Shown here: positions 1 to 64,000 of the stretch, piece after piece
Layout: every line of letters begins with the position of its first letter
How positions within the stretch are numbered: position 1 is the first letter of the stretch
NCBI GenBank assembly: GCA_015146655.1
Contig: VKHL01000007.1
Coordinates: forward strand, 62,001 to 126,000
Length of the DNA stretch: 64,000 nt
Origin: Ochromonas danica
Lineage: Eukaryota > Sar > Chrysophyceae > Chromulinales > Chromulinaceae
Direction of reading: 5' to 3'
Program-made: the position numbers and the translations under genes
The notes under the pieces: model-generated
What the model saw: the letters and a program-made list of their open reading frames with translations, nothing else
What the model was told of the DNA's origin: nothing
Database searches by the model: none

Positions 1-53
1 ACAAGTAATGGCGAGGAAGACAGAGAAGAGATAGACAGAGGGCGAGGCAATAC

Positions 54-429
54 CTCCAAGAAGTTGCTTTGAGAGAAGGATAGACCCGTCTTTCTTGACC
101 AAATGCAGGCTGCCATTGGCATCACTGACTGCTGCCACACTGCCTGATTGGTCCCACACGGCCATAGTGACCACAGCGTCGAACTCCACCTCCGCTTCGA
201 TCCTCACCTCTCCCACCTGACCTCCGGGAGACTCATCCCAGTCTCCAAAGGTGATAGTGTTGTTGATGAAGTAGATGATCTTCCCCTCCAGCACACAGTA
301 TCCCACACCACGTGTTGTATTTCCTTCTTCTTGAGAAATCCCCGCAGAGTCATTCCTGATCTGATAGCGATCTTCTATTATAGGGAATAAGGAAGGTATT
401 GTAGATGAAAAATAGAGAAGTGCGTTCAT
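54..429 (-). CDS. First exon of a ROD/KNTC1-like beta-propeller protein (partial)
   Basis: The minus strand is open from an ATG at 429 down to a GT donor at 52-53, giving 125 codons and a phase-1 exon end; the gene continues off the left edge. The reading has the hydrophobic/glycine rhythm of a propeller blade, for example a stretch ending GSVAAVSDANGSLHLVKKDG. Its layout (a short N-terminal segment, then a blade reading roughly FDAVVTMAVWDQSGSVAAV) resembles the N terminus of kinetochore protein ROD/KNTC1, which recruits dynein and checkpoint proteins as part of the RZZ complex. That identity is from memory of the family and is uncertain; another WD-like protein is possible. The coding call is firmer: the frame is uninterrupted and ends at a clean donor. 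It diverges from the gene starting at 604 and shares its 175-base promoter. Confidence 0.5.
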
Positions 430-497
430 TTTTCCAAAGTCCGCTTTCCTTCTCTTCCCTTTTCAAAGTAATCGTTGTTTGCTTCGGTTTGAAGCAG

Positions 498-518
498 TCT
501 GGAGATCTGGAGATCTGG
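498..518. promoter_or_regulatory. Candidate promoter motif, overlapping TCTGGAGATCT copies
   Basis: Two overlapping copies of TCTGGAGATCT (498-508 and 506-516) lie in the 175-base divergent promoter between the partial gene at 429 and the LRR gene at 604. The same 11-mer occurs inverted at 54722-54732 in another divergent promoter. A relative, TCTGGAGTT, is tandemly repeated upstream of the paralogous LRR gene at 26.3 kb. Function is inferred from position only. Confidence 0.3.
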
Positions 519-603
519 ATTTTCATCTCTAGACCTCTAGATCACCAGATTTTCAAATCTCCACCGTTTCGGTTGAACTTCCGATTTGTTGCAGATCAAC
601 AGA

Positions 604-1983
604 ATGAAGACAGTCAAGCAAAACGTTGAGGTGATAAAAATGTCACCATTAAATTTCTCCTTTCTTGAAGAAGAGGATATCTTTCAAATGATCCTCTTGG
701 ATTGGCTCCACTTGAGAGACTGGTTGATGCTAGATATCGCACTAGCTCATCGTCCACCTCAGCGAGAACAACTCCTACGAGTGCTGCGATCTCTACCCAT
801 GGAGCAGCCTTTCCTTGGGGACAGTGCTCTCTGGCAGAAGAATGAGATGGGAGTATTCACGTGGAGGGCTTTGCATCAAGTCTGGCTCAGCGCAGGCTGC
901 TGGGAGGTCAGGCGCTGGCACTTCCTCTCCTCCTCCCAGGAGATCAACTATGAGCCTATCTTGGAACGTATGGTGGACATGAGGTTATCAGGTGTTCGGG
1001 ATGAGTTCCGCTTGTCGGAGCTCTCTGTCTGCCCGCAGCTGAGGAGGCTGGCCATCTGTGGGCTGCAGGGCGGGAACTATCAAACCCATCCTTCCCCTTC
1101 CCATGGCAGCCAGCGACTGCCTTTCTGCCCCAAGCTGACGTCGCTCTCTATGCACAGCTGCTTTATTTCTTCCAGTCTGTCCGCAGCTTTTGCTCATTGT
1201 GAGCACTTGGTCCATGCGGAGTATTGGAACAGTCGCTGTGGGGATGGAAGTGGAAGTGAAAGAAACTCCAGCGTTGAAACCTCTTATTTCCAACGATTAA
1301 GATCTTTAGTTATTGCTGGAAGTATCGCTCCGATGATTCTCAGTCATTTCCCGCGGGATAGAGTGTTTTCTCTGAGGCAGGCAGTGCTGAGCGGACTAGT
1401 GCTGGATGGCCAGAACATCACCGCGGCGCTGGCAGACTTCCTCACGCGCTGTCCACACCTTGAAGATCTCACACTTATGATATGCACTTTCAATTTCCAT
1501 TCTATTTTGAAGGTGATTCGTGAGAGAATGCATAAACTGGAACGATTGCGTTTAGATCGTTGTATCCACGCCACAGAGGGGCTGAGATCAGAGGCCACAG
1601 CTATTCTCTGCCCTGGAGAGCGTTTGCATGCTTTAAGCATTTCGCCTGTGACCCCGCGACTTAATGAGTCTTTGGACATTGTCTTGGAGCTTTGCGGTCA
1701 GTTTGTGAGAGATTTGACCATTTCCTTGTGCTTTGGCATGCGGCCTTCTGTTTATGCCACCATACGATGCCATCTACCTTTCCTCACGTCTCTCACAGTG
1801 AAGTATCATGGCGGACCTGGTGATTCTCTGGCACACCATGTGGTGGAGCATGTGGCTGAGATTCAAAAGATCTTTTGCAATCAATCTCATACACGAGTGA
1901 CACTTGTGAAGAAATGGGTTGATAAAGAGAGAAATGAAAGAGAAACTGTTGTTCTTGATGCTGCTAAACTAGGTAGAGTCTGA
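604..1983 (+). CDS. LRR/F-box-like protein
   Basis: Single-exon gene of 459 residues from the first ATG; a second ATG at 640 would give a start (MSPLNFSFLEEED) more like the paralogue at 24.2-26.3 kb. Residues 20-60 (DWLHLRDWLMLDIALAHR and what follows) look like a degenerate F-box helix set: a trp-leu-x-x-x-asp-leu pattern shared with the paralogue's WLSWKDLSALDVACLHK. The rest contains irregular leucine-rich repeats of the LxxLxLxxC type, for example CPKLTSLSMHSC and CPHLEDLTLMIC. Such proteins usually select substrates for SCF ubiquitin ligases, but binding to Skp1 cannot be judged here. Codon use matches neighbouring genes and there is no sign of decay. Both family members in this window are intronless. 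Confidence 0.7.
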   Translation: MKTVKQNVEVIKMSPLNFSFLEEEDIFQMILLDWLHLRDWLMLDIALAHRPPQREQLLRVLRSLPMEQPFLGDSALWQKNEMGVFTWRALHQVWLSAGCWEVRRWHFLSSSQEINYEPILERMVDMRLSGVRDEFRLSELSVCPQLRRLAICGLQGGNYQTHPSPSHGSQRLPFCPKLTSLSMHSCFISSSLSAAFAHCEHLVHAEYWNSRCGDGSGSERNSSVETSYFQRLRSLVIAGSIAPMILSHFPRDRVFSLRQAVLSGLVLDGQNITAALADFLTRCPHLEDLTLMICTFNFHSILKVIRERMHKLERLRLDRCIHATEGLRSEATAILCPGERLHALSISPVTPRLNESLDIVLELCGQFVRDLTISLCFGMRPSVYATIRCHLPFLTSLTVKYHGGPGDSLAHHVVEHVAEIQKIFCNQSHTRVTLVKKWVDKERNERETVVLDAAKLGRV

Positions 1984-2345
1984 ATGACTAGAAATAACCG
2001 AAACAAGGTGGTTGAGCAGGGATTGCTCATAATCAATCGTTGTATGTAATACGAGAGTCCTTGCCTTAGTGCATTTGTGTATCGAAATATGGTTGAGCTC
2101 TTCTGTGGAAGAGAAATGTATTTATTGTGTTATTGGATTGTGTGGAAAGGGAAAGCGCATTTGTATTTTGATTCCGAATCGTGGATTATTCATGTCTTCA
2201 AGTAACTTTACGTTGTTTGTAGCAATGAAATGGTATGTATTATTTATTGTCAAGATCGCATGTGTTATTCCAACCATATGATATCATATCTTGTCCTTGT
2301 CCGTAAGTTATGTTGTTTGTTGTACTCTGACCTTCTCACCTTCGC
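1984..2345. other. Intergenic, AT-rich, no gene seen
   Basis: This is the 3' flank of the LRR gene. It is AT-rich with only short chance open frames, and no splice-supported exon or RNA gene was recognised. Confidence 0.5.
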
Positions 2346-2660
2346 TTGCTGCTTTACCGTCTCAAGCATTTGCCGGAATTGGTCGCGGGTACCGCGGTGC
2401 CCCCTCCGGTGGAGGATGCGGTGCAAGCGGTGTTGGAGAAAGCGGAAGAGGAGAACGAGTTGGCCAGCCTGCCTGCGTTTCGCAACGCGAGCAAACGCTA
2501 TGTTCCGCCACCGGTGGGGATGAAACAGTTCAATCCCGACTTTTGCTTGAGCGACGACCACTCGTTGGCGGGATCGATTTCCCCCAGTGAGGAGCATGGC
2601 GAGATCCGGATGCGGATCGATGGCGATCCAACGTTGCAAACCATGTCGGGAGTTGTGATC
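2346..2660 (+). other. Orphan GC-rich coding-like fragment
   Basis: About 315 bases are distinctly richer in G and C than both flanks. One frame is open throughout and strongly codon-biased towards GCG, TTG and GTG, unlike neighbouring genes. The frame has no ATG at its 5' end and runs at its 3' end into AT-rich sequence that encodes a hydrophobic tail to a stop at 2711. It contains two proline-valine patches (AVPPPVEDA and RYVPPPVGMK) and an acidic helix. I do not recognise the family. It looks like an inserted fragment of a larger gene with different base composition, perhaps of foreign or mobile origin. No introns or promoter can be assigned. Confidence 0.35.
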
Positions 2661-2708
2661 ATGGTTTGCTGCTGTGTAATGTTCGTTATATCAATCATGT
2701 GTATTTAT

Positions 2709-2745
2709 TAACTTAAGACGAACACAATCCTGTTAAGTTAACAAT
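2709..2745. repeat. Short inverted repeat TTAACTTAA / TTAAGTTAA
   Basis: Nine-base arms separated by about 16 bases lie just after the GC-rich fragment. The same TTAASTTAA core recurs in divergent promoters elsewhere in the window (14463, 41490), so this may be a promoter-type element rather than a transposon end. Confidence 0.35.
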
Positions 2746-4406
2746 CCTCGTCATCAACGGACGCAAGAAAAAGTCCCGCAACCGGGACCCCGCCACTCAG
2801 AGAGTTTGTTTTTCGCTCAGGTGAAAGCATCCAGATGCCTTTTAATACAAATGAATCCATTTTTCTGTTCTAAATTGAATTTTCTATCTAATGATCCAAG
2901 TTTTGTCGAAATTGATTGAGAAACCAGAGACGAATAGAACTTCAAAAATAGTGAAAACTTAGTGTAATTCCCTTCAAATGAAAGGAATTCCTTTCATTTT
3001 CTGGGTCATTTTCGAATGAATCGATTGTTTTGAGGACTGTGGTCGCTCAAGACACGGTCGGAAGAAAACGAATCTAAATATTGTTGGTATATTGGCTCTG
3101 TTTTATGATTGTGAAAGTGGATTTTTGATTCTCCTTGTTTCCAAAGATCCTTAGCGATTGGCAGCAATGCCCAAGCTCAGCAAGCAGCGAGACTTGCACT
3201 TCGTGAGGGAAAACCTCGTCAAGATGATTGGCTTTCTCCTCTTCACTCTTCTCAGAGTCACAAGGCATTGTGCGATACGTCAATGACACCTCTTTCTCAT
3301 CTCTCAACACCATCTTACCCTTGCGCCAGCCAGGAAGTTCCTCGAAGCATCGCTTATGGCTTACTATGTACGTACACCAAGACAGCTATGTGATTGTTTT
3401 TCCTCTTTTTCCCTCTTTTTTCGTGATGTTTTCTATTTGGATCTTTGCAACTCGTTCCTATTGTTTATCTCAACAGTTTATTGTGATGATTTTACTGGCA
3501 GTCGGGGTAACAGCAGGTGTAAATGGGGTAACTTGTAGGTGTGTTTAACACTTCTATCTGCATATTAACGCCAAAGATAGCAAAGATAAAGATCTCCAAG
3601 AGATCTGACCATTCAAATGGAAAGAATGAAGATGAATACCGTGGACATGACCAATTCTGATCTTCAATCTTGATTTTCTGTTGTGATTTAATACAGGATG
3701 ACTACTAAGATAACGGCAAGCACGTGCTGTGAAGACTGATAAGGAAGTCATAGTAATCAAAGCTAAAGTAGAACCTGATGATACTATAAAAGGTCCATAT
3801 CTAGCTGATAACATTGCTGTCATAAAGAATGTCTTATCACCAATCTCACTGAATAAGATTAGAAAGAAAGATTGAATTAGATAATGATGATAATGACTAC
3901 AATGATGCCGTGCTAGTAGTGGCAGTGGTAGTGGTAGAAGAAGACTGTATTAGCTTTGCTGTTTGCCATAATTGTCTTGCTTCTTTCCTCGTCCGAGCGA
4001 TTGGAATCTTCTATTCTCTGTCTGTCTTTCATTGCGAGAAGTCACTTCTTGGACTTTATAGTTGCTTCTCTATTCTATTCTCTTTTCTTTAATAATATGG
4101 CATTTGATTGCACTAATTCGACAGTGCCAAGAAAACCTCTCTTTTTGCAAAAGTCGACTTAAATTAAGGAAATGGGAGAAATTGGGTGGGTCTTTTACCT
4201 TTTGGGTTTTTTGTTTGCGCGTCCGTAGTACTGTGACCAACACATCGCACCATTTAGATGTTTGACATCTGACATCCATGACAGCAACGACTGCAGTGCT
4301 CTGCACATCGTCACGGTTGCTTCACCTTCGGCACTGTTCCCATGATAGTCACAATCTAATCTTCTTCCTCTAATAATCTCTCTCCCTTTTATTCAACAAA
4401 ATCCCA
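2746..4406. other. Long gene-poor stretch
   Basis: About 1.7 kb with no gene I can support. It contains a perfect 24-base palindrome at 2976-2999. It also holds an open plus-strand frame of roughly 70 codons at about 3148-3370, rich in Ser, Gln and Pro, which begins after a plausible acceptor (CCAAAG) but has no recognisable partner exon. The remainder is AT-rich with pyrimidine tracts and short chance frames. The last 150 bases presumably hold the promoter of the SDR gene at 4407. Confidence 0.4.
2976..2999. repeat. Perfect 24-base palindrome
   Basis: The sequence centred on GGAATTCC, with AAATGAAA and TTTCATTT outside, equals its own reverse complement over 24 bases. It lies in the gene-poor stretch. 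A role as a protein-binding site or a replication-slippage product cannot be distinguished. Confidence 0.6.
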
Positions 4407-5297
4407 ATGCGTGTCTTTGTCACTGGTGCAACTGGATTCATCGGTTCTGCTGTGGTTCAAGAGCTGCTCAAGAAAGGCCATCAGGTCCTTGGTCTGGCTC
4501 GATCTGAGAAATCGGCGGAGGCTCTGCGCGCTGCTGGCGCTGAGGTTCTTCTGGGGTCGTTGGAAGACCTGGACAGTCTGAAACTGGGCGCCACCACCTG
4601 TGATGGAGTCATCCACACTGGCTTCATTCACGATTTCGCCAACTTTGAAGCTTGTTGCAAGGTGGACATAGCGGCTGTGGAGGCTATGGGAAGTGCGCTG
4701 GCTGGCACCAATAAGCCTTTCGTGTCGTCAGCTGGAGCGTTGAGCATCGTGGCCAAGGGACCTGTTGGCACAGAAGAGGATCCCAGCAGTCTTGATTTCA
4801 TTCGAAGTCAATCTGATCATCTCACTATTGATCTGGCAAAGCGAGGAGTTCGTTCCTCTCTAGTTCGCCTCCCTCCCACAGTGCATGGCAAGGGAGACCA
4901 TGGCTTTGTGCCCATGCTGATCAACTTCGCTCGAGAGAGAGGTGCCTCTGCTTACATTGAAGATGGCGCGAATGTCTGGAGTGCCGTGCATAGAACGGAT
5001 GCTGCTTCTGTCTTTGTTCTGGCGCTTGAGAAAGGAGAAGGCGGGAAGATCTATCATGCTGTGGCGGAGCAAGGTATTCCTACGAAAGATATCGCTGAGG
5101 CCATTGGAAAGGGACTACACCTTCCTGTTGTGTCTAAGAGCAAGGAAGAAGCTGTTGCACATTTCGATCCCTTCTTTGCTATGGTGTTCGCCAGAGGCGC
5201 TGCTGTTTCGAGCGAGCAAACAAGACGTGTGCTGGGCTGGCAGCCTGTGGGCCCCACTTTACTGCAAGATATCCAAGGCGAGGGCGACTATTTCTAA
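4407..5297 (+). CDS. Atypical SDR, NAD(P)-dependent epimerase/reductase
   Basis: Intronless, 296 residues. The N terminus MRVFVTGATGFIGSAVVQEL is a textbook Rossmann nucleotide-binding motif (TGxxGxxG, residues 6-13) of the extended or atypical short-chain dehydrogenase/reductase superfamily. A typical internal block, VIHTGFIHDF, follows around residue 70. The catalytic tyrosine of classical SDRs (YxxxK) is not obvious, and the region SSAGALSIVAKG occupies the place of the active-site Ser. Closest in style are the small bacterial and fungal SDR family oxidoreductases of unknown substrate. No targeting peptide is seen, so it is probably cytosolic. The start ATG is the first in frame after an AT-rich leader and is directly followed by the Rossmann strand. 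The substrate cannot be predicted. Confidence 0.85.
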   Translation: MRVFVTGATGFIGSAVVQELLKKGHQVLGLARSEKSAEALRAAGAEVLLGSLEDLDSLKLGATTCDGVIHTGFIHDFANFEACCKVDIAAVEAMGSALAGTNKPFVSSAGALSIVAKGPVGTEEDPSSLDFIRSQSDHLTIDLAKRGVRSSLVRLPPTVHGKGDHGFVPMLINFARERGASAYIEDGANVWSAVHRTDAASVFVLALEKGEGGKIYHAVAEQGIPTKDIAEAIGKGLHLPVVSKSKEEAVAHFDPFFAMVFARGAAVSSEQTRRVLGWQPVGPTLLQDIQGEGDYF

Positions 5298-5906
5298 GAA
5301 AGTCTATTTTCCATTTTTTTCGTATTCTCTTTCGCTATCTATCTGTAATTGCAATCGAAGCAGCTACAGTGTATCCCTGATAGGGAATGAATCTCCTTGA
5401 TGTATTGCTAAGATTATAAGATATCTGCTAGTGTGACATTTGTTTTGCTCTCTTTTTATATCTGATTTAAAGGACTTTTGGTGGAGTGTATATTCCTCAC
5501 CAACATCGTCAGAATCATTTTCATGTTGAAGTCAAGAATTGAGAGTTGTAGTTATTTACTGCGCGAAATCTCTGAGAAAGTGGAACTAACGGTGGTAATA
5601 GCAAAAGAGTTGTGTCATAGTTTTCTATATAGGGTCGTGTCCACGATAGAAGCTTTCAGAAAACAAGAAAGTTCAAAATGCTAACCCTTACCGTACATGT
5701 TCACATCCAAGATTGTACACATTCTAGTTCATCCAAGCTTCCAGCGCAAACAAAAACCGCGAAACTCATATTAGCCGGATTATAACTGCAATTACTCACT
5801 CACAGTACTCGCTTCAACAGACCAAGATTCTGGTGAGAGAGAGCAGCAAATCCAAGCCAGAGTGGAGATCATAGTTAAAAATCATTACCATTCCTCAACA
5901 TCCAAG
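5298..5906. other. Intergenic; 3' flank of SDR and promoter of BTB copy 1
   Basis: The first 400 bases are AT-rich without a supported gene. The last 160 bases (from about 5745) resemble the region upstream of the second BTB gene (about 8447-8606), including the shared stretch CTCGCTTCAACAGACCAAG, so the duplication included the promoter. Confidence 0.5.
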
Positions 5907-7953
5907 ATGATCGAAGAAATTGAAGAACAGATCATGAACGAAGATAAAGCATTATCCGGGGGAGCTATTGTTATTCTGGACAAGCTTCACGCAGCTTTGA
6001 TAGACGTAAATTCTCAACTTCAAGAGCTGACTTCCCTCCTCAACGAATTTGAAGACGAAGCAGAGAAATTTAGTGTTATGAAGCATTGCCTACCCGCTGA
6101 TAATAGTAATGGAGCAGAGGAATCCAAGGCTGGCAAAGAAGAAGAGAAGCTGTTGAATCTGAATGTTGGTGGAAACAAGATCTCCATTTCATACGATGCA
6201 ATCCTCGGCGCAGGACGGCAATGCGGGTTATTGGGAGTTTTATTGCACCCACGCTGGCGGAGCTTCATGCTTCGCGATAGAGATGGAAATATCTTTCTAG
6301 ACTTGGATGCAGAATGTCTGCAACCTATTCTGGACAGCTTACAGATTAACCAGCTGGACCCAAAACCTTCTTTCTTGGATCACCTCGTTCTACCTTCTCT
6401 TCCAGCTGCACAAGAGGGATTTTGGGTGTTAAGAGATTTCTTCCGTCTCGGCGTATCGCCTTGCTGCAAGGTTTTCTCAGCGTTCACTGCAGGAAACATC
6501 ATGACCATGTCGCAGGCTTCGGAGTTGTGTCATCACATCGAAAAGAAGTATCCAAACACCACGATTAAATTATTGAGTGAAGTTGATTCTATTGGAAAGA
6601 TTTCATCTGTTACTTCTAAGGGAAACACAAAGCATCTCTTTGTGTGTGGAGGATCAACTGCTTGGGTTGGATTTGTCGCTTTTAATGCCTGGAATGGGCC
6701 AGGATCAGGCTATTCTGTTCAAGCCAATTGGGTCTTATGGGATGGCAGCGACTCTTCTTTCAAGTCTTTTGATGGCGCTGTGGTGATGGCTTCCTATTTC
6801 GACTGTTTCTCATATAATAGCAATAATTTCTCCTTGGGCATAGGCTATAATTCCTCTAATGGTGGCTATAATTCCTCTACATACCCTATTGCAAAATGGG
6901 CTATCTATGAAATTTGCCCAAACAATCAAACGGCTGCACAAGATGAGAGAAGTTTGAATCATAACGAGTATTCTACGAATGACTATTTTGAATTTGATCC
7001 CGTGCTAAAAATGTTCCAGTCAGTTGACTTGAACATCAGTGACTCGCCCGTAAGCGCTTCTTGCGATAGTAATGGTGACTTGAAGTCCGCTGAATCGCTG
7101 CCTAAGATTGATATCCGTGAAGATATCCTTCACTGTGTATCTGGGTTGAATGGGCTTAGTTCTTTAGCGAAGGTCATTGACCAGATGCAAGAAGCTATGG
7201 CGATCAATCGAGCCAAAGTACTCGACGAGGTTCAGTTTATGGAGAACTATGTGCGGACTGTGTATGGCTTCCCAGCAGTTCCAAAACCCATTGATGATGA
7301 GATGCCTCTAGAAGAACCTTCTCCTTCTGCAGGTGTTGATATTAGTCAGATAGCTGATGTGTTGAAGCGCCTGGAAAAGTTGTTGCCAGCGATTTATTCA
7401 CAAAATCGAGCCAACCTCTCTCCAACAACTGTAGCGAAGGTCCAGCCGAGAGCTGATATCTCATCAATCCATGGAGATACTGAGAGCTTGGTGGCATACT
7501 TCAATGTTGCTGGAAGCCAGATTTGTGCAAACAAAATGGCTCTACTGCTCGCCTTCCCGTACAGTCAGTTGGCGACGAGGATGTGGAGCCGGTGGGATGA
7601 GCAGGCTGATACCTTGGATCAAGAAGGCAACAGGATCTATGTAAGTGTCTAGTTATCAGACTTGCTTCATCTTTCACCTGCTGGTAACACTGCTTTGTCT
7701 TGTTCATAATAGAATCTTCCCTATGGAGTGTTTAAGACGATTATTAATGCGGCTCGCACATCAACCCTAAACCATTCCCCACCAAAGGTATTTCTCTTAT
7801 GGTTCTCGTTTTCATCTTAGTATCTTAGCTTAGCAAATGACTTCATACCTCGTGTCGTGTTAGGTGAGAGTGAATCCTACTCAAGTGCAGCAAGTCAACG
7901 CGGTGATCAAATACTTGATGATTTCGGACCTGCCCATCGAGACTATCAACTAA
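5907..7953 (+). CDS. BTB/T1-domain protein, tandem copy 1
   Basis: Three exons: 5907-7640, 7713-7787 and 7864-7953, with 72- and 76-base GT-AG introns, both phase 0; 632 residues. The ATG at 5907 is chosen because it aligns with the start of copy 2. Residues 25-60 form a coiled coil (HAALIDVNSQLQELTSLLNE). Residues 81-180 match a BTB/POZ domain of the T1 (KCTD) type: LLNLNVGGNKISIS, then FMLRDRDGNIFLDLDAECLQPILD. KCTD-type proteins assemble into oligomers and often serve as Cullin-3 adaptors or tether signalling partners. Residues 200-350, rich in Trp, Gly, Asn and Ser, form a compact domain I cannot name. The C-terminal 200 residues are helical. The second and third exons encode the tail, conserved in copy 2, which supports the splice model. 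Confidence 0.8.
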
Positions 7954-8606
7954 ACTGTACAATGGAAGTTCTTGCATGTAATGAGTGAAATGATTCAGCA
8001 GGGGTGCTTTTCATTGCATGCTAATGTCCTTAAGTAGGCTTGTTGTTATTGGGAAAAGATAGGTTTTGTATTTTCTCTCAATTCCATAGTCCAATAGTTA
8101 ATCCCCAGAAGAGTCCAATATTTATATATAGAAGTCCTTGCGCTGGTCACTTCCATTTCCTGCAGATACCACCAGAAGAAAATAATGAATATGGGGCTTC
8201 CTTTCGCGTTGCCGATTAAAGAGATGGAGCGAGATAATGAACTCCTTGAAAACAGGTTAGACTCTCACCAGGAGTCTTCGTTATGACGTGGAGGCCCCAT
8301 CCCTTCCAATCGAAAGTAAACTCCATCCACATTCTCCTCTCCATAAAATATCTTCGCTTGTCACATGGTACATGGCTTTAATTGTCACACATTCGAAATG
8401 GCTTTGGCTCAAAATTGGCTCGAAACAGAAACCACCACACCTTCCACCGCAAACAAAACCACGTGCTTACGAAACTCACTTTTACAAGCTTATAAATGAA
8501 ACTAATCACTCACAATACTCGCTTCAACAGACCAAGATTCTGGTGAGAGAGAAAGCAAATCCAAAGCATCGAAGGAAAAGGCATTTATTATTCCTCGGTA
8601 TCCAAG
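7954..8606. other. Spacer between BTB copies
   Basis: Contains the 3' flank of copy 1 and, from about 8447, the duplicated promoter of copy 2. The middle (8160-8290) is not shared with the copy-1 flank. Only short open frames occur and no gene is supported. Confidence 0.5.
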
Positions 8607-10662
8607 ATGATCCAAGAAATTGAAGAGCTAATAGAAGAAAAGAGAAGAGAGCTTTTAGAAAACTCCACCAAAAACATTTTAAAAAAGCTTCACGCAGCTT
8701 TGATTGACGTAAATTCTCAACTTCAAGAGCTGACTTCCCTCCTCAACGAACTTGAAGACAAAGCAGAGAAATTTAGTGTTATGAAGCGTTGCCTACCCGC
8801 TGATAAAAGTAATGGTGTTTCAACAGAGGAATCCAAGGCTGGCAAAGAAGAAGAGAAGCTGTTGAATCTGAATGTTGGTGGAAACAAGATCTCCATTTCA
8901 TACGATGCAATCCTCGGCGCAGGACGGCAATGCGGGTTATTGGGAGTTTTATTGCACCCACGCTGGCGGAGCTTCATGCTTCGCGATAGAGATGGAAATA
9001 TCTTTCTAGACTTGGATGCAGAATGTCTGCAACCTATTCTGGACAGCTTACAGATTAACCAGCTGGACCCAAAACCTTCTTTCTTGGATCACCTCGTTCT
9101 ACCTTCTCTTCCAGCTGCACAAGAGGGATTTTGGGTGTTAAGAGATTTCTTCCGTCTCGGCGTATCGCCTTGCTGCAAGGTTTTCTCAGCGTTCACTGCA
9201 GGAAACATCATGACCATGTCGCAGGCTTCGGAGTTGTGTCATCACATCGAAAAGAAGTATCCAAACACCACGATTAAATTATTGAGTGAAGTTGATTCTA
9301 TTGGAAAGATTTCATCTGTTACTTCTAAGGGAAACACAAAGCATCTCTTTGTGTGTGGAGGATCAACTGCTTGGGTTGGATTTGTCGCTTTTAATGCCTG
9401 GAATGGGCCAGGATCAGGCTATTCTGTTCAAGCCAATTGGGTCTTATGGGATGGCAGCGACTCTTCTTTCAAGTCTTTTGATGGCGCTGTGGTGATGGCT
9501 TCCTATTTCGACTGTTTCTCATATAATAGCAATAATTTCTCCTTGGGCATAGGCTATAATTCCTCTAGTGGTGGCTATAATTCCTCTACATACCCTATTG
9601 CAAAATGGGCTATCTATGAAATTTGCCCAAACAATCAAACAGCTCCACCAGATGAGAGAAGTTTGAATGGCAACGAGTATTCTACGAATCACTATTTTGA
9701 ATTTGATCCCGTGCTTGACTTGTCAATTGACTTGAACATCAGTGACTCGCCCGTAAGCGCTTCTTGCGATAGTAATGGTGACTTGAAGTCCACTGAATCG
9801 CTGCCTAAGATTGATATCCGTGAAGATATCCTTCACTGTGTATCTGGGTTGAATGGACTTAGTTCTTTAGCGAAGGTCATTGACCAGATGCAAGAAGCTA
9901 TGGCGATCAATCGAGCCAAAGTACTCGACGAGGTTCAGTTTATGGAGAACTATGTGCGGACTGTGTATGGCTTCCCAGCAGTTCCAAAACCCATTGATGA
10001 TGAGATGCCTCTAGAAGAACCTTCTCCTTCTGCAGGTGTTGATATTAGTCAGATAGCTGATGTGTTGAAGCGCCTGGAAAAGTTGTTGCCAGCGATTTAT
10101 TCACAAAATCGAGCCAACCTCTCTCCAACAACTGTAGCGAAGGTCCAGCCGAGAGCTGATATCTCATCAATCCATGGAGATACTGAGAGCTTGGTGGCAT
10201 ACTTCAATGTTGCTGGAAGCCAGATTTGTGCAAACAAAATGGCTCTACTGCTCGCCTTCCCGTACAGTCAGTTGGCGACGAGGATGTGGAGCCGGTGGGA
10301 TGAGCAGGCTGATACCTTGGATCAAGAAGGCAACAGGATCTATGTAAGTGTCTAGTTATCAGACTTGCTTCATCTTTCACCTGCTGGTAACACTGCTTTG
10401 TCTTGTTCATAATAGAATCTTCCCTATGGAGTGTTTAAGACGATTATTAATGCGGCTCGCACATCAACCCTAAACCATTCCCCACCAAAGGTATTTCTCT
10501 TATGGTTCTCGTTTTCATCTTAGTATCTTAGCTTAGCAAATGACTTCATACCTCGTGTCGTGTTAGGTGAGAGTGAATCCTACTCAAGTGCAGCAAGTCA
10601 ACGCGGTGATCAAATACTTGATGATTTCGCACCTGCCCATCGAAGCTGACAACTATCTATAG
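8607..10662 (+). CDS. BTB/T1-domain protein, tandem copy 2
   Basis: Three exons at 8607-10343, 10416-10490 and 10567-10662, exactly parallel to copy 1; 635 residues. The body from the coiled coil onwards is almost identical to copy 1 at the nucleotide level, introns included. Differences cluster in three places: the first 25 codons (here rich in Lys, Glu and Arg), a short acidic linker around residue 370, and the last few codons (IEADNYL instead of IETIN). The T1 motif LNVGG and the DRDGNIFLDLD strand are intact. The clustering of differences suggests either a recent duplication followed by local change or ongoing gene conversion. Its role is as uncertain as that of copy 1; both look functional. 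Confidence 0.8.
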
Positions 10663-11584
10663 TATTCCTTGCATGTGATGAGTCAAGTGTGGCTTTCATT
10701 GTAAGCAAATGACTTTCCACACTGCTTGCTCGGTCGTGGAGACCCTAGCATTCCTTGTGTAAGAGAATCTTGAGAATGATTTCAGGCATCTCTCCCATTC
10801 CATTTCATCTATTTTATCTCTGAAAGTCTTACGGTCTGTTAGCTCATTGGATACGTCGACCAATCATGAGATCGTCGCTTGTCATATCACCCACCGAATT
10901 GGTATTCGCCACTGGCAATAAAGACCATTCATGGACGCACGGTATCCAGAAATTCCCTCGTTTTCCCCACGAGGTCATCAATAGGGTCGAGATTCAACAT
11001 AACTTTTCTCCGTCGAGGGTTGAAGGAGAAATTGTAGAGGTGCATGTGGTAGTGGTTGAGCGCACTTTACAGCTTACACCTCACGATTGTGTGCTTTACA
11101 CCACTTGGCGGCGTTCTTGTTGATTCACATCTTCGAGGATCCAAGGCCGAGGACTGCACTACAAGGAGTTGCGTACGGCGTAAATGAGCTGCGATCGGCA
11201 ACTGGTACACTTAGCAGATCACCTTCTAACCTGTTCCATAGTAAGTAACTGTTCACGTTCACTCCGAATATTGGACTTACCAGAATTACCCTTCATAAAC
11301 ATAGTCTAACAAGAAAGATGTAGCAGTAGTTGACTAGTGTAAACCTACTGTAAGATCTAAAATTAATCTTCTCTCCCATCTTCACCATCTTGTCTGCACT
11401 TGCCACTTCCACTTCTTCTGTGTGTTGTGGTGCTGCTCGGTGCTGTATGATGATGTCATTCACATGACAGAACAACACCCAAAACAACAGCAACAACAAC
11501 AACAGCAACACCGAAGTTGACCTTGCAGCAATAGATCCTGAGCTGTCTACTGTCCTACTATCACACTTCTTCATTATCAATATC
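10663..11584. other. Intergenic, no supported gene
   Basis: A plus-strand frame of 85 codons at 10866-11123 opens with an ATG and contains LVFATGNKD, reminiscent of the ITPase/Ham1 signature. The rest of the frame does not follow that family and no further exon was found, so it is not called a gene. The remainder is AT-rich. Positions 11480-11515 hold a CAA/CAG-type microsatellite just upstream of the CDGSH gene. Confidence 0.4.
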
Positions 11585-11926
11585 ATGAATTCTACTTTAT
11601 TCTTTCTTTGTACTCTATCTTTCATTGGCTCTTCTGTCAGAGCTTTGATTCATGGATTCTCTCCTCGTCTCGTGATGAGAAGATCTCTCACTGCTTTCTC
11701 TACTCCAGCCGACAAGCATCTCCCAACCACTCGTATCAACCACAATGTTGACCTGGCCAATCCTAAGGTGGCGAATTTTATTGAAGTCAAGCCTGGAGAG
11801 AAGTTTGTGGCCTGCAGATGTTGGCTGAGCGGCAAGTGGCCAGCTTGCGATGGCGCGCACGTCGAGCACAACAAAAGAACAGGCGACAATGTCGGCCCTG
11901 CCGTCATCACGGGTGCTAAGGAATAA
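11585..11926 (+). CDS. CDGSH iron-sulphur domain protein with signal-like leader
   Basis: Intronless, 113 residues. The C-terminal half carries the CDGSH signature CxCxxSxxxPxCDGxH, read here as CRCWLSGKWPACDGAH (about residues 77-92). Its three Cys and one His bind a 2Fe-2S cluster in NEET proteins, which handle redox sensing and cluster transfer. The N terminus (MNSTLFFLCTLSFIGSSVRA, then LIHGF) looks like a signal peptide, and the next 35 residues are rich in Ser, Arg and Thr as in a transit peptide. That suggests import into a complex plastid rather than the mitochondrial or ER membrane location of animal NEET proteins. There is a single CDGSH motif and no membrane anchor after the leader. 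It converges with DPH6, 92 bases downstream. Confidence 0.85.
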   Translation: MNSTLFFLCTLSFIGSSVRALIHGFSPRLVMRRSLTAFSTPADKHLPTTRINHNVDLANPKVANFIEVKPGEKFVACRCWLSGKWPACDGAHVEHNKRTGDNVGPAVITGAKE

Positions 11927-12018
11927 TAAACCTACCTTGTAGCATAGAAAGATGATTTAAGATAAGCTAATCTGTTGTTATTTTTACAAGTACAATTGGT
12001 TAGCAGTTAGCTAGTTGT

Positions 12019-14436
12019 CTACGTTTGAGCTATCCAACGCTCAGTTTCAATTTGTTCAAAATCTAGAGCTACTACTTGAGCTTGAAGAAAACAGTATTGA
12101 TCTTTATCAACACTAGATAAAGAAAGCACAGGCAAGCAGATGATAGCAGGGTGGCAACCATCTCCACTATATCGTGCTGCTAGCATTAGGCCAATCGCCA
12201 TCTCGAGACTTGAACTATCCCATCCATCCTGCGCAATGAAATACACTCTTAAGCTTCTCCAGGAAATTAGCGGAAGCTCGCATTCCAGAAACACCTCTTG
12301 AATTCCATCCACAAGAGCTTGCACTGGAGCATCAATCGGGAATGAGTCCTCCGATCTGGTGGACACACTGAGTGCAGCTCCAACCAGACAACCAGACAAT
12401 CGCTTGCTCTCCCAGTTTACTTTCCAATCGTAAGTAATAGGCGATGAGGGATTACCACGCGACCAAATTGGCCATCGCTGTAAGGGCAGCTGGCTGATTC
12501 CATTAGAAGGCTGAGAAGAAGAGGATGAGGTGGAGATACAATCCAATTCACCAGACCGTGTGGCCCAAGAAAGATGGGGATAGACATGACAATCCTTCAC
12601 AGCGATGACTTCCACTTCCACAGCAGCACCCCGAGGCAAGTCATTAACTGCGGTTATCACTAATGATGGCTTAACCAGCAACTCTTCCGAAACTTCTTCT
12701 GCCTCGCTTTCTTCGTCATAATCATAATCATCTTCGCCTTCCACCCTAGGGGTAGACTCTTCTCGTCTTTCTCGAATGAGAGCAACGATTGCTTCGTCAA
12801 AAATAGATCGAATTGATTGAATCCGCACAGCAAGAGCTTCGGTAGTCAAACCCTTGCCATTGACATAGACTACACAAGTCATCAAGTGCTTGCAAGAAGA
12901 CACGAGTGCATCCAAAATGCTATTCACATTCTTCAAACAAAGCAAGAGATCTGCAGAGAGTTTTTCAATGCCATCGCCATCAGAGGTACTACTAACAGTT
13001 GACAACAACTGCATGGTAGCTGGCACCAAAGGTATTTGTCCAGCCACGAAAATCAGACAATCATACAAAATGTTGGCCTGACTGTACGGGCCAATGCATT
13101 GTGGAGCCCAAGCTGACAAGCTGCGGACGTGCAACACATCGCGAATATTCCTTGACTTTTCAATCACAGCATAACTATCTTGCAGAACACAAGCATCCAC
13201 TGCTACGAGTTTGCCCATGGGTAAGGACATCTGAATGCAACTCCGTGACGGAGGATGCTTGTCTGGGAAATACGAGCAATAGATGCTATTGGCCAATGAG
13301 AAGTGATCCATTGTTGACAGATAAAGATGACAAAACACCACATCTTCCACTTTGCATCCTATAGAGAGGCCAAGGAAGTGCATGATCTCAGCAAACTGCT
13401 TCTCCATAGCAGCCTTCAAGGTCTCTGGGTCGGAAGAAGTGACCGTGAAATAATCACTTTTGGGCAAGACTAAGGCAGACTGACCAAATCCACTATTATC
13501 TCTGACACAAGGTGAAAACACAGAACAATTGGAGTTGATCGATTGCCTTAGAGGTGATGAAATCGTGATGGATGAGGCAAGCTGATGCATCTGAGCGATG
13601 AGATTGTTGCCAACCCCACTACTACCACTACCACTATTACCACTACTGCCACTCTCTGTATATACCTCCTTCACTATGGTGGAGCACTTGTGAATGTTCA
13701 AGTTCCCCACAGTAGGATCCTCATCATCCAAGACACACTCTGTCTCCTCTAAGATCAATCGTTTTTGGAATATTGGGGCATCCACAACAAGTGATTCGTA
13801 TTCTCCTCCTTCCCCACACATGTCCAGTCCAAACTTCTCGTGAAGCCGTTGAAGAGCTGGAAGAAGGTCTGCAATATGCTTCCCAAGATGCTTCTCTGGT
13901 ATCAGCCCAGCCCCCGCCACCTTGACTAGCACGACGTCGAAGCCGTTGGAGACAATCTCTCGAATTAGCTGAGGGCGATCGCGCTGCCACAGATAGGCCA
14001 AGACTGTCAGCCCCAGTCGTTGACAAACATTTTCTACTCGATAGCGTTGGTAGTTGGAGATAATGGCACCGCAGGACACGCCTCTGACAGAAGGGAAGGC
14101 AGCCTTGACGTCCACGAGCAGCTGGAAGAGGTCTTCCACCTCGTCCTCTGCTGTCGTCACTTCGTACTGCAAGCCCACATTCTTAGCCTTGCCTTGGATT
14201 GAACGTCTCACAAGAGGTACACCGAGACAGTCTGCCAGTGCTGGGATGGCCGCACTGCCTGCGCTCTGATACATGAAGGAATTCAACTCGTCATTCTCCT
14301 GGGGAGGATGCAAGTTAGCCACACAGACTAATCGATGTCCATACTGCTGGCATTGATAGATGTTATAACAAGAGTCTTTTCCACCTGATAATAAAGCTAC
14401 AAAGTCCATTTCTCTCGTTTTGTTTTCCACATTCAT
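12019..14436 (-). CDS. DPH6: Diphthine-ammonia ligase with two RidA-like domains
   Basis: Intronless, 805 residues. Residues 10-240 are the ATP-pyrophosphatase domain: the PP-loop SGGKDS is at 17-22 and the conserved GEGGEYESLVVD block near 220-230. This enzyme performs the last step of diphthamide synthesis, amidating diphthine on elongation factor 2 with ammonium and ATP. Two YjgF/RidA-type domains follow, at about 320-430 (SDYFTVTSSDPETL) and 445-560 (GPYSQANILYDCLIFVAGQI), then a less conserved C-terminal region with an acidic insert. This is the architecture of the long fungal form (yeast Dph6) rather than the short human enzyme. A second ATG at codon 10 lies directly before the ATP-binding strand and could be the true start. 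Cytosolic by lack of any leader. Confidence 0.93.
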   Translation of the reverse strand: MNVENKTREMDFVALLSGGKDSCYNIYQCQQYGHRLVCVANLHPPQENDELNSFMYQSAGSAAIPALADCLGVPLVRRSIQGKAKNVGLQYEVTTAEDEVEDLFQLLVDVKAAFPSVRGVSCGAIISNYQRYRVENVCQRLGLTVLAYLWQRDRPQLIREIVSNGFDVVLVKVAGAGLIPEKHLGKHIADLLPALQRLHEKFGLDMCGEGGEYESLVVDAPIFQKRLILEETECVLDDEDPTVGNLNIHKCSTIVKEVYTESGSSGNSGSGSSGVGNNLIAQMHQLASSITISSPLRQSINSNCSVFSPCVRDNSGFGQSALVLPKSDYFTVTSSDPETLKAAMEKQFAEIMHFLGLSIGCKVEDVVFCHLYLSTMDHFSLANSIYCSYFPDKHPPSRSCIQMSLPMGKLVAVDACVLQDSYAVIEKSRNIRDVLHVRSLSAWAPQCIGPYSQANILYDCLIFVAGQIPLVPATMQLLSTVSSTSDGDGIEKLSADLLLCLKNVNSILDALVSSCKHLMTCVVYVNGKGLTTEALAVRIQSIRSIFDEAIVALIRERREESTPRVEGEDDYDYDEESEAEEVSEELLVKPSLVITAVNDLPRGAAVEVEVIAVKDCHVYPHLSWATRSGELDCISTSSSSSQPSNGISQLPLQRWPIWSRGNPSSPITYDWKVNWESKRLSGCLVGAALSVSTRSEDSFPIDAPVQALVDGIQEVFLECELPLISWRSLRVYFIAQDGWDSSSLEMAIGLMLAARYSGDGCHPAIICLPVLSLSSVDKDQYCFLQAQVVALDFEQIETERWIAQT

Positions 14437-14608
14437 TCATCCCCTCATCCCACCACTACCATCTTAAGTTAAATCTGTTTCACGACAAAAACTGTTTCTC
14501 GAGACAAGTTAAAGGGGAAGTTAAAGGGTGGCAATCAGTGGGATGGACCAGTGGTGAGTGAGGGAATCAATTCCTCTGTTGAGAGTCATCGTCCATCCAG
14601 TCTTCACG
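14437..14608. promoter_or_regulatory. Divergent promoter DPH6/eIF3m with TTAAGTTAA motifs
   Basis: This 172-base divergent spacer holds CTTAAGTTAAA at 14463, followed by CACGAC, and two further GTTAAAGGG copies near 14507 and 14518. The arrangement resembles the divergent promoter at 41.4-41.6 kb (TTAACTTAAACCGTGAACGAC). Regulatory function is inferred. Confidence 0.4.
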
Positions 14609-15914
14609 ATGGCAACTACTTTAGTCAGCGTGGAGAATGATACAGTGCCTAAGGTCGTGGAGTTTATTGCTTCTAAATTAGCTAGCAGTGATTTGTCTGA
14701 GAGCTACAAGAAAGACTGCAAGACCCTGGCTGACGGCAACCAATCCCTCGCCCTCATCCAGAAACTCCTCGACCAGCAACAAGTCATACTCGATTTAGAA
14801 AATGACCGAGGTGAGTGAGAAGAAACTACTTGCTATTTCTGCCTTCTTTCTGCATGACCACTAATGAGGGATGGCTTGGCATGGCATGGCGACAGAGTTG
14901 GAGGCCATCTTCCAGCTCATCTTCTCTATTATCTACCTGCAGGGACGGGAAGAGGAGGAGAGCGCGATGGTGAAGGCTGTCATCACATCATTAACTGCTA
15001 ACAAGACTCAGGTGCCTCGGCGCAGACTGTCTGTCTTGGTGGTGCTCTTCAATCTCATCTACAAGGTGGAGAGCAAGGTGGACATCTTACTGGGTAAGCC
15101 CCACCCCTCCCTCCTATCCTATCCTGATGTCTGACTGTGTCATTCCTTGGCAGCTATCTTCAACTACGCGATTGCAACGGGTCTGACCAATCTGGTCGCA
15201 CAGTTATCGAGTCGAGTGGAGGAATGGATCGCCGCTTGGGGCCTGTCCGCCACTCAGCAACGCCCTCTGTTGAAAGTACTAGGAGAGCTGCTTCAAGCTG
15301 ACAAGCAAGGAGAGCAGAGCTTACAGGTGATTATCCGCTACCTACAGACCTTCAAGGGCCAGGCATTGGACCGTGAAGCTCAGCAGACCGTGGTCACCGC
15401 TTTAGTGCAGGCTGTGCAGTCTCCTTTGGAAGTGTTCTCTGATCGCTTAGCCCTCCATGATGTTGTCTCAACTTTATCTGTCAGCGAGGAGGCCAGCAAG
15501 CTATTATCTCTCTTGAAGGTTCTCTGTGATGGAGGATTAGACGACTTTCAATCTCAACGCGGCGCTCTCACTGCTGTGTTGAATAGCCATAAACTATCTG
15601 CCGATGATATTGAGCACAAGTTGCGCATCCTTAGCTTATGCTCTCTGGCCTCACAGGTCAGTCCCAAGAGAGACTTGACCTTCGCTTCCATCAGCGCAGC
15701 CTTGAAAGTGGACGTGGCTGATGTGGAGATTTGGGTAGTCGAGGCCATCGCTGCTGGTCTCTTAGATGCTTCTATCGATCAATTGCAGTCCGTTGTCACT
15801 GTCAATCGATTCTCTTATCGTTCATTTGGCAACAATGACTGGAAAGCTTTACAAAAGGGATTGAAAGAATTGGCTGCGCAATTGAATACTGTGGCTGTCA
15901 ATAAAAACTCTTAA
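14609..15914 (+). CDS. EIF3M: Translation initiation factor eIF3 subunit M
   Basis: Three exons: 14609-14810, 14896-15093 and 15154-15914, with 85- and 60-base introns, both phase 1; 386 residues against about 374 in human eIF3m. The acceptor at 14895 is chosen over the one at 14942 because only it keeps frame and yields the family block ELEAIFQLIFSIIYL. The C-terminal PCI/winged-helix region is diagnostic: LRILSLCSLASQVS, then DVADVEIWVVEAIAAGLLD, and the closing VVTVNRFSYRSFGNNDW motif typical of eIF3m. The protein is a structural part of the eIF3 octamer core that scaffolds the 43S preinitiation complex. The start at 14609 (MATTLVSVE) is preferred to an in-frame codon 51 bases upstream. 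Confidence 0.9.
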
Positions 15915-16193
15915 GCTGTTGCATTGTAAGAATTAACTATATATCACCTCCATTCCATTTCGCGTGCATCACCCTTCATTAATCCACAAGACAGTCCCAC
16001 GCAACACAATAATATATGTTGTTGAACAAACTGAGATGAACTGAAATGATGATGGAATGAACTGAAAGATCGCGTCCTTCTCTGTCTTCGCTTGTCGTCG
16101 GGTCATCATGAGGTCACAATCTAAAGACAGCACGAGACATCGCTTAGACTACCTGGACTATTTACAGTACCTGCCTGCTAGACTAGTTGACAC

Positions 16194-17207
16194 ATGGTCA
16201 AGCCCCTTATAGCTCAAGTGGCTCACGAGGATAAACCTCTCCACACCAAGCGAAATGCGACTTTGCGAGCTGTCTACGCAGAGTTTGTGGGGACCATCTT
16301 CATGCTACTTCCAATAGTGGCGATAATCCTCCACAATAAGAACCAACGTACTTCAGATGGTGACGCGCGCCTAATTATCGGCCTAGCTGCTGGATTGAAC
16401 TGTATTTGCCTAATCATGTGTTTCTCCGGTCTCTCTGGGGCCATCTTCAATCCTGCCATCACTTTCTCTCTGTGGATTGCAGGAAAGATTAGTAACCGCA
16501 AGTGCTTCTTCTTCATCTTGGTGCAGATGCTTGGTTCGATCGCCTGCATGCTGCTTATCTATGCTTCGTTTCCTCATGTAGATCGTGGCATGTGGGAAGC
16601 TTGTGTCATTCGGCCAGCGGACGGAGCGAGCAGTTGGCATGTGTTTTTCACGGAGTTCTTGACGACCTTCATCTTGACGTACTGTGCCTTTGCGATGGCA
16701 TTTGAGGAAGCAGAGTCGTTGAAGTCTAAGACGATGTCTTTCGAAGCAGTGGACGAATCGGATGGGTTGGTGGTCTTCGGATCCACTCCTCAGTCGAAGG
16801 TGGGTTTTGCACCTTTCGCGATTGGTTTTGTGGTGTTTGTGTTGAGTCAGTATGGTGGAGGAAGCGGAGCATCGATGAATCCTGCTCGCATGTTTGGTCC
16901 AGCGATAATGACGAACATTTGGGATAGTTGGGGTTATTATGTGTTGGGAGAGTTTTTGGGAGCCTCTGCGGCGGGGTTGTTAGTATCACATGGTCCTCAA
17001 AGTGGTGACAGACTGGACAACAGTGTTTCTGGTACTTCTTTTTCGTTTGGTCATAATCCTGTTTTATCACATTTTCGCGAATCAGATTTATCGTTAGCTG
17101 TGGTAGTGGTTGATTTATCGCACCAGTCTAGTTTTGCTCTGGCAAGTTCCCTTCCTCATTCCCTAGTAAATGCTTGTATTGCGTCTGAAGGGACGGATAT
17201 AGTGTGA
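16194..17207 (+). CDS. Aquaporin (MIP family), copy A
   Basis: Intronless, 337 residues, six membrane spans and two half-helices with canonical NPA boxes: FNPAITF near residue 85 and MNPARMF near 228. Members conduct water or small neutral solutes such as glycerol; selectivity is not readable with confidence. The first two spans (LRAVYAEFVGTIFMLLPIVA and the next) and the C-terminal 70 residues differ strongly from the inverted paralogue at 20-21 kb, while the 580 bases between are nearly identical. The C-terminal tail after the last span is long and rich in Ser. The start ATG is followed by a short charged cytosolic segment, as usual for the family. Confidence 0.92.
   Translation: MVKPLIAQVAHEDKPLHTKRNATLRAVYAEFVGTIFMLLPIVAIILHNKNQRTSDGDARLIIGLAAGLNCICLIMCFSGLSGAIFNPAITFSLWIAGKISNRKCFFFILVQMLGSIACMLLIYASFPHVDRGMWEACVIRPADGASSWHVFFTEFLTTFILTYCAFAMAFEEAESLKSKTMSFEAVDESDGLVVFGSTPQSKVGFAPFAIGFVVFVLSQYGGGSGASMNPARMFGPAIMTNIWDSWGYYVLGEFLGASAAGLLVSHGPQSGDRLDNSVSGTSFSFGHNPVLSHFRESDLSLAVVVVDLSHQSSFALASSLPHSLVNACIASEGTDIV
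16414..16993 (+). repeat. Inverted-repeat arm 1 (aquaporin core)
   Basis: These 580 bases match the reverse complement of 20307-20886 without indels; by eye I found a single mismatch (GGG versus GGT in a glycine codon). Both ends stop abruptly inside coding sequence, beyond which the paralogues diverge even at the protein level. Confidence 0.9.
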
Positions 17208-17983
17208 GAAGCAAAGATGTAAGTATATGAAGTGGTGCAGGTGCTATTATCCCCCGGATTTGGTTACATTAAACTATATTCACATCACACTAAAACGCAA
17301 ACTATAGAGAGTCAAGCAACAGGATGAGCACACAAAATCTCTTCTTCATGCCTTACCAATGTGATAAAATTCAGGGGACGAACAATTTTCAAATGCACAA
17401 ACCAATCGATTGAAGCAATAATTTGGTTAAGCACCAACTAGACAACATCAATTCAACATATTCACCTGACAACATGAGAGGAGCTTGAAAATAATATCAA
17501 TCCCCAACAAGAATGACCAAAAAACCAATAACGGGATGACAGAATAGAATCGAATTCACGAATGCAAAATGAAGCTGTCGCAAAGCAGTGAACAAGATGC
17601 AAACTGTTTTGTCTGAACAAGATGCAAGATTTCCAGAACAGACAGACAATAGCCTTCACGAAATCTTAACTAAGCATTGCCATAAAATAGCCACAAAATA
17701 ACAAATCATCCCTCATCTAAAGAAAGGTTTACCCGCTGTGCTCACTCTAGCTAGCACAGCATCAATTCCGAAAAGCCCCAAAAGAAAAATATAACCTCAC
17801 CAACAATAGTCACAACTTCTAAACTAACTTATCTCATCACACACTGGACACGCACGCAATATGCTTTCATTGTGCAATGAATTAAAATAAATACCGAACA
17901 CGGAAAACGAAGAATGACGAATAGATCAACACAAACCAATGGTGCTCACCACTAAAACGAATACCAATAAAGAATTGATGGAA
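17208..17983. other. Intergenic, AT-rich, nothing seen
   Basis: This is the 3' flank shared by convergent aquaporin A and the EF-hand gene. It is AT-rich with many short A runs. No open frame with coding character and no RNA gene was recognised. Confidence 0.5.
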
Positions 17984-19032
17984 TTAGAAAACGCTCCCAT
18001 GTTGCGCCGAAATGAGCTGCTCAGTGTGCAGCTTCATTTGCATGAAATCACAGATGCGCTCATTTTTCTCGATTTCATTCACAATAGCCTGGAAAGTGTC
18101 GCGGTGCCTGGTAACATCTGTGGACATTCTGAGGGACAAGAAACTTCCCCCTTTGCGACCAGGTCTACTCACGGGAGAGGTGACATTGGAGGATACCTCC
18201 ACTTCATCTTCAGAACTGTTAGATCTCAATCGGTGGACATCAGAAGTGTCCACGCGAAGGACGCTACTAATGCCTCGAGAAAGCAGTCCTGGAAGAATAA
18301 AACGACCGCAGACGGTGCAAACATTGACCAAAGAAACACATCCATTTGCATCTACACCAAGGGAATCAAAATCTTGTCTCAACTGCTCGTCGGTGATTTG
18401 CTCTTGACCATAAGCGGAACAAAAGGATCGCACAGCAAAGGTGAATTCTTCGAAGGTTAGCTTGGTCTGACAAGAATCCGCTGGATCAACATTATTCCAC
18501 TCGTCTGCTTTCTTAAAATGCACCCAAAAGATGCTCACTACGAATAGATGAATCAGAAGGATGCGGAAAAAATGGATGTTAACGATCTTCTCAGGCTTGG
18601 GGAAGACATCGTTCTTGTTGTCCTTGTTCTCACCGCACGATTGGCAATGAGCGATAGCCACAATCTCTGGATGGCTCACAAAAAATTTCCAAGGTCCACT
18701 GGGATCTTGTACAGACTTGGCTTGTAACCAACTGATGAAGTCTTGATATCGAATAGCTGAAGAAGAAGCATGACAGAAAATATATTAAACATAAGAAGAA
18801 CCAGAAAAGCCGACACAATTAATTCTTACCTCCATCACGATCTTTGTCAATCAAGTAGAAATCAGAGACAAAAGATTCATCGTCAAAATACTATGTTATG
18901 ATATCGGCAGACAACAATGGCTTCTGTTTAGGATATGTCATAAGGATAAAACATATAAATATGGAATCTTACATGACGAAACCAAGTATTAGCATCTTGA
19001 TAGATGAGCTTGACTGAAGATGCAGCGCCCAT
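17984..19032 (-). CDS. EF-hand protein with one membrane span
   Basis: Three exons on the minus strand: 19032-18973, 18890-18830 and 18756-17984, with introns of 82 and 73 bases (phase 0 and phase 1); 297 residues. The first two exons lead into a canonical EF-hand loop, DKDRDGAIRYQD (about residues 35-46), whose halves lie on either side of the second intron. That the loop forms only after splicing supports the model. A hydrophobic segment (FFRILLIHLFVVSIFWVHF) near residue 110 is a probable membrane span. A second, weaker EF-hand-like loop (DSLGVDANGCVSL) follows near 180. The C terminus is polar with several Ser/Arg motifs. It probably acts as a calcium-responsive membrane protein; no specific family is recognised. 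A 38-base piece of this gene (18420-18457) recurs at 32687-32724. Confidence 0.7.
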
Positions 19033-19239
19033 AGTTCTAGAAGAAATGATGATATAGTTTATTTAATTGATGATTTAATTGATTCTGCTGCAGCAGCAGG
19101 GGCAAGGGGTGGCTGATGCACTATAACAGAGGCAGAGAACTTGGGCAGAGCCTTCCAACATGGAGGAGCTTCCTCGCGCACGTCAGCAGGAGCAAAACAT
19201 CGCATTCCATGGAATACCGTGTTCCTTCCCACGCCACAA

Positions 19240-19800
19240 TCAACATCAACATCAATTTATGGCACGTGTGGCTATGCTCTCTCTTTGTTGATCATTTATC
19301 AACTAAAATCAGGGGGAAATCAGGGATTATGCCACTCGGAATATGCCCACTTCCGTGGCTGAATTCTTTGAAGCATGTAATCGAAGGTCAATTGCAGATT
19401 GGCATGCAACCACTTCTTCATGATCGGTTTTGGTGACACACAGGATGTCATAGCGGATGTGCTCCTACACAGGAAGATGCAGGTGGTGAACGGCAAGCAC
19501 AAGTTCGGCGAGAAGCCGCACGTGTGATCCTATGCATCCCCTAATCCGCACTCCGAAGTCTCGTGAAGAACATACTGAGATCTGGAAGTCGTGCAGGCAG
19601 AGAAGTTCGAACTCGTTGTCATCTTCGCAGCCGCGGAAGGTGCCAGCATTATTCTTATTCTACACCTCGGTCACGAGTCTTCGGCAAAGTGTTCAGAGAA
19701 CACGGAAAAAGAGAACTTGTTGGGCGTTCTGTGGACTCCGTGGAGTAGATCCCATACCAACTCAACATCACATCTCGAGGCAGCAACTGGAACCACCGAA
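19240..19800 (+). pseudogene. Relic of a Crinkler/RHS-like NTPase gene (broken)
   Basis: Translated pieces resemble the central and C-terminal parts of the NTPase-nuclease genes at 30.3-34.8 kb: MPTSVAEFFEACN corresponds to the MPTW...ADFFNSK region, and VIADVLLHRKMQVVNGKHKFG to the AVADVLVHR...NGKNKFG region. The P-loop part was not found. It is clearly broken, with several interruptions, and diverged well beyond the two identical intact copies, so it is an older member of the family. It lies between the EF-hand gene and aquaporin B, on the side away from both coding regions. Confidence 0.65.
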
Positions 19801-20127
19801 TAGTCTATATGAAAAGTCTGCTACCTTTGCCTTTCAATTAAACAGAACGAAAAGAAATGCTACTTAAAAAGTCTTAAATATCAAGATGACAAATATTGCA
19901 TTGCCACAAAGTTTAATTTAACAGCCACCACTGGCGGATCAACAACGCTGCACATGTAGCGAAGAAGTAAAACATTCAACCTAAATGCTGACAGAATATG
20001 AAATCACCATATATACACCACAACAGCATAATGAAATCCTTATGGTGAGTGGATCGATTATCGTAGACCATTGAACTAACTCAAATAGTCACAGTAAAGC
20101 AAAGGGGGCAGAACACAACCATCATAA

Positions 20128-21216
20128 CTAAACCTTCCCGGTGTTGGGCATCTGCACAGAAGATGGCTCGGATTGCAGAGGAGCAGGTGGTCGACCATTA
20201 ACCAAAGATGCCCTAGACAACCCACCTGCAGAAAATGATAACGAACCATTTGGCATTGAGCTTGGCCGAGGAGAGTTCTCCTTAGGCCTTTCACCACTAT
20301 GAGGTCCATGTGATACTAACAACCCCGCCGCAGAGGCTCCCAAAAACTCTCCCAACACATAATAACCCCAACTATCCCAAATGTTCGTCATTATCGCTGG
20401 ACCAAACATGCGAGCAGGATTCATCGATGCTCCGCTTCCTCCACCATACTGACTCAACACAAACACCACAAAACCAATCGCGAAAGGTGCAAAACCCACC
20501 TTCGACTGAGGAGTGGATCCGAAGACCACCAACCCATCCGATTCGTCCACTGCTTCGAAAGACATCGTCTTAGACTTCAACGACTCTGCTTCCTCAAATG
20601 CCATCGCAAAGGCACAGTACGTCAAGATGAAGGTCGTCAAGAACTCCGTGAAAAACACATGCCAACTGCTCGCTCCGTCCGCTGGCCGAATGACACAAGC
20701 TTCCCACATGCCACGATCTACATGAGGAAACGAAGCATAGATAAGCAGCATGCAGGCGATCGAACCAAGCATCTGCACCAAGATGAAGAAGAAGCACTTG
20801 CGGTTACTAATCTTTCCTGCAATCCACAGAGAGAAAGTGATGGCAGGATTGAAGATGGCACCAGAGAGACCGGAGAAACACATGATCATGGCTATCACAT
20901 TTATTGCTGCCGCTAGCCCAGTAGTGAGGCGAGTGAATGTTCCTGACGCACCTTCTGCATAGTTGTTGGCAAGAATGCCAAATATAGGCATGAAGAAGCA
21001 GATAGTTCCCAAAAATTCTGCATAGACAGCACGAAGCATTGCCTTTCTTCTTCCAGCTCTGGCTTCTTCTTTGGTGGTGGGGTCATCCAGGACTGTGTGG
21101 ATCAACTTCTCTCGAATACCAGATTCTGATCGATTTGACTGAGAATTGTCCTGCTGATTCTGGTTTTGACCATCCTCCAACAGAGAGTTTCGTTTATTGA
21201 ATTTCAGCCCAAACAT
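20128..21216 (-). CDS. Aquaporin (MIP family), copy B
   Basis: Intronless, 362 residues from the ATG at 21216. The upstream open frame to 21261 starts with a non-ATG codon and is ignored. The topology is as in copy A, with NPA boxes FNPAITF and MNPARMF. It has an 80-residue polar N terminus rich in Gln and Asn before the first span (LRAVYAEFLGTICFFMPIFG). The C-terminal tail is rich in Pro and Ser and differs completely from copy A. The inverted 580-base core (20307-20886) gives an identical protein sequence from just after the second span to the sixth span. Copies A and B face each other tail to tail with about 2.9 kb between them. Substrate unknown; water or glycerol is likely. Confidence 0.92.
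   Translation of the reverse strand: MFGLKFNKRNSLLEDGQNQNQQDNSQSNRSESGIREKLIHTVLDDPTTKEEARAGRRKAMLRAVYAEFLGTICFFMPIFGILANNYAEGASGTFTRLTTGLAAAINVIAMIMCFSGLSGAIFNPAITFSLWIAGKISNRKCFFFILVQMLGSIACMLLIYASFPHVDRGMWEACVIRPADGASSWHVFFTEFLTTFILTYCAFAMAFEEAESLKSKTMSFEAVDESDGLVVFGSTPQSKVGFAPFAIGFVVFVLSQYGGGSGASMNPARMFGPAIMTNIWDSWGYYVLGEFLGASAAGLLVSHGPHSGERPKENSPRPSSMPNGSLSFSAGGLSRASLVNGRPPAPLQSEPSSVQMPNTGKV
20307..20886 (-). repeat. Inverted-repeat arm 2 (aquaporin core)
   Basis: Reverse-complement partner of 16414-16993, equal in length and nearly identical. See arm 1. Confidence 0.9.
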
Positions 21217-21755
21217 GTCAACTATTCTATTTGTTTCTGTCTGAGCTGGATTGTGGAACAAGCGGATGGCAGGATGGAAAGGGTTCGGATTATTCGCCGC
21301 GATTGGCAGAAGAATCGCGTTTTAAACACCTGGGAGCTGTTTCTTGATTTCCTCCTGATGTGTCTGGTCACTGATGTCCTTGAAAGGAAGGAAATTCTAT
21401 GCTCGTATTAATTGTTACCCCTTCCGGTCAATCAAACCTCTTAGTGGTACTCAAGAATAAAGTGCTGTAACTCTTGTTCTCGAGGTTAAATGAATAAATG
21501 CATTAAGTCTGTGATGGTGGTGCTCTTCTGTGAGTTTGCGTGGTGGGTTGTTAAAAAATCAACTTTCGAAAAGTCATAAACTCTGCACAGAAAAGCATGA
21601 AAATCGGACTTCCAAGGCTATCCCGCAATCGGGATTGGCCCCACCACAGCAGTGAGAGGGCGATTGAAGGGCCAGCGCGGAAAGTCGCAATTGTTCTTTG
21701 CCTTTGTGGAGGGAATTGACAACATTCTACTATCCTTTCTCTCTATATATCAAAG
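21217..21755. other. Divergent spacer aquaporin B/prohibitin
   Basis: About 540 bases without a supported gene. The stretch near 21624 has CCCGCAATCGGGA, a short GC hairpin. A similar hairpin (GTCCCGCAACCGGGAC) lies near 2776 in the gene-poor stretch. Promoters for both flanking genes must lie here. Confidence 0.4.
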
Positions 21756-22926
21756 ATGAATAACTTACGTCAAGCTTTTGCGCAGGCGGCATCGAAGGCT
21801 AAGGCTGCCAGTGGTGGAAATCCTGAGGCTCCCAAGGGTCTGGGAGCTGCCGCAACCGTCCTCTTCGCTCTTGGCCTCGGCTCTTATGGTGCATACAAGT
21901 CTATGGTCACTATTCAACCTGGTCATGCTGCTCTGATTTATAATCGTTTTGGCGGTCTTGATGAGAAGACTGTTCTTCTTGAAGGATTGAACTTTGTCAT
22001 CCCCTGGTTCCAGCGTACTGTCGAATTCGATGTGCGAACCCGTCCCCAGCCTATCGATACTCAGAGTGGAAGCAAAGGTATACCACATTTTAGTGGACTA
22101 ATAATTCTGTGACTTGAGTGCTAACTGAGTGGAATATGGTGGACTGTGTCAGATCTCCAGATGGTGCAAATCTCCCTCCGCGTCCTCTTCAAGCCCGACC
22201 CCACCCAATTGCCTTTCATCTATCGCAGATTGGGCAAAGGTGAGCATCTCTTACTTGAAATATGAGTACCTTCTCAGAAGAGCTGGAAACTTAAAAGTCT
22301 TCTTGTGTGGCGCGTAGACTTCGATCAGCGTGTGCTTCCTTCAATTGTCAACGAGGTCACCAAGGCCGTCGTTGCCCAATATAACGCCTCGGAGCTCTTG
22401 ACCAAGCGTAACGTTGTGAGCAAGCAGATTCGCGATATGTTGACTATGCGATCCAACGATTTCAAGATTCTCTTGGATGATGTTGCTATCACTCATCTTG
22501 CCTTCTCCAAGGAGTACACCGCCGCTGTGGAGGCTAAGCAGGTCGCCCAACAGGATGCTGAGAGAGCGAAGTATATTGTTGACAAGGCTATTCAAGAGAA
22601 GAAGTCTATTGTCATCAAGGCCCAGGGAGAGGCTCAATCTGCTCATCTCATTGGAAATGTACGTCTTTCATGATGAACTCAATGCCTTTATATTCGATGC
22701 TCTGACCTGTGACTACTACCCTCTATTTTCTCCACAGGCCATCCAGAAGAACCCTGCTTTCGTGCAACTGCGTCGCATTGAGGCTGCCAAGGACATCGCG
22801 AACACCCTCGTGAGCTCCACTAACAAGGTCTACCTCAGCGCCGATAGTTTAATGATCAACACCTTGGGCGATGAGACCAAGGTTGAGGCTCCTGTTGCCG
22901 CCAAGCAGAGCTCTAGCCTCTTCTAA
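21756..22926 (+). CDS. PHB2: Prohibitin 2-like mitochondrial scaffold protein
   Basis: Four exons: 21756-22077, 22153-22239, 22318-22658 and 22738-22926, with introns of 75, 78 and 79 bases in phases 1, 1 and 0; 312 residues, the usual length. An N-terminal hydrophobic anchor (residues 30-50) is followed by the PHB/SPFH domain with family blocks [30 protein letters not shown] and [20 protein letters not shown]. The coiled-coil region has [20 protein letters not shown] and [19 protein letters not shown]. Prohibitins form ring complexes in the inner mitochondrial membrane that chaperone proteins and control proteases. The long N-terminal segment and sequence style favour PHB2 over PHB1. The frame is continuous across all three junctions. 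Confidence 0.93.
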
Positions 22927-23054
22927 ATGGGGGGCGGGCTCGAATTGTTGCTAATGTTGTTATAGCTATGCTAGGAGATGTTTGTAAGGTTACTTAGCAA
23001 CATCTGTATAGGGAACGAGTTTGAGTTATAATCTGCAATTTACGAGTTTGCAGC

Positions 23055-24185
23055 ATGGATAGTGTGACTTCTCTCAGCGGGTTAGGGTTAGGGTTAGATA
23101 ACAACTGTGAAAAGATGGCTATGCTCCTGCCCTCCAACTCTCTCTTGCTCTTGATATGCACTGTCCAATTTCTCACCATCCTGTACATGCTCTCTATTGA
23201 AGGAAGAGGAGGTGGGAGATGCGACGCACCGCCCTCACCAGCTATTGTGACATCAACACAAACCAGCCATGACGAGGAGGCGAAGAACCAGACCCTGCAG
23301 TCTCCTTCTCTCACCAAGCAGTACCCTGCTGTGGCAGCCATGGTGATGCTTGGTCAGCCTAAATGGTTTCAACGGCGGTATACCTTCATGGTCCAGAATG
23401 TTCTGCACAATATTCCGCAAGACTGGGCTGTGCAGATCTTCCACTCCACAGACAGACACACTCTGGCAGGGATCACCCTCAACACCGGCCTGGACCGTCT
23501 TGTTCAATCAGGTCGCATCCTGCTCACTCCTATTCCTGAGGCATTACAGAAGCGAAAGAAGAGACGAATCGAACTCATGGCCGATCAGTGGCTGTGGCAA
23601 AACCTCGTGGCTGATAAGGTCTTGATTTTCAGTGGAACCACTGTCATATGTAGCAATTCTCCTTATCAAATCGAGGATTTCTTGTCTTTTGATTACATTG
23701 GCGCTCCTTGGGATGCTCATCATGGCCTGGGTGGTGAGGGTAGCATTAGTCTTCGCAGCCGCCAGCTGATGATCGCCATTCTGACATACGAGGAAGAGAA
23801 GCATCAGCAGAAGAGTGAAGAAGACCGTGCTAACGCTTATAAAACCTACGGCTATGAAGACCATTTCTTTGTGTCCAGGATAGTGGAGATGCAGCGTAAA
23901 GGTATCTTGTCTGGTAGTGACTATCGAATAGCCGCGAAGAACGACTCCATGCGCTTCGCAGCTTTTGAGCAGTATCAACATGATGATGTCTGGGCAGTGT
24001 CTGGTACCTTGCCTAGTATACCTTTCGATCGACGAGATAAGTTCCTCGGGTTATGCCCCGAGGTGAAGATCTTCTATCCTGCTCTGCACGATCCCAATTG
24101 CTTTGGTGCGGCACCAAATGGTCCTGCTTGTGCTGCCACGATCTGTGCTTTGAAACCCAAGAGTAGTCGCCCAGGAGGCTGTTAG
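23055..24185 (+). CDS. DUF5672-type glycosyltransferase-like membrane protein
   Basis: Intronless, 376 residues. A hydrophobic segment near residues 27-46 (SNSLLLLICTVQFLTILYML) fits a type II membrane anchor, with the bulk of the protein in the Golgi or ER lumen. The catalytic-like region matches what I know of DUF5672: FSGTTVICSNSPYQIEDFL, DYIGAPWD, GGEGSISLRSRQLM, and YEDHFFVSRI with its acidic pair. DUF5672 is often found in protist and animal proteins that resemble glycosyltransferases; donor and acceptor are unknown. An alternative start at the ATG of codon 21 would put the anchor nearer the terminus. The 5' coding region contains two and a half units of TTAGGG, read as a Gly-Leu repeat. 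Confidence 0.75.
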   Translation: MDSVTSLSGLGLGLDNNCEKMAMLLPSNSLLLLICTVQFLTILYMLSIEGRGGGRCDAPPSPAIVTSTQTSHDEEAKNQTLQSPSLTKQYPAVAAMVMLGQPKWFQRRYTFMVQNVLHNIPQDWAVQIFHSTDRHTLAGITLNTGLDRLVQSGRILLTPIPEALQKRKKRRIELMADQWLWQNLVADKVLIFSGTTVICSNSPYQIEDFLSFDYIGAPWDAHHGLGGEGSISLRSRQLMIAILTYEEEKHQQKSEEDRANAYKTYGYEDHFFVSRIVEMQRKGILSGSDYRIAAKNDSMRFAAFEQYQHDDVWAVSGTLPSIPFDRRDKFLGLCPEVKIFYPALHDPNCFGAAPNGPACAATICALKPKSSRPGGC

Positions 24186-24232
24186 AGCATGTCGAAATCA
24201 TTGACTATCCGATGCTATCCAACTATTCGAGA

Positions 24233-26332
24233 CTAAAAGACGTCGTCGCCTACACCCACGCCTTTATCAGTCTCAAATACAATTGATAACTCACAGTGTA
24301 GCTTCTCAAGCTGCAAAAGAACTTTGTCCATGATATCTTCTCGTAGAACGAGTTGACAGCCTCGAGTCAGTCCTCCGCGAAGAACGAGAGCGACCACATC
24401 CTTTGCCTTCACTCCATCGAGAGATAACCTGCGCAGCTTAGGAAAGGTCTCTGGAATCTTCTCCAATACTACTGTGGCAATGCCTTTGTGTGGACCAATG
24501 CCAAAGCTGGAGATATTGTGACTGCTGCAAGACAATCCCTCCAGCAGAGCCAAGAGAGTCTTTGTCTCCAAATGACTTCCTTTCACCTCCAAGACGCGCA
24601 GACGAGGACACCAAACGGGAATCATCTTCCAGGTTTTGGAATGCATGTTCAACGAGTGCAAGCAGAGATTGTGCAAATTGGGACACTTGGCCAACAAACG
24701 CTGCACAACTTCTCCGCGATTCATGTTTGGATGCAAAGCTAACTGAAGATGAGTTAGTGAAGGTCCAAAACGATCGGCTAAGATTTGCAAGCTAAGATCG
24801 TCTAGAGTGGGTCCGATACCCTCGACCATCCTCAAGCGATGAATGGGCAAGGAGACGTGACTGAGGAAGTGCAAAATATCCGCCACTCGCTCACGTTCCC
24901 TTTCACGGTCACGTTCTTGAACAAAGGGAACAACGATATTATCCAAGGTGAGATGAATGCATCGGCTGCTGTTATTGTTGTTGTTATTGTTGTCCGGCTG
25001 GGTGCTGGTGGTCACACAACAGACTGCGCCAGGAACAGAAACATACTGCAAGAATGGACAATGTTTCACAGCTTCGAGGATGCTTTGCAAGGAGACATCC
25101 GCATGGAAGGCCACGTCAATACGATGTAGATGGGGACATTTTAAGATAATCTCATGGAAGGTTTCGTCGGTGATCATTAGACTGTTGGCTGGGAGCTCAG
25201 GATTGACTGCGAGGCCCAGGCTGTGGATGTCTGGATGACGATCACAAAACCTCAAAATCTTCTCTACAGACAGTTTGTTACCAATGAGCAACAAGGTATG
25301 CAACGCAGCACATCGCATACTGATCAAATCTAATGTGGGCACATCGAGGTATCCACAGCGCAGATATTGAAGTGTGGAGGCTGATTGGCAGGCAATTTGT
25401 CCGATGAGTCTACAGTCCAGCCAATCATGCTCGATGAAGGAAAGCTCTTGTAAAGAGAGCTGCATCTCTGCGATGGCTTGGAGGTGGCGGTCTGTGATGT
25501 CGTGCCAGTTCTCACAAGCCAAGCTCTGCAGCAGAGGGAAGAGTGCGAGGAAGGCCTGGACATGACTCGGAGTGAGGACAAAGTCTCGGCTGTTATCATC
25601 ATCTTCTCCCCCTCCCCCTCCCTCTCTAATGGCCCCTTTCAGCTGTCTCGCGATCTCAGTGGGAGGCTGCTGGACAACAACAACCTGGTCCTCCTCGTCC
25701 ATACTTGTGTTGCTCGAGACCAATGCACTGCCAAGGATGCGCTCGCCTGAATCACCTCCTAGAGCCACTCCCGTCTTAGGATCTTCACTCACCACTATGT
25801 TCTCGGTCATCTTGTTGAGAGCCAGATCGTCGATGAAGTCGCCGCCTTCCTCTTCCTCCAGGCCCTCGATACCGTCGCCTTCGCTATCCATCTCCGCCTC
25901 CTCCTGCTCCTCGCCGTTCACACTACCATCTTCTGCATTGTCGCACAATGAGAGACGGTGAATGAAGGGGAAGAGCTGGTTGCCCGCGAAGACCTCCACA
26001 AGTCTGGGCAGGTGCCTCAGCTTGATGTTCAAGGCCAAGAGATGCATCTCTCGACTGACCATCCAACGTAGAAACCCTACCCACGCTTCACTTGAGTCGT
26101 TGTCGTTGATTTGCTCAAGGATGGGGTCCAAGCGTGTCTTGGCAGAGCGGTTGCTATCCTCACCCAGTCCGCAGGGCGGAGGCTGGATGCCGTCGGGGTG
26201 AGCGAAGAGACCCAAGAGCACTTCGCGACTCTCTTTATGTAGACATGCCACATCCAAAGCTGATAAATCCTTCCAAGATAGCCACTCCCTGAGAAGGGAG
26301 GCAAGAATGGGGGCGGGCAGGTTGAAGGTCAT
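24233..26332 (-). CDS. LRR/F-box-like protein, long paralogue
   Basis: Intronless, 699 residues from the ATG at 26332. The open frame extends upstream only through a GTG codon. The N terminus (LREWLSWKDLSALDVACLHK) is F-box-like and shares its pattern with the gene at 604. Numerous leucine-rich repeats follow, such as CPHLHRIDVAFH, CPFLQYVSV, CPNLHNLCLHSLN and CPRLRVLEVKGSH. It is longer than its paralogue because of three low-complexity inserts: an acidic Glu/Asp-rich stretch near 150-190, an Asn run near 460, and an Arg-Glu repeat near 485. It is likely a substrate receptor or scaffold, possibly in SCF complexes. It ends 47 bases from the convergent DUF5672 gene. Confidence 0.7.
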   Translation of the reverse strand: MTFNLPAPILASLLREWLSWKDLSALDVACLHKESREVLLGLFAHPDGIQPPPCGLGEDSNRSAKTRLDPILEQINDNDSSEAWVGFLRWMVSREMHLLALNIKLRHLPRLVEVFAGNQLFPFIHRLSLCDNAEDGSVNGEEQEEAEMDSEGDGIEGLEEEEGGDFIDDLALNKMTENIVVSEDPKTGVALGGDSGERILGSALVSSNTSMDEEDQVVVVQQPPTEIARQLKGAIREGGGGGEDDDNSRDFVLTPSHVQAFLALFPLLQSLACENWHDITDRHLQAIAEMQLSLQELSFIEHDWLDCRLIGQIACQSASTLQYLRCGYLDVPTLDLISMRCAALHTLLLIGNKLSVEKILRFCDRHPDIHSLGLAVNPELPANSLMITDETFHEIILKCPHLHRIDVAFHADVSLQSILEAVKHCPFLQYVSVPGAVCCVTTSTQPDNNNNNNNSSRCIHLTLDNIVVPFVQERDRERERERVADILHFLSHVSLPIHRLRMVEGIGPTLDDLSLQILADRFGPSLTHLQLALHPNMNRGEVVQRLLAKCPNLHNLCLHSLNMHSKTWKMIPVWCPRLRVLEVKGSHLETKTLLALLEGLSCSSHNISSFGIGPHKGIATVVLEKIPETFPKLRRLSLDGVKAKDVVALVLRGGLTRGCQLVLREDIMDKVLLQLEKLHCELSIVFETDKGVGVGDDVF

Positions 26333-26390
26333 CCACTCACTCTTTCTTGCCGTGCTGCTGAAGTTCTTCAACACCACCCAGATCTGAATA

Positions 26391-26438
26391 TCTGGAGTTC
26401 TGATTATCTGGAGTTCTGATTATCTGGAGATTTGAAGA
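26391..26438. repeat. 16-base tandem repeat in LRR promoter
   Basis: The unit TCTGGAGTTCTGATTA occurs at 26391 and 26407, with a third diverged copy at 26423 (TCTGGAGATTTGAAGA). It sits about 60 bases upstream of the minus-strand LRR gene start. The shared TCTGGAG core links it to the promoter motif at 498-518 of the paralogue. Confidence 0.6.
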
Positions 26439-26558
26439 TTTGGGTTCTTATTTCGTTTAGCCCTAAGTCGTAAGTATCAAGTGTGGAGGGTTACTTTACT
26501 GTAGACCTGGTCTTCCACGAGGTAGATACTGTATGAAAAGATTAAAGCAAAGTAGGTC

Positions 26559-27695
26559 TTATAGACTTTGAGAGAGGATCTTCTTGAGCGCTTGGTCAAG
26601 GTCGGCATCTTCGAAGACAAAGCCTGCCTCGAGAATCTTCTTGGGGACCACTCGCTGACCTCCCAAGAGCATCTCTCGCCCCATTTGACCAAAGACATTC
26701 TGGGCAACGAATTCTGGTAGAGGGAAGAACCAAGGCCTCCAAAGCGCTTTGCCAAGGGCAGCAGAGAACTCCGCATTAGTGACGGCCTGAGGTGAGCAGA
26801 CATTGACGGGTCCAGACAGCTGGCGTGACTCAGCAGCGAAGAGCACAGCGCGCAAAGAGTCCTGGAGGGTGACCCAAGGAAGCGGTTGCTGCCCACTACC
26901 CACAGGGCCTCCCAGACCTTTTACCCATCCAGAGCACAGTGATCAGCCTTCATTGAAATAGCGACAAAGAGACTTCTTACCCCATGAGAAGACCGGGAGT
27001 AGCTTGGCCAGCATGCCTGCCTCAGTGGAGAGGATGGGAGCGAGGCGCAGACAGACAGTCCTCACGCCAGCCTCCTGCTGGGCACGCAGCGCCTCTCTCT
27101 CCCAGTTCTCCACCACCTCTGCAAGGAAGCCACTGCCTCTCTGAGGACAGCTCTCATCGAATGCAGCGGCGAAGTCAGTGTATCCATAGTAACCCACAGC
27201 AGAGGCAGAGACCAGCACGGCGGGCTTCTTGCGCAGCGAGGCGAGGGTCTTCACGACGAGGCGGCTGCTCAATACGCGACTGTCCATAATACTGCGCTTC
27301 TTCTCCTCGCTCCATTGGCCAAGGAAGGCCAAGGGTCCCTCGCCAGAGGCCACATTGTCTCCAGCCAGGTGGATGAAGGCATCCAGGCCTTCCAAGAGGT
27401 CGACACGAGACAGCTTGCCCGATGAGACATCCCATTGGATAGAAGAGTCCTCGTCTGTTGCTGCCGGCGGCTGGCGAGAGATGCGAATGACTCGCACGCC
27501 CTGCGCCTCCAGGCCGCGCGCCAGATGAGATCCCATCAACCCGCTAGCACCAGTGATGGCTACGGACTTGAGCTTTGTCTGTGGAAGAGAGATAGAGGCC
27601 ATCTTCAAGCAAGTGTGGTGAGGATGCGGTTGGTAGCCCAGGACAAGATGCAGCAGCAAGAGCAGCAGAAGCATGACGAGAGAAGACGTCCTCAT
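26559..27695 (-). CDS. SDR39U1/YfcH-type epimerase with plastid-type leader
   Basis: Two exons on the minus strand, 27695-26981 and 26917-26559, with a 63-base phase-1 intron; 357 residues. The start at 27695 is chosen because it places a signal peptide (MRTSSLVMLLLLLLLHLVLG) at the N terminus, with Tyr at the likely +1 position (YQPHPHH), as in red-lineage complex plastids. The mature domain opens with the Rossmann motif TGASGLMGSHLARGLE. It has the TIGR01777 family hallmarks: a motif around SASAVGYYGYTD, ESCPQRGSGFLAEV, and after the splice GLGGPVGSGQQPLPWVTLQD. In plants and cyanobacteria members affect plastid division or membrane processes, but the reaction is not established. The last 75 residues form the usual C-terminal helical domain. 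Confidence 0.88.
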
Positions 27696-27847
27696 CACTT
27701 CAATGCCATGCTGCTGCTGACCTGGCCTAGAAACTGCTTTTTCCACAACTAAGAAACAGTTTATCAAACACCATGCTTCTCTGCCTGTTTCTCCTGCTTC
27801 TCCCATCCTGCATCACCGTCACTCTGTCTTGGTCGAGGGCTAAGGTT

Positions 27848-27945
27848 TAGAAAACCATGATTTTCCTAGATAAAACTCTTCTTTGAAGAAGGGAAAATGC
27901 GCGTTTTCAAAGAAGAGTTGTATCTACGAAAATCAGGGTTTCCTA
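27848..27945. repeat. Imperfect 39-base inverted repeat (hairpin)
   Basis: Arms 27848-27886 and 27907-27945 pair with about four mismatches in 39, around a 20-base loop containing GCGCG. It lies in the divergent spacer between the epimerase and the WD-like gene. It could be a small palindromic transposon relic or a structured RNA. No flanking target-site duplication was seen. Confidence 0.65.
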
Positions 27946-28134
27946 AATGTAAAATCAGGGTTTTTTATGTATTTCCTTAACGCAATTGAGGTATTTCCTC
28001 ACTAGATTTATGTATTTGCTCTGTATTTATGTAAATGGTCAGAAAAAACTCGACTTCTGAAAAAGGCTGCGAATCGGCTAAGGTCCTTAATTTAAGTTCT
28101 AACACAGAGTGACCGTGACAGACTTTGGCATAGA

Positions 28135-29823
28135 ATGAGCAGACGAGGAGGAAATGGTCAGAGTCACACTCATCGCTCGGCTTATGGTAAAGATCGAGCA
28201 GAGGATACGTCTAGGAGGAAGAGAGAGCGCAAGCGTCGCCCTCCAGTGGCTGCAGTCAACCCTTTGATAGAAGAGGGCCTGCGCCTGCAGCGAGAGAAGG
28301 CTCGCAGGCAGCAAGAAGAGGAACAAGACGGCAAGCAGCAGCAGGAGCAGGAGGAGGAGAACAAGCAGGAGGAGAAGCAGCATAAGGCTGTGGGTTGGCT
28401 TCCCTTTGCCTTCCGCCACCTTTGGTCCAGTAGCAGTCTATTGGATGATGACCACAGCCTCCCTCCTCCTCCTGCTACTGCTGCTGCTGTTACTGCTCTT
28501 TCCTCCAGTGTTGCTGGAAGGGTAACCGATGCGCTGAGAGGTCGAGAGCTCGGACTCTTCTCCTTCTCGGCCTTCCCTACGCGATGCAAAACGCTTTTCC
28601 TCAACTTGCCCATCCTGAGGCCCTCGACACGCCTGGTCAGTCCTCCATCTGCACTTGCTGAGGACCTCTTTCACGGCCAGCTCTCCTCTCTTGACCTCTG
28701 CTGTCACGCAGCCTTCGGAGTCGCCGTGGCCACGCCCCGAATGGTCGCCTTCTATCAACACGGCCGAGGCCAGCAGCAGGCCGACGTGTTGCACTACGAC
28801 AGGTCATTGGAGCTCTTTCCAGGTCAAGTGAAGGCAAGTATGGCCGTGGCGGGCGACATGATGCGAACCTTTCTCCTTCACAACCAGTCCTCCTCCTCTT
28901 TCCATCAACAACAACCAGCTTATTGCACTGCACGGTGGATCTTGAAGAGGTCACAGAGAGAATCCTATGAAGTTGAGACGATCCACTTGCCCTATGGAGA
29001 TGTTGTGGACTATGGCTCAGTCATCTGCTGGAATCAGTCGGCCAGCGCGCTCTACTTGTCTTCTCTTAAAGGACTCGTGGAGATTCGACTTGAAGAGGCG
29101 AGACAGCACGCTCACTATCCCGTCCATCGCCAACGAGGTCCTTCACATCTCACAGCTCTCTGTCCAGATGATTTGCAGAGCTCGCAGGGGGACATGACTC
29201 TCTGGGCAGGCTGCAGGAATGGCAGCGTGCATCGTATCGATCTCCGCAAAGGTTGGATCCACAGCCAGATCTCAGCACAGCGAAACATGAAGTTTTGTGT
29301 GGACAAGGTCGCAACGATGCCTCTTCATGGAAACCTCCTTGTCGCCTCAGATGTCTCGAATGAGATTGCTTTGTTTGACGTGCGCAGTCTCTCCCATCCA
29401 GTGCGTGTATTACAGAAAGGTGTGGAGGGAGGGTTGAAGCGCAATGGCTTTTGGCTTACAGCAGACGAGGAGATGATTGTGGCGAGATATAACGCGAGCA
29501 AAAAGAACGAAAAGGGACCAATGCGATTAGCTTATTTGTCCACCTGGGCTGAACACGACCGCTTTGGCGCTCCCGTCTCTCTGAGATTGTCGGACTGCGA
29601 AGAGTTTGGAACCTTTCAGCTGGCTCATGACTGCACTGTGGGGAGTAAGTGGAGTCATGCCCAAGACCCTTTAGTTCGCGCTGATGCTGAAGTTTGCTGG
29701 GGTGTGTGCAGTCCCTCTGATGGGAATGTCTCCTCGACATTGAGACTCTTCACTCTTGGACAAAGGGCGGTAGATGTGGACGACAACATTGATGGACTAG
29801 AAAGAAGGGAAGCAGTATCGTAG
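28135..29823 (+). CDS. WD-repeat-like protein, family uncertain
   Basis: Intronless, 562 residues. The first 90 residues are basic then Gln/Glu-rich and probably coiled coil (EEGLRLQREKARRQQEEEQD). From about 160 onwards the sequence has propeller-like blades: FHGQLSSLDLCCHAAFGVAV, MTLWAGCRNGSVHRIDLRKG, NLLVASDVSNEIALFDVRS and CWGVCSPSDGNVSSTLRLF. The combination of a basic N terminus and a degenerate propeller ending near FDVRS is reminiscent of DCAF4/WDR21-type CUL4-DDB1 receptors, but I cannot establish that. No signal or membrane segment is seen, so it is nuclear or cytosolic. The 5' flank holds a CCTTAATTTAAGTTC element near 28085. Confidence 0.6.
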   Translation: MSRRGGNGQSHTHRSAYGKDRAEDTSRRKRERKRRPPVAAVNPLIEEGLRLQREKARRQQEEEQDGKQQQEQEEENKQEEKQHKAVGWLPFAFRHLWSSSSLLDDDHSLPPPPATAAAVTALSSSVAGRVTDALRGRELGLFSFSAFPTRCKTLFLNLPILRPSTRLVSPPSALAEDLFHGQLSSLDLCCHAAFGVAVATPRMVAFYQHGRGQQQADVLHYDRSLELFPGQVKASMAVAGDMMRTFLLHNQSSSSFHQQQPAYCTARWILKRSQRESYEVETIHLPYGDVVDYGSVICWNQSASALYLSSLKGLVEIRLEEARQHAHYPVHRQRGPSHLTALCPDDLQSSQGDMTLWAGCRNGSVHRIDLRKGWIHSQISAQRNMKFCVDKVATMPLHGNLLVASDVSNEIALFDVRSLSHPVRVLQKGVEGGLKRNGFWLTADEEMIVARYNASKKNEKGPMRLAYLSTWAEHDRFGAPVSLRLSDCEEFGTFQLAHDCTVGSKWSHAQDPLVRADAEVCWGVCSPSDGNVSSTLRLFTLGQRAVDVDDNIDGLERREAVS

Positions 29824-30303
29824 TGTTAGTGGGAGAGTTGATCGTACCAGCTGGACAAATTCGCGAAAACTGCTGTCAATGCTGTTACTGCTACTACTAA
29901 AGTTACAACCAGTGCTAGAGCTAGTGGCACTGCTATCACTACTAGTATAGTCACGGATTCTTAACTTTGAGTGGTTGGCAGTCTTGAAGACTCTTTCCAG
30001 CCTTTTGTTCCTGGGAAATCGATCATAGGCAATAATGTTGTGATATTGTTAGCATATAATGTACTATAATACACTGCACTGCCCAAACACAGTGAATTGT
30101 TTTAAAATCCTCGGAGAAGTTCCATGGCGTAATGGTTCCTTTCAATCAATGCACGTCACCTGATTGCTTTTTCCGAGCTTAGCAGTACTGGATCTTCTTG
30201 TCTAACCCCACTCTTGATCTTATGGTGGATTCCATGGAATCCATTAGCAACAATGTTATGTGGGGTGGGTGGAGAGGGACTGCGGCTAGAGAAGACAGTC
30301 ACG
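29824..30303. other. Intergenic, leads into the duplicated clpP promoter
   Basis: No gene is supported in 29824-30200. From about 30214 the sequence matches the clpP 5' region (35340 onwards), including an 18-base perfect palindrome TGGATTCCATGGAATCCA at 30226-30243. Confidence 0.6.
30226..30243. promoter_or_regulatory. 18-base palindrome in clpP-type promoter (copy 1 of 3)
   Basis: TGGATTCCATGGAATCCA equals its own reverse complement. It lies 61-78 bases upstream of the ATG in this copy, and recurs at 32749-32766 and 35350-35367 at similar distances. It is a candidate dyad binding site duplicated with the clpP leader. Confidence 0.45.
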
Positions 30304-31990
30304 ATGCTCACTTTCGCCCTTTGTTGTCTTTTTTCCCTTTGGTTAAGCATCTTGTTGGATCTCATATTGTCAGTTGATCTTGTCTCGTGCATCGTTGAGC
30401 GGAAGCGTATTTTATCTATGTACACGAGAAGCCACCAGAAAGGTATTAAAATAAATGCTGTTTACTGTTTCCATTAGACTGACAGTACTTTTACTCTTTT
30501 GTTTAGTGGAAATTGTTTTCAAGGAGGATGGTAACAAGTTCTTAGATCTCTCTGGTGTGCCTGATTTGTTGAAGCAGCGGTCAGGCCTCACAACATACCT
30601 CTACCTCCGCGACTGCTACGACGACTTATTCGAGGACATCTCCTCATGCGTGAGTCAAGACATACCTGGTATGAGCAAGACGATCGCCATTCTGGGGACT
30701 GAAGGCATCGGGAAGAGCGCTCTGTTCCTCGTCATCCTGAAGAAGCTGTTAGAGGACCCCAGCACACTGGGCCTAACGACACGGTCATTCTACTACCAGA
30801 CTAGATGCAGTAGTAGAGATCAGATCTGGCTATATCGTCATGTTCGTGCGAACGAATTCAGCCTAACAAGAGCTATTCAAGACCTGCCGCTTGATGAAGA
30901 CATTCCGCTGTTCGTGGATATGGAGACTATGGACGGGTCTCCAAATGGGCACCTCGGTGTGTCTCTTATCTTTACGGCGTTTCGACTATCTCATTTCAAA
31001 CAGCTGACCAAGAACGGCTGGCGCAAGGTGATGCCCACGTGGTCAGCTGAGGAGCAGGCGGACTTCTTCAACTCCAAGCAGTTCGAGAGGGAGTATGGGA
31101 AGGAGGCGGCCCTGCGCGCCTACGACAACATGCATTTCTTCGGTGGGACCATTCGGGACAATATCCAATTCGCGATCACCAGGAGCAGCCCAATAGAAGA
31201 ACTTGAACCTGCCATACAGGACAAGGGAGAACTGGTATGTGACCGCTTCTTCAAGTTCGGTTCTGGTAACCCAGCAGTGGCGGATGTGCTCGTGCACAGA
31301 AACCCGCATGTGGTGAATGGCAAGAACAAGTTCGGCAAGATGCCTTACGTCTATTCCTTCGCCTCCCCGTTCGTACTGCGAAGCTTCCTCCAGCTAAAGA
31401 ACAACATGCTCGTGACCCAGGCGCGCAACAAGTACAATACTGACACCTACCGTGGCCATGACAAAGATGGAGGCGAGTTTGAGCTTCTCTGCATCCATGG
31501 TTTCAAGATCTCAGGTGTGGAGTTTGAAGCACAGCCGCTCACTGACGGTACACAAGCTACCAGAGTGACCTTCCCGCCAAAGGAAGTGTTGGCGCTCAAC
31601 TGGCGAGAGCAGGAGAATTACCTGCAGCCGAACTTGTTGTACATCCCTCCCTACGGTAATCTGGAGTCCGGTGACGCTTTCTGCTTGATGAAGATCGACG
31701 AGAGGTGGACGCTGGTCATATTGCAGTGCACAATCAGTGAGACGCATCCAGTGAAGCAGAACGGGGTGAAGATCATCCACGATTGCTATAGCATGAACTC
31801 ACAGCTCGCGGTGGACGAGACGGTGATCATGTTCATGACCCCGCTCAATGGCAAGCTGACAACCAAGCAGTCACTGGTGACACAGAAGAAGGGAGAAGGG
31901 TTGGAAGAAGCTCAGCAAGTTACAGTCATAGTCAGTGCGCAGTACAAGATCGAGAACGAGCTGGTCTCTGATGATGACATTGCAGCATGA
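30304..31990 (+). CDS. Crinkler/RHS-like P-loop NTPase-nuclease, copy 1
   Basis: Two exons, 30304-30442 and 30507-31990, joined by a 64-base phase-1 intron; 540 residues. Exon 1 begins like the clpP presequence (MLTFAL) and stays hydrophobic, then leaves clpP sequence. The main exon has a Walker A motif (GTEGIGKSALF), an RHS/Crinkler-type block (FTAFRLSHFKQLTKNGWRK, then VMPTWSAEEQADFF), the following AYDNMHFFGGTIRDNI, and a C-terminal restriction-nuclease-like core: GDAFCLMKID and VILQCTISETHPVKQNG, with Gln-x-Thr in place of the usual catalytic Glu-x-Lys, as in many RHS/Crinkler nucleases. Family members in other protists act as NTPase-nuclease effectors or are tied to retroelement hot spots. 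The family call rests on motif memory. The body is identical to copy 2. Confidence 0.7.
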
Positions 31991-32170
31991 TGGAGGTATC
32001 CTGCTTATTGTATTGCTGCAGTGAAAACCTTGCATGTGTAAGGATATAATAGTAGACAGCACTCCCTGCATGCAGCTTGAGATGGAAGCTCCGCCGTTTC
32101 CACGTGTTGCAGCTTCTCCAGTTTGAACATACTCACAGCTGTGCGTTTTACAGCAAAGGTTAATGGTCAG
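30438..32170 (+). repeat. Direct repeat unit A containing NTPase copy 1
   Basis: Identical by eye to 33279-35011 (offset 2841 bases), covering the 64-base intron, the whole main exon and about 180 bases of 3' flank. It ends at GGTTAATGGTCAG, where the two downstream sequences diverge. Confidence 0.85.
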
Positions 32171-32257
32171 NNNNNNNNNNCCGTTTCCACGTGTTGCAGC
32201 TTCTCCAGTTTGAACATACTCACAGCTGTGCGTTTTACAGCAAAGGTTAATGGTCAG
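32094..32257. other. Ten-N gap flanked by the same 77 bases
   Basis: Positions 32171-32180 are N. The 77 bases before (32094-32170) and after (32181-32257) are identical, each abutting the gap. This looks like two contig ends sharing an unmerged overlap, so the gap may contain no missing sequence and one 77-base copy may be artificial. Confidence 0.8.
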
Positions 32258-32334
32258 GCCTTGATAGTAATATATTTTCCCTTTGAAGCACTAATGCCTG
32301 GCTTGTTCCATACCAAACAGACAGATCATTTGAA

Positions 32335-32724
32335 ATCACCTGAGCTTGCTCAGACTTCAACAATAGTTCATCCATATAATGCTTTGTCCATTCGCCCGTT
32401 AATGATGAGGAAGAAGGAACACTTGTTAACCGCTAGACACCCAACACCAAAAACATTGAGCCCGTTGTATACAAAGAGAAAATATCAATAGATCGATAGA
32501 CACCTACCTGATCAATAGCACCATAATCTAACTTTCGCTAGTCGTCTCCTGAGGAGCTACCTTTTCAAATGGAGGGAAGACACCAGCAGAAGTGAGAGAA
32601 TGGGCAGGCTGGACAGCAGATGATGCTCTGTCCTCAAAAGCATCCCATTCCACATCTTCTTGAGACGATACGAAAAGCATCCCAAGCAAAAGGATCGCAC
32701 AGCAAAGGTGAATTCTTCGAAGGT
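32335..32724. repeat. Mosaic of fragments from two distant genes (first copy)
   Basis: 32335-32672 matches the 3' part of the Gln-rich gene (donor 56344-56596 joined to 56769-56869, with an internal deletion), including that gene's 75-base intron. 32687-32724 is a 38-base exact match to the coding region of the EF-hand gene (18420-18457). The fragments show no coding capacity here. Confidence 0.8.
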
Positions 32725-32817
32725 CACGCCATCTTACGGTGGATTCCATGGATTCCATGGAATCCATTAACAACAATGCTGCGTGGGGTGCGTGGAGAGG
32801 GACTGCAGACAGTCGCT

Positions 32818-34831
32818 ATGCTCACTTTCGCCCTTTTCTTGCAGCTGGCTTGCCTATTACTGCCTTCTATGGCTTATCAGCCCAAGGCCTTTGCCTCCAT
32901 GCCAAGAGCCTTGCAGACCAGCAAAAGCGAATTGTCTTCTCGCTTGCAGCTCACCAATGCCAACAGCCTGGCTCATCCCACCTCTTCTTTAATTCTACCT
33001 TCCTACCTGCAAAGGTTGCAGTCTTTACGAATGGCTGATCCTGATGCTCCTCCTGAAGTGGACCCCACTCGCAAGGATCCAGACGAACCCTCGCAGCCTT
33101 CACTGAAGAAGAAGAAGGGTATTTAAATAGACGTTCTTCGCCTTATTTTGTCGTCTTTCCTGTCTATGGTTTAACCTCTAGTTCGATCTCTTGTTGTCAC
33201 TTGATATCTTCTATTATTTTCTTCAGCTGCATCAACTGGTGGAGGACGTGGCAAAACATCTTCACCAAAGAAGAAGGAGAAAGGTATTAAAATAAATGCT
33301 GTTTACTGTTTCCATTAGACTGACAGTACTTTTACTCTTTTGTTTAGTGGAAATTGTTTTCAAGGAGGATGGTAACAAGTTCTTAGATCTCTCTGGTGTG
33401 CCTGATTTGTTGAAGCAGCGGTCAGGCCTCACAACATACCTCTACCTCCGCGACTGCTACGACGACTTATTCGAGGACATCTCCTCATGCGTGAGTCAAG
33501 ACATACCTGGTATGAGCAAGACGATCGCCATTCTGGGGACTGAAGGCATCGGGAAGAGCGCTCTGTTCCTCGTCATCCTGAAGAAGCTGTTAGAGGACCC
33601 CAGCACACTGGGCCTAACGACACGGTCATTCTACTACCAGACTAGATGCAGTAGTAGAGATCAGATCTGGCTATATCGTCATGTTCGTGCGAACGAATTC
33701 AGCCTAACAAGAGCTATTCAAGACCTGCCGCTTGATGAAGACATTCCGCTGTTCGTGGATATGGAGACTATGGACGGGTCTCCAAATGGGCACCTCGGTG
33801 TGTCTCTTATCTTTACGGCGTTTCGACTATCTCATTTCAAACAGCTGACCAAGAACGGCTGGCGCAAGGTGATGCCCACGTGGTCAGCTGAGGAGCAGGC
33901 GGACTTCTTCAACTCCAAGCAGTTCGAGAGGGAGTATGGGAAGGAGGCGGCCCTGCGCGCCTACGACAACATGCATTTCTTCGGTGGGACCATTCGGGAC
34001 AATATCCAATTCGCGATCACCAGGAGCAGCCCAATAGAAGAACTTGAACCTGCCATACAGGACAAGGGAGAACTGGTATGTGACCGCTTCTTCAAGTTCG
34101 GTTCTGGTAACCCAGCAGTGGCGGATGTGCTCGTGCACAGAAACCCGCATGTGGTGAATGGCAAGAACAAGTTCGGCAAGATGCCTTACGTCTATTCCTT
34201 CGCCTCCCCGTTCGTACTGCGAAGCTTCCTCCAGCTAAAGAACAACATGCTCGTGACCCAGGCGCGCAACAAGTACAATACTGACACCTACCGTGGCCAT
34301 GACAAAGATGGAGGCGAGTTTGAGCTTCTCTGCATCCATGGTTTCAAGATCTCAGGTGTGGAGTTTGAAGCACAGCCGCTCACTGACGGTACACAAGCTA
34401 CCAGAGTGACCTTCCCGCCAAAGGAAGTGTTGGCGCTCAACTGGCGAGAGCAGGAGAATTACCTGCAGCCGAACTTGTTGTACATCCCTCCCTACGGTAA
34501 TCTGGAGTCCGGTGACGCTTTCTGCTTGATGAAGATCGACGAGAGGTGGACGCTGGTCATATTGCAGTGCACAATCAGTGAGACGCATCCAGTGAAGCAG
34601 AACGGGGTGAAGATCATCCACGATTGCTATAGCATGAACTCACAGCTCGCGGTGGACGAGACGGTGATCATGTTCATGACCCCGCTCAATGGCAAGCTGA
34701 CAACCAAGCAGTCACTGGTGACACAGAAGAAGGGAGAAGGGTTGGAAGAAGCTCAGCAAGTTACAGTCATAGTCAGTGCGCAGTACAAGATCGAGAACGA
34801 GCTGGTCTCTGATGATGACATTGCAGCATGA
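32818..34831 (+). CDS. Chimera: clpP signal/transit peptide fused to Crinkler/RHS-like NTPase, copy 2
   Basis: Three exons: 32818-33118, 33227-33283 and 33348-34831, with 108- and 64-base introns, both phase 1; 613 residues. Exon 1 is nearly identical to the clpP presequence (one codon shorter) up to EPSQP, with Tyr at +1 after the SMA cleavage site. It then switches to LKKKK. The small second exon encodes a Gly/Lys linker (ASTGGGRGKTSSPKKKEKV). The third exon is the same NTPase-nuclease body as copy 1 (Walker A GTEGIGKS, MPTWSAEEQ, VILQCTISETHP). The frame is open across both junctions. If expressed, the product would carry a bipartite plastid address, unusual for this family. The ATG inside the second intron at 33296 (MLFTVS) is rejected as a start. 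Gene prediction or assembly error cannot be excluded. Confidence 0.65.
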
Positions 34832-35011
34832 TGGAGGTATCCTGCTTATTGTATTGCTGCAGTGAAAACCTTGCATGTGTAAGGATATAATAGTAGACAG
34901 CACTCCCTGCATGCAGCTTGAGATGGAAGCTCCGCCGTTTCCACGTGTTGCAGCTTCTCCAGTTTGAACATACTCACAGCTGTGCGTTTTACAGCAAAGG
35001 TTAATGGTCAG
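33279..35011 (+). repeat. Direct repeat unit B containing NTPase copy 2
   Basis: Partner of 30438-32170. The absence of visible differences over about 1.7 kb, including intron and 3' flank, implies very recent duplication, gene conversion or an assembly duplication. Confidence 0.85.
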
Positions 35012-35030
35012 ACGTTGATAGTAAGCCGTT

Positions 35031-35305
35031 GCGTGATGAGGAAGAAAGAACACTTGTTAACCACTAGACACCCAACACCAAAAACATTGAGCCCGTTGTA
35101 TACAAAGAGAAAATATCAATAGATCGATAGACACCTACCTGATCGATAGCACCATAATCTACTTCGCTAGTCGTCTCCTGAGGAGCTACCTTTTCAAATG
35201 GAGGGAAGACACCAGCAGGAGTGAGAGAATGGGCAGGCTGGACAGCAGATGATGCTCTGTCCTCAAAAGCATCCCAAACAAAAGGATCGCACAGCAAAGG
35301 TGAAT
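35031..35305. repeat. Mosaic of fragments from two distant genes (second copy)
   Basis: 35031-35276 repeats a shorter version of the Gln-rich-gene fragment with the same internal deletion as the first copy. 35277-35305 is a 29-base match to the EF-hand gene. The shared deletion shows both mosaics descend from one event. Confidence 0.8.
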
Positions 35306-35428
35306 AGGTTAGACTACTCATTAAGTTAAAGCTCAGCTTCATCTTACAGTGGATTCCATGGAATCCATTAGCAACAAAGCTGCGTGGAGGGCGGCTGTGA
35401 TTAAAAGAAGAACGAGAAGACAGTCACG

Positions 35429-36412
35429 ATGCTCACTTTCGCCCTTTTCTTGCAGCTGGCTTGCCTATTACTGCCTTCTATGGCTTATCAGCCCAACAAG
35501 GCCTTTGCCTCCATGCCAAGAGCCTTGCAGACCAGCAAAAGCGAATTGTCTTCTCGCTTGCAGCTCACCAATGCCAACAGCCTGGCTCATCCCACCTCTT
35601 CTTTAATTCTACCTTCCTACCTGCAAAGGTTGCAGTCTTTACGAATGGCTGATCCTGATGCTCCTCCTGAAGTGGACCCCACTCGCAAGGATCCTGACGA
35701 ACCCTCGCAGCCTGCCGTCCCTGTCCGCCTGCCTGTGGTAAGTACACTCACCCCCCACCCCTTCACACCTTCACACCGCCTCTCTTCCTAAGACACCATG
35801 GGCATGACTTTACTTCCTCAGGTGGACTTTGGCGGCACGAAGATGGACGTGAACTCTCGCTTGTTGAAGGACCGCATCATTATGATTGGCAAGCAAGTGG
35901 ACGATGCCATGGCCAACGTCGTCGTGGCACAGTTACTCTACCTTGCCAATGAAGATCCTGAGAAGGATATCACCATTTATATCAACTCACCTGGTGGATC
36001 CATCTCATCGGGTATGGCCATCTTCGATACGATGCAGTTCATCCCTTGTGATGTCAGCACCGTCTGCTTCGGCATGGCCGCCTCGATGGGTGCTTTCCTT
36101 CTCGCAGCTGGCACCAAGGGAAAGCGTAAGTCTTTACCTAATGCTCGTATTATGATCCATCAGCCTTTAGGAGGTGCAAGAGGTCAGGCTGCGGATATTG
36201 AGATCCAAGCTAAGGAGATTTTGTTCGTGCGCGCTCAAATCAATTCCTACTTGGCGGCCTTCACTGACCAGCCTGTGGATAAGATTGAAGAAGATTGTGA
36301 TCGTGACTTCTTCTTAACTGCTGAACAAGCTGTGGACTATGGATTGATAGACGAGGTGGTGAAGACCAAGGTGTCTCACATCAAGATGCCTTCCATGAAC
36401 CTTTCCATATAA
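35429..36412 (+). CDS. CLPP: ATP-dependent Clp protease proteolytic subunit, plastid-targeted
   Basis: Two exons, 35429-35737 and 35822-36412, with an 84-base phase-0 intron; 299 residues, of which about the first 100 are presequence. A signal peptide ([19 protein letters not shown]) is followed by Tyr at +1 and a Ser/Leu/Arg-rich transit stretch, a bipartite address for a red-lineage complex plastid. The mature enzyme has the catalytic serine in [15 protein letters not shown], the histidine in [13 protein letters not shown] and the aspartate in [20 protein letters not shown], plus the [11 protein letters not shown] loop. ClpP forms the barrel of the stromal Clp protease working with ClpC/ClpX unfoldases. 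Its promoter and presequence exist in three tandem versions (30.2, 32.7 and 35.3 kb); only this one leads into the protease. Confidence 0.95.
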
Positions 36413-37004
36413 ACCAACTTGACGTCTGGTCGACAGTAACTCACACACACACGCAGCTTTCTCCATGAAGACAGTGGTTATGCTTAGGGTAGAATAGGGT
36501 TGTGAATGCTTTAATTCTCTTAAGAGTTCCCTACTCCATGATGGACTTGGACGTTGTTTTCCATTGCCTTGTACTAGACTACCCATCCTAAGCAAACAGA
36601 GCACATCAGATTACATCGTCACACTGGATTAAGTGCTAGAGATATCACATTTAAGAGAGTGATATGGGAACATGGCCAGGAGTTCTTCCATTGAATCACT
36701 CTCAAGGAGTGGGAAAGAACCACCACTAGGCACACCCACCATTGAATTATTGTAGGAAGGTGGTATCACGGATGTGGTGAGGCTTTCCTTCCCTCTACTT
36801 CTCATAGACAGAAGAGTCATCATGCATCGATCTTCCCAAAGGAAAGAGAGCATGACGAAGGGAAGGGAAGGAAAGCCAGACAACACAATCTGCAGCGCAC
36901 ATCATCGCACTACCCGCTGCTTCAACCTCCAACGACCATACGCACAGAACAAACAAACAAACAGACAAACACTTACTTCATTAGACCCATCCTCCTCTAC
37001 TAGA
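36413..37004. other. Intergenic between convergent clpP and TPR gene
   Basis: No supported gene. A short CA run (CACACACACACGC near 36443) and ordinary AT-rich 3' flanks are seen. Confidence 0.5.
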
Positions 37005-40000
37005 CTAGGCTTCTTGGGGGTAAGGCAGTGCAAGGCCATGCAGCATGTCCTTGACGGTTCGGAAAGCAGACAAAGTCGTGGTCAGTCTCCCGTTGCGCTC
37101 GTCTTCCAACAATTGCTCGCATTTCCTCATTTCACTCAATTGACTAGGTGAGATTGGAAGCAGCTGAACAATATCAAGAGCACGGAGAATGAAAGAATGG
37201 ACATTAGTACAGAGCGCAGCTTCCCATTCCAATTGAATGCCTTGAGGAAGTGGAGCAACACAATAGCCACCATGAACTAACAGAATTGACTGCAAGATAG
37301 CCAATCCACAGGTAGAGGAACTTCTTGACAAAGGTGAAAAGACAATCCAAACATAATAAAAATACAATCCTGCAATAGTCAATCGTAAGAGAGGCTTGGG
37401 TAGGGCAGTGAGGGGGATAGGTTGTTGGTCAGAAGTCGATGTAGAAGAAGATGATGAAGAAGAAGAAGTGGGGGGAAGAGGAAGATTGGAGGCATCAGAT
37501 AGTTCCAAGACTTCTTGTAAACAACTCTCCACGATAGAGAAAGTGTAATCTAGCTGTCGAGAAAAGGCAATGAATCGTTGATGTGTGCTAGGTGTGCGCT
37601 TGACAAAATCCCATCCACCCAGTCCCTGCGTGACAGGCGACAGAATGACTCGCGCTCCTTCCAGAACCACCTCTGAAGCAATAGAGGGAGCGTCATCTAC
37701 CTCCTCCTCCTCTTCTTCTTCTTCCTCCTGCTCTCTATCCTCTTCTGTCTCCTTTGGTTGACAGGGAGAGGTGGCAAGACTACCGCCACCATCACGTATA
37801 GCCTGACACACTCTTTTGAATACCAAGGGAAAGGTATTAATCACCGAGAAATATGGCACGACGACATAAAAGCCTTCCCCCACGACATCCATTAGATCTT
37901 GCAAACTCTGTGCCTTACCCAATGTTTCGATTTGCTCTTTACTAACTTTCTTTTTCGTGTGCATTTTCATGGATCCTTCATGATCTACTTTAGGCTCAGA
38001 GATGGTAAAGAAATAGCCTTTAGAAGGAAAGTGATCATGAGCATGAACTACATCATCTAATGCTTTTCGATAAGGTGAATCACTCTTATTGCCAAGAGAG
38101 ATGGTATGATGGGATACACCAAGACAGCATCTAATCAAATCAATCACTGGTTTGAAATAGTCAAAACAACGCACTGAGACGAAGTTGCCAGATTGAAGAA
38201 CAGTCTGTGCATAGCCAGATCCATTGCGTAGTGAACGATTAGGCATGCGATCAATGAAGAAGACACACTTCGAAGGTTCACTGATTTGCTTCCAACGTGC
38301 GGCAATGTCCATGACATCTCTCCAACCCAGCAGGTGGGTAGACGCACTGGTGGAAGAAGGTATTGTATCAGACAGACCGCGGGCAATAGCGCTGTTCTTG
38401 ACAGTCACCATTCCTCCAGCACCCCCGCCTGCTGCTGCTCGCTTTTGACGACTACGACTACTATGTGAACCTGAGCTACTGGCCACTTCCATCCCTTCCT
38501 CTCGATCCACTGAAGACGTCTCATCGGATACTTGCATTCCTGCCATACTTCCTCGTCTATGCAGGAGTCCAAGATGATGACGAAGAGCTGCTACCATGTT
38601 TAACACAATCAACCCAAAAACTCTTTCCTGCCTACGACTGCGTGGAAAACCAACAGCACGAACTGTCAATACTTTACAACAGAATCCATTGCATTGAATC
38701 GCTTCCCATTTTTCCTTCAAGAAGGAGATACTAGCCAATAGCTCCGTCATTATTCCCTCTAGCAGTGCCTTTTGTAGTGAAGCAATATCAATCTCGTCTG
38801 TTTCTAGACGACAAACTGCAATCTGCGGCTTGGACGCTTTGTTTACATCTGATTGACTATTGCCTTTACCTCTCGTAACAGCCTTTGGTTTCTCTTCTTC
38901 AGGTGAATAATACAATCCTTTACACCATCCTTCTTTATTCGTTGGATCCACGATGTTATCAAGATTATAGAGGTAACAAGGATGATCGAGATGCTCCCAC
39001 AAAGCCAGCGTCACTTGTCGTTGATAAGCTGATGAGTCATAGCGATAAAGCGAGAGAATCTGATCGAAACAAGAGACAGCCTTATTGTAGATTCCCAAAG
39101 AAGCATAACACCAGGCTACTCGTTGCAAAGCAGTGATTAACTCAGCCTTAATACGCTGACTACTAATGGAGACTAGAAGATTATGATTGGCACTGCGCGG
39201 TGAGAGGATAGATTGGCTATCAGTCAGTGTCTTGGAAGGGTTAGTATTGTCAGAGCTGGCGGCATGTAGAGAGTAGAGGCTGGATACACCCTGCAGGCCA
39301 GCCGCCAAGGCTTGACCAATGCGTCCCATCTGATAGAAGACACTGGCTTTCTGGACATGAAGAAAGGGAATAGACTTTGCAGCGACGCCACTACCATTAT
39401 CATACATGGCTGTACTACCAGGCGTGTCTTTGGAGAGCGGATTGTTGAAAAGTTCCAGGCAACGATCGATCGCATAAACCGCTTCTTCCAAATTGCCCGA
39501 CTCTTTGTACATGAGAGCTAGGTTGACTAACGTCTCTTTGGAATCCTTTTCCATCTCCAAAGCTACTTTGTGTGATGCAATGGCCTGTTCAATCTGTCCC
39601 ATACTACCTCGAATCTGTCCAATCAGGTTGTGTAGAGTTGGTTCTTGATAACCAAGTCTTCTCGACTCTTCATAATCTCTTAATGCCTCATTGTAGTTAT
39701 GCATTTGATGGTGAATTAGACCTCGTTGATAGTAACTATCACTATCTTGTGGCTGAAGCTTGACAGCTCGAGTAAGGTCAGCAATCGCCTCTTTGCCAGC
39801 ACTTATCGCGCCACGAGTCACACCCCGTCGTTTCCAAGCCTCCACAATGGTTTTGTCAATTTGTAAGGCTGTAGTAAAGTCCTTCACTGCATCTTGAAGT
39901 TTGCGTTGAATAGCATACAGCGAGCCTCGTCCAATCCAGGCACTAGCAGCTTGAGGCGCGTGTTTCAACACAAACTCCAGAATCGTTAGTGCTCGATCAT

Positions 40001-41372
40001 ATTTCGTGCTGTTCATCTCCAGATAGGCCAAGGCGATGAGATTATCGACATCACTACAATGAGTGAGATGAGGCAAGCTAGTCTTCATAGCGGAGATCAA
40101 TGGCGCACACATGACATTGTTATCAGCCGTGCGCTTCATCTCTCGATAGAACTGCTTGACAGCTGCGGGATCTGCCAAGACAACAGTAGGTGTTGGTGTG
40201 GAGCTATCGGCACCGTTTGGATTAGTTGAAGAACCTTCTCCCGAGGGACGGCTGAAGGTTATGACAACCTTATTGTCCTCAGGAAAGGATTGCACAGATT
40301 GAATGAGATCTTCGAGGTCTTTCCCTCCAGCTAAAGTGGACGAAGAGGTGGAGGAAGGCTGAGGCCCAACAACTACTGCATTTCCTGCGCCATCTTTACT
40401 GGAAACCACCTTCGCGGTAACAGTGTTATTGGCGTTGACTGCACTGGTATTGGTGGCAGTCGCAGGAGTTGAGGTCGGCGGGGAAGATGAAAAAGGTTGA
40501 GAAGCTGCAGGACTATCACCGTTGGAGACCTTCTTCGCGGAGGATGAAGCTGTCTCACTTCGCTGGTCGACCTGCGCTGCTGGCGAGGCTACAATAGGTG
40601 CTGCTGGTTTGACTTGTTTCATGGCTGAGGGATCTTTCCCCGTGACTGCCATGGTGACGGCGGCATTCACCACCGATTTGGCGGTCGCTCCCACAGACCC
40701 CGCGATATCACTACTACCACTACCACTACCAACTACAATCACGCTGACTGCACTACTAGCGCCAGCATTCGCAGTGATGGCAGAGGGTTGGATAGGAGGT
40801 GATGCCACATCAACGCTTTTCCCTTTCTCCGCTGAGAGCATATCAAAAATCTCCCTTGCCAGCAACATGTCACAGTTGGAGATATCCAGCGCTTCCAGCG
40901 CATTCTCCCAAGCCTGTATAGCCTCTGCTTTGCGGCTCAGAGCGAGAAACGCCTTGCCCAGGACTTTGTAAGCCTGTAGAGAGTGTGGACTAACTGCCAC
41001 GACCTTCTCACAGATCTTCAAGCACCTGCGATACAAACCCAGCTCTGCATGCAAACAGACACAGACACAGACACACAGGCACAGACACAACGAGAGACAC
41101 ACCGACACAGACACAGACAAACACAAGAGACAGGCAGAGACAGAGGGAGGGAGGCAAAGAGAACAGATCAGTGAGGCGGTGGCAGTGGAAGTAGCAACAC
41201 TAACAGCACATAAGACCATGTTGTCGTGCGTGACTAACTTACCATAGAGCGCGGCCGCCAGGTTGATCTGAAGGGGAATGTTCTTCGTCTCCACGGGGGA
41301 TGACAAGCTTAAAGTATGCTCAGCATCTTCAACAAAGGCACTAAGTCTTCCTTGCAGGAAGTGTTGCGCCAT
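37005..41372 (-). CDS. Large TPR protein, SRFR1/TTC13-like
   Basis: Two exons on the minus strand, 41372-41243 and 41044-37005, with a 198-base phase-1 intron; 1389 residues. Splicing joins NLAAALY to ELGLYRRCLKICEKVV, completing a TPR helix pair. The first TPR block (about 1-100) is followed by a 250-residue Ala/Ser/Thr-rich linker, then at least eight TPRs (for example AWIGRGSLYAIQRKLQDAVKDF and SYYQRGLIHHQMHNYNEALR). The C-terminal half contains a block reading WRDVMDIAARWKQISEP, which I associate with the plant SRFR1/animal TTC13 family, plus acidic and Ser-rich inserts. SRFR1 is a negative regulator of immune receptors in plants, but the molecular role of the family is not settled. The intron contains a CA-rich microsatellite and no in-frame stop, so retention would keep the frame. 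Confidence 0.7.
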   Translation of the reverse strand: MAQHFLQGRLSAFVEDAEHTLSLSSPVETKNIPLQINLAAALYGKLVTHDNMVLCAVSVATSTATASLICSLCLPPSVSACLLCLSVSVSVCLSLCLCLCVCVCVCLHAELGLYRRCLKICEKVVAVSPHSLQAYKVLGKAFLALSRKAEAIQAWENALEALDISNCDMLLAREIFDMLSAEKGKSVDVASPPIQPSAITANAGASSAVSVIVVGSGSGSSDIAGSVGATAKSVVNAAVTMAVTGKDPSAMKQVKPAAPIVASPAAQVDQRSETASSSAKKVSNGDSPAASQPFSSSPPTSTPATATNTSAVNANNTVTAKVVSSKDGAGNAVVVGPQPSSTSSSTLAGGKDLEDLIQSVQSFPEDNKVVITFSRPSGEGSSTNPNGADSSTPTPTVVLADPAAVKQFYREMKRTADNNVMCAPLISAMKTSLPHLTHCSDVDNLIALAYLEMNSTKYDRALTILEFVLKHAPQAASAWIGRGSLYAIQRKLQDAVKDFTTALQIDKTIVEAWKRRGVTRGAISAGKEAIADLTRAVKLQPQDSDSYYQRGLIHHQMHNYNEALRDYEESRRLGYQEPTLHNLIGQIRGSMGQIEQAIASHKVALEMEKDSKETLVNLALMYKESGNLEEAVYAIDRCLELFNNPLSKDTPGSTAMYDNGSGVAAKSIPFLHVQKASVFYQMGRIGQALAAGLQGVSSLYSLHAASSDNTNPSKTLTDSQSILSPRSANHNLLVSISSQRIKAELITALQRVAWCYASLGIYNKAVSCFDQILSLYRYDSSAYQRQVTLALWEHLDHPCYLYNLDNIVDPTNKEGWCKGLYYSPEEEKPKAVTRGKGNSQSDVNKASKPQIAVCRLETDEIDIASLQKALLEGIMTELLASISFLKEKWEAIQCNGFCCKVLTVRAVGFPRSRRQERVFGLIVLNMVAALRHHLGLLHRRGSMAGMQVSDETSSVDREEGMEVASSSGSHSSRSRQKRAAAGGGAGGMVTVKNSAIARGLSDTIPSSTSASTHLLGWRDVMDIAARWKQISEPSKCVFFIDRMPNRSLRNGSGYAQTVLQSGNFVSVRCFDYFKPVIDLIRCCLGVSHHTISLGNKSDSPYRKALDDVVHAHDHFPSKGYFFTISEPKVDHEGSMKMHTKKKVSKEQIETLGKAQSLQDLMDVVGEGFYVVVPYFSVINTFPLVFKRVCQAIRDGGGSLATSPCQPKETEEDREQEEEEEEEEEVDDAPSIASEVVLEGARVILSPVTQGLGGWDFVKRTPSTHQRFIAFSRQLDYTFSIVESCLQEVLELSDASNLPLPPTSSSSSSSSTSTSDQQPIPLTALPKPLLRLTIAGLYFYYVWIVFSPLSRSSSTCGLAILQSILLVHGGYCVAPLPQGIQLEWEAALCTNVHSFILRALDIVQLLPISPSQLSEMRKCEQLLEDERNGRLTTTLSAFRTVKDMLHGLALPYPQEA

Positions 41373-41584
41373 AGAGTTATGAGATCTTCTGAGGTTTAGA
41401 CCAAAACACAATCGACTGCTAATACGAGTCCAATACGATATTCAATACCGTCACTGCTGATCCCATCTCGCGCCCACTCATCAACTCCCTTAACTTAAAC
41501 CGTGAACGACGAGAAACGCGTTTCTTAACTTAGGGTCGGTTTCTTCTCTTTGTCATGATATGAGATGAGATGATATGAGAAGAG
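41373..41584. promoter_or_regulatory. Divergent promoter with paired TTAACTTA motifs
   Basis: This 212-base spacer between divergent genes holds TTAACTTAAA at 41490, ACGACGAGAAACG just after, and CTTAACTTAGGG near 41524. The layout parallels the DPH6/eIF3m promoter. Function is inferred from recurrence. Confidence 0.4.
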
Positions 41585-43858
41585 ATGATTGATTTGGAAG
41601 ATCATGCCATAGGTATCCAGCAAAGCAAGTTAACCATACGCACGCAATCTTCCTTAGATGGACTCTATCGTGTAATCAAAGCAATAGATAGACAAATCTC
41701 TCTCGAAGGAAGTCGTCCAATCAATGACAATTTTCTTCGCGCTAAACGAGAAGAGGCACAAACACGAACAATGGCCATTCTAGAAGACTTGCACATCGAG
41801 AAAGAGCGCATTCTAATGGCTATCGAAGAGGGCCAAGGCAGGCTAGTACAGTTCCATTCTGTGAAAAACTCGTGTGAGGCGGCGGTCACTATTTTCGTGC
41901 AGCGCAAAGAAATCGCACTGGCCGACCAGAAGACCAAGTGGTGTCTGCGTGTCTCTGACTTCACATCCCATATTGTAGACGATATTCAAATGGAGGAGAA
42001 GCAGGAGAAACGCCGTGTTTTAGAGAACGAAATGGTGGACATCTTACAACGATCCATCCGCCAAGTTTTGTCGTTGAAAACAATCGACATGCTGGCCTTC
42101 AATAACCTCATGACCTACTTGCAATCGATCCACTTTAAAAGTTGGCTGTGTTTGTACTATGGTTGCCAGCTGTTCACTATGATCTGTGGCTGTGAGCAGG
42201 AGTATCTGCAGGGCAAGGCGGGCGGGCAGTCCAATTGGTCCGCCCTGCCGCCACTCGCCGTCATTCTCACAGAAAGCTTCCGTTATATCCAAACAGCGGA
42301 AGCACCAGCTGATATGGCAATGGTGCTGTTGCCCGGGTGCTTTCAAGGCGTGAGAGGACTGTTGGAGTTGCTGCACGCTGCTCGGTATTGTTGTCACTTT
42401 CTCCCGCCCTCTTCGATGCCAGCAGGCCTTGACTCCAATAGCAACATGAAGAACAATCGTAACATTGTAAGCCCAAGTAACTCTGCAATCTCTTCGAAGC
42501 GGAGATCGAAAGACGAAGGTGTCATACTTCGCGGAGTTCGTGAGGCTTGGGAGAAGCAACGCAATGCATTGGTCCGCTATTTGACCGACTGCCTGCAGCT
42601 GCTTCGCTCTTCTTTCTCACAACCTCCAAGCATGAACTTTACGATATCTGAAAAAGCATTGAAAGATCATGTCACAATATCAACAGTTCGTCAGTGTTTC
42701 CACAATCAATCCACAACACTGGCCAATGCGATACAAAGTGCAAGAATGATCTATTGTGATAGCTGGTTTCAGAGTGGAGAGGTTGATGAAGTCACGAGAA
42801 ACAATTTATTGGTCAAGGCATTACAAGCTGGTGTGTTAGCACTTAATCAGTATTCCGCTCGTTTGGGACAACCTGGAAACATCACTGCGCTCTCTGTGCG
42901 AGACCCACTCTTCTTTGCTGCCCAAGACAGCACTATCATAGCAGCGTTAGACATGGCAGCAGCGACCTTTAGCTTAGGTAACTTCAGCGAGGAGCTTCTA
43001 GTGATTTTGACCGAAGCGTCTAATATCATGCAGCATCGCTATTACGCATTCTTCCTGGCTTCTGCTTATATAAAATGTATGATGGCGGGATGCTTGTATT
43101 ATGTTGACCATGGACATAAACATATTCCCAAGCCGACTGATTTGCTTCGTGCTTCACTTCAAAAGGATCCACTTGCCGTGGCTTTATCATTGAGTGCGGA
43201 GAAGGTGACAGCTATATTCTGTGCACATAGAAGCTCTCTGACGATCAGCCACAAATCAATGCTTCTTTTGAGGCTGTTGATGACAGATGCATTCATGAAG
43301 CGTATAGTCATAGAAGAAGTTGTTTCAAGGCCTTTGTTTAATCTTCTTGACCCTTGGTTGTCTGGTGATAAGATACTGGAAGATGCAGATGATGAAAACG
43401 ATGCGTCCAGTCATTTAGTGGATGATGTTGGATCAGAGAGAGACGATATCACTGTGAATACCGCCTCGACCTCCATGACAGCAGAGTCATCCACTACATC
43501 GACAGCTTCTTCCCTCTTCTCTCTGTCAGAGATGAACACCATGGATCCCCCAGGCTATAGACTAAAGTTCAAGCAAGTCATTGCTCAACAAGCTTTTCAC
43601 AACTATGCCCCTCGTCCAACAGAGATGAACGTCATTGATGTGGTGAAGTTTGTCTGTGAGAGTCATTCTCAATGCTCAGAGGTGCTGGAGCAGGCTTTAC
43701 TCCTCATCGACCATCTGGCGAACAAAGCTCATCTATGCAAGTATCTTCTAGTTGAGACAGGCTTGCCATTGCTGCTCCAGCGCATGCTAGACAGTCGACC
43801 TGCTGAGCTCTACATCGCAGCTTTAATTAGTCTTTGTATAGAGGATCTTGACATCTGA
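41585..43858 (+). CDS. Uncharacterised coiled-coil/helical protein
   Basis: Intronless, 757 residues, not recognised. Residues 1-170 are strongly charged and helical with coiled-coil heptads (for example FLRAKREEAQTRTMAILEDL). The middle and C terminus are helical with many Leu and Ala residues, suggesting an armadillo- or HEAT-like solenoid, ending in LLLQRMLDSRPAELYIAALI, typical of an ARM repeat. An acidic, Ser/Thr-rich disordered segment lies near 595-650. No signal peptide or clear membrane span is seen. Codon use and length show it is a real gene. It diverges from the TPR gene, and the pair could be co-expressed. A cytoskeletal or ciliary role is conceivable but unsupported. Confidence 0.75.
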   Translation: MIDLEDHAIGIQQSKLTIRTQSSLDGLYRVIKAIDRQISLEGSRPINDNFLRAKREEAQTRTMAILEDLHIEKERILMAIEEGQGRLVQFHSVKNSCEAAVTIFVQRKEIALADQKTKWCLRVSDFTSHIVDDIQMEEKQEKRRVLENEMVDILQRSIRQVLSLKTIDMLAFNNLMTYLQSIHFKSWLCLYYGCQLFTMICGCEQEYLQGKAGGQSNWSALPPLAVILTESFRYIQTAEAPADMAMVLLPGCFQGVRGLLELLHAARYCCHFLPPSSMPAGLDSNSNMKNNRNIVSPSNSAISSKRRSKDEGVILRGVREAWEKQRNALVRYLTDCLQLLRSSFSQPPSMNFTISEKALKDHVTISTVRQCFHNQSTTLANAIQSARMIYCDSWFQSGEVDEVTRNNLLVKALQAGVLALNQYSARLGQPGNITALSVRDPLFFAAQDSTIIAALDMAAATFSLGNFSEELLVILTEASNIMQHRYYAFFLASAYIKCMMAGCLYYVDHGHKHIPKPTDLLRASLQKDPLAVALSLSAEKVTAIFCAHRSSLTISHKSMLLLRLLMTDAFMKRIVIEEVVSRPLFNLLDPWLSGDKILEDADDENDASSHLVDDVGSERDDITVNTASTSMTAESSTTSTASSLFSLSEMNTMDPPGYRLKFKQVIAQQAFHNYAPRPTEMNVIDVVKFVCESHSQCSEVLEQALLLIDHLANKAHLCKYLLVETGLPLLLQRMLDSRPAELYIAALISLCIEDLDI

Positions 43859-44058
43859 CATGATGACAAGTCATTGGTGATAGAAATACTTACTGTACAT
43901 AGATACTACAGTATTATTACATAGATATTCAATATAGTTTACAATTCCACATGAAACCCTCACTGTCTTCGCCCCCACACTGTCTTCACCATTGACAAGA
44001 CAGCTAGCTGCTCGAGCTTTCCCACAACAAGTCTGAGGTCTGCCGAGACTTGTTTTCA

Positions 44059-45660
44059 TCAGTCTCTCTTCTTCTTCTCCTCTTTGCTTCTCTCTTCACC
44101 AAACACTAACAAACACTGAGTCAACAAATAGCAGCACGTCGAGGCGATGGCCACTCCCGTTACCCCATAGCCACCAACTGCTCCTTCTCGAGACAGTGAT
44201 AACAGGATCCACACACCTGCTTGAGGAGCAACGATTCGAGCCGCAGCGAAGACTGAATGCTCGAGACCAAGCAGAGTGCCCTTGTATTGATCTTCCACTC
44301 TTCCCGTAGACTCGGAAGAGATCGCCGTGGACAGTAAATATTGAATAGTCATAGACAAGAAATACAACGACACAAAGATAACCAAGTTGACATTTTCTTC
44401 ATATGCTTTCATAATAACTGGTGTTGCGAAAAATGCTTGAATGACAGAACAAACGATTAATCCTGTCATACACAACTGAATCACTTGGAAGATATCTCCT
44501 TCCAAGAAATGTACAACTCTCTCTAGCACAAATCCAGAAGAAATCATACCCGATAGAGAGGCAAATGATAAAATCAGTCCTAGTGAATTCTCTGCCAAAG
44601 AGAACTGATTCTTGAAGACAATAGGAAGGATGGAAAGGAACATGGAGTTGCCAATGGAAGACAGCATCTTGGCAGCGATTAACACTCCAGCAGATGACCA
44701 GATTTTCTTCATTAGACTAATGCCAGAGTCAGGAGGAGTTAATTGCGCTTTCTCAGTCTTCGAGTCAGTCTTCGATGAAGAAGATTTCACCACGTCACCT
44801 CCCACCGAAGAAACAGACGTCTCAGTGGCACTCCCTAGCGATGTGCTCGACTCCACTGCAGGAGATTCATCTGTTGGAAGAGCTGCTAGAGTCCACACAA
44901 TCGACACTATCGTACCCACCACAGCGATCTTGGCTCCTAGATAATAGTCTCCTGATGCTCCGATCCATCCTCCCAAAGCAGGACCCACCACAGAGCCTGA
45001 CACAAACAAACAACCCATCATAAGTTAACAGCCCGTATGACCTGTGCTACAGTACTCACCTAAGGTGTAGGACATGGTCAATAAGCCCAAGGCCCTCGCA
45101 CGCTCTCGACCCTCCGCCGTCCACCTGGACAAAGCCACTTGAGCACAAAGAAAGGCACTCTGAAAGGTGGAGGGAAGTTTGGAGCAGTAGAGCAGCTGCT
45201 TGGTATGAGCTTGAGAGAGGATGGCGTAGCTGGCCAGCGAGGCGCCGTAGCTCAGCAGGAAGGAGCCGCGGATGCCGAAGAGGTCCAATAGCCGGCCTGA
45301 CACCAAGGATCCCGCCGCATTCATGATCGCAAAGAAGGACTGCAAGCGGGCATACTCTCTTGCCACGTCAGCCTGGTCTTCTCCTTCTTGCTTCAGTCGC
45401 TCCACTAAAAAGGGTTCAATGGGTCGCTGCATTTGGAAGCAAGCGCCATAGAGTGCGATGTTAAGGCAGATCACCCACATGAGGTAGGTTCGATCCTCGC
45501 GAGGCGGGGCGGCGGCGACGGTGGCAGCGGTGGAGGTGGCGGACATTTCTTCTTGTTGGCAATTGTTTTTCGAGCAGTGTAACTGACTCAGAGGTCCAGA
45601 TTCTGGGCCACTAGACCACACTTTGATTGCTTGCTGCACTTTAATTATAGCGTTTACCAT
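44059..45660 (-). CDS. Major facilitator superfamily transporter
   Basis: Two exons on the minus strand, 45660-45060 and 44996-44059, with a 63-base phase-1 intron; 512 residues from the first ATG. An alternative start at 45546 (MSATSTAATVAAAPP) would trim 38 residues. Twelve hydrophobic segments can be traced around a long hydrophilic central loop rich in Ser and Thr (TETSVSSVGGDVVKSSSS). The MFS loop 2-3 motif appears as SGRLLDLFGIRGSFLL, and the splice restores SYTLGSVVGPALGGWIG, the antiporter-type motif C of span 5 (GxxxGPxxGG). That favours an H+-coupled drug/metabolite antiporter-like member. Substrate and membrane cannot be assigned. It converges with the coiled-coil gene, 200 bases away. 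Confidence 0.85.
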
Positions 45661-45975
45661 TCGAGAATGTAAACGAGCAGATCTTGTTCGCTCGAGTGTG
45701 ACAAATGATCAAGTAAGAAGAAACATCAAACCATTCGAAATCGTAGGATGGGACCCAGCCAGCATGTCACTATAATAAAGGATGCTGACCGAGTTGACAA
45801 TCAAAGACAATGCTGACTGTGTAGAGGAGATCCTATGATGCTAAACAAGATAAGAGAGGCTTTGTCACCACTACTGTACAGTACTGAAATGTTTACAGTT
45901 TTCTGCATTGCTAAAAATACAAGTTAGAACCACACTATTCGAACAGATATCACCTTTCCAGCAGATTTCCGATTT
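45661..45975. other. Intergenic, nothing seen
   Basis: About 315 AT-rich bases upstream of the transporter and downstream of the RING gene. No open frame with coding character. Confidence 0.5.
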
Positions 45976-46607
45976 TTATACAAGAATGCCATTCCTCAAC
46001 ATGTTCGACCTACAGAATAGTAAGCAAGTCAGGAGAAGTCAATGACTCGCCAAAGTGTAAACACCAAAACGCACTCACCTGACTGCTTCTCGCCCTCTTT
46101 GAGCAGCACGTCTGATCTCCTCTTTCAACGAGTCCACTTCATGGAGATTAGTCATTTGCAAAGGAGAGAGGGCTCTCCGGCATAAAGGACACTCGCATTT
46201 GCTACGCTTGATCGCATCCAGACACCTTGTGTGGAATCGATGCTGACACCACCCCAGGAACCACAAGTTGAGGTAAGGAATTAACAAACGAGAGCAGATT
46301 CTAAGGGGCTTACTTGGCATTCGGTTGTGGAGACTTCTTGCGCCAAGGTCACACGATCATATTGACAATCTGGACATCGCTTGGTGCAGAATAAGGGACT
46401 GAGACAGACTGCACAGCGTTCTTCCGCAGGTTGATGCTTGCATGGTGTCACAAAAATAGCGTTAACGATGTTAACATCATCTTCCTCTGCTTCACCATCA
46501 TAGCATCGAGAGGAAGTGTTTTGGGTGCGATTTTCATTTTCACAGGAAATGAGATCTTTCGAGTTATTATTATTGTTATTATTATTATTATTATTATTAT
46601 CGTCCAT
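45976..46607 (-). CDS. RING-H2 finger protein
   Basis: Three exons on the minus strand: 46607-46314, 46242-46079 and 46009-45976, with introns of 71 and 69 bases (phases 0 and 2); 163 residues. Splicing is required to build the zinc ligands. Exon 1 supplies CAVC and CPDC, and the junction gives TTECQHRFHTRCLDAIKRSK followed by CECPLCRRAL, a Cys3-His2-Cys3 RING-H2 pattern typical of E3 ubiquitin ligases. The N terminus has a 12-residue Asn run from an AAT/AAC microsatellite. The C terminus is a short charged helix and the last exon adds 11 residues. Its substrate is unknown and no membrane span is seen, so it is probably a soluble E3. Confidence 0.78.
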
Positions 46608-47351
46608 GTCCTATCTCAGAGGGGGGATTCCTTTGCTTGTTTGTGATACTAAGAGTATGTGATATAGAAATGGTACAGTGTGGCGACTTGGCAATCGCCC
46701 ATAAGGCTGTCCTGTCCCTCTCTTGGCTTTTCTTCTCTTGCCTTGTCTTAGGAGACGAGCTAACACACCGCCCCCATCACTCACTGAACTCACTGCAGCC
46801 TAAACCTCACACTTTACAGGTTATAACTGATATTCCATCGTGGGCAGAATGGAATAGCAGTTATAACCAGTAAAATAAGAGTTTGGCTTTAGTCACACAA
46901 CTACAAATAGCCGTTGCGTGTTTTATTGCGAGCCTTGGCTAAACCTCCAGAATTTGAATATCTGTTTATTTAAGCATTTAGACCTTTCGTCTGTTATGGT
47001 GAGTATTTCGGAGTTACACAATACTGTCTGCATGAAGAGGTTCAAAGCCACAGTGTTATCATTACTTACACATTTACACCAGTTGAAACGTTTATGATAG
47101 TCATGATCTGAGAGTGCACAATGGGAGTTTCTTTCTGAAGACAAAGTTGATGAGCAAAAGCTCACTATCCAATAGTCTTCCTTCCCACTCGAACTGATCT
47201 TGCTTGACAGGAAATGCGGTGTTATAAGCTCGATCTTCGCTGGTACTGTCAAGCATAGCCTTCTGCTATCTCGCTCCATCCAATATGAACGAAAGAAAGC
47301 AAGCGATGGACCCAATCACAGCGAGGGTTTCTTGACGCTTGAGAGATCAGA
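46608..47351. other. Intergenic with a hairpin
   Basis: A minus-strand open frame of 130 codons (46923-47315) has no domain or splice support and is not called. A strong inverted repeat lies at 46819-46868. Otherwise no gene is recognised. Confidence 0.45.
46819..46868. repeat. 20-base hairpin, one mismatch, 10-base loop
   Basis: Arms 46819-46838 and 46849-46868 (GGTTATAACTG... / ...CAGTTATAACC) pair at 19 of 20 positions around CGTGGGCAGA. It could be a structured RNA, a small RNA precursor or a tiny palindromic element. There is no coding context. Confidence 0.7.
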
Positions 47352-49253
47352 CTAAGGGGATCCCGCATGCTTGAATCTGTTCATCAGTTTGTCCTTTCTC
47401 AGCTCCCAGTTGTATTTTGAGCGGAAGTAATAAGCAATCTTCTCCACTGGTGGGTCATGCAACGTGAGGCTCTCGTTGAGTGCTTTCATCGTCGTGGTAT
47501 TGAATCGTGCTCCAGTAGCTAAGAGAACATCGCTTTCAAAGCAATATATCTCTACCGCGGTAGAAGACACGGCTGACACAGGGGAATGCTGCTCGGGATC
47601 TAACACAGACAATTCACCAAAAACTTGCCCGGAGCCCAAAATACCCACACAGAAATCCACAAAATCTGTTGTCATGCTATTCATATGTGCCTCTTCTTCT
47701 AAACGATGCCTTCTATTTTTGGGAAGAATCCACAGACCTGGGACTTCCTCTGCGTGATTGTTCAAGACAGCCTCCTCAGTGACTGACCTCTTCAGATTGC
47801 CAATCACTTGACGAGGGATGGATTTGATAAGCTGAACGATGCCACTCTTGATCATCATCAAGGAAGCTACTGGCTCATTTGCTTTCATGATTTCAGCATT
47901 TGCATCAAAATTACGAACAATAGCTAAAGACGCCAAATAGTCAATCTTCTCTGTTTCCCATTGCTGGAATAAGAGCGAAGAAGCCAAAATAGCTCGCACC
48001 TCTTCCTTTAATAGAGATCGATAAGAAGAGAGAATACTGTTATACTCTTCGGCATGAAGAGAGAGTAATCGACTGTTTTGAGAAGCCATGGCACCAGCAG
48101 TGCGTAAACCTCCTTTACTCTCCAAGGCAGTCTCACCAAACGTCTGACCGCGAAACATTCGCACTAAGACTATAGTATGATCTACTTCTTCTGCATCTTT
48201 TCGTACGCGGATAATAGAGACTTCACCATCTAAGATCATGTAGAAATGATTCCCAGGGTCTCCCTCATTGAAGATAGTGTCGCCTTTGTTGAAGTTCAAC
48301 AATTCCACTTTAGAAGCAACTTGATCAAGAATCTCGCGGTTGTTCTGAAAGGCGCTAAAAAACTTTAACCCCCTTAAGTAATCAATAATAGGTCCTTTAT
48401 CAGCATCTTCTCTATCACTTCCAGGTTTCTCCAAGGCGAGTAGGATGGGATCGTCTGCTAGTTTGGAGACGTAGGCCAGCTCTCCGTCAATCGAAATCTC
48501 CTCTCCAGCCTCCAATAACTTTCCTAGATTAGGTTGGTTTTGAAGTGCACGTGAAAGAATGGTGTCTTTGACAGCTTCGTGGTATTGCCCTGTCTCTCGA
48601 GCAAGTAGTGCGCGATTGAGGCGATAGTCCACATTGGAGGGATCCAATTCCACCGCCTTATTGAGATCTGCCATAGCCTTCGCCAAGTCTTTCTGAGCTT
48701 TGTAAAGACCAGCACGATTGAAATAGGCTGGTGCATAAGTAGGATCGACACGAATACAAGTGGAATAGTCTTCAATCGCCTTGTTGAGATTGTTGAGACG
48801 TTCCAATGCCAAAGCACGTTGAAAACAAGGATGAATAAGCTGGGATGAGATGGCCGTCTTCACGTTGGACATCTTTTCACGTCTTTTGAGATTTGAAATG
48901 ACTCCACTGGTGGCTTGAATGTCTCGTACAAAGACGTCACGAGGTCGATGATGAAGGCCTCGGGCAGACAAGATGGCTTCCGAGGTTTTGAATGGTTCAC
49001 AGCTTCGCTTGTTTAAAACATTCAGCTGAGAGAGTTGAAATGTGCCTGTCCCAACATAGTCTATTTCGTGCACTTCCATGTGCTCCAGGATGACCGGGTC
49101 GTTTAATTGGTTGAATGCGCTGGCATTGCTGCTTCGTCGAGAAAGAGGAGGCAGCTTCCCATTCCCTCCAATATCACTCAGAGTAGCTGAGGAAGGACGT
49201 GAAAGAGAAGGCTTCTTCCTTATCGTGCCACTAGGAGAGGCACGCCCAGACAT
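47352..49253 (-). CDS. TPR and cyclic-nucleotide-binding protein
   Basis: Intronless, 633 residues. A Ser/Arg-rich N terminus precedes three TPRs at about 145-245 (ALERLNNLNKAIEDYSTCI, APAYFNRAGLYKAQKDLAKA, VDYRLNRALLARETGQYHEA). Two cyclic-nucleotide-binding folds follow. The first, at about 300-420, has FNKGDTIFNEGDPGNHFYMI and a phosphate-binding cassette FRGQTFGETALESKGGLRTA, though without the usual Arg-Ala-Ala in ideal form. The second, at 440-600, ends GSGQVFGELSVLDPE. Such TPR-CNB proteins occur widely in ciliates and flagellates and are often linked to cilia. It could respond to cAMP or cGMP or have lost binding. It diverges over 133 bases from the PG-rich-repeat gene, which strengthens the flagellar hint. 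Confidence 0.82.
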   Translation of the reverse strand: MSGRASPSGTIRKKPSLSRPSSATLSDIGGNGKLPPLSRRSSNASAFNQLNDPVILEHMEVHEIDYVGTGTFQLSQLNVLNKRSCEPFKTSEAILSARGLHHRPRDVFVRDIQATSGVISNLKRREKMSNVKTAISSQLIHPCFQRALALERLNNLNKAIEDYSTCIRVDPTYAPAYFNRAGLYKAQKDLAKAMADLNKAVELDPSNVDYRLNRALLARETGQYHEAVKDTILSRALQNQPNLGKLLEAGEEISIDGELAYVSKLADDPILLALEKPGSDREDADKGPIIDYLRGLKFFSAFQNNREILDQVASKVELLNFNKGDTIFNEGDPGNHFYMILDGEVSIIRVRKDAEEVDHTIVLVRMFRGQTFGETALESKGGLRTAGAMASQNSRLLSLHAEEYNSILSSYRSLLKEEVRAILASSLLFQQWETEKIDYLASLAIVRNFDANAEIMKANEPVASLMMIKSGIVQLIKSIPRQVIGNLKRSVTEEAVLNNHAEEVPGLWILPKNRRHRLEEEAHMNSMTTDFVDFCVGILGSGQVFGELSVLDPEQHSPVSAVSSTAVEIYCFESDVLLATGARFNTTTMKALNESLTLHDPPVEKIAYYFRSKYNWELRKDKLMNRFKHAGSP

Positions 49254-49386
49254 GATTATTTGTCATGCCAAACAAACAACCTTCCAGTCAACAACCACAC
49301 TATATCGACTTATAACTTCAATATTCACCTGGCCGAACTCCCACTCTTTCTTGTCAGTTTCGTCGGAAAATAACAATCCATAATCC

Positions 49387-51597
49387 ATGAACGATTTTTC
49401 CTCTTCCTTTTTCGTCACACCAAGTCCGCGAATACGACTTTCCATAAATGACTTACAAGAACCATCTCGTGCTTTGAGCTTTGATGAATCTGTCTCGGAA
49501 AGTCAAGTCAAACGACAACGCGCTCCCCTCACTCCCCTCCTCAGCCCCACAGTCAAACTAGATTCCCGCACACCTTCCTTGGCTGCATCCCAAAGTGCTG
49601 ATGTGAGTGAAGTAAATCGAATGGATTACAAGAAAGAGCTGGCAAAGCTTCTCCTCCGATCCAGAGGCACTCCCTATGAGAAAACACTCAAAAAGTTTGT
49701 CGAGGCGAAGATCTTAGAAATCGACTATGACCGAAATCAAAGGCAAGCTGAAGAGCAAGTTTTGACCTCAGGTAGTCCTGATGGCAAGATCTCTCTGTCG
49801 GGTCTCAGCAAGAGCAAGTATGACCCAACCCCACAGCCCAAGGAATACACTCCTTTCGTCAAGACGACAGAGACGTACTGGAAGGAGAGATTTGAAGAGA
49901 TGTCTCGGCCACTTGACCGACATAAGTATACTGTAAGCTAGTGACCTAATGCTTGTTGATAGTTGTTGATTTAGAGTATTTGCTGTCATTGCAGGGTCGG
50001 GAAGAACTCTATCCACGAGTGACAACCAATCACTTAGGAAGACAAAGACCTGCTCCAAAGATTGCCTCCACCAAGAGTACTTGGAGGTCATCTTCTCCAC
50101 AGTGGGGTGAAGTTCCGCCTGGACCTCGAGTACCTGAGGAAGAGTTCCAGCAGTGGCTCCAGCAAAACGAAGAATGGGCTCAAAGGTCCAAGATCAAGGT
50201 ACTCCATACATTCAGTGCTTTGCACGTAAAGTTACTAAGATTGGTGTATGTTCAGATTTCTCAGGCGAAAGTGGACGCCGAAAGGACAGTAAAGGCTCAA
50301 GCCAAGCCCAGGTAACTAATAGTCGAAAGTCACCATCGATCTCTTGAACATTCATCTTGACTTTTCTTACTCGTAGGATATATGCAAAGAGTGTCAAGCT
50401 AGCTGAGCTTGCTCAACGAAAGGAAGCTGCCCAGCTCTCTCAATCTCTCTTAGCTTTGTCTAACCAACCTCCCACAGGAAGACAATCGAGAAGACCGAGA
50501 TCAGCTTATTCGAGTCCTATCGCCTCTCTTTCCCCGACGAGGTCTGTTGGCTCGATGAATGACGTGAGCAGCGTCTGGTCAGTTGATAACTCTCATTTGG
50601 ATGTCTACGGTCGCCTATCGTTGCGTGGTCGTGTTCACGCTGAGAAAAGACGAAATTGGAGTCCTCCTAAGGTAGAGGCTTCATTCTCGCCATCCATCAC
50701 TCGCAAATCAATCGAATTGGCTCGAAAGCATCGTGAATCTCAATCAGCTTCTCCTTGTCGACCTATTCAAGGACGTACCGCTGCTGCCAACCAAAGTGCT
50801 ACGACGAGACCTTTGAGTAGAGACAATCTGTCAGTAGTTAGTGATCCACTGGAGACAAACTCTGCAGGTAGACGGGAAAAGTCTCCGCTGGTCCAAGCTA
50901 GAGTCATTCAACAAGCCTACGACAAAGACAGAGTCCCTACTTCTGTTCGACGGGCACTAGAGCGATCTAGAAGTGCATCTCAAGCACGAGAAGAGCAAAC
51001 CCAAGCAGAAAAATCGAAGCGAGAATACATACAAGCTAGCACGAAGACCAAACCTTTCCAACCTACTCTAGTGTCTGAAGAAAGTCAGCGAATTATGGCA
51101 CGAAAGAACTCTTCCTTTGAAGAACGAAATCTGCGGTCTATAGAGAATATTCTCCTTCGTCAAGTCATAGCAAGTCGCTCTTCTACACCTGGTCCAGGCT
51201 ACTACGATTATAAAGTGAGAGTTACTTCTCCTCCACCAGGAGTTAGGTATGAGGACATGATCGATTATTTGCCCTTTTTCTTGACAAACAAGGTTGTAAC
51301 TGTGTTGTTGTTCATCTCATTGATAGACATCACAATAGCGTTCGACACGCATCTTCACCAGGTTATCAAGGCTATTCCTTTGCTAAGGAGAAGAGAGATA
51401 GTAGTTTAGGGCGGACGGGTATTGACTCTGATGTTCCTCCAGCCAGCCCTCTTTTCATTGATTTCCATTCCAAGACTCCAAGAGGCCGAGTCATGGCTTC
51501 TCCGAGGTCATCACCCCAAGTTAGCAAGTCCACAGCTAAGGCAAAGTCCCACGAAGAAGGTACAACACGTATGACTCAAGAAGAAATCCAACTGTAG
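49387..51597 (+). CDS. PG-rich-repeat (SHIPPO-like) protein
   Basis: Five exons: 49387-49932, 49995-50198, 50256-50311, 50377-51246 and 51327-51597, with introns of 57 to 80 bases; 648 residues with frame kept at every junction. The sequence is basic, Ser/Arg/Pro-rich and largely disordered. Near the C terminus are sperm-tail PG-rich motifs, RSSTPGPGYYDYKV and, in the last exon, ASSPGYQGYSFAKEKRD. These define the STPGR/SHIPPO family of axonemal microtubule-inner or -associated proteins. Reading through the fourth donor would add a hydrophobic tail ending at 51409. The spliced version is preferred because the fifth exon restores the PG motif and coding bias. Probably flagellar; the neighbouring divergent TPR-CNB gene fits that. 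Confidence 0.72.
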
Positions 51598-52049
51598 TGT
51601 AGTACGATAAATTACGATGCTGTAGGTAGTCTAGTCTAGGTGGTTTCATCCCTTTGTATAATAGCGATAACATTACATTTGCAGATACGCCCTGATCGAG
51701 TGTTATACTCTAAAGTTACATGGATTACGATCAGACTGGTCGGTTGTCGGTAGTGTAATGACTTTGTGTTGGATGGAAGCGAGATAGATGAATGGTGTGT
51801 CTATTATCTGCGTTGATAGACTGTGAGAAGCTCCAAGAGCAGACGAACGTTTTATTAACGACATTGATTGGGCATAGTCTACACATTAAACCACCACATT
51901 GGACCACCCCACTAGCTCTACTGTACAACTGCACGATGAATACTGTACCAGGAATACGATGAAGTCATAGCCTAGTGTAGTCTACATGGTGGATATTTAT
52001 GTAATTGCTTAACTCCCCACTGCAATCACAAGAAAGACAATTCAACCAC
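51598..52049. other. Intergenic, nothing seen
   Basis: About 450 AT-rich bases between two plus-strand genes; only short chance frames. Confidence 0.5.
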
Positions 52050-53348
52050 ATGGAGTCTTGCTTGAATAACTCTGACCTGGTGGCGTTAATCATCTCTTAT
52101 CTCCCTTGTAATGATCTACTCGCAGTAGAAGAGACGACTCGTGGATGGAGAAGTCTCGTCCTACGACAATTCGATATCCTCGCCGACGATCCCCACCAAC
52201 TCTACAAACACCTTTGCTATCTTCGCAGATTTTCCCTCCCTACAGGCAAGAAAGTATGCTGTTATATCAATCAGATAAGACAGGAGAAGACCGACTCTCT
52301 CGTCCTGCTAGGCGGTAGTTTTGGTTCTCTTGGCCAAAATACCGTCCATGTTGACATGACTCTGGATAGACTTGATTATTCCACCTTGAAGATCTTTCCC
52401 AAAGGCATGGGCTGTCAAGCAATGACTTATAGTGACAAGAGTCAAACTCTCTATTCCTTTGGTGGATATCAGGATTCCAGTGATTCCACCTTGACTTCAG
52501 TCTATGGCTATCACCTGCCAACCAAATCTTTACAATTCCACACTCCACTATCAGAAACCAACTGTTATGCATCTGCTACCACCTTGTTAGAGGGGGATAT
52601 TGTCCTAACAGGTGGATGTTCCTCTCCCTATCAAGGTGCGCGTGTCAGCTCTGCTTGTCGATATTTCGATCTCTCCCATCACTCTTGGGAAAACAATCGG
52701 ATTCCGTGTATGATTCAACCACGTTGTGGACATGAATCTGTGACTCTATTCAATGGAAATATGATGGTGATAGGAGGTTATCAAGGGGTGGATGCCCTGG
52801 ACCAGCACTGTTATAGCAGATCTGCGGAAATCTTCGACTTCCACCATCAGCAATGGCAGCTTCTCTCTGATGAAATGACACTTCCTCGCAGTGGCTTTGC
52901 ATCTTGTATAGGTCCATATGGATCTGTCTATGTAGCGGGTGGTAGTCAAGATGGAAGTCATGGCACGAACTCAGTTGAACGGTATGATTCTCGCGAAGGG
53001 AAATGGGAGTCAGTGGCTTCCATGATAATGCCCAGGGGATATTGCTCAGGCTCGCTATCTCCTTCAGGGTTTTTCTATGTTAGTGGTGGTATGCATAATT
53101 CGAAATTTCAGGGAGGCATTGAATTGTATGACTTCCGAACTAACCGTTGGTTTGCCATGTGCTCGGGAAATGATGTGGCCGTGCAGCTGGGATCTCAAAT
53201 CACAACTGTGGCTGACTTTCCAGCTACACCATCCTTACTATCCTTTTCATCTCCATCGATGTCCTCAGCCCATGTCAACTTCGTCTTGGAATGTCTTCGA
53301 GCCTGTCACAAGACAGTCTGCCTGCTACCTTTACAAACATCAGATTGA
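52050..53348 (+). CDS. F-box/Kelch-repeat protein
   Basis: Intronless, 432 residues from the ATG at 52050 (MESCLNNSDLVALIISYLP). The N-terminal 40 residues fit an F-box: LVALIISYLPCNDLLAVEET, then WRSLVL. Kelch blades follow, with the Gly-Gly and spaced Tyr/Trp pattern: SFGGYQDSSDSTLTSVYGYH, VLTGGCSSPYQGARVSSACR, MMVIGGYQGVDALDQHCYSR, SVYVAGGSQDGSHGTNSVER and FYVSGGMHNSKFQGGIELYD. Five or six blades form one propeller. F-box/Kelch proteins are substrate receptors of SCF ubiquitin ligases. It ends 97 bases from the convergent NAXD gene. Confidence 0.85.
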   Translation: MESCLNNSDLVALIISYLPCNDLLAVEETTRGWRSLVLRQFDILADDPHQLYKHLCYLRRFSLPTGKKVCCYINQIRQEKTDSLVLLGGSFGSLGQNTVHVDMTLDRLDYSTLKIFPKGMGCQAMTYSDKSQTLYSFGGYQDSSDSTLTSVYGYHLPTKSLQFHTPLSETNCYASATTLLEGDIVLTGGCSSPYQGARVSSACRYFDLSHHSWENNRIPCMIQPRCGHESVTLFNGNMMVIGGYQGVDALDQHCYSRSAEIFDFHHQQWQLLSDEMTLPRSGFASCIGPYGSVYVAGGSQDGSHGTNSVERYDSREGKWESVASMIMPRGYCSGSLSPSGFFYVSGGMHNSKFQGGIELYDFRTNRWFAMCSGNDVAVQLGSQITTVADFPATPSLLSFSSPSMSSAHVNFVLECLRACHKTVCLLPLQTSD

Positions 53349-53445
53349 CACTCAACTTATGATTATTCTGTACTGTAGAACATTAGGGGTTGGGGGTTTG
53401 TTTTGGGACAAATATATATATTATTAAGGAAAATCAGAATTCGGT

Positions 53446-54632
53446 TCATTCTTTTGCGAAAGAGGAGAATGCTTGGCCAAGGCCTGCCAGCACGTCTGGC
53501 GTGGTCATGCTTCTGCCTTGCTGTGCGAAGACCGCCGCGCTTGCCTTCTTCACCACTGTCGCTGCTAGCAGTCCTGCCACGATGTTCTTGCTGGGTGGTC
53601 GCTCTCCTTCCCAGGGTATTGCCTTCTCTGTTCGATTGCTCCAGTGCAGGGCGACAGCGAGCGATCCTGCCAGCAAGTCTCCCTGCCCTCCGCATCGACG
53701 AGGAGACCCTGTCTCCAACAACTCGTACACATCATGACCATCTGTCAGTATATCATGAGCACCTTTGCAGAGGATAGTCACGCCTCCTAGTGCTTGACTG
53801 AGAGCTCTGGCACGTCCCGCCAGGTTATTGTTGTTATTGTTGTTGTTGTCACGTTCTCCCAAAGCCGCTCGCATCTCTTGGGACGTTTCCTCCGCCCGCA
53901 GCACTGCCTCCACCAAACGTTCAAACTCAGCGGCATTCGGAGTAAGGATGCAACTAACAAGCATCACAATAAGCAATAAGACAACGAGGCCATGCGGCAG
54001 CTTGTTAGCTAGGTCGGTAGGTCTTACTTGAGATATCCGTGAACGAGGGCAGGCTGCTGGCTGACCAACCACAGTCCATCAGCATCGATCACCGTCCTAT
54101 GCACAAACCAAATGATTCACATGCTATGTCATGAAGAGAAGAAGTGGGAGGCTCACGCCAGATTGCGCTGCTTGGCCAGGCCGAGAAGTCGAGCGGCTAA
54201 CGTGGCGCTGTGTGGATTGCGACCCATGCCAGGCCCCACCACAAGAGCGTGAATACGCGGCAAGAAACTCTCTATAAGACTCACTCCACGCGTGATCTCT
54301 TCTTCAATCTTAGAGTAAGGAAGAGTGGAATAGTCTGAGAAGACGGAATCCTGGTAGACCGGAGTGACCATTAGCTCGGGGGAATAGCACTTGATGGGAG
54401 TCGCTGCTTGTTCGGAGCAGAAGACGAAGGAGAGGTCTCCTCCAAACTTTAACGCTGCCTTGGCTGCATAGTAAGGGGCGCCTGTGTAGTCCCTCGATCC
54501 TCCCAACACGGCTATCCGTCCCATACTGCCTTTGTGCTCCAAATAAGTCAATGGAGGGATGATCACACTCGCTAATGTTGCCACTTCATTCCATGCTAAT
54601 CTGAAAACAGAGTAAGACTGAGACAATGACAT
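53446..54632 (-). CDS. NAXD: ATP-dependent NAD(P)H-hydrate dehydratase
   Basis: Three exons on the minus strand: 54632-54157, 54096-54028 and 53953-53446, with 60- and 74-base introns in phase 2; 350 residues (human about 347). The spliced sequence has the ribokinase-like CARKD blocks: GRIAVLGGSRDYTGAPYYAA, VVGPGMGRNP, then TVIDADGLWLVSQQP across the first junction and CILTPNAAEFERL across the second, and ETGSPRRCGGQGDLLAGSLA holding the catalytic Asp (in GxGD). The enzyme repairs hydrated NADH and NADPH using ATP. An eight-Asn run interrupts a surface helix near residue 220. The start at 54632 (MSLSQSYSVFRLAWNE) could act as a short mitochondrial leader. Confidence 0.93.
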
Positions 54633-54850
54633 CGACCTTCTTCTCACTTAGACACTTTCCTTTCCTCTTCAATCACACTTAGTGTAAATCACCAATGTAA
54701 TTAAAGGAATTACGTTAATCTAGATCTCCAGAAATCTGCCAATTTAGCTCCTCTCTCTCTGCCAGGTGGCTTGCTGTCAAAAGTCAAAAGCAGTGTTTGA
54801 TTTGACTTCATCTATCATATCTATCCCCTCAAGCAAGCAGTGCCAGAGCC
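54633..54850. promoter_or_regulatory. Divergent promoter NAXD/secreted lectin-like gene
   Basis: A 218-base spacer carrying AGATCTCCAGA at 54722-54732, the reverse of the motif seen twice at 498-516, and a CTCTCTCTCT tract. Functional role is inferred. Confidence 0.35.
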
Positions 54851-55930
54851 ATGCAGTTGATCTGGAAGGCCTTCCTCTTCTCCCTTCTCTTTTACACTAT
54901 CCTGGCTGCAGTAGCTAAGAATAGTAACAACAACAAGAAGAAGTCAGAGAAGAGTTCTTCAGATCCCAATGACAACAAAGGCCTCACACCTTTTTTCTTA
55001 CAAGACCCAACAGATCAAATGTGTCTAGGACCTAAAGGCTTTACTATTTGCGATGAGAAAGCACTGTGGATTCTGACTCGCAGACCTGGTAAGAAGACTT
55101 ATTCCTTGGTCTCCTTCCACGACCCCAGCAAAGGCGTCTGCCTCCAGCAGAAGACCTCCTTCTTAGGACTCTTTGGCAGTGACCAGCTCACTTTAGGCCC
55201 TTGTAGCAGTGGTAAGGCTAAGGCGTGGCAGTGGGACTTCATCGATAACTCCCAAGTGAAGCTTTCCTCCAGCGGGCGCTGCCTCGTGCGTGGCAAGCAT
55301 TTGAAAAACTCTGTCTCACTAGGCAACTGTCAAAAGGGAGACTTCACTCCTTTGGTCTACCATCCTACTGCAGTTCATGAAAATGGGTTTTATCTCAAAG
55401 CAGCGGATGGAAGCTGTTTTGATGGGTCTCGCTTCCGCTCTTGCAGTAGCAGTAGCCATGCCAACAAGTTGCTATGGGGCATGGGTGTCAAGTATGTAGG
55501 AGGAGAAGCAAAGAAGTACTTCTTTCACTTTGCTCCTTCTGAAAGATCTAACTGCTTGGTTGCCAAGGGCAGCAAGACAGAGGTTGGCAGCTGCACCAGT
55601 TCCCAGGCACTGGGCTGGGCTGTGGCCGATGGTCAATTGTCATTCAAGCACGGCCAGCAGTGTGTTGCACGTAATCCAGACGACACAGCCTCATTAGTAA
55701 AATGCAGTAAAGGAAGCGAGTACATTTCGCTAGAAGTGCGCGCATTCTACACTCAGGAGCAGTTGGAACAGATGCTGCAGAATGAGGTAAGCTTCACCAG
55801 CTGATGTTCGTCTTCTTCTTCTGCATGTCTGATCAATTACATTATGCTGAATCTCCTGTAATAGAGCCTTAGCGCAGCCGACAAAGCTGCTTTAGTGGAC
55901 AGTTGGCAACGAAAGAAGGGGGTAGCTTAA
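54851..55930 (+). CDS. Secreted beta-trefoil (ricin-B-like) protein
   Basis: Two exons, 54851-55786 and 55865-55930, with a 78-base phase-0 intron; 333 residues. A signal peptide (MQLIWKAFLFSLLFYTILAA) is followed by a Lys/Ser/Asn-rich spacer. Cys-rich repeats of about 45 residues come next, with the beta-trefoil rhythm: MCLGPKGFTICDEKALWIL, GVCLQQKTSFLG ending LGPCSSGKAKAWQWDF, GRCLVRGKHLKNSVSLGNCQ, and NCLVAKGSKTEVGSC. The AWQWDF element approximates the QxW signature of ricin-B lectin folds, which bind sugars. There is no membrane anchor or ER-retention tail, so secretion or vesicle location is likely. The second exon adds a short helical tail, ending only 40 bases from the convergent Gln-rich gene. 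Confidence 0.65.
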
Positions 55931-55970
55931 TTTGTTAACTTGATGACGAACATTTCTGAATTCCATGGGA

Positions 55971-58900
55971 CTATTGAGGAGGAGATTCAAGAATGTAGCA
56001 CAAATTGGGTAGACTTTTGAGGAAGGCTCGCGCTGCTGGCGATAATGCTCCTTCCACCCGCGACACACTGTCAGATATTAAGATACTGTCAACACCACAC
56101 GGAACACGAGCACATTGTCACATGAACGGCGCACGACACTTACCTGTCAAAACTTGGGTCGATATTACTAACAACAGTAGCTTCTCCCGCAGTAGAGACG
56201 CCACTTTCATGTTGTGACGAGGGATGCTGAGATAAAGCTCCGCCTGCATCGTGGACCTCTTTGATGGAGACCGCCTTCTTGGGGAACGGCTTGGTTAAGA
56301 TGCGAGCAGGGAGTCCGAAACGCTGTCGATTCACGAGATCTGACATCACCTGAGTTTGCTCAGACTTCAACAATACTTCATCCATGCAATGCTTTGACCA
56401 TTCGTCCACTAAACCGTCGCGTGATGAGGAAGAAGGAACACTTGTTAACCACTAGACAGCCAACACCAAAGCCACTCAGCCCGTTGTACACAAAGAGAAA
56501 ACATCAAAAGATCGATAGACACCTACCTGATCGATAGCACCATAATCTACTTCGCTAGTCGTCTCCTGAGGAGCTACCTTTTCAAACGGAGGGAAGAATT
56601 GGCTCGCGAACTCCAAAGTTCTGGAGAGAAACTCTTGCTGAACTTGCAGCTGGGAAAGCTCCACTTCATGATGCTCAACAGCGGATGCTGTAGAAGCTTC
56701 AAAAGCATCCCATTCCACATTGTCCGAAGGGGGCTCGACCTGCTTCTTGAGAGGTGTCCGTACCTCAACACCAGCAGGATTGAGAGAATGGGCAGGTTGG
56801 ACAGCAGATGAAGCGCTGTCCTCAAAAGCATCCCATTCCACATCTTCTTGAGACGATACGAGCTGTTCACTCTCTTTAGATGTAATGATGGTTTCAGAAT
56901 CCACAGCCACAGCAGGCGCTTCAGCAAATGCAGCCCAATCGTCATCATCTTCATCTTCCGCGGCAACTATCTGAGCGTTTTCTTCTTCTTTATGTCCATC
57001 GTCGACCAGCAACTCTTGCTGTTGCGTCACCACCTGCTGTGGTTGCTGGTAGTCAGCAAAGGATTCCCATTCTGCTTCAGCTTCAACAGAAGGCTGCTGC
57101 TCTTGCAATTGAGTCTTGCTTACTTCATCTACCACTACCTCATGTTGATCTTCCTCTACCTCGTGCTGTGTCACTAACACTGGTTGTTGTTGCTCTTCTT
57201 CTTTCGTCACGGGCGGCTGTGGCTGTGGCTGTGGTTGTGGCTGTTGGTAGTCAGCAAAGGATTCCCATTCATCTTCAGCCTCCACAATAACAGACTGCTG
57301 TTCTTGTAACTCTGTCGGCTGTTCCTTTTCTTCTGGTTGCTGCTGTTGGTCTTCCTCTTTCATCACGGGAGGCTGTACCACTTGCTGTGGTTGTTGGTAG
57401 TCAGCAAAAGATTCCCATATATCTTCAACTTCCTCAGCAGACTTCAACCCTTGCTGCTGTGTCTGTGCTTGTTCCTCCTCATCTAGTTTCTGTTGCTCTT
57501 CACCATGTGCCACCAACACTGGCACTTCCTGCTGTTGCTGTTGTGGTTGTTGCTGCTGATGGTCAACAAAGGATTCCCATGGATCTTCAGCTTCCGCAGC
57601 AGGCAGTTGCTCTTTGGACTGATTTTGCTCCTTTTCTTCCAATTTCTGTTGTTCTTCTTCATTTTTACTCATGGTTACGGCTTGCTGTTCTGGCTCGCGA
57701 GCATCCGCTTCTACTACAGATTGTTGTTCTTGCTGTTCTTCTTCCTTGTGCATCTCAGGCTCGTCTAACTCATATGCCACTAAACGCTCCTCGTGCTGTG
57801 CCACCAACACTGGTTGTTGAAGTTGTGCCTGCAGTTGCTGATGGTCAACAAAGGATTCCCATGGGTCTTCAGCTTCCACCATAGAAGCCTTCTCCTGCAA
57901 CTCTGGTTGTTGTTTCTCATCTGGCTGCTGTTGTTGCTGATGGTCAACGAAGGATTCCAATAGATCAGACTGCTGCTCTTGCAATTGAGGCTTATTCACA
58001 TCATCTGTCACTACCTCACGTTGGTTTACCTTTTCTTCGTGCTGTGTCACTAACACTGGCTGATGTTGATGTTGCAGCTGTTGCTCTTCCTCTTTCATCA
58101 CCGAATGATGTACCACCTGCTGTGGTTGTTGGTGGTCAGCAAAAGATTCCCATATATCTTCAACTTCCTCAGCAGACTTCAACCCTTGCTGCTGTGTCTG
58201 TGCTTGTTCCTCCTCATCTAGTTTCTGTTGCTCTTCACCATGTGCCACCAACACTGGCACTTCCTGCTGTTGCTGTTGTGGTTGTTGCTGCTGATGGTCA
58301 ACAAAGGATTCCCATGGATCTTCAGCTTCCGCAGCAGGCAGTTGCTCTTTGGACTGATTTTGCTCCTTTTCTTCCAATTTCTGTTGTTCTTCTTCATTTT
58401 TACTCATGGTTACGGCTTGCTGTTCTGGCTCGCGAGCATCCGCTTCTACTACAGATTGTTGTTCTTGCTGTTCTTCTTCCTTGTGCATCTCAGGCTCGTC
58501 TAACTCATATGCCACTAAACGCTCCTCGTGCTGTGCCACCAACACTGGTTGTTGAAGTTGTGCCTGCAGTTGCTGATGGTCAACAAAGGATTCCCATGGG
58601 TCTTCAGCTTCCACCATAGAAGCCTTCTCCTGCAACTCTGGTTGTTGTTTCTCATCTGGCTGCTGTTGTTGCTGATGGTCAACGAAGGATTCCAATAGAT
58701 CAGACTGCTGCTCTTGCAATTGAGGCTTATTCACATCATCTGTCACTACCTCACGTTGGTTTACCTTTTCTTCGTGCTGTGTCACTAACACTGGCTGATG
58801 TTGATGTTGCAGCTGTTGCTCTTCCTCTTTCATCACCGAATGATGTACCACCTGCTGTGGTTGTTGGTGGTCAGCAAAAGATTCCCATATATCTTCAACT

Positions 58901-60459
58901 TCCTCAGCAGACTTCAACCCTTGCTGCTGTGTCTGTGCTTGTTCCTCCTCATCTAGTTTCTGTTGCTCTTCACCATGTGCCACCAACACTGGCACTTCCT
59001 GCTGTTGCTGTTGTGGTTGTTGCTGCTGATGGTCAACAAAGGATTCCCATGGATCTTCAGCTTCCGCAGCAGGCAGTTGCTCTTTGGACTGATTTTGCTC
59101 CTTTTCTTCCAATTTCTGTTGTTCTTCTTCATTTTTACTCATGGTTACGGCTTGCTGTTCTGGCTCGCGAGCATCCGCTTCTACTACAGATTGTTGTTCT
59201 TGCTGTTCTTCTTCCTTGTGCATCTCAGGCTCGTCTAACTCATATGCCACTAAACGCTCCTCGTGCTGTGCCACCAACACTGGTTGTTGAAGTTGTGCCT
59301 GCAGTTGCTGATGGTCAACAAAGGATTCCCATGGGTCTTCAGCTTCCACCATAGAAGCCTTCTCCTGCAACTCTGGTTGTTGTTTCTCATCTGGCTGCTG
59401 TTGTTGCTGATGGTCAACGAAGGATTCCAATAGATCAGACTGCTGCTCTTGCAATTGAGGCTTATTCACATCATCTGTCACTACCTCACGTTGGTTTACC
59501 TTTTCTTCGTGCTGTGTCACTAACACTGGCTGATGTTGATGTTGCAGCTGTTGCTCTTCCTCTTTCATCACCGAATGATGTACCACCTGCTGTGGTTGTT
59601 GGTGGTCAGCAAAAGATTCCCATATATCTTCAACTTCCTCAGCAGACTTCAACCCTTGCTGCTGTGTCTGTGCTTGTTCCTCCTCATCTAGTTTCTGTTG
59701 CTCTTCACCATGTGCCACCAACACTGGCACTTCCTGCTGTTGCTGTTGTGGTTGTTGCTGTTGATGGTCAACAAAGGATTCCCATGGATCTTCAGGTTCT
59801 ACCGTAGGCTGCAGTGTTTGTAGCTTATGCTGCTGTTGGTCTTCTACTTGCGGCTGCGTTTTGTCCACCTGATCTACCACTACCTCATGTTGGTCTACCT
59901 CAACCTCGTGCTGTGTCACTAACACTGGTTGTTGTTGCTCTTCTTCTTTCGTCACGGGCGGCTGTGGCTGTGGCTGTGGTTGTGGCTGTTGGTAGTCAGC
60001 AAAGGATTCCCATTCATCTTCAGCCTCCACAATAACAGACTGCTGTTCTTGTAACTCTGTCGGCTGTTCCTTTTCTTCTGGTTGCTGCTGTTGGTCTTCC
60101 TCTTTCATCACGGGAGGCTGTACCACTTGCTGTGGTTGTTGGTAGTCAGCAAAAGATTCCCATATATCTTCAGCTTCCACACCAGACTGCTGCAGCTCTT
60201 GTGGCAGAGACTGCCGCTGTTGTTGGTGTTGGGGGTCTGCAGGCTGACCATGTTGTTCGAATTGAGGTGGTGTTACTTCCTCTTTCACCTGCTCTTTCGC
60301 ATGGAAAACAAGCTCCTCGCTAATTTCATCCGTGGGAGGCTGGCAGGGAGGCTGACCTTCCTCTACTCTTGGCAGTGAAGGAGCCGCGGAAACAGAAGGA
60401 TCACTTGGTAGTGTGGAAGGAGCTGTGGTGAAATCATCCCAGTCAAAATCATCATCCAT
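55971..60459 (-). CDS. Giant Gln/Glu-rich protein with WxxF motifs, possible aftiphilin-like adaptor
   Basis: Three exons on the minus strand: 60459-56527, 56451-56144 and 56085-55971, with introns of 75 and 58 bases (phases 0 and 2); 1451 residues. The first 1,250 residues are disordered, Gln/Glu/Val-rich, and carry many acidic WxxF motifs: EDEWESFADYQ, EDPWESFVDHQ, DDDWAAFAEAP and VEWDAFED. Such motifs bind the ear domains of AP-1 and GGA clathrin adaptors. The C-terminal exons give a conserved-looking region: VDEWSKHCMDEVLLKS, RQRFGLPARI, and finally ALSPAARAFLKSLPNLCYIL, which resembles the end of aftiphilin's clathrin-binding domain. The start MDDDFDWDDF is taken at 60459 because the upstream frame lacks an ATG. 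A clathrin-trafficking role is inference. The central part is a 735-base tandem repeat. Confidence 0.6.
57400..59795 (-). repeat. 735-base tandem repeat, about 3.3 units, in coding sequence
   Basis: Equivalent positions recur every 735 bases (for example 57403, 58138, 58873 and 59608), giving 245 codons per unit. Units look identical by eye over most of their length. Each unit contributes several WESF-type motifs. The unit length is a multiple of three, so copy-number change leaves the frame intact. Confidence 0.9.
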
Positions 60460-60604
60460 TTTCTCCAGAGGATCAGCTGAGGATGAGAAGAAGAATTGTT
60501 TTGGATCTGTCTGATTCTTCCCACCGCTTTCCTTATTATGTAATTCACTAATTCCCAAGAGAAATTCAGTTAAAAGGTTACACAAAGGTCAGTCCACACA
60601 AGGA

Positions 60605-62881
60605 TTATTGGATCTTAGCATTAATCAAGGTAGGCACAGTGCATCGACCACCGTTCTTGACACCGAGAGGCAGACTTTGCTGAAACACAACAACTCCATC
60701 CGCATTTGTGGAAAGCGCAGGCACAACTTCCTCCCAGACCTTCGTCTTCTTCACACGACTCGATGCCCATGCTTTCTCTCGTCCAGCAAAATCCTCATAG
60801 CCAGGGAGTGCAATAGACTCACCTATCTCACTATCAGTAGGAGGATCCACCAACTCAACTGGCCGGGTTGTGTTGCTGTCATCCTTTGCAGCTAAGACCA
60901 TCGCTGCAGACAAGGCACCTTGGAAGCGACTTTCTTTAAGATTGCACACCACGACAACCTTCCGATTTAGTAACTCCTCTTCTGAATAGTAATCGCGCAG
61001 AGCGGAGACAACAGGGCGTGGGGCTCCCTCTCCGACATCCACTTCTTCGCAATACAATCGAGCACTTGTTTCGTGAGGCTTGACTGAGACGATTCGACCA
61101 ACACGAAGGTCCATCTTGGTAAAAGAAATCGGGTGATCGACTTCCTTCACTTCAGCTGCACCTTTAGTTGGCTTGGCTGTCTTCGTGTTATTGGTTTGTG
61201 CAGCAACAGCAGCAGGGACAGGACTTCCATTGAGACGCACAGACTCTTCAATCTTTTGGAATAGAATCTCTCCAATGGAGATGGGGGTGCCAGGAGTCAA
61301 ATTGCGGAAGTCATCGCGGATAGATCGCAGTGGGCGAGGAGGAGTGTTGAGGTGACCGAAGATCTTGTGTGTTGCCACTGGCAAGATGGGGGCAAGGAAA
61401 TGAGAGAAGGCATAGACAGCTTCCAAAGCCATGCGAACAATTTTTCTTCGTTGATTCTGGCTGGCAGCATCCTGGCCTTTGATCTTCCAGGGTTCAGCCT
61501 CGGTCAGATAGCGATTTGTTGCACGTGCTGCTTCCATAGCACGGCCAACGATTTCATTGATGGCACACTCGCCCACTCCTCGCTCAGTCTGTAACTTGAG
61601 ATTGGCCAAGTCAAAGGGCAGCTTGACAGAAGAATCATCGTCATCCAAGGGATGAACATCTGGGACAACTCCATCACAATATTTCAACGATAGAGTCAGC
61701 ACACGATGTACAAGATTACCCAACACGTCGGCAAGCTCATTATTGTGCATAGCAATCAGAGTTTCCTCCGAGAAGTTGAGGTCAGCGCCATAAGTAATCG
61801 AGGAAGAAATGTAGTATCTCAAACTGTCCACTGAATAGAGACGCAACAGATCCAAGGGATCCACAGTGTTGTTATAGGACTTGCTCATCTTTCTCCCATC
61901 AGCAGCGTTGACAAATCCATGAGAAAAGACAGTCTTGGGCAAGGGCAGACCCGCGGACAACAAGATGCAAGGCCAGATGACACAGTGAAACCACACAATA
62001 TCCTTGCCAATTATATGATGCTGAGCTGGCCAAAAGTCAGCTAAAGGATGACCTTCGTCTAAAGCATGGACACCGGAGAGGTAATTGGACAGAGCGTCAA
62101 ACCAAACATACATCACATGCTTGGGATCGAAGCCTGCAGGCACGGCAATACCCCAAGTGAAAGAAGTACGACTGACTGAGAGATCTTTAAGTCCTTCTTT
62201 CTGTAAGCGACTTAAGATGTTGACACGCTGTGTCTCAGGTTCAACAAAGGAAGGATTGGCCTGGATGTGATCGATCAGCGCCTGGCAATAGTTGCCCATA
62301 CGAAAGAAGTACGACTCTTCAGTCACACGCTTTAAAGGCAAGCCACTGCCAACATCTTTAAATTCCGCGGCCTCAGCTTCAGCGTTGGGGACGAAGACCT
62401 CTTCTCTCTCATTGTACCATCCTTCATAGGCGTCCAAGTAGATGTCCCCCTTCGCCGCACAGCGTTCCCACAAACGACGAGAAGTTTCTTCATGATAAAA
62501 ATCGGTAGTGCGGATAAAATCATTGTAAGAAATCAGCAGTTTCTTGTGGAGATCTTGGAAAGCTGCCACGTAGTGGTCACAGTGTTCTTTGGGAGTGCGA
62601 CCCGCCTTGTCGGCCGAGGCGGCGACTTTCTGCCCGTGCTCATCCGTACCCGTGAGAAAGAAGCAATTCTTGCCTAGAATACGATTGTATCGAACAAGGA
62701 TATCAGAGGTGAGGAACTCATAGGCGTGTCCGATGTGTGGATAGCCATTGGTATAGGCAATGGCTGTGGAGAGATAATACTTCTCAGAAGTGCAAGCGGG
62801 AAGATTGTTGGCAGCTGCACCATATTCCTCTTCATTGTAGGTCAAGGGAGGCTGTTGCTCCGCAAGTTGAAAATCAGCCAT
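60605..62881 (-). CDS. Methionyl-tRNA synthetase with C-terminal tRNA-binding domain
   Basis: Intronless, 758 residues. The class I signature HIGH is at 49-52 (GYPHIGHAYEF) and KMSKS near 331 (DGRKMSKSYNNT). The connective peptide reads YEGWYNEREEVFV with no Cys knuckle, so this is the zinc-less type. The anticodon-binding helical domain follows, and from about 582 an EMAPII/Trbp111-like tRNA-binding domain begins (HPISFTKMDLRVGRIVSVKP, then VVVVCNLKESRFQGALSAAM), as in bacterial MetG and some protist enzymes. It charges tRNA-Met for initiation and elongation. No leader is visible before MADFQLAEQQ, so it is probably the cytosolic enzyme. The C-terminal end has an additional 50 residues beyond the usual OB fold. 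Confidence 0.95.
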   Translation of the reverse strand: MADFQLAEQQPPLTYNEEEYGAAANNLPACTSEKYYLSTAIAYTNGYPHIGHAYEFLTSDILVRYNRILGKNCFFLTGTDEHGQKVAASADKAGRTPKEHCDHYVAAFQDLHKKLLISYNDFIRTTDFYHEETSRRLWERCAAKGDIYLDAYEGWYNEREEVFVPNAEAEAAEFKDVGSGLPLKRVTEESYFFRMGNYCQALIDHIQANPSFVEPETQRVNILSRLQKEGLKDLSVSRTSFTWGIAVPAGFDPKHVMYVWFDALSNYLSGVHALDEGHPLADFWPAQHHIIGKDIVWFHCVIWPCILLSAGLPLPKTVFSHGFVNAADGRKMSKSYNNTVDPLDLLRLYSVDSLRYYISSSITYGADLNFSEETLIAMHNNELADVLGNLVHRVLTLSLKYCDGVVPDVHPLDDDDSSVKLPFDLANLKLQTERGVGECAINEIVGRAMEAARATNRYLTEAEPWKIKGQDAASQNQRRKIVRMALEAVYAFSHFLAPILPVATHKIFGHLNTPPRPLRSIRDDFRNLTPGTPISIGEILFQKIEESVRLNGSPVPAAVAAQTNNTKTAKPTKGAAEVKEVDHPISFTKMDLRVGRIVSVKPHETSARLYCEEVDVGEGAPRPVVSALRDYYSEEELLNRKVVVVCNLKESRFQGALSAAMVLAAKDDSNTTRPVELVDPPTDSEIGESIALPGYEDFAGREKAWASSRVKKTKVWEEVVPALSTNADGVVVFQQSLPLGVKNGGRCTVPTLINAKIQ

Positions 62882-63418
62882 GGCAATACAATAGCTTGTT
62901 GTAGTTTTGTTCTAGCAGGCGCAGGCAGGCAGCAGAGCCTCAAAAGAGAGGAAAGCTGGGAAAATTGCCCGCGCCATTTTGACACATGGTAAAAGCCACC
63001 TTGGGAAAGAGTGGGAAAGTCGGGAATGCTTGACTGGGAACTTCCTGACCTCTGGTCGTGTTAATTGCTTTACAGAGCCAGTAAGGCTTTGTTGAGTTAG
63101 AGGTAATGGATAGTTTGGAAAGCTTAGCAAGTGGCGGTTTGAAGGTATTAAGACAGACAATCAATACATTTACTACCAGTTGACTTTATTAAACAATTGA
63201 GAAGATCTTCTTTTCTTCATGAGCGGCAGTTGAGCCTGAAGTGACAGTTTGTGCCTTTTGATTTTCGTATCAAAGGATTGAAGCCTCACCTCACTTAATG
63301 AAGCGACGGATACAAAGGAGGAAACACCACCCAGTGAAAATGACGCGCTGGCAGCTTCTCTCACACCCCAAAGAACAGCGAAACCGCGTCTCGCTTCCAC
63401 CTCTGTACAAACTCGCGA
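62882..63418. other. Intergenic, no supported gene
   Basis: Short overlapping open frames on both strands only. A minus-strand frame of about 75 codons (63173-63400) is not chosen because a better-spliced 3' end for the right-edge gene stops at 63419. Confidence 0.4.
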
Positions 63419-64000
63419 CTACCCAGCCCAGTTTGCGGTGTCAGCAACCAGAGGAGGTTTGATTCGTGACGCCGGAGTGATGGCACGCGATCTCATCTTT
63501 TCAAGTCCAATCAAGCAGCGGAGAGACAACTGCAAAGATCTACGTGCAAACAAAGAATAAACATGAGTATAATCACTACTGAAATTCAAATCACAACATA
63601 TGAAAACACCATAGAACAGCTATTCTACAAGAGATCAGACTAACGTGCAAATTGGGTCCTCACAGTTAGAAGCCTGTCAAAGCTTCCATCAGAGAAGGAA
63701 TTCAAGATTATTTTATCCTCACATCCCCTACATTTTCAGCCACCACGGCAAATGCAACAAAACAGTCTCAACTTACTTTCTCCGAACAGAACACTTTTCG
63801 TTTGGACAGTTCTTCAAGTTTCTTTTGCGGTTGATGTCAGGGGTTGGGACAAAACCCCTTTGCGCTACGGAACAGCTTGAATCATTGCGGACGGACAATA
63901 TGACCCTCTGTTTGTATGTGAGGCTCGGGCTGTTGAAGGAGAAGAAGAGCTCGAGGTCCAACTTGTGGCCGTCATCACACCTTGGCCAACACGTTTTTCA
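63419..64000 (-). CDS. 3' end of an unrecognised gene (partial)
   Basis: Tentative model on the minus strand. One exon runs from near the right edge to 63777 and ends in a good donor (AA|GTAAGT). A final exon, 63539-63419, follows after a 237-base intron with a CACGTAG acceptor. The reading includes LDLELFFSFNSPSLTYKQR, then NCPNEKCSVRRK across to SLQLSLRCLIGLEKMRS, and ends PPLVADTANWAG. A stop codon at the extreme edge means the upstream exon boundary lies within the last few dozen bases. No domain is recognised; two CxxxxC-like pairs are present. The splice is chosen for frame and open reading only. Confidence 0.33.

What the first reader, a model, noticed from the sequence alone, without database searches (positions are those of the whole stretch)
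32818..34831. Plastid presequence of clpP spliced to a Crinkler/RHS-like NTPase-nuclease
Seen: a near-copy of the clpP signal and transit peptide continues, through two phase-1 introns and a Gly/Lys linker exon, into a P-loop NTPase with a nuclease-like C terminus, with the frame open throughout. Known: this family is not usually sent to plastids, and Crinkler/RHS proteins are modular with swapped N-terminal domains. Inference: duplication next to clpP created a gene whose product would carry a plastid address, possibly aimed at plastid DNA or at invaders there.
Basis: partly seen in the sequence, partly recalled or inferred. Interest (0 to 1): 0.75.

Follow-up and report, generated by a model that had tools for sequence, protein, structure and literature searches.

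The report
Nuclease gene wearing borrowed host leaders
In an alga-like genome, a family of NTPase-nuclease-like genes has repeatedly taken the front ends of ordinary cell genes, here the plastid address of the protease clpP, which would send near-identical proteins to different parts of the cell.

Summary
At 32818-34831 the clpP signal/transit peptide runs in frame, through two phase-1 GT-AG introns, into a P-loop NTPase body: 613 aa, open. The join lies near an assembly gap and the body is a perfect 1,734-bp repeat, so this copy alone would be suspect. The same fusion recurs on two other contigs with bodies only 75-78% identical; one is fully open (594 aa), one has a broken body.

Of 11 body loci found (a lower bound), 8 carry a 5' end traceable to a resident gene, from five donors: clpP, a nucleolin-like gene, a cytochrome b561, a P450-like gene and an acidic Ser-rich protein. 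Near-identical bodies carry different leaders. One leader insert is flanked by a 39-bp duplication. Bodies evolve under constraint (dN/dS 0.5-0.8); leaders show none.

Best reading: a Crinkler/RHS-like family that renews its 5' exon, and so its promoter or address, by capturing host gene starts. Plastid delivery and nuclease activity are inferred. CR membership is motif-level only. Transcription was not testable.

The parts
32818..33118 (+). Exon 1 of the fusion gene (copy C7b): clpP-like signal and transit peptide, ending PSQP-SLKKKK, phase 1
   Evidence: clpP copy at 35429
33119..33226 (+). Intron 1 (GTATTT...CTTCAG)
   Evidence: homologous intron in C24, C183, C56a and partly C56b
33227..33283 (+). 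Exon 2: Gly/Lys linker AASTGGGRGKTSSPKKKEK, NLS-like by eye
   Evidence: absent from C223
33284..33347 (+). Intron 2 (GTATTA...GTTTAG)
   Evidence: present in all 7 close copies aligned
33348..34831 (+). Exon 3: NTPase-nuclease-like body, Walker A GTEGIGKS, NLESGDAF...LQCTISETHPVK
30304..31990 (+). Copy C7a: truncated clpP-like start run into intron-1-like sequence (exon 30304-30442), intron 30443-30506, body 30507-31990; frame open, 540 aa
32171..32180 (.). Assembly gap (10 N); flanks 32094-32170 and 32181-32257 identical over 77 bp
32403..33099 (+). Duplicated clpP 5' block, leader included; 86% identical to 35034-35713
35429..36412 (+). clpP, the donor: exon 1 35429-35737, exon 2 35822-36412, 299 aa, Clp protease domain
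19396..19683 (.). Degraded fragments of the same body family, one on each strand, each with a stop

Best explanation
The gene belongs to a small family (at least 11 body loci) of Crinkler/RHS-like P-loop NTPase-nucleases whose members mostly keep an intact C-terminal body but replace their first exon with the 5' ends of resident genes: N-terminal coding sequence, with the donor's start codon inside the copied piece for four of five donors and 138 bp or more of upstream sequence for three (clpP at C7b, b561, C13). SHOWN in sequence: five donors, DNA-level copies (introns retained in the LisH-type leader), in-frame joins, leaders younger than bodies (or homogenised since). INFERRED: copies arise by (a) tandem duplication whose junction joins a neighbour's first exon to the body (C7) and (b) insertion of a short copied fragment during break repair (C175b, C175c), and selection keeps those in frame. 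INFERRED: the C7b product is expressed from clpP-like upstream sequence, enters the complex plastid by its ER signal and F+1 transit peptide, and there acts as an ATP-dependent nuclease-like protein; sister copies would be sent to the nucleolus/nucleus or membranes.
For: 11 body loci. Leaders: clpP in C7b, C223, C24; nucleolin-like C222 in C183 and C56a; P450-like anchor in C56b; b561 of C60 in C175b, 490 bp at 99.4%; C13 gene in C175c, 398 bp at 99.5% with 39-bp flanking duplication. Each of the 5 donors has at least one copy joined in frame. C7b, C223 and C56b run open from leader ATG to the terminal stop; C175b and C175c show no stop through the leader and 1,479 nt of body. LisH-led C56a retains CCCTCGCAGCCT, the end of the clpP leader, before the body: a scar of an earlier leader. 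Synonymous divergence C7b-C223 is 0.06 in the leader against 0.25 in the body (Fisher p = 0.002). Body dN/dS 0.49-0.79 between diverged pairs. Hydrophobic start and AFAS motif kept in C7b, C223 and C24; the 45 residues from that F carry net charge +3 to +4.
Against: No transcript or localisation data. Leader dN/dS is near or above 1 after fusion. C183 loses frame at the leader join and the C24 body is broken in two places (by eye). The C56a leader runs off the contig end, so its start is not seen; the C56b start codon lies 22 bp before its donor match begins. The window is rich in duplications, so fragment copying may be general; I ran no genome-wide control. C175a and C268 leaders were not traced to a resident donor, and C7a is only a remnant. 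Nuclease fold not confirmed: the single-sequence model failed (mean pLDDT 31.8), and family matches are weak.
Confidence: 0.6

Rival explanations
1. Duplication debris: the chimeras are recent, unexpressed by-products of a duplication-prone genome, open only because they are young.
For: C183 and C24 are broken, leader dN/dS about 1, donor identities of 99.4-99.5% at C175b and C175c show youth, other large duplications lie in the window.
Against: Body dN/dS 0.49-0.79 at dS 0.21-0.26 shows lasting constraint; each of 5 donors has a copy joined in frame (chance about (1/3)^5 if independent; my arithmetic); splice sites survive in diverged copies; all five donors gave an N-terminal region in sense orientation.
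Confidence: 0.25
2. The leader supplies only a promoter, start codon and 5' exon; the working protein acts in the nucleus, guided by the Lys-rich linker (NLS-like by eye), for instance after internal initiation.
For: Linker PKKKEK; a nucleolin-like leader on sister copies; T. cruzi RHS proteins lie in the nuclear region (PMC7563717, passages); leader sequence is not conserved after fusion. C223 lost the linker exon but keeps a run of five Lys at the join.
Against: Leaders of C56b and C175b bring hydrophobic anchor-like segments, which fits nuclear action poorly.
Confidence: 0.2
3. Assembly artefact: the clpP leader was joined to the wrong copy of a collapsed repeat.
For: 10-N gap, exact 77-bp overlap, 1,734-bp perfect repeat.
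Against: Same join on C223 and C24 with bodies only 75-78% identical; no N in the eight family stretches and one donor stretch checked.
Confidence: 0.05
4. Reverse direction: clpP took its presequence from this family.
For: For clpP alone the sequence cannot give direction; the leader is found on three family copies and one clpP.
Against: For b561 (Pfam domain begins at residue 65, captured through about residue 75) and the nucleolin-like gene the leader is plainly part of the donor protein; direction for clpP follows by analogy.
Confidence: 0.08

Closest known systems
CR (Crinkler-RHS-type) proteins, as reviewed in PMC5289972 (abstract and sections 4 and 11 read)
   Same: Modular: an N-terminal header joined to a P-loop NTPase plus REase-type nuclease; several unrelated headers known; occur in free-living eukaryotes too; bodies proposed to come from prokaryotic, transposon-linked proteins.
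   Different: Here most N-termini are copies of resident housekeeping genes, not header domains. A header-like N-terminus is seen in C268, shared with proteins on C99 and C56 that have other C-termini.
N/C-terminal recombination among Phytophthora sojae CRN genes (PMC3726527, passages read)
   Same: 35% of CRN genes have different N-terminal regions with nearly identical C-termini; shared fragments of 40-303 bp.
   Different: There the exchanged parts come from other CRN genes; here from unrelated resident genes.
Trypanosome RHS family (TIGR01631)
   Same: Two divergent bodies hit the C-terminal part of the same model at overlapping positions (611-692 and 458-693).
   Different: Scores 11-12 bits against a cut-off of 89.75; the C268 body gave no such match.
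Diatom PETF transit-peptide acquisition (PMC3022921, passages read)
   Same: A plastid transit peptide on a separate exon, proposed to come from another plastid gene by duplication and exon shuffling.
   Different: There a plastid protein is sent home; here a nuclease-like body with no known plastid history gains the address.

Membership tests
CR (Crinkler-RHS-type) | P-loop NTPase module | tested here: met
   Walker A GxxGIGKS and a candidate Walker B Asp invariant in 6 aligned bodies; motif level only
CR (Crinkler-RHS-type) | REase-type nuclease C-terminus | tested here: inconclusive
   Invariant E325, E386/D389, Q406xT, HPVK; weak TIGR01631 match in 2 of 3 bodies; structure model failed
CR (Crinkler-RHS-type) | Dedicated header domain at the N-terminus | tested here: not met
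   C7b begins with the clpP presequence; of 11 loci only C268 was seen to have a header-like N-terminus shared with other C-termini
CR (Crinkler-RHS-type) | Score above a curated family cut-off | tested here: not met
   No Pfam or NCBIfam model above cut-off for 3 bodies; PF07999 search of the genome empty, but its controls rang nowhere
Protein imported into a complex plastid | ER signal followed by transit peptide with F at +1 | tested here: met
   Leader equals clpP's but for one codon; hydrophobic start then KA/FASMP, net +3 over 45 residues; motif recalled, no predictor run
Protein imported into a complex plastid | Observed localisation | not testable with these tools
   Needs a fluorescence or proteomic test
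Plastid-type ClpP (donor) | Clp protease domain behind the presequence | tested here: met
   PF00574 E 1.7e-81, 299-aa spliced frame
Transposable element | Defined ends and target-site duplication around the body | tested here: inconclusive
   A 39-bp duplication flanks the leader insert of C175c, not a body; no common body ends seen by eye

The most novel reading that the evidence does not exclude
A nuclease family that re-addresses itself: its copies sit at or provoke DNA breaks, repair copies in 5' ends of active genes, and in-frame winners deliver the same NTPase-nuclease to plastid, nucleus and membranes, giving the cell a portfolio of compartment-specific DNA defences or a selfish element a series of expression niches.
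Probability: 0.15. Interest if true: 0.85.

Novelty: new variant of a known kind. Interest (0 to 1): 0.62.

Why it matters
Swapping of N-terminal parts is known inside Crinkler families, and transit peptides are known to be borrowed. Here unrelated resident genes donate their starts again and again to one effector-like nuclease family, and at C175 the cuts are so fresh (99.4-99.5% identity, a 39-bp duplication, an 18-bp repeated donor edge) that the steps can be read. It makes testable how such proteins gain new headers and whether a nuclease can be re-aimed at organelles by one duplication.

Tried and rejected
Relatives outside the genome: none confirmed by tblastn in viral contigs (31 stretches matched a pattern) or genome contigs (19 stretches). 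Solved structures: 7 chance-level hits, best E 0.32. PADLOC: 0 families for 3 bodies. AlphaFold2 on the single body: mean pLDDT 31.8, discarded, so no fold search was run; the second job was not used because paralogs fetched from the whole genome are not on that tool's list of accepted sources. Retroposition of leaders rejected: the LisH-type leader matches its donor through the introns. Capture of the LisH-type leader before the clpP leader rejected as less simple: the 12-nt clpP remnant would then be coincidence. One search was aimed at the wrong flank (3' side of C175a) and is not used. Literature: 10 searches answered. None listed a paper whose title or abstract start describes host-gene 5' capture by a CR family, but four listings were capped (20 of 62, 12 of 255, 15 of 374, 8 of 63 papers). 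The library lacks most subscription journals, and the primary CR paper (Zhang et al. 2016) was seen only through the review. The organism was not identified; that it is a photosynthetic alga is inferred from the clpP presequence.

Full report
WHAT IS THERE. The window is contig C7:62001-126000 of a 31.2-Mb eukaryote assembly in 337 contigs. Between a gene with a weak, below-cut-off beta-propeller match and clpP lie two copies of one long exon, 30455-31990 and 33296-34831 as stop-to-stop frames, identical over 1,734 bp (30437-32170 = 33278-35011). The second copy, C7b, is preceded by a leader that repeats the clpP presequence. Joining 32818-33118, 33227-33283 and 33348-34831 gives a 613-aa open frame with GT-AG introns, both phase 1.

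HOW FAR TO TRUST THE LOCAL ASSEMBLY. A 10-N gap lies at 32171-32180. The 77 bases on either side are identical, which I read as an unresolved k-mer overlap. The perfect repeat begins six bases before intron 2, and in the left copy it ends at the gap, so the path from the C7b leader into the body depends on repeat resolution. Independent copies answer this: C223 and C24 carry the same leader (88% identical in protein) next to bodies 78% and 75% identical to C7b. The junction reads CCCTCGCAGCCT/TCACTGAAG in C7b, CCCTCACAGCCT/TCACCGAAG in C223, and CCCTCGCAGCCT followed by a 3-nt insertion and TCACCGAAG in C24. Near-identical copies also occur elsewhere with a few differences (C56a/b 99.86% over 2,151 bp; C175b/c 99.95% over 1,843 bp), so young duplicates are a property of this family.

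THE FAMILY. Two searches with two different bodies agree on 11 body loci: C7 x2, C223, C183, C24, C56 x2, C268, C175 x3. The tool calls such counts lower bounds. One search listed 14 rows: two belong to C24 and two are degraded fragments in this window at 19396-19683. One search listed 13 rows: the 11 plus weak matches on C113 and C30, not counted. Six aligned bodies share an invariant Walker A, a candidate Walker B Asp, FGG..R, and a C-terminal block E325...NLESGDAF...Q.T....HPVK. Between diverged bodies dN/dS is 0.49-0.79 at dS 0.21-0.26, and 0.54 for the close pair C223-C183.

THE LEADERS. (1) clpP: C7b, C223, C24. C223 has lost intron 1 and exon 2 but remains open (594 aa); the C24 body is broken in two places (by eye). 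(2) A gene on C222 with a LisH-like N-terminus (LisH recalled, by eye), an acidic Ser-rich stretch, two RRMs and an RGG-rich tail gives the leader of C183 (451 aligned bp, 93.6%, from 2 bp before the start codon, introns included) and C56a (217 bp, 96.3%; the rest is off the contig end). In C56a the join is in frame; in C183 it is not (by eye). (3) The membrane anchor of a P450-like gene (named from recalled motifs, by eye) gives C56b its first exon (142 bp, 94.4%), spliced at GTGAGT in phase 1; 549 aa open; the C56b start codon lies 22 bp before the match begins. (4) A cytochrome b561 gene on C60 (PF03188 E 1.5e-26) gives C175b 490 bp at 99.4%, of which 265 bp lie before the start codon. (5) An 838-aa acidic Ser-rich ORF on C13, with no Pfam match at E 0.1, gives C175c 398 bp at 99.5%, 138 bp of it before the start codon. 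So 8 of 11 loci trace to five donors. C7a shows a remnant of the clpP start run into intron-1-like sequence (540 aa open). The C175a leader matched only C175 itself. C268 has a coiled-coil-like N-terminus (by eye) shared with proteins on C99 (66%) and C56 (45%) that have other C-termini, which looks like a native header.

TRACES OF MECHANISM. C175a and C175c are collinear except that C175c holds the C13 fragment between two copies of a 39-bp stretch (one mismatch by eye) that C175a has once; the left donor edge shares GCATA with the target. In C175b an 18-bp piece of the donor edge is repeated before the body resumes. Both look like copying during break repair (inference). At C7 the order body, clpP 5' block, body, clpP 5' block, clpP is what one tandem duplication would give if its junction joined the clpP first exon to the body (inference). 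The LisH-led C56a keeps CCCTCGCAGCCT of the clpP leader just before the body, while the donor reads TCTGATAGC there: the LisH-type leader most simply replaced an older clpP leader. C183 (LisH-type leader) and C223 (clpP leader) have bodies at dS 0.014, so leaders and bodies reassort. Leader dS between C7b and C223 is 0.06 against 0.25 for the body (4 of 69 against 69 of 322 synonymous sites, rounded; Fisher p = 0.002), so leaders are younger than, or have been homogenised since, the split of the bodies.

WHAT IT MIGHT DO. The clpP leader keeps a hydrophobic start, KA/FASMP and a 45-residue stretch of net +3 to +4 in C7b, C223 and C24, as expected for a complex-plastid address (motif recalled). 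Sister leaders bring hydrophobic anchor-like segments (C56b, C175b, C7a) or a LisH-like, acidic N-terminus. I therefore expect C7b protein in the plastid. Against this, leader dN/dS is 0.9-1.8 in comparisons with C223 or C24 (11 non-synonymous against 2-4 synonymous changes, 4 against 1 between C223 and C24), which shows no constraint, and the Lys-rich linker could act in the nucleus if the leader is bypassed. Nuclease action rests on resemblance.

MEMBERSHIP. It works like a CR protein by architecture. I do not file it as a proven member: no curated model passes its cut-off for the three bodies scanned, the Trypano_RHS match is weak and missing for C268, P-loop models of other families score about as well, no header is seen in most copies, and no fold was obtained.

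AGAINST. The window holds other duplications (5738-7992/8441-10689 at 94%, 16368-17011/20288-20931 inverted at 97%), so fragment copying may be general. The needed genome-wide control was not run (12 of 12 genome searches used).

Noticed in passing
56479-58200 (minus frame; repeats run to 60193), with pieces at 32328-32673 and 35022-35276: A repeat-rich gene (WESFxDHQQ units) whose C-terminal end is copied upstream of both clpP leaders, so another gene's 3' end sits in the duplicated block.
   Followed up: partly
5738-7992 and 8441-10689: Tandem duplication, 94% identical over about 2.28 kb.
   Followed up: no
16368-17011 and 20288-20931: Inverted repeat of about 645 bp at 97%, enclosing the degraded body fragments at 19.4-19.7 kb.
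   Followed up: no
L031:2016-2282 and 6035-6301 (C56): Transposase-like fragment (QQDNDPKHTA...WPAYSPDLNPIENLW, recalled as Tc1/mariner DDE type) inside both duplicated C56 units.
   Followed up: no
L067 (C99:77800) and L068 (C56:160005): Proteins sharing the C268 N-terminus but with other C-termini; the C56 one has ADYGIL...AVVEDK, nuclease-like by eye.
   Followed up: partly
L052 (C60:67001-76500): Two cytochrome b561 genes in inverted order, nearly identical except at the C-terminal end.
   Followed up: no
C113:37551 and C30:107774: Weak matches to the C175 body (24-25% identity, frames of 563 and 559 aa); leaders not examined.
   Followed up: no
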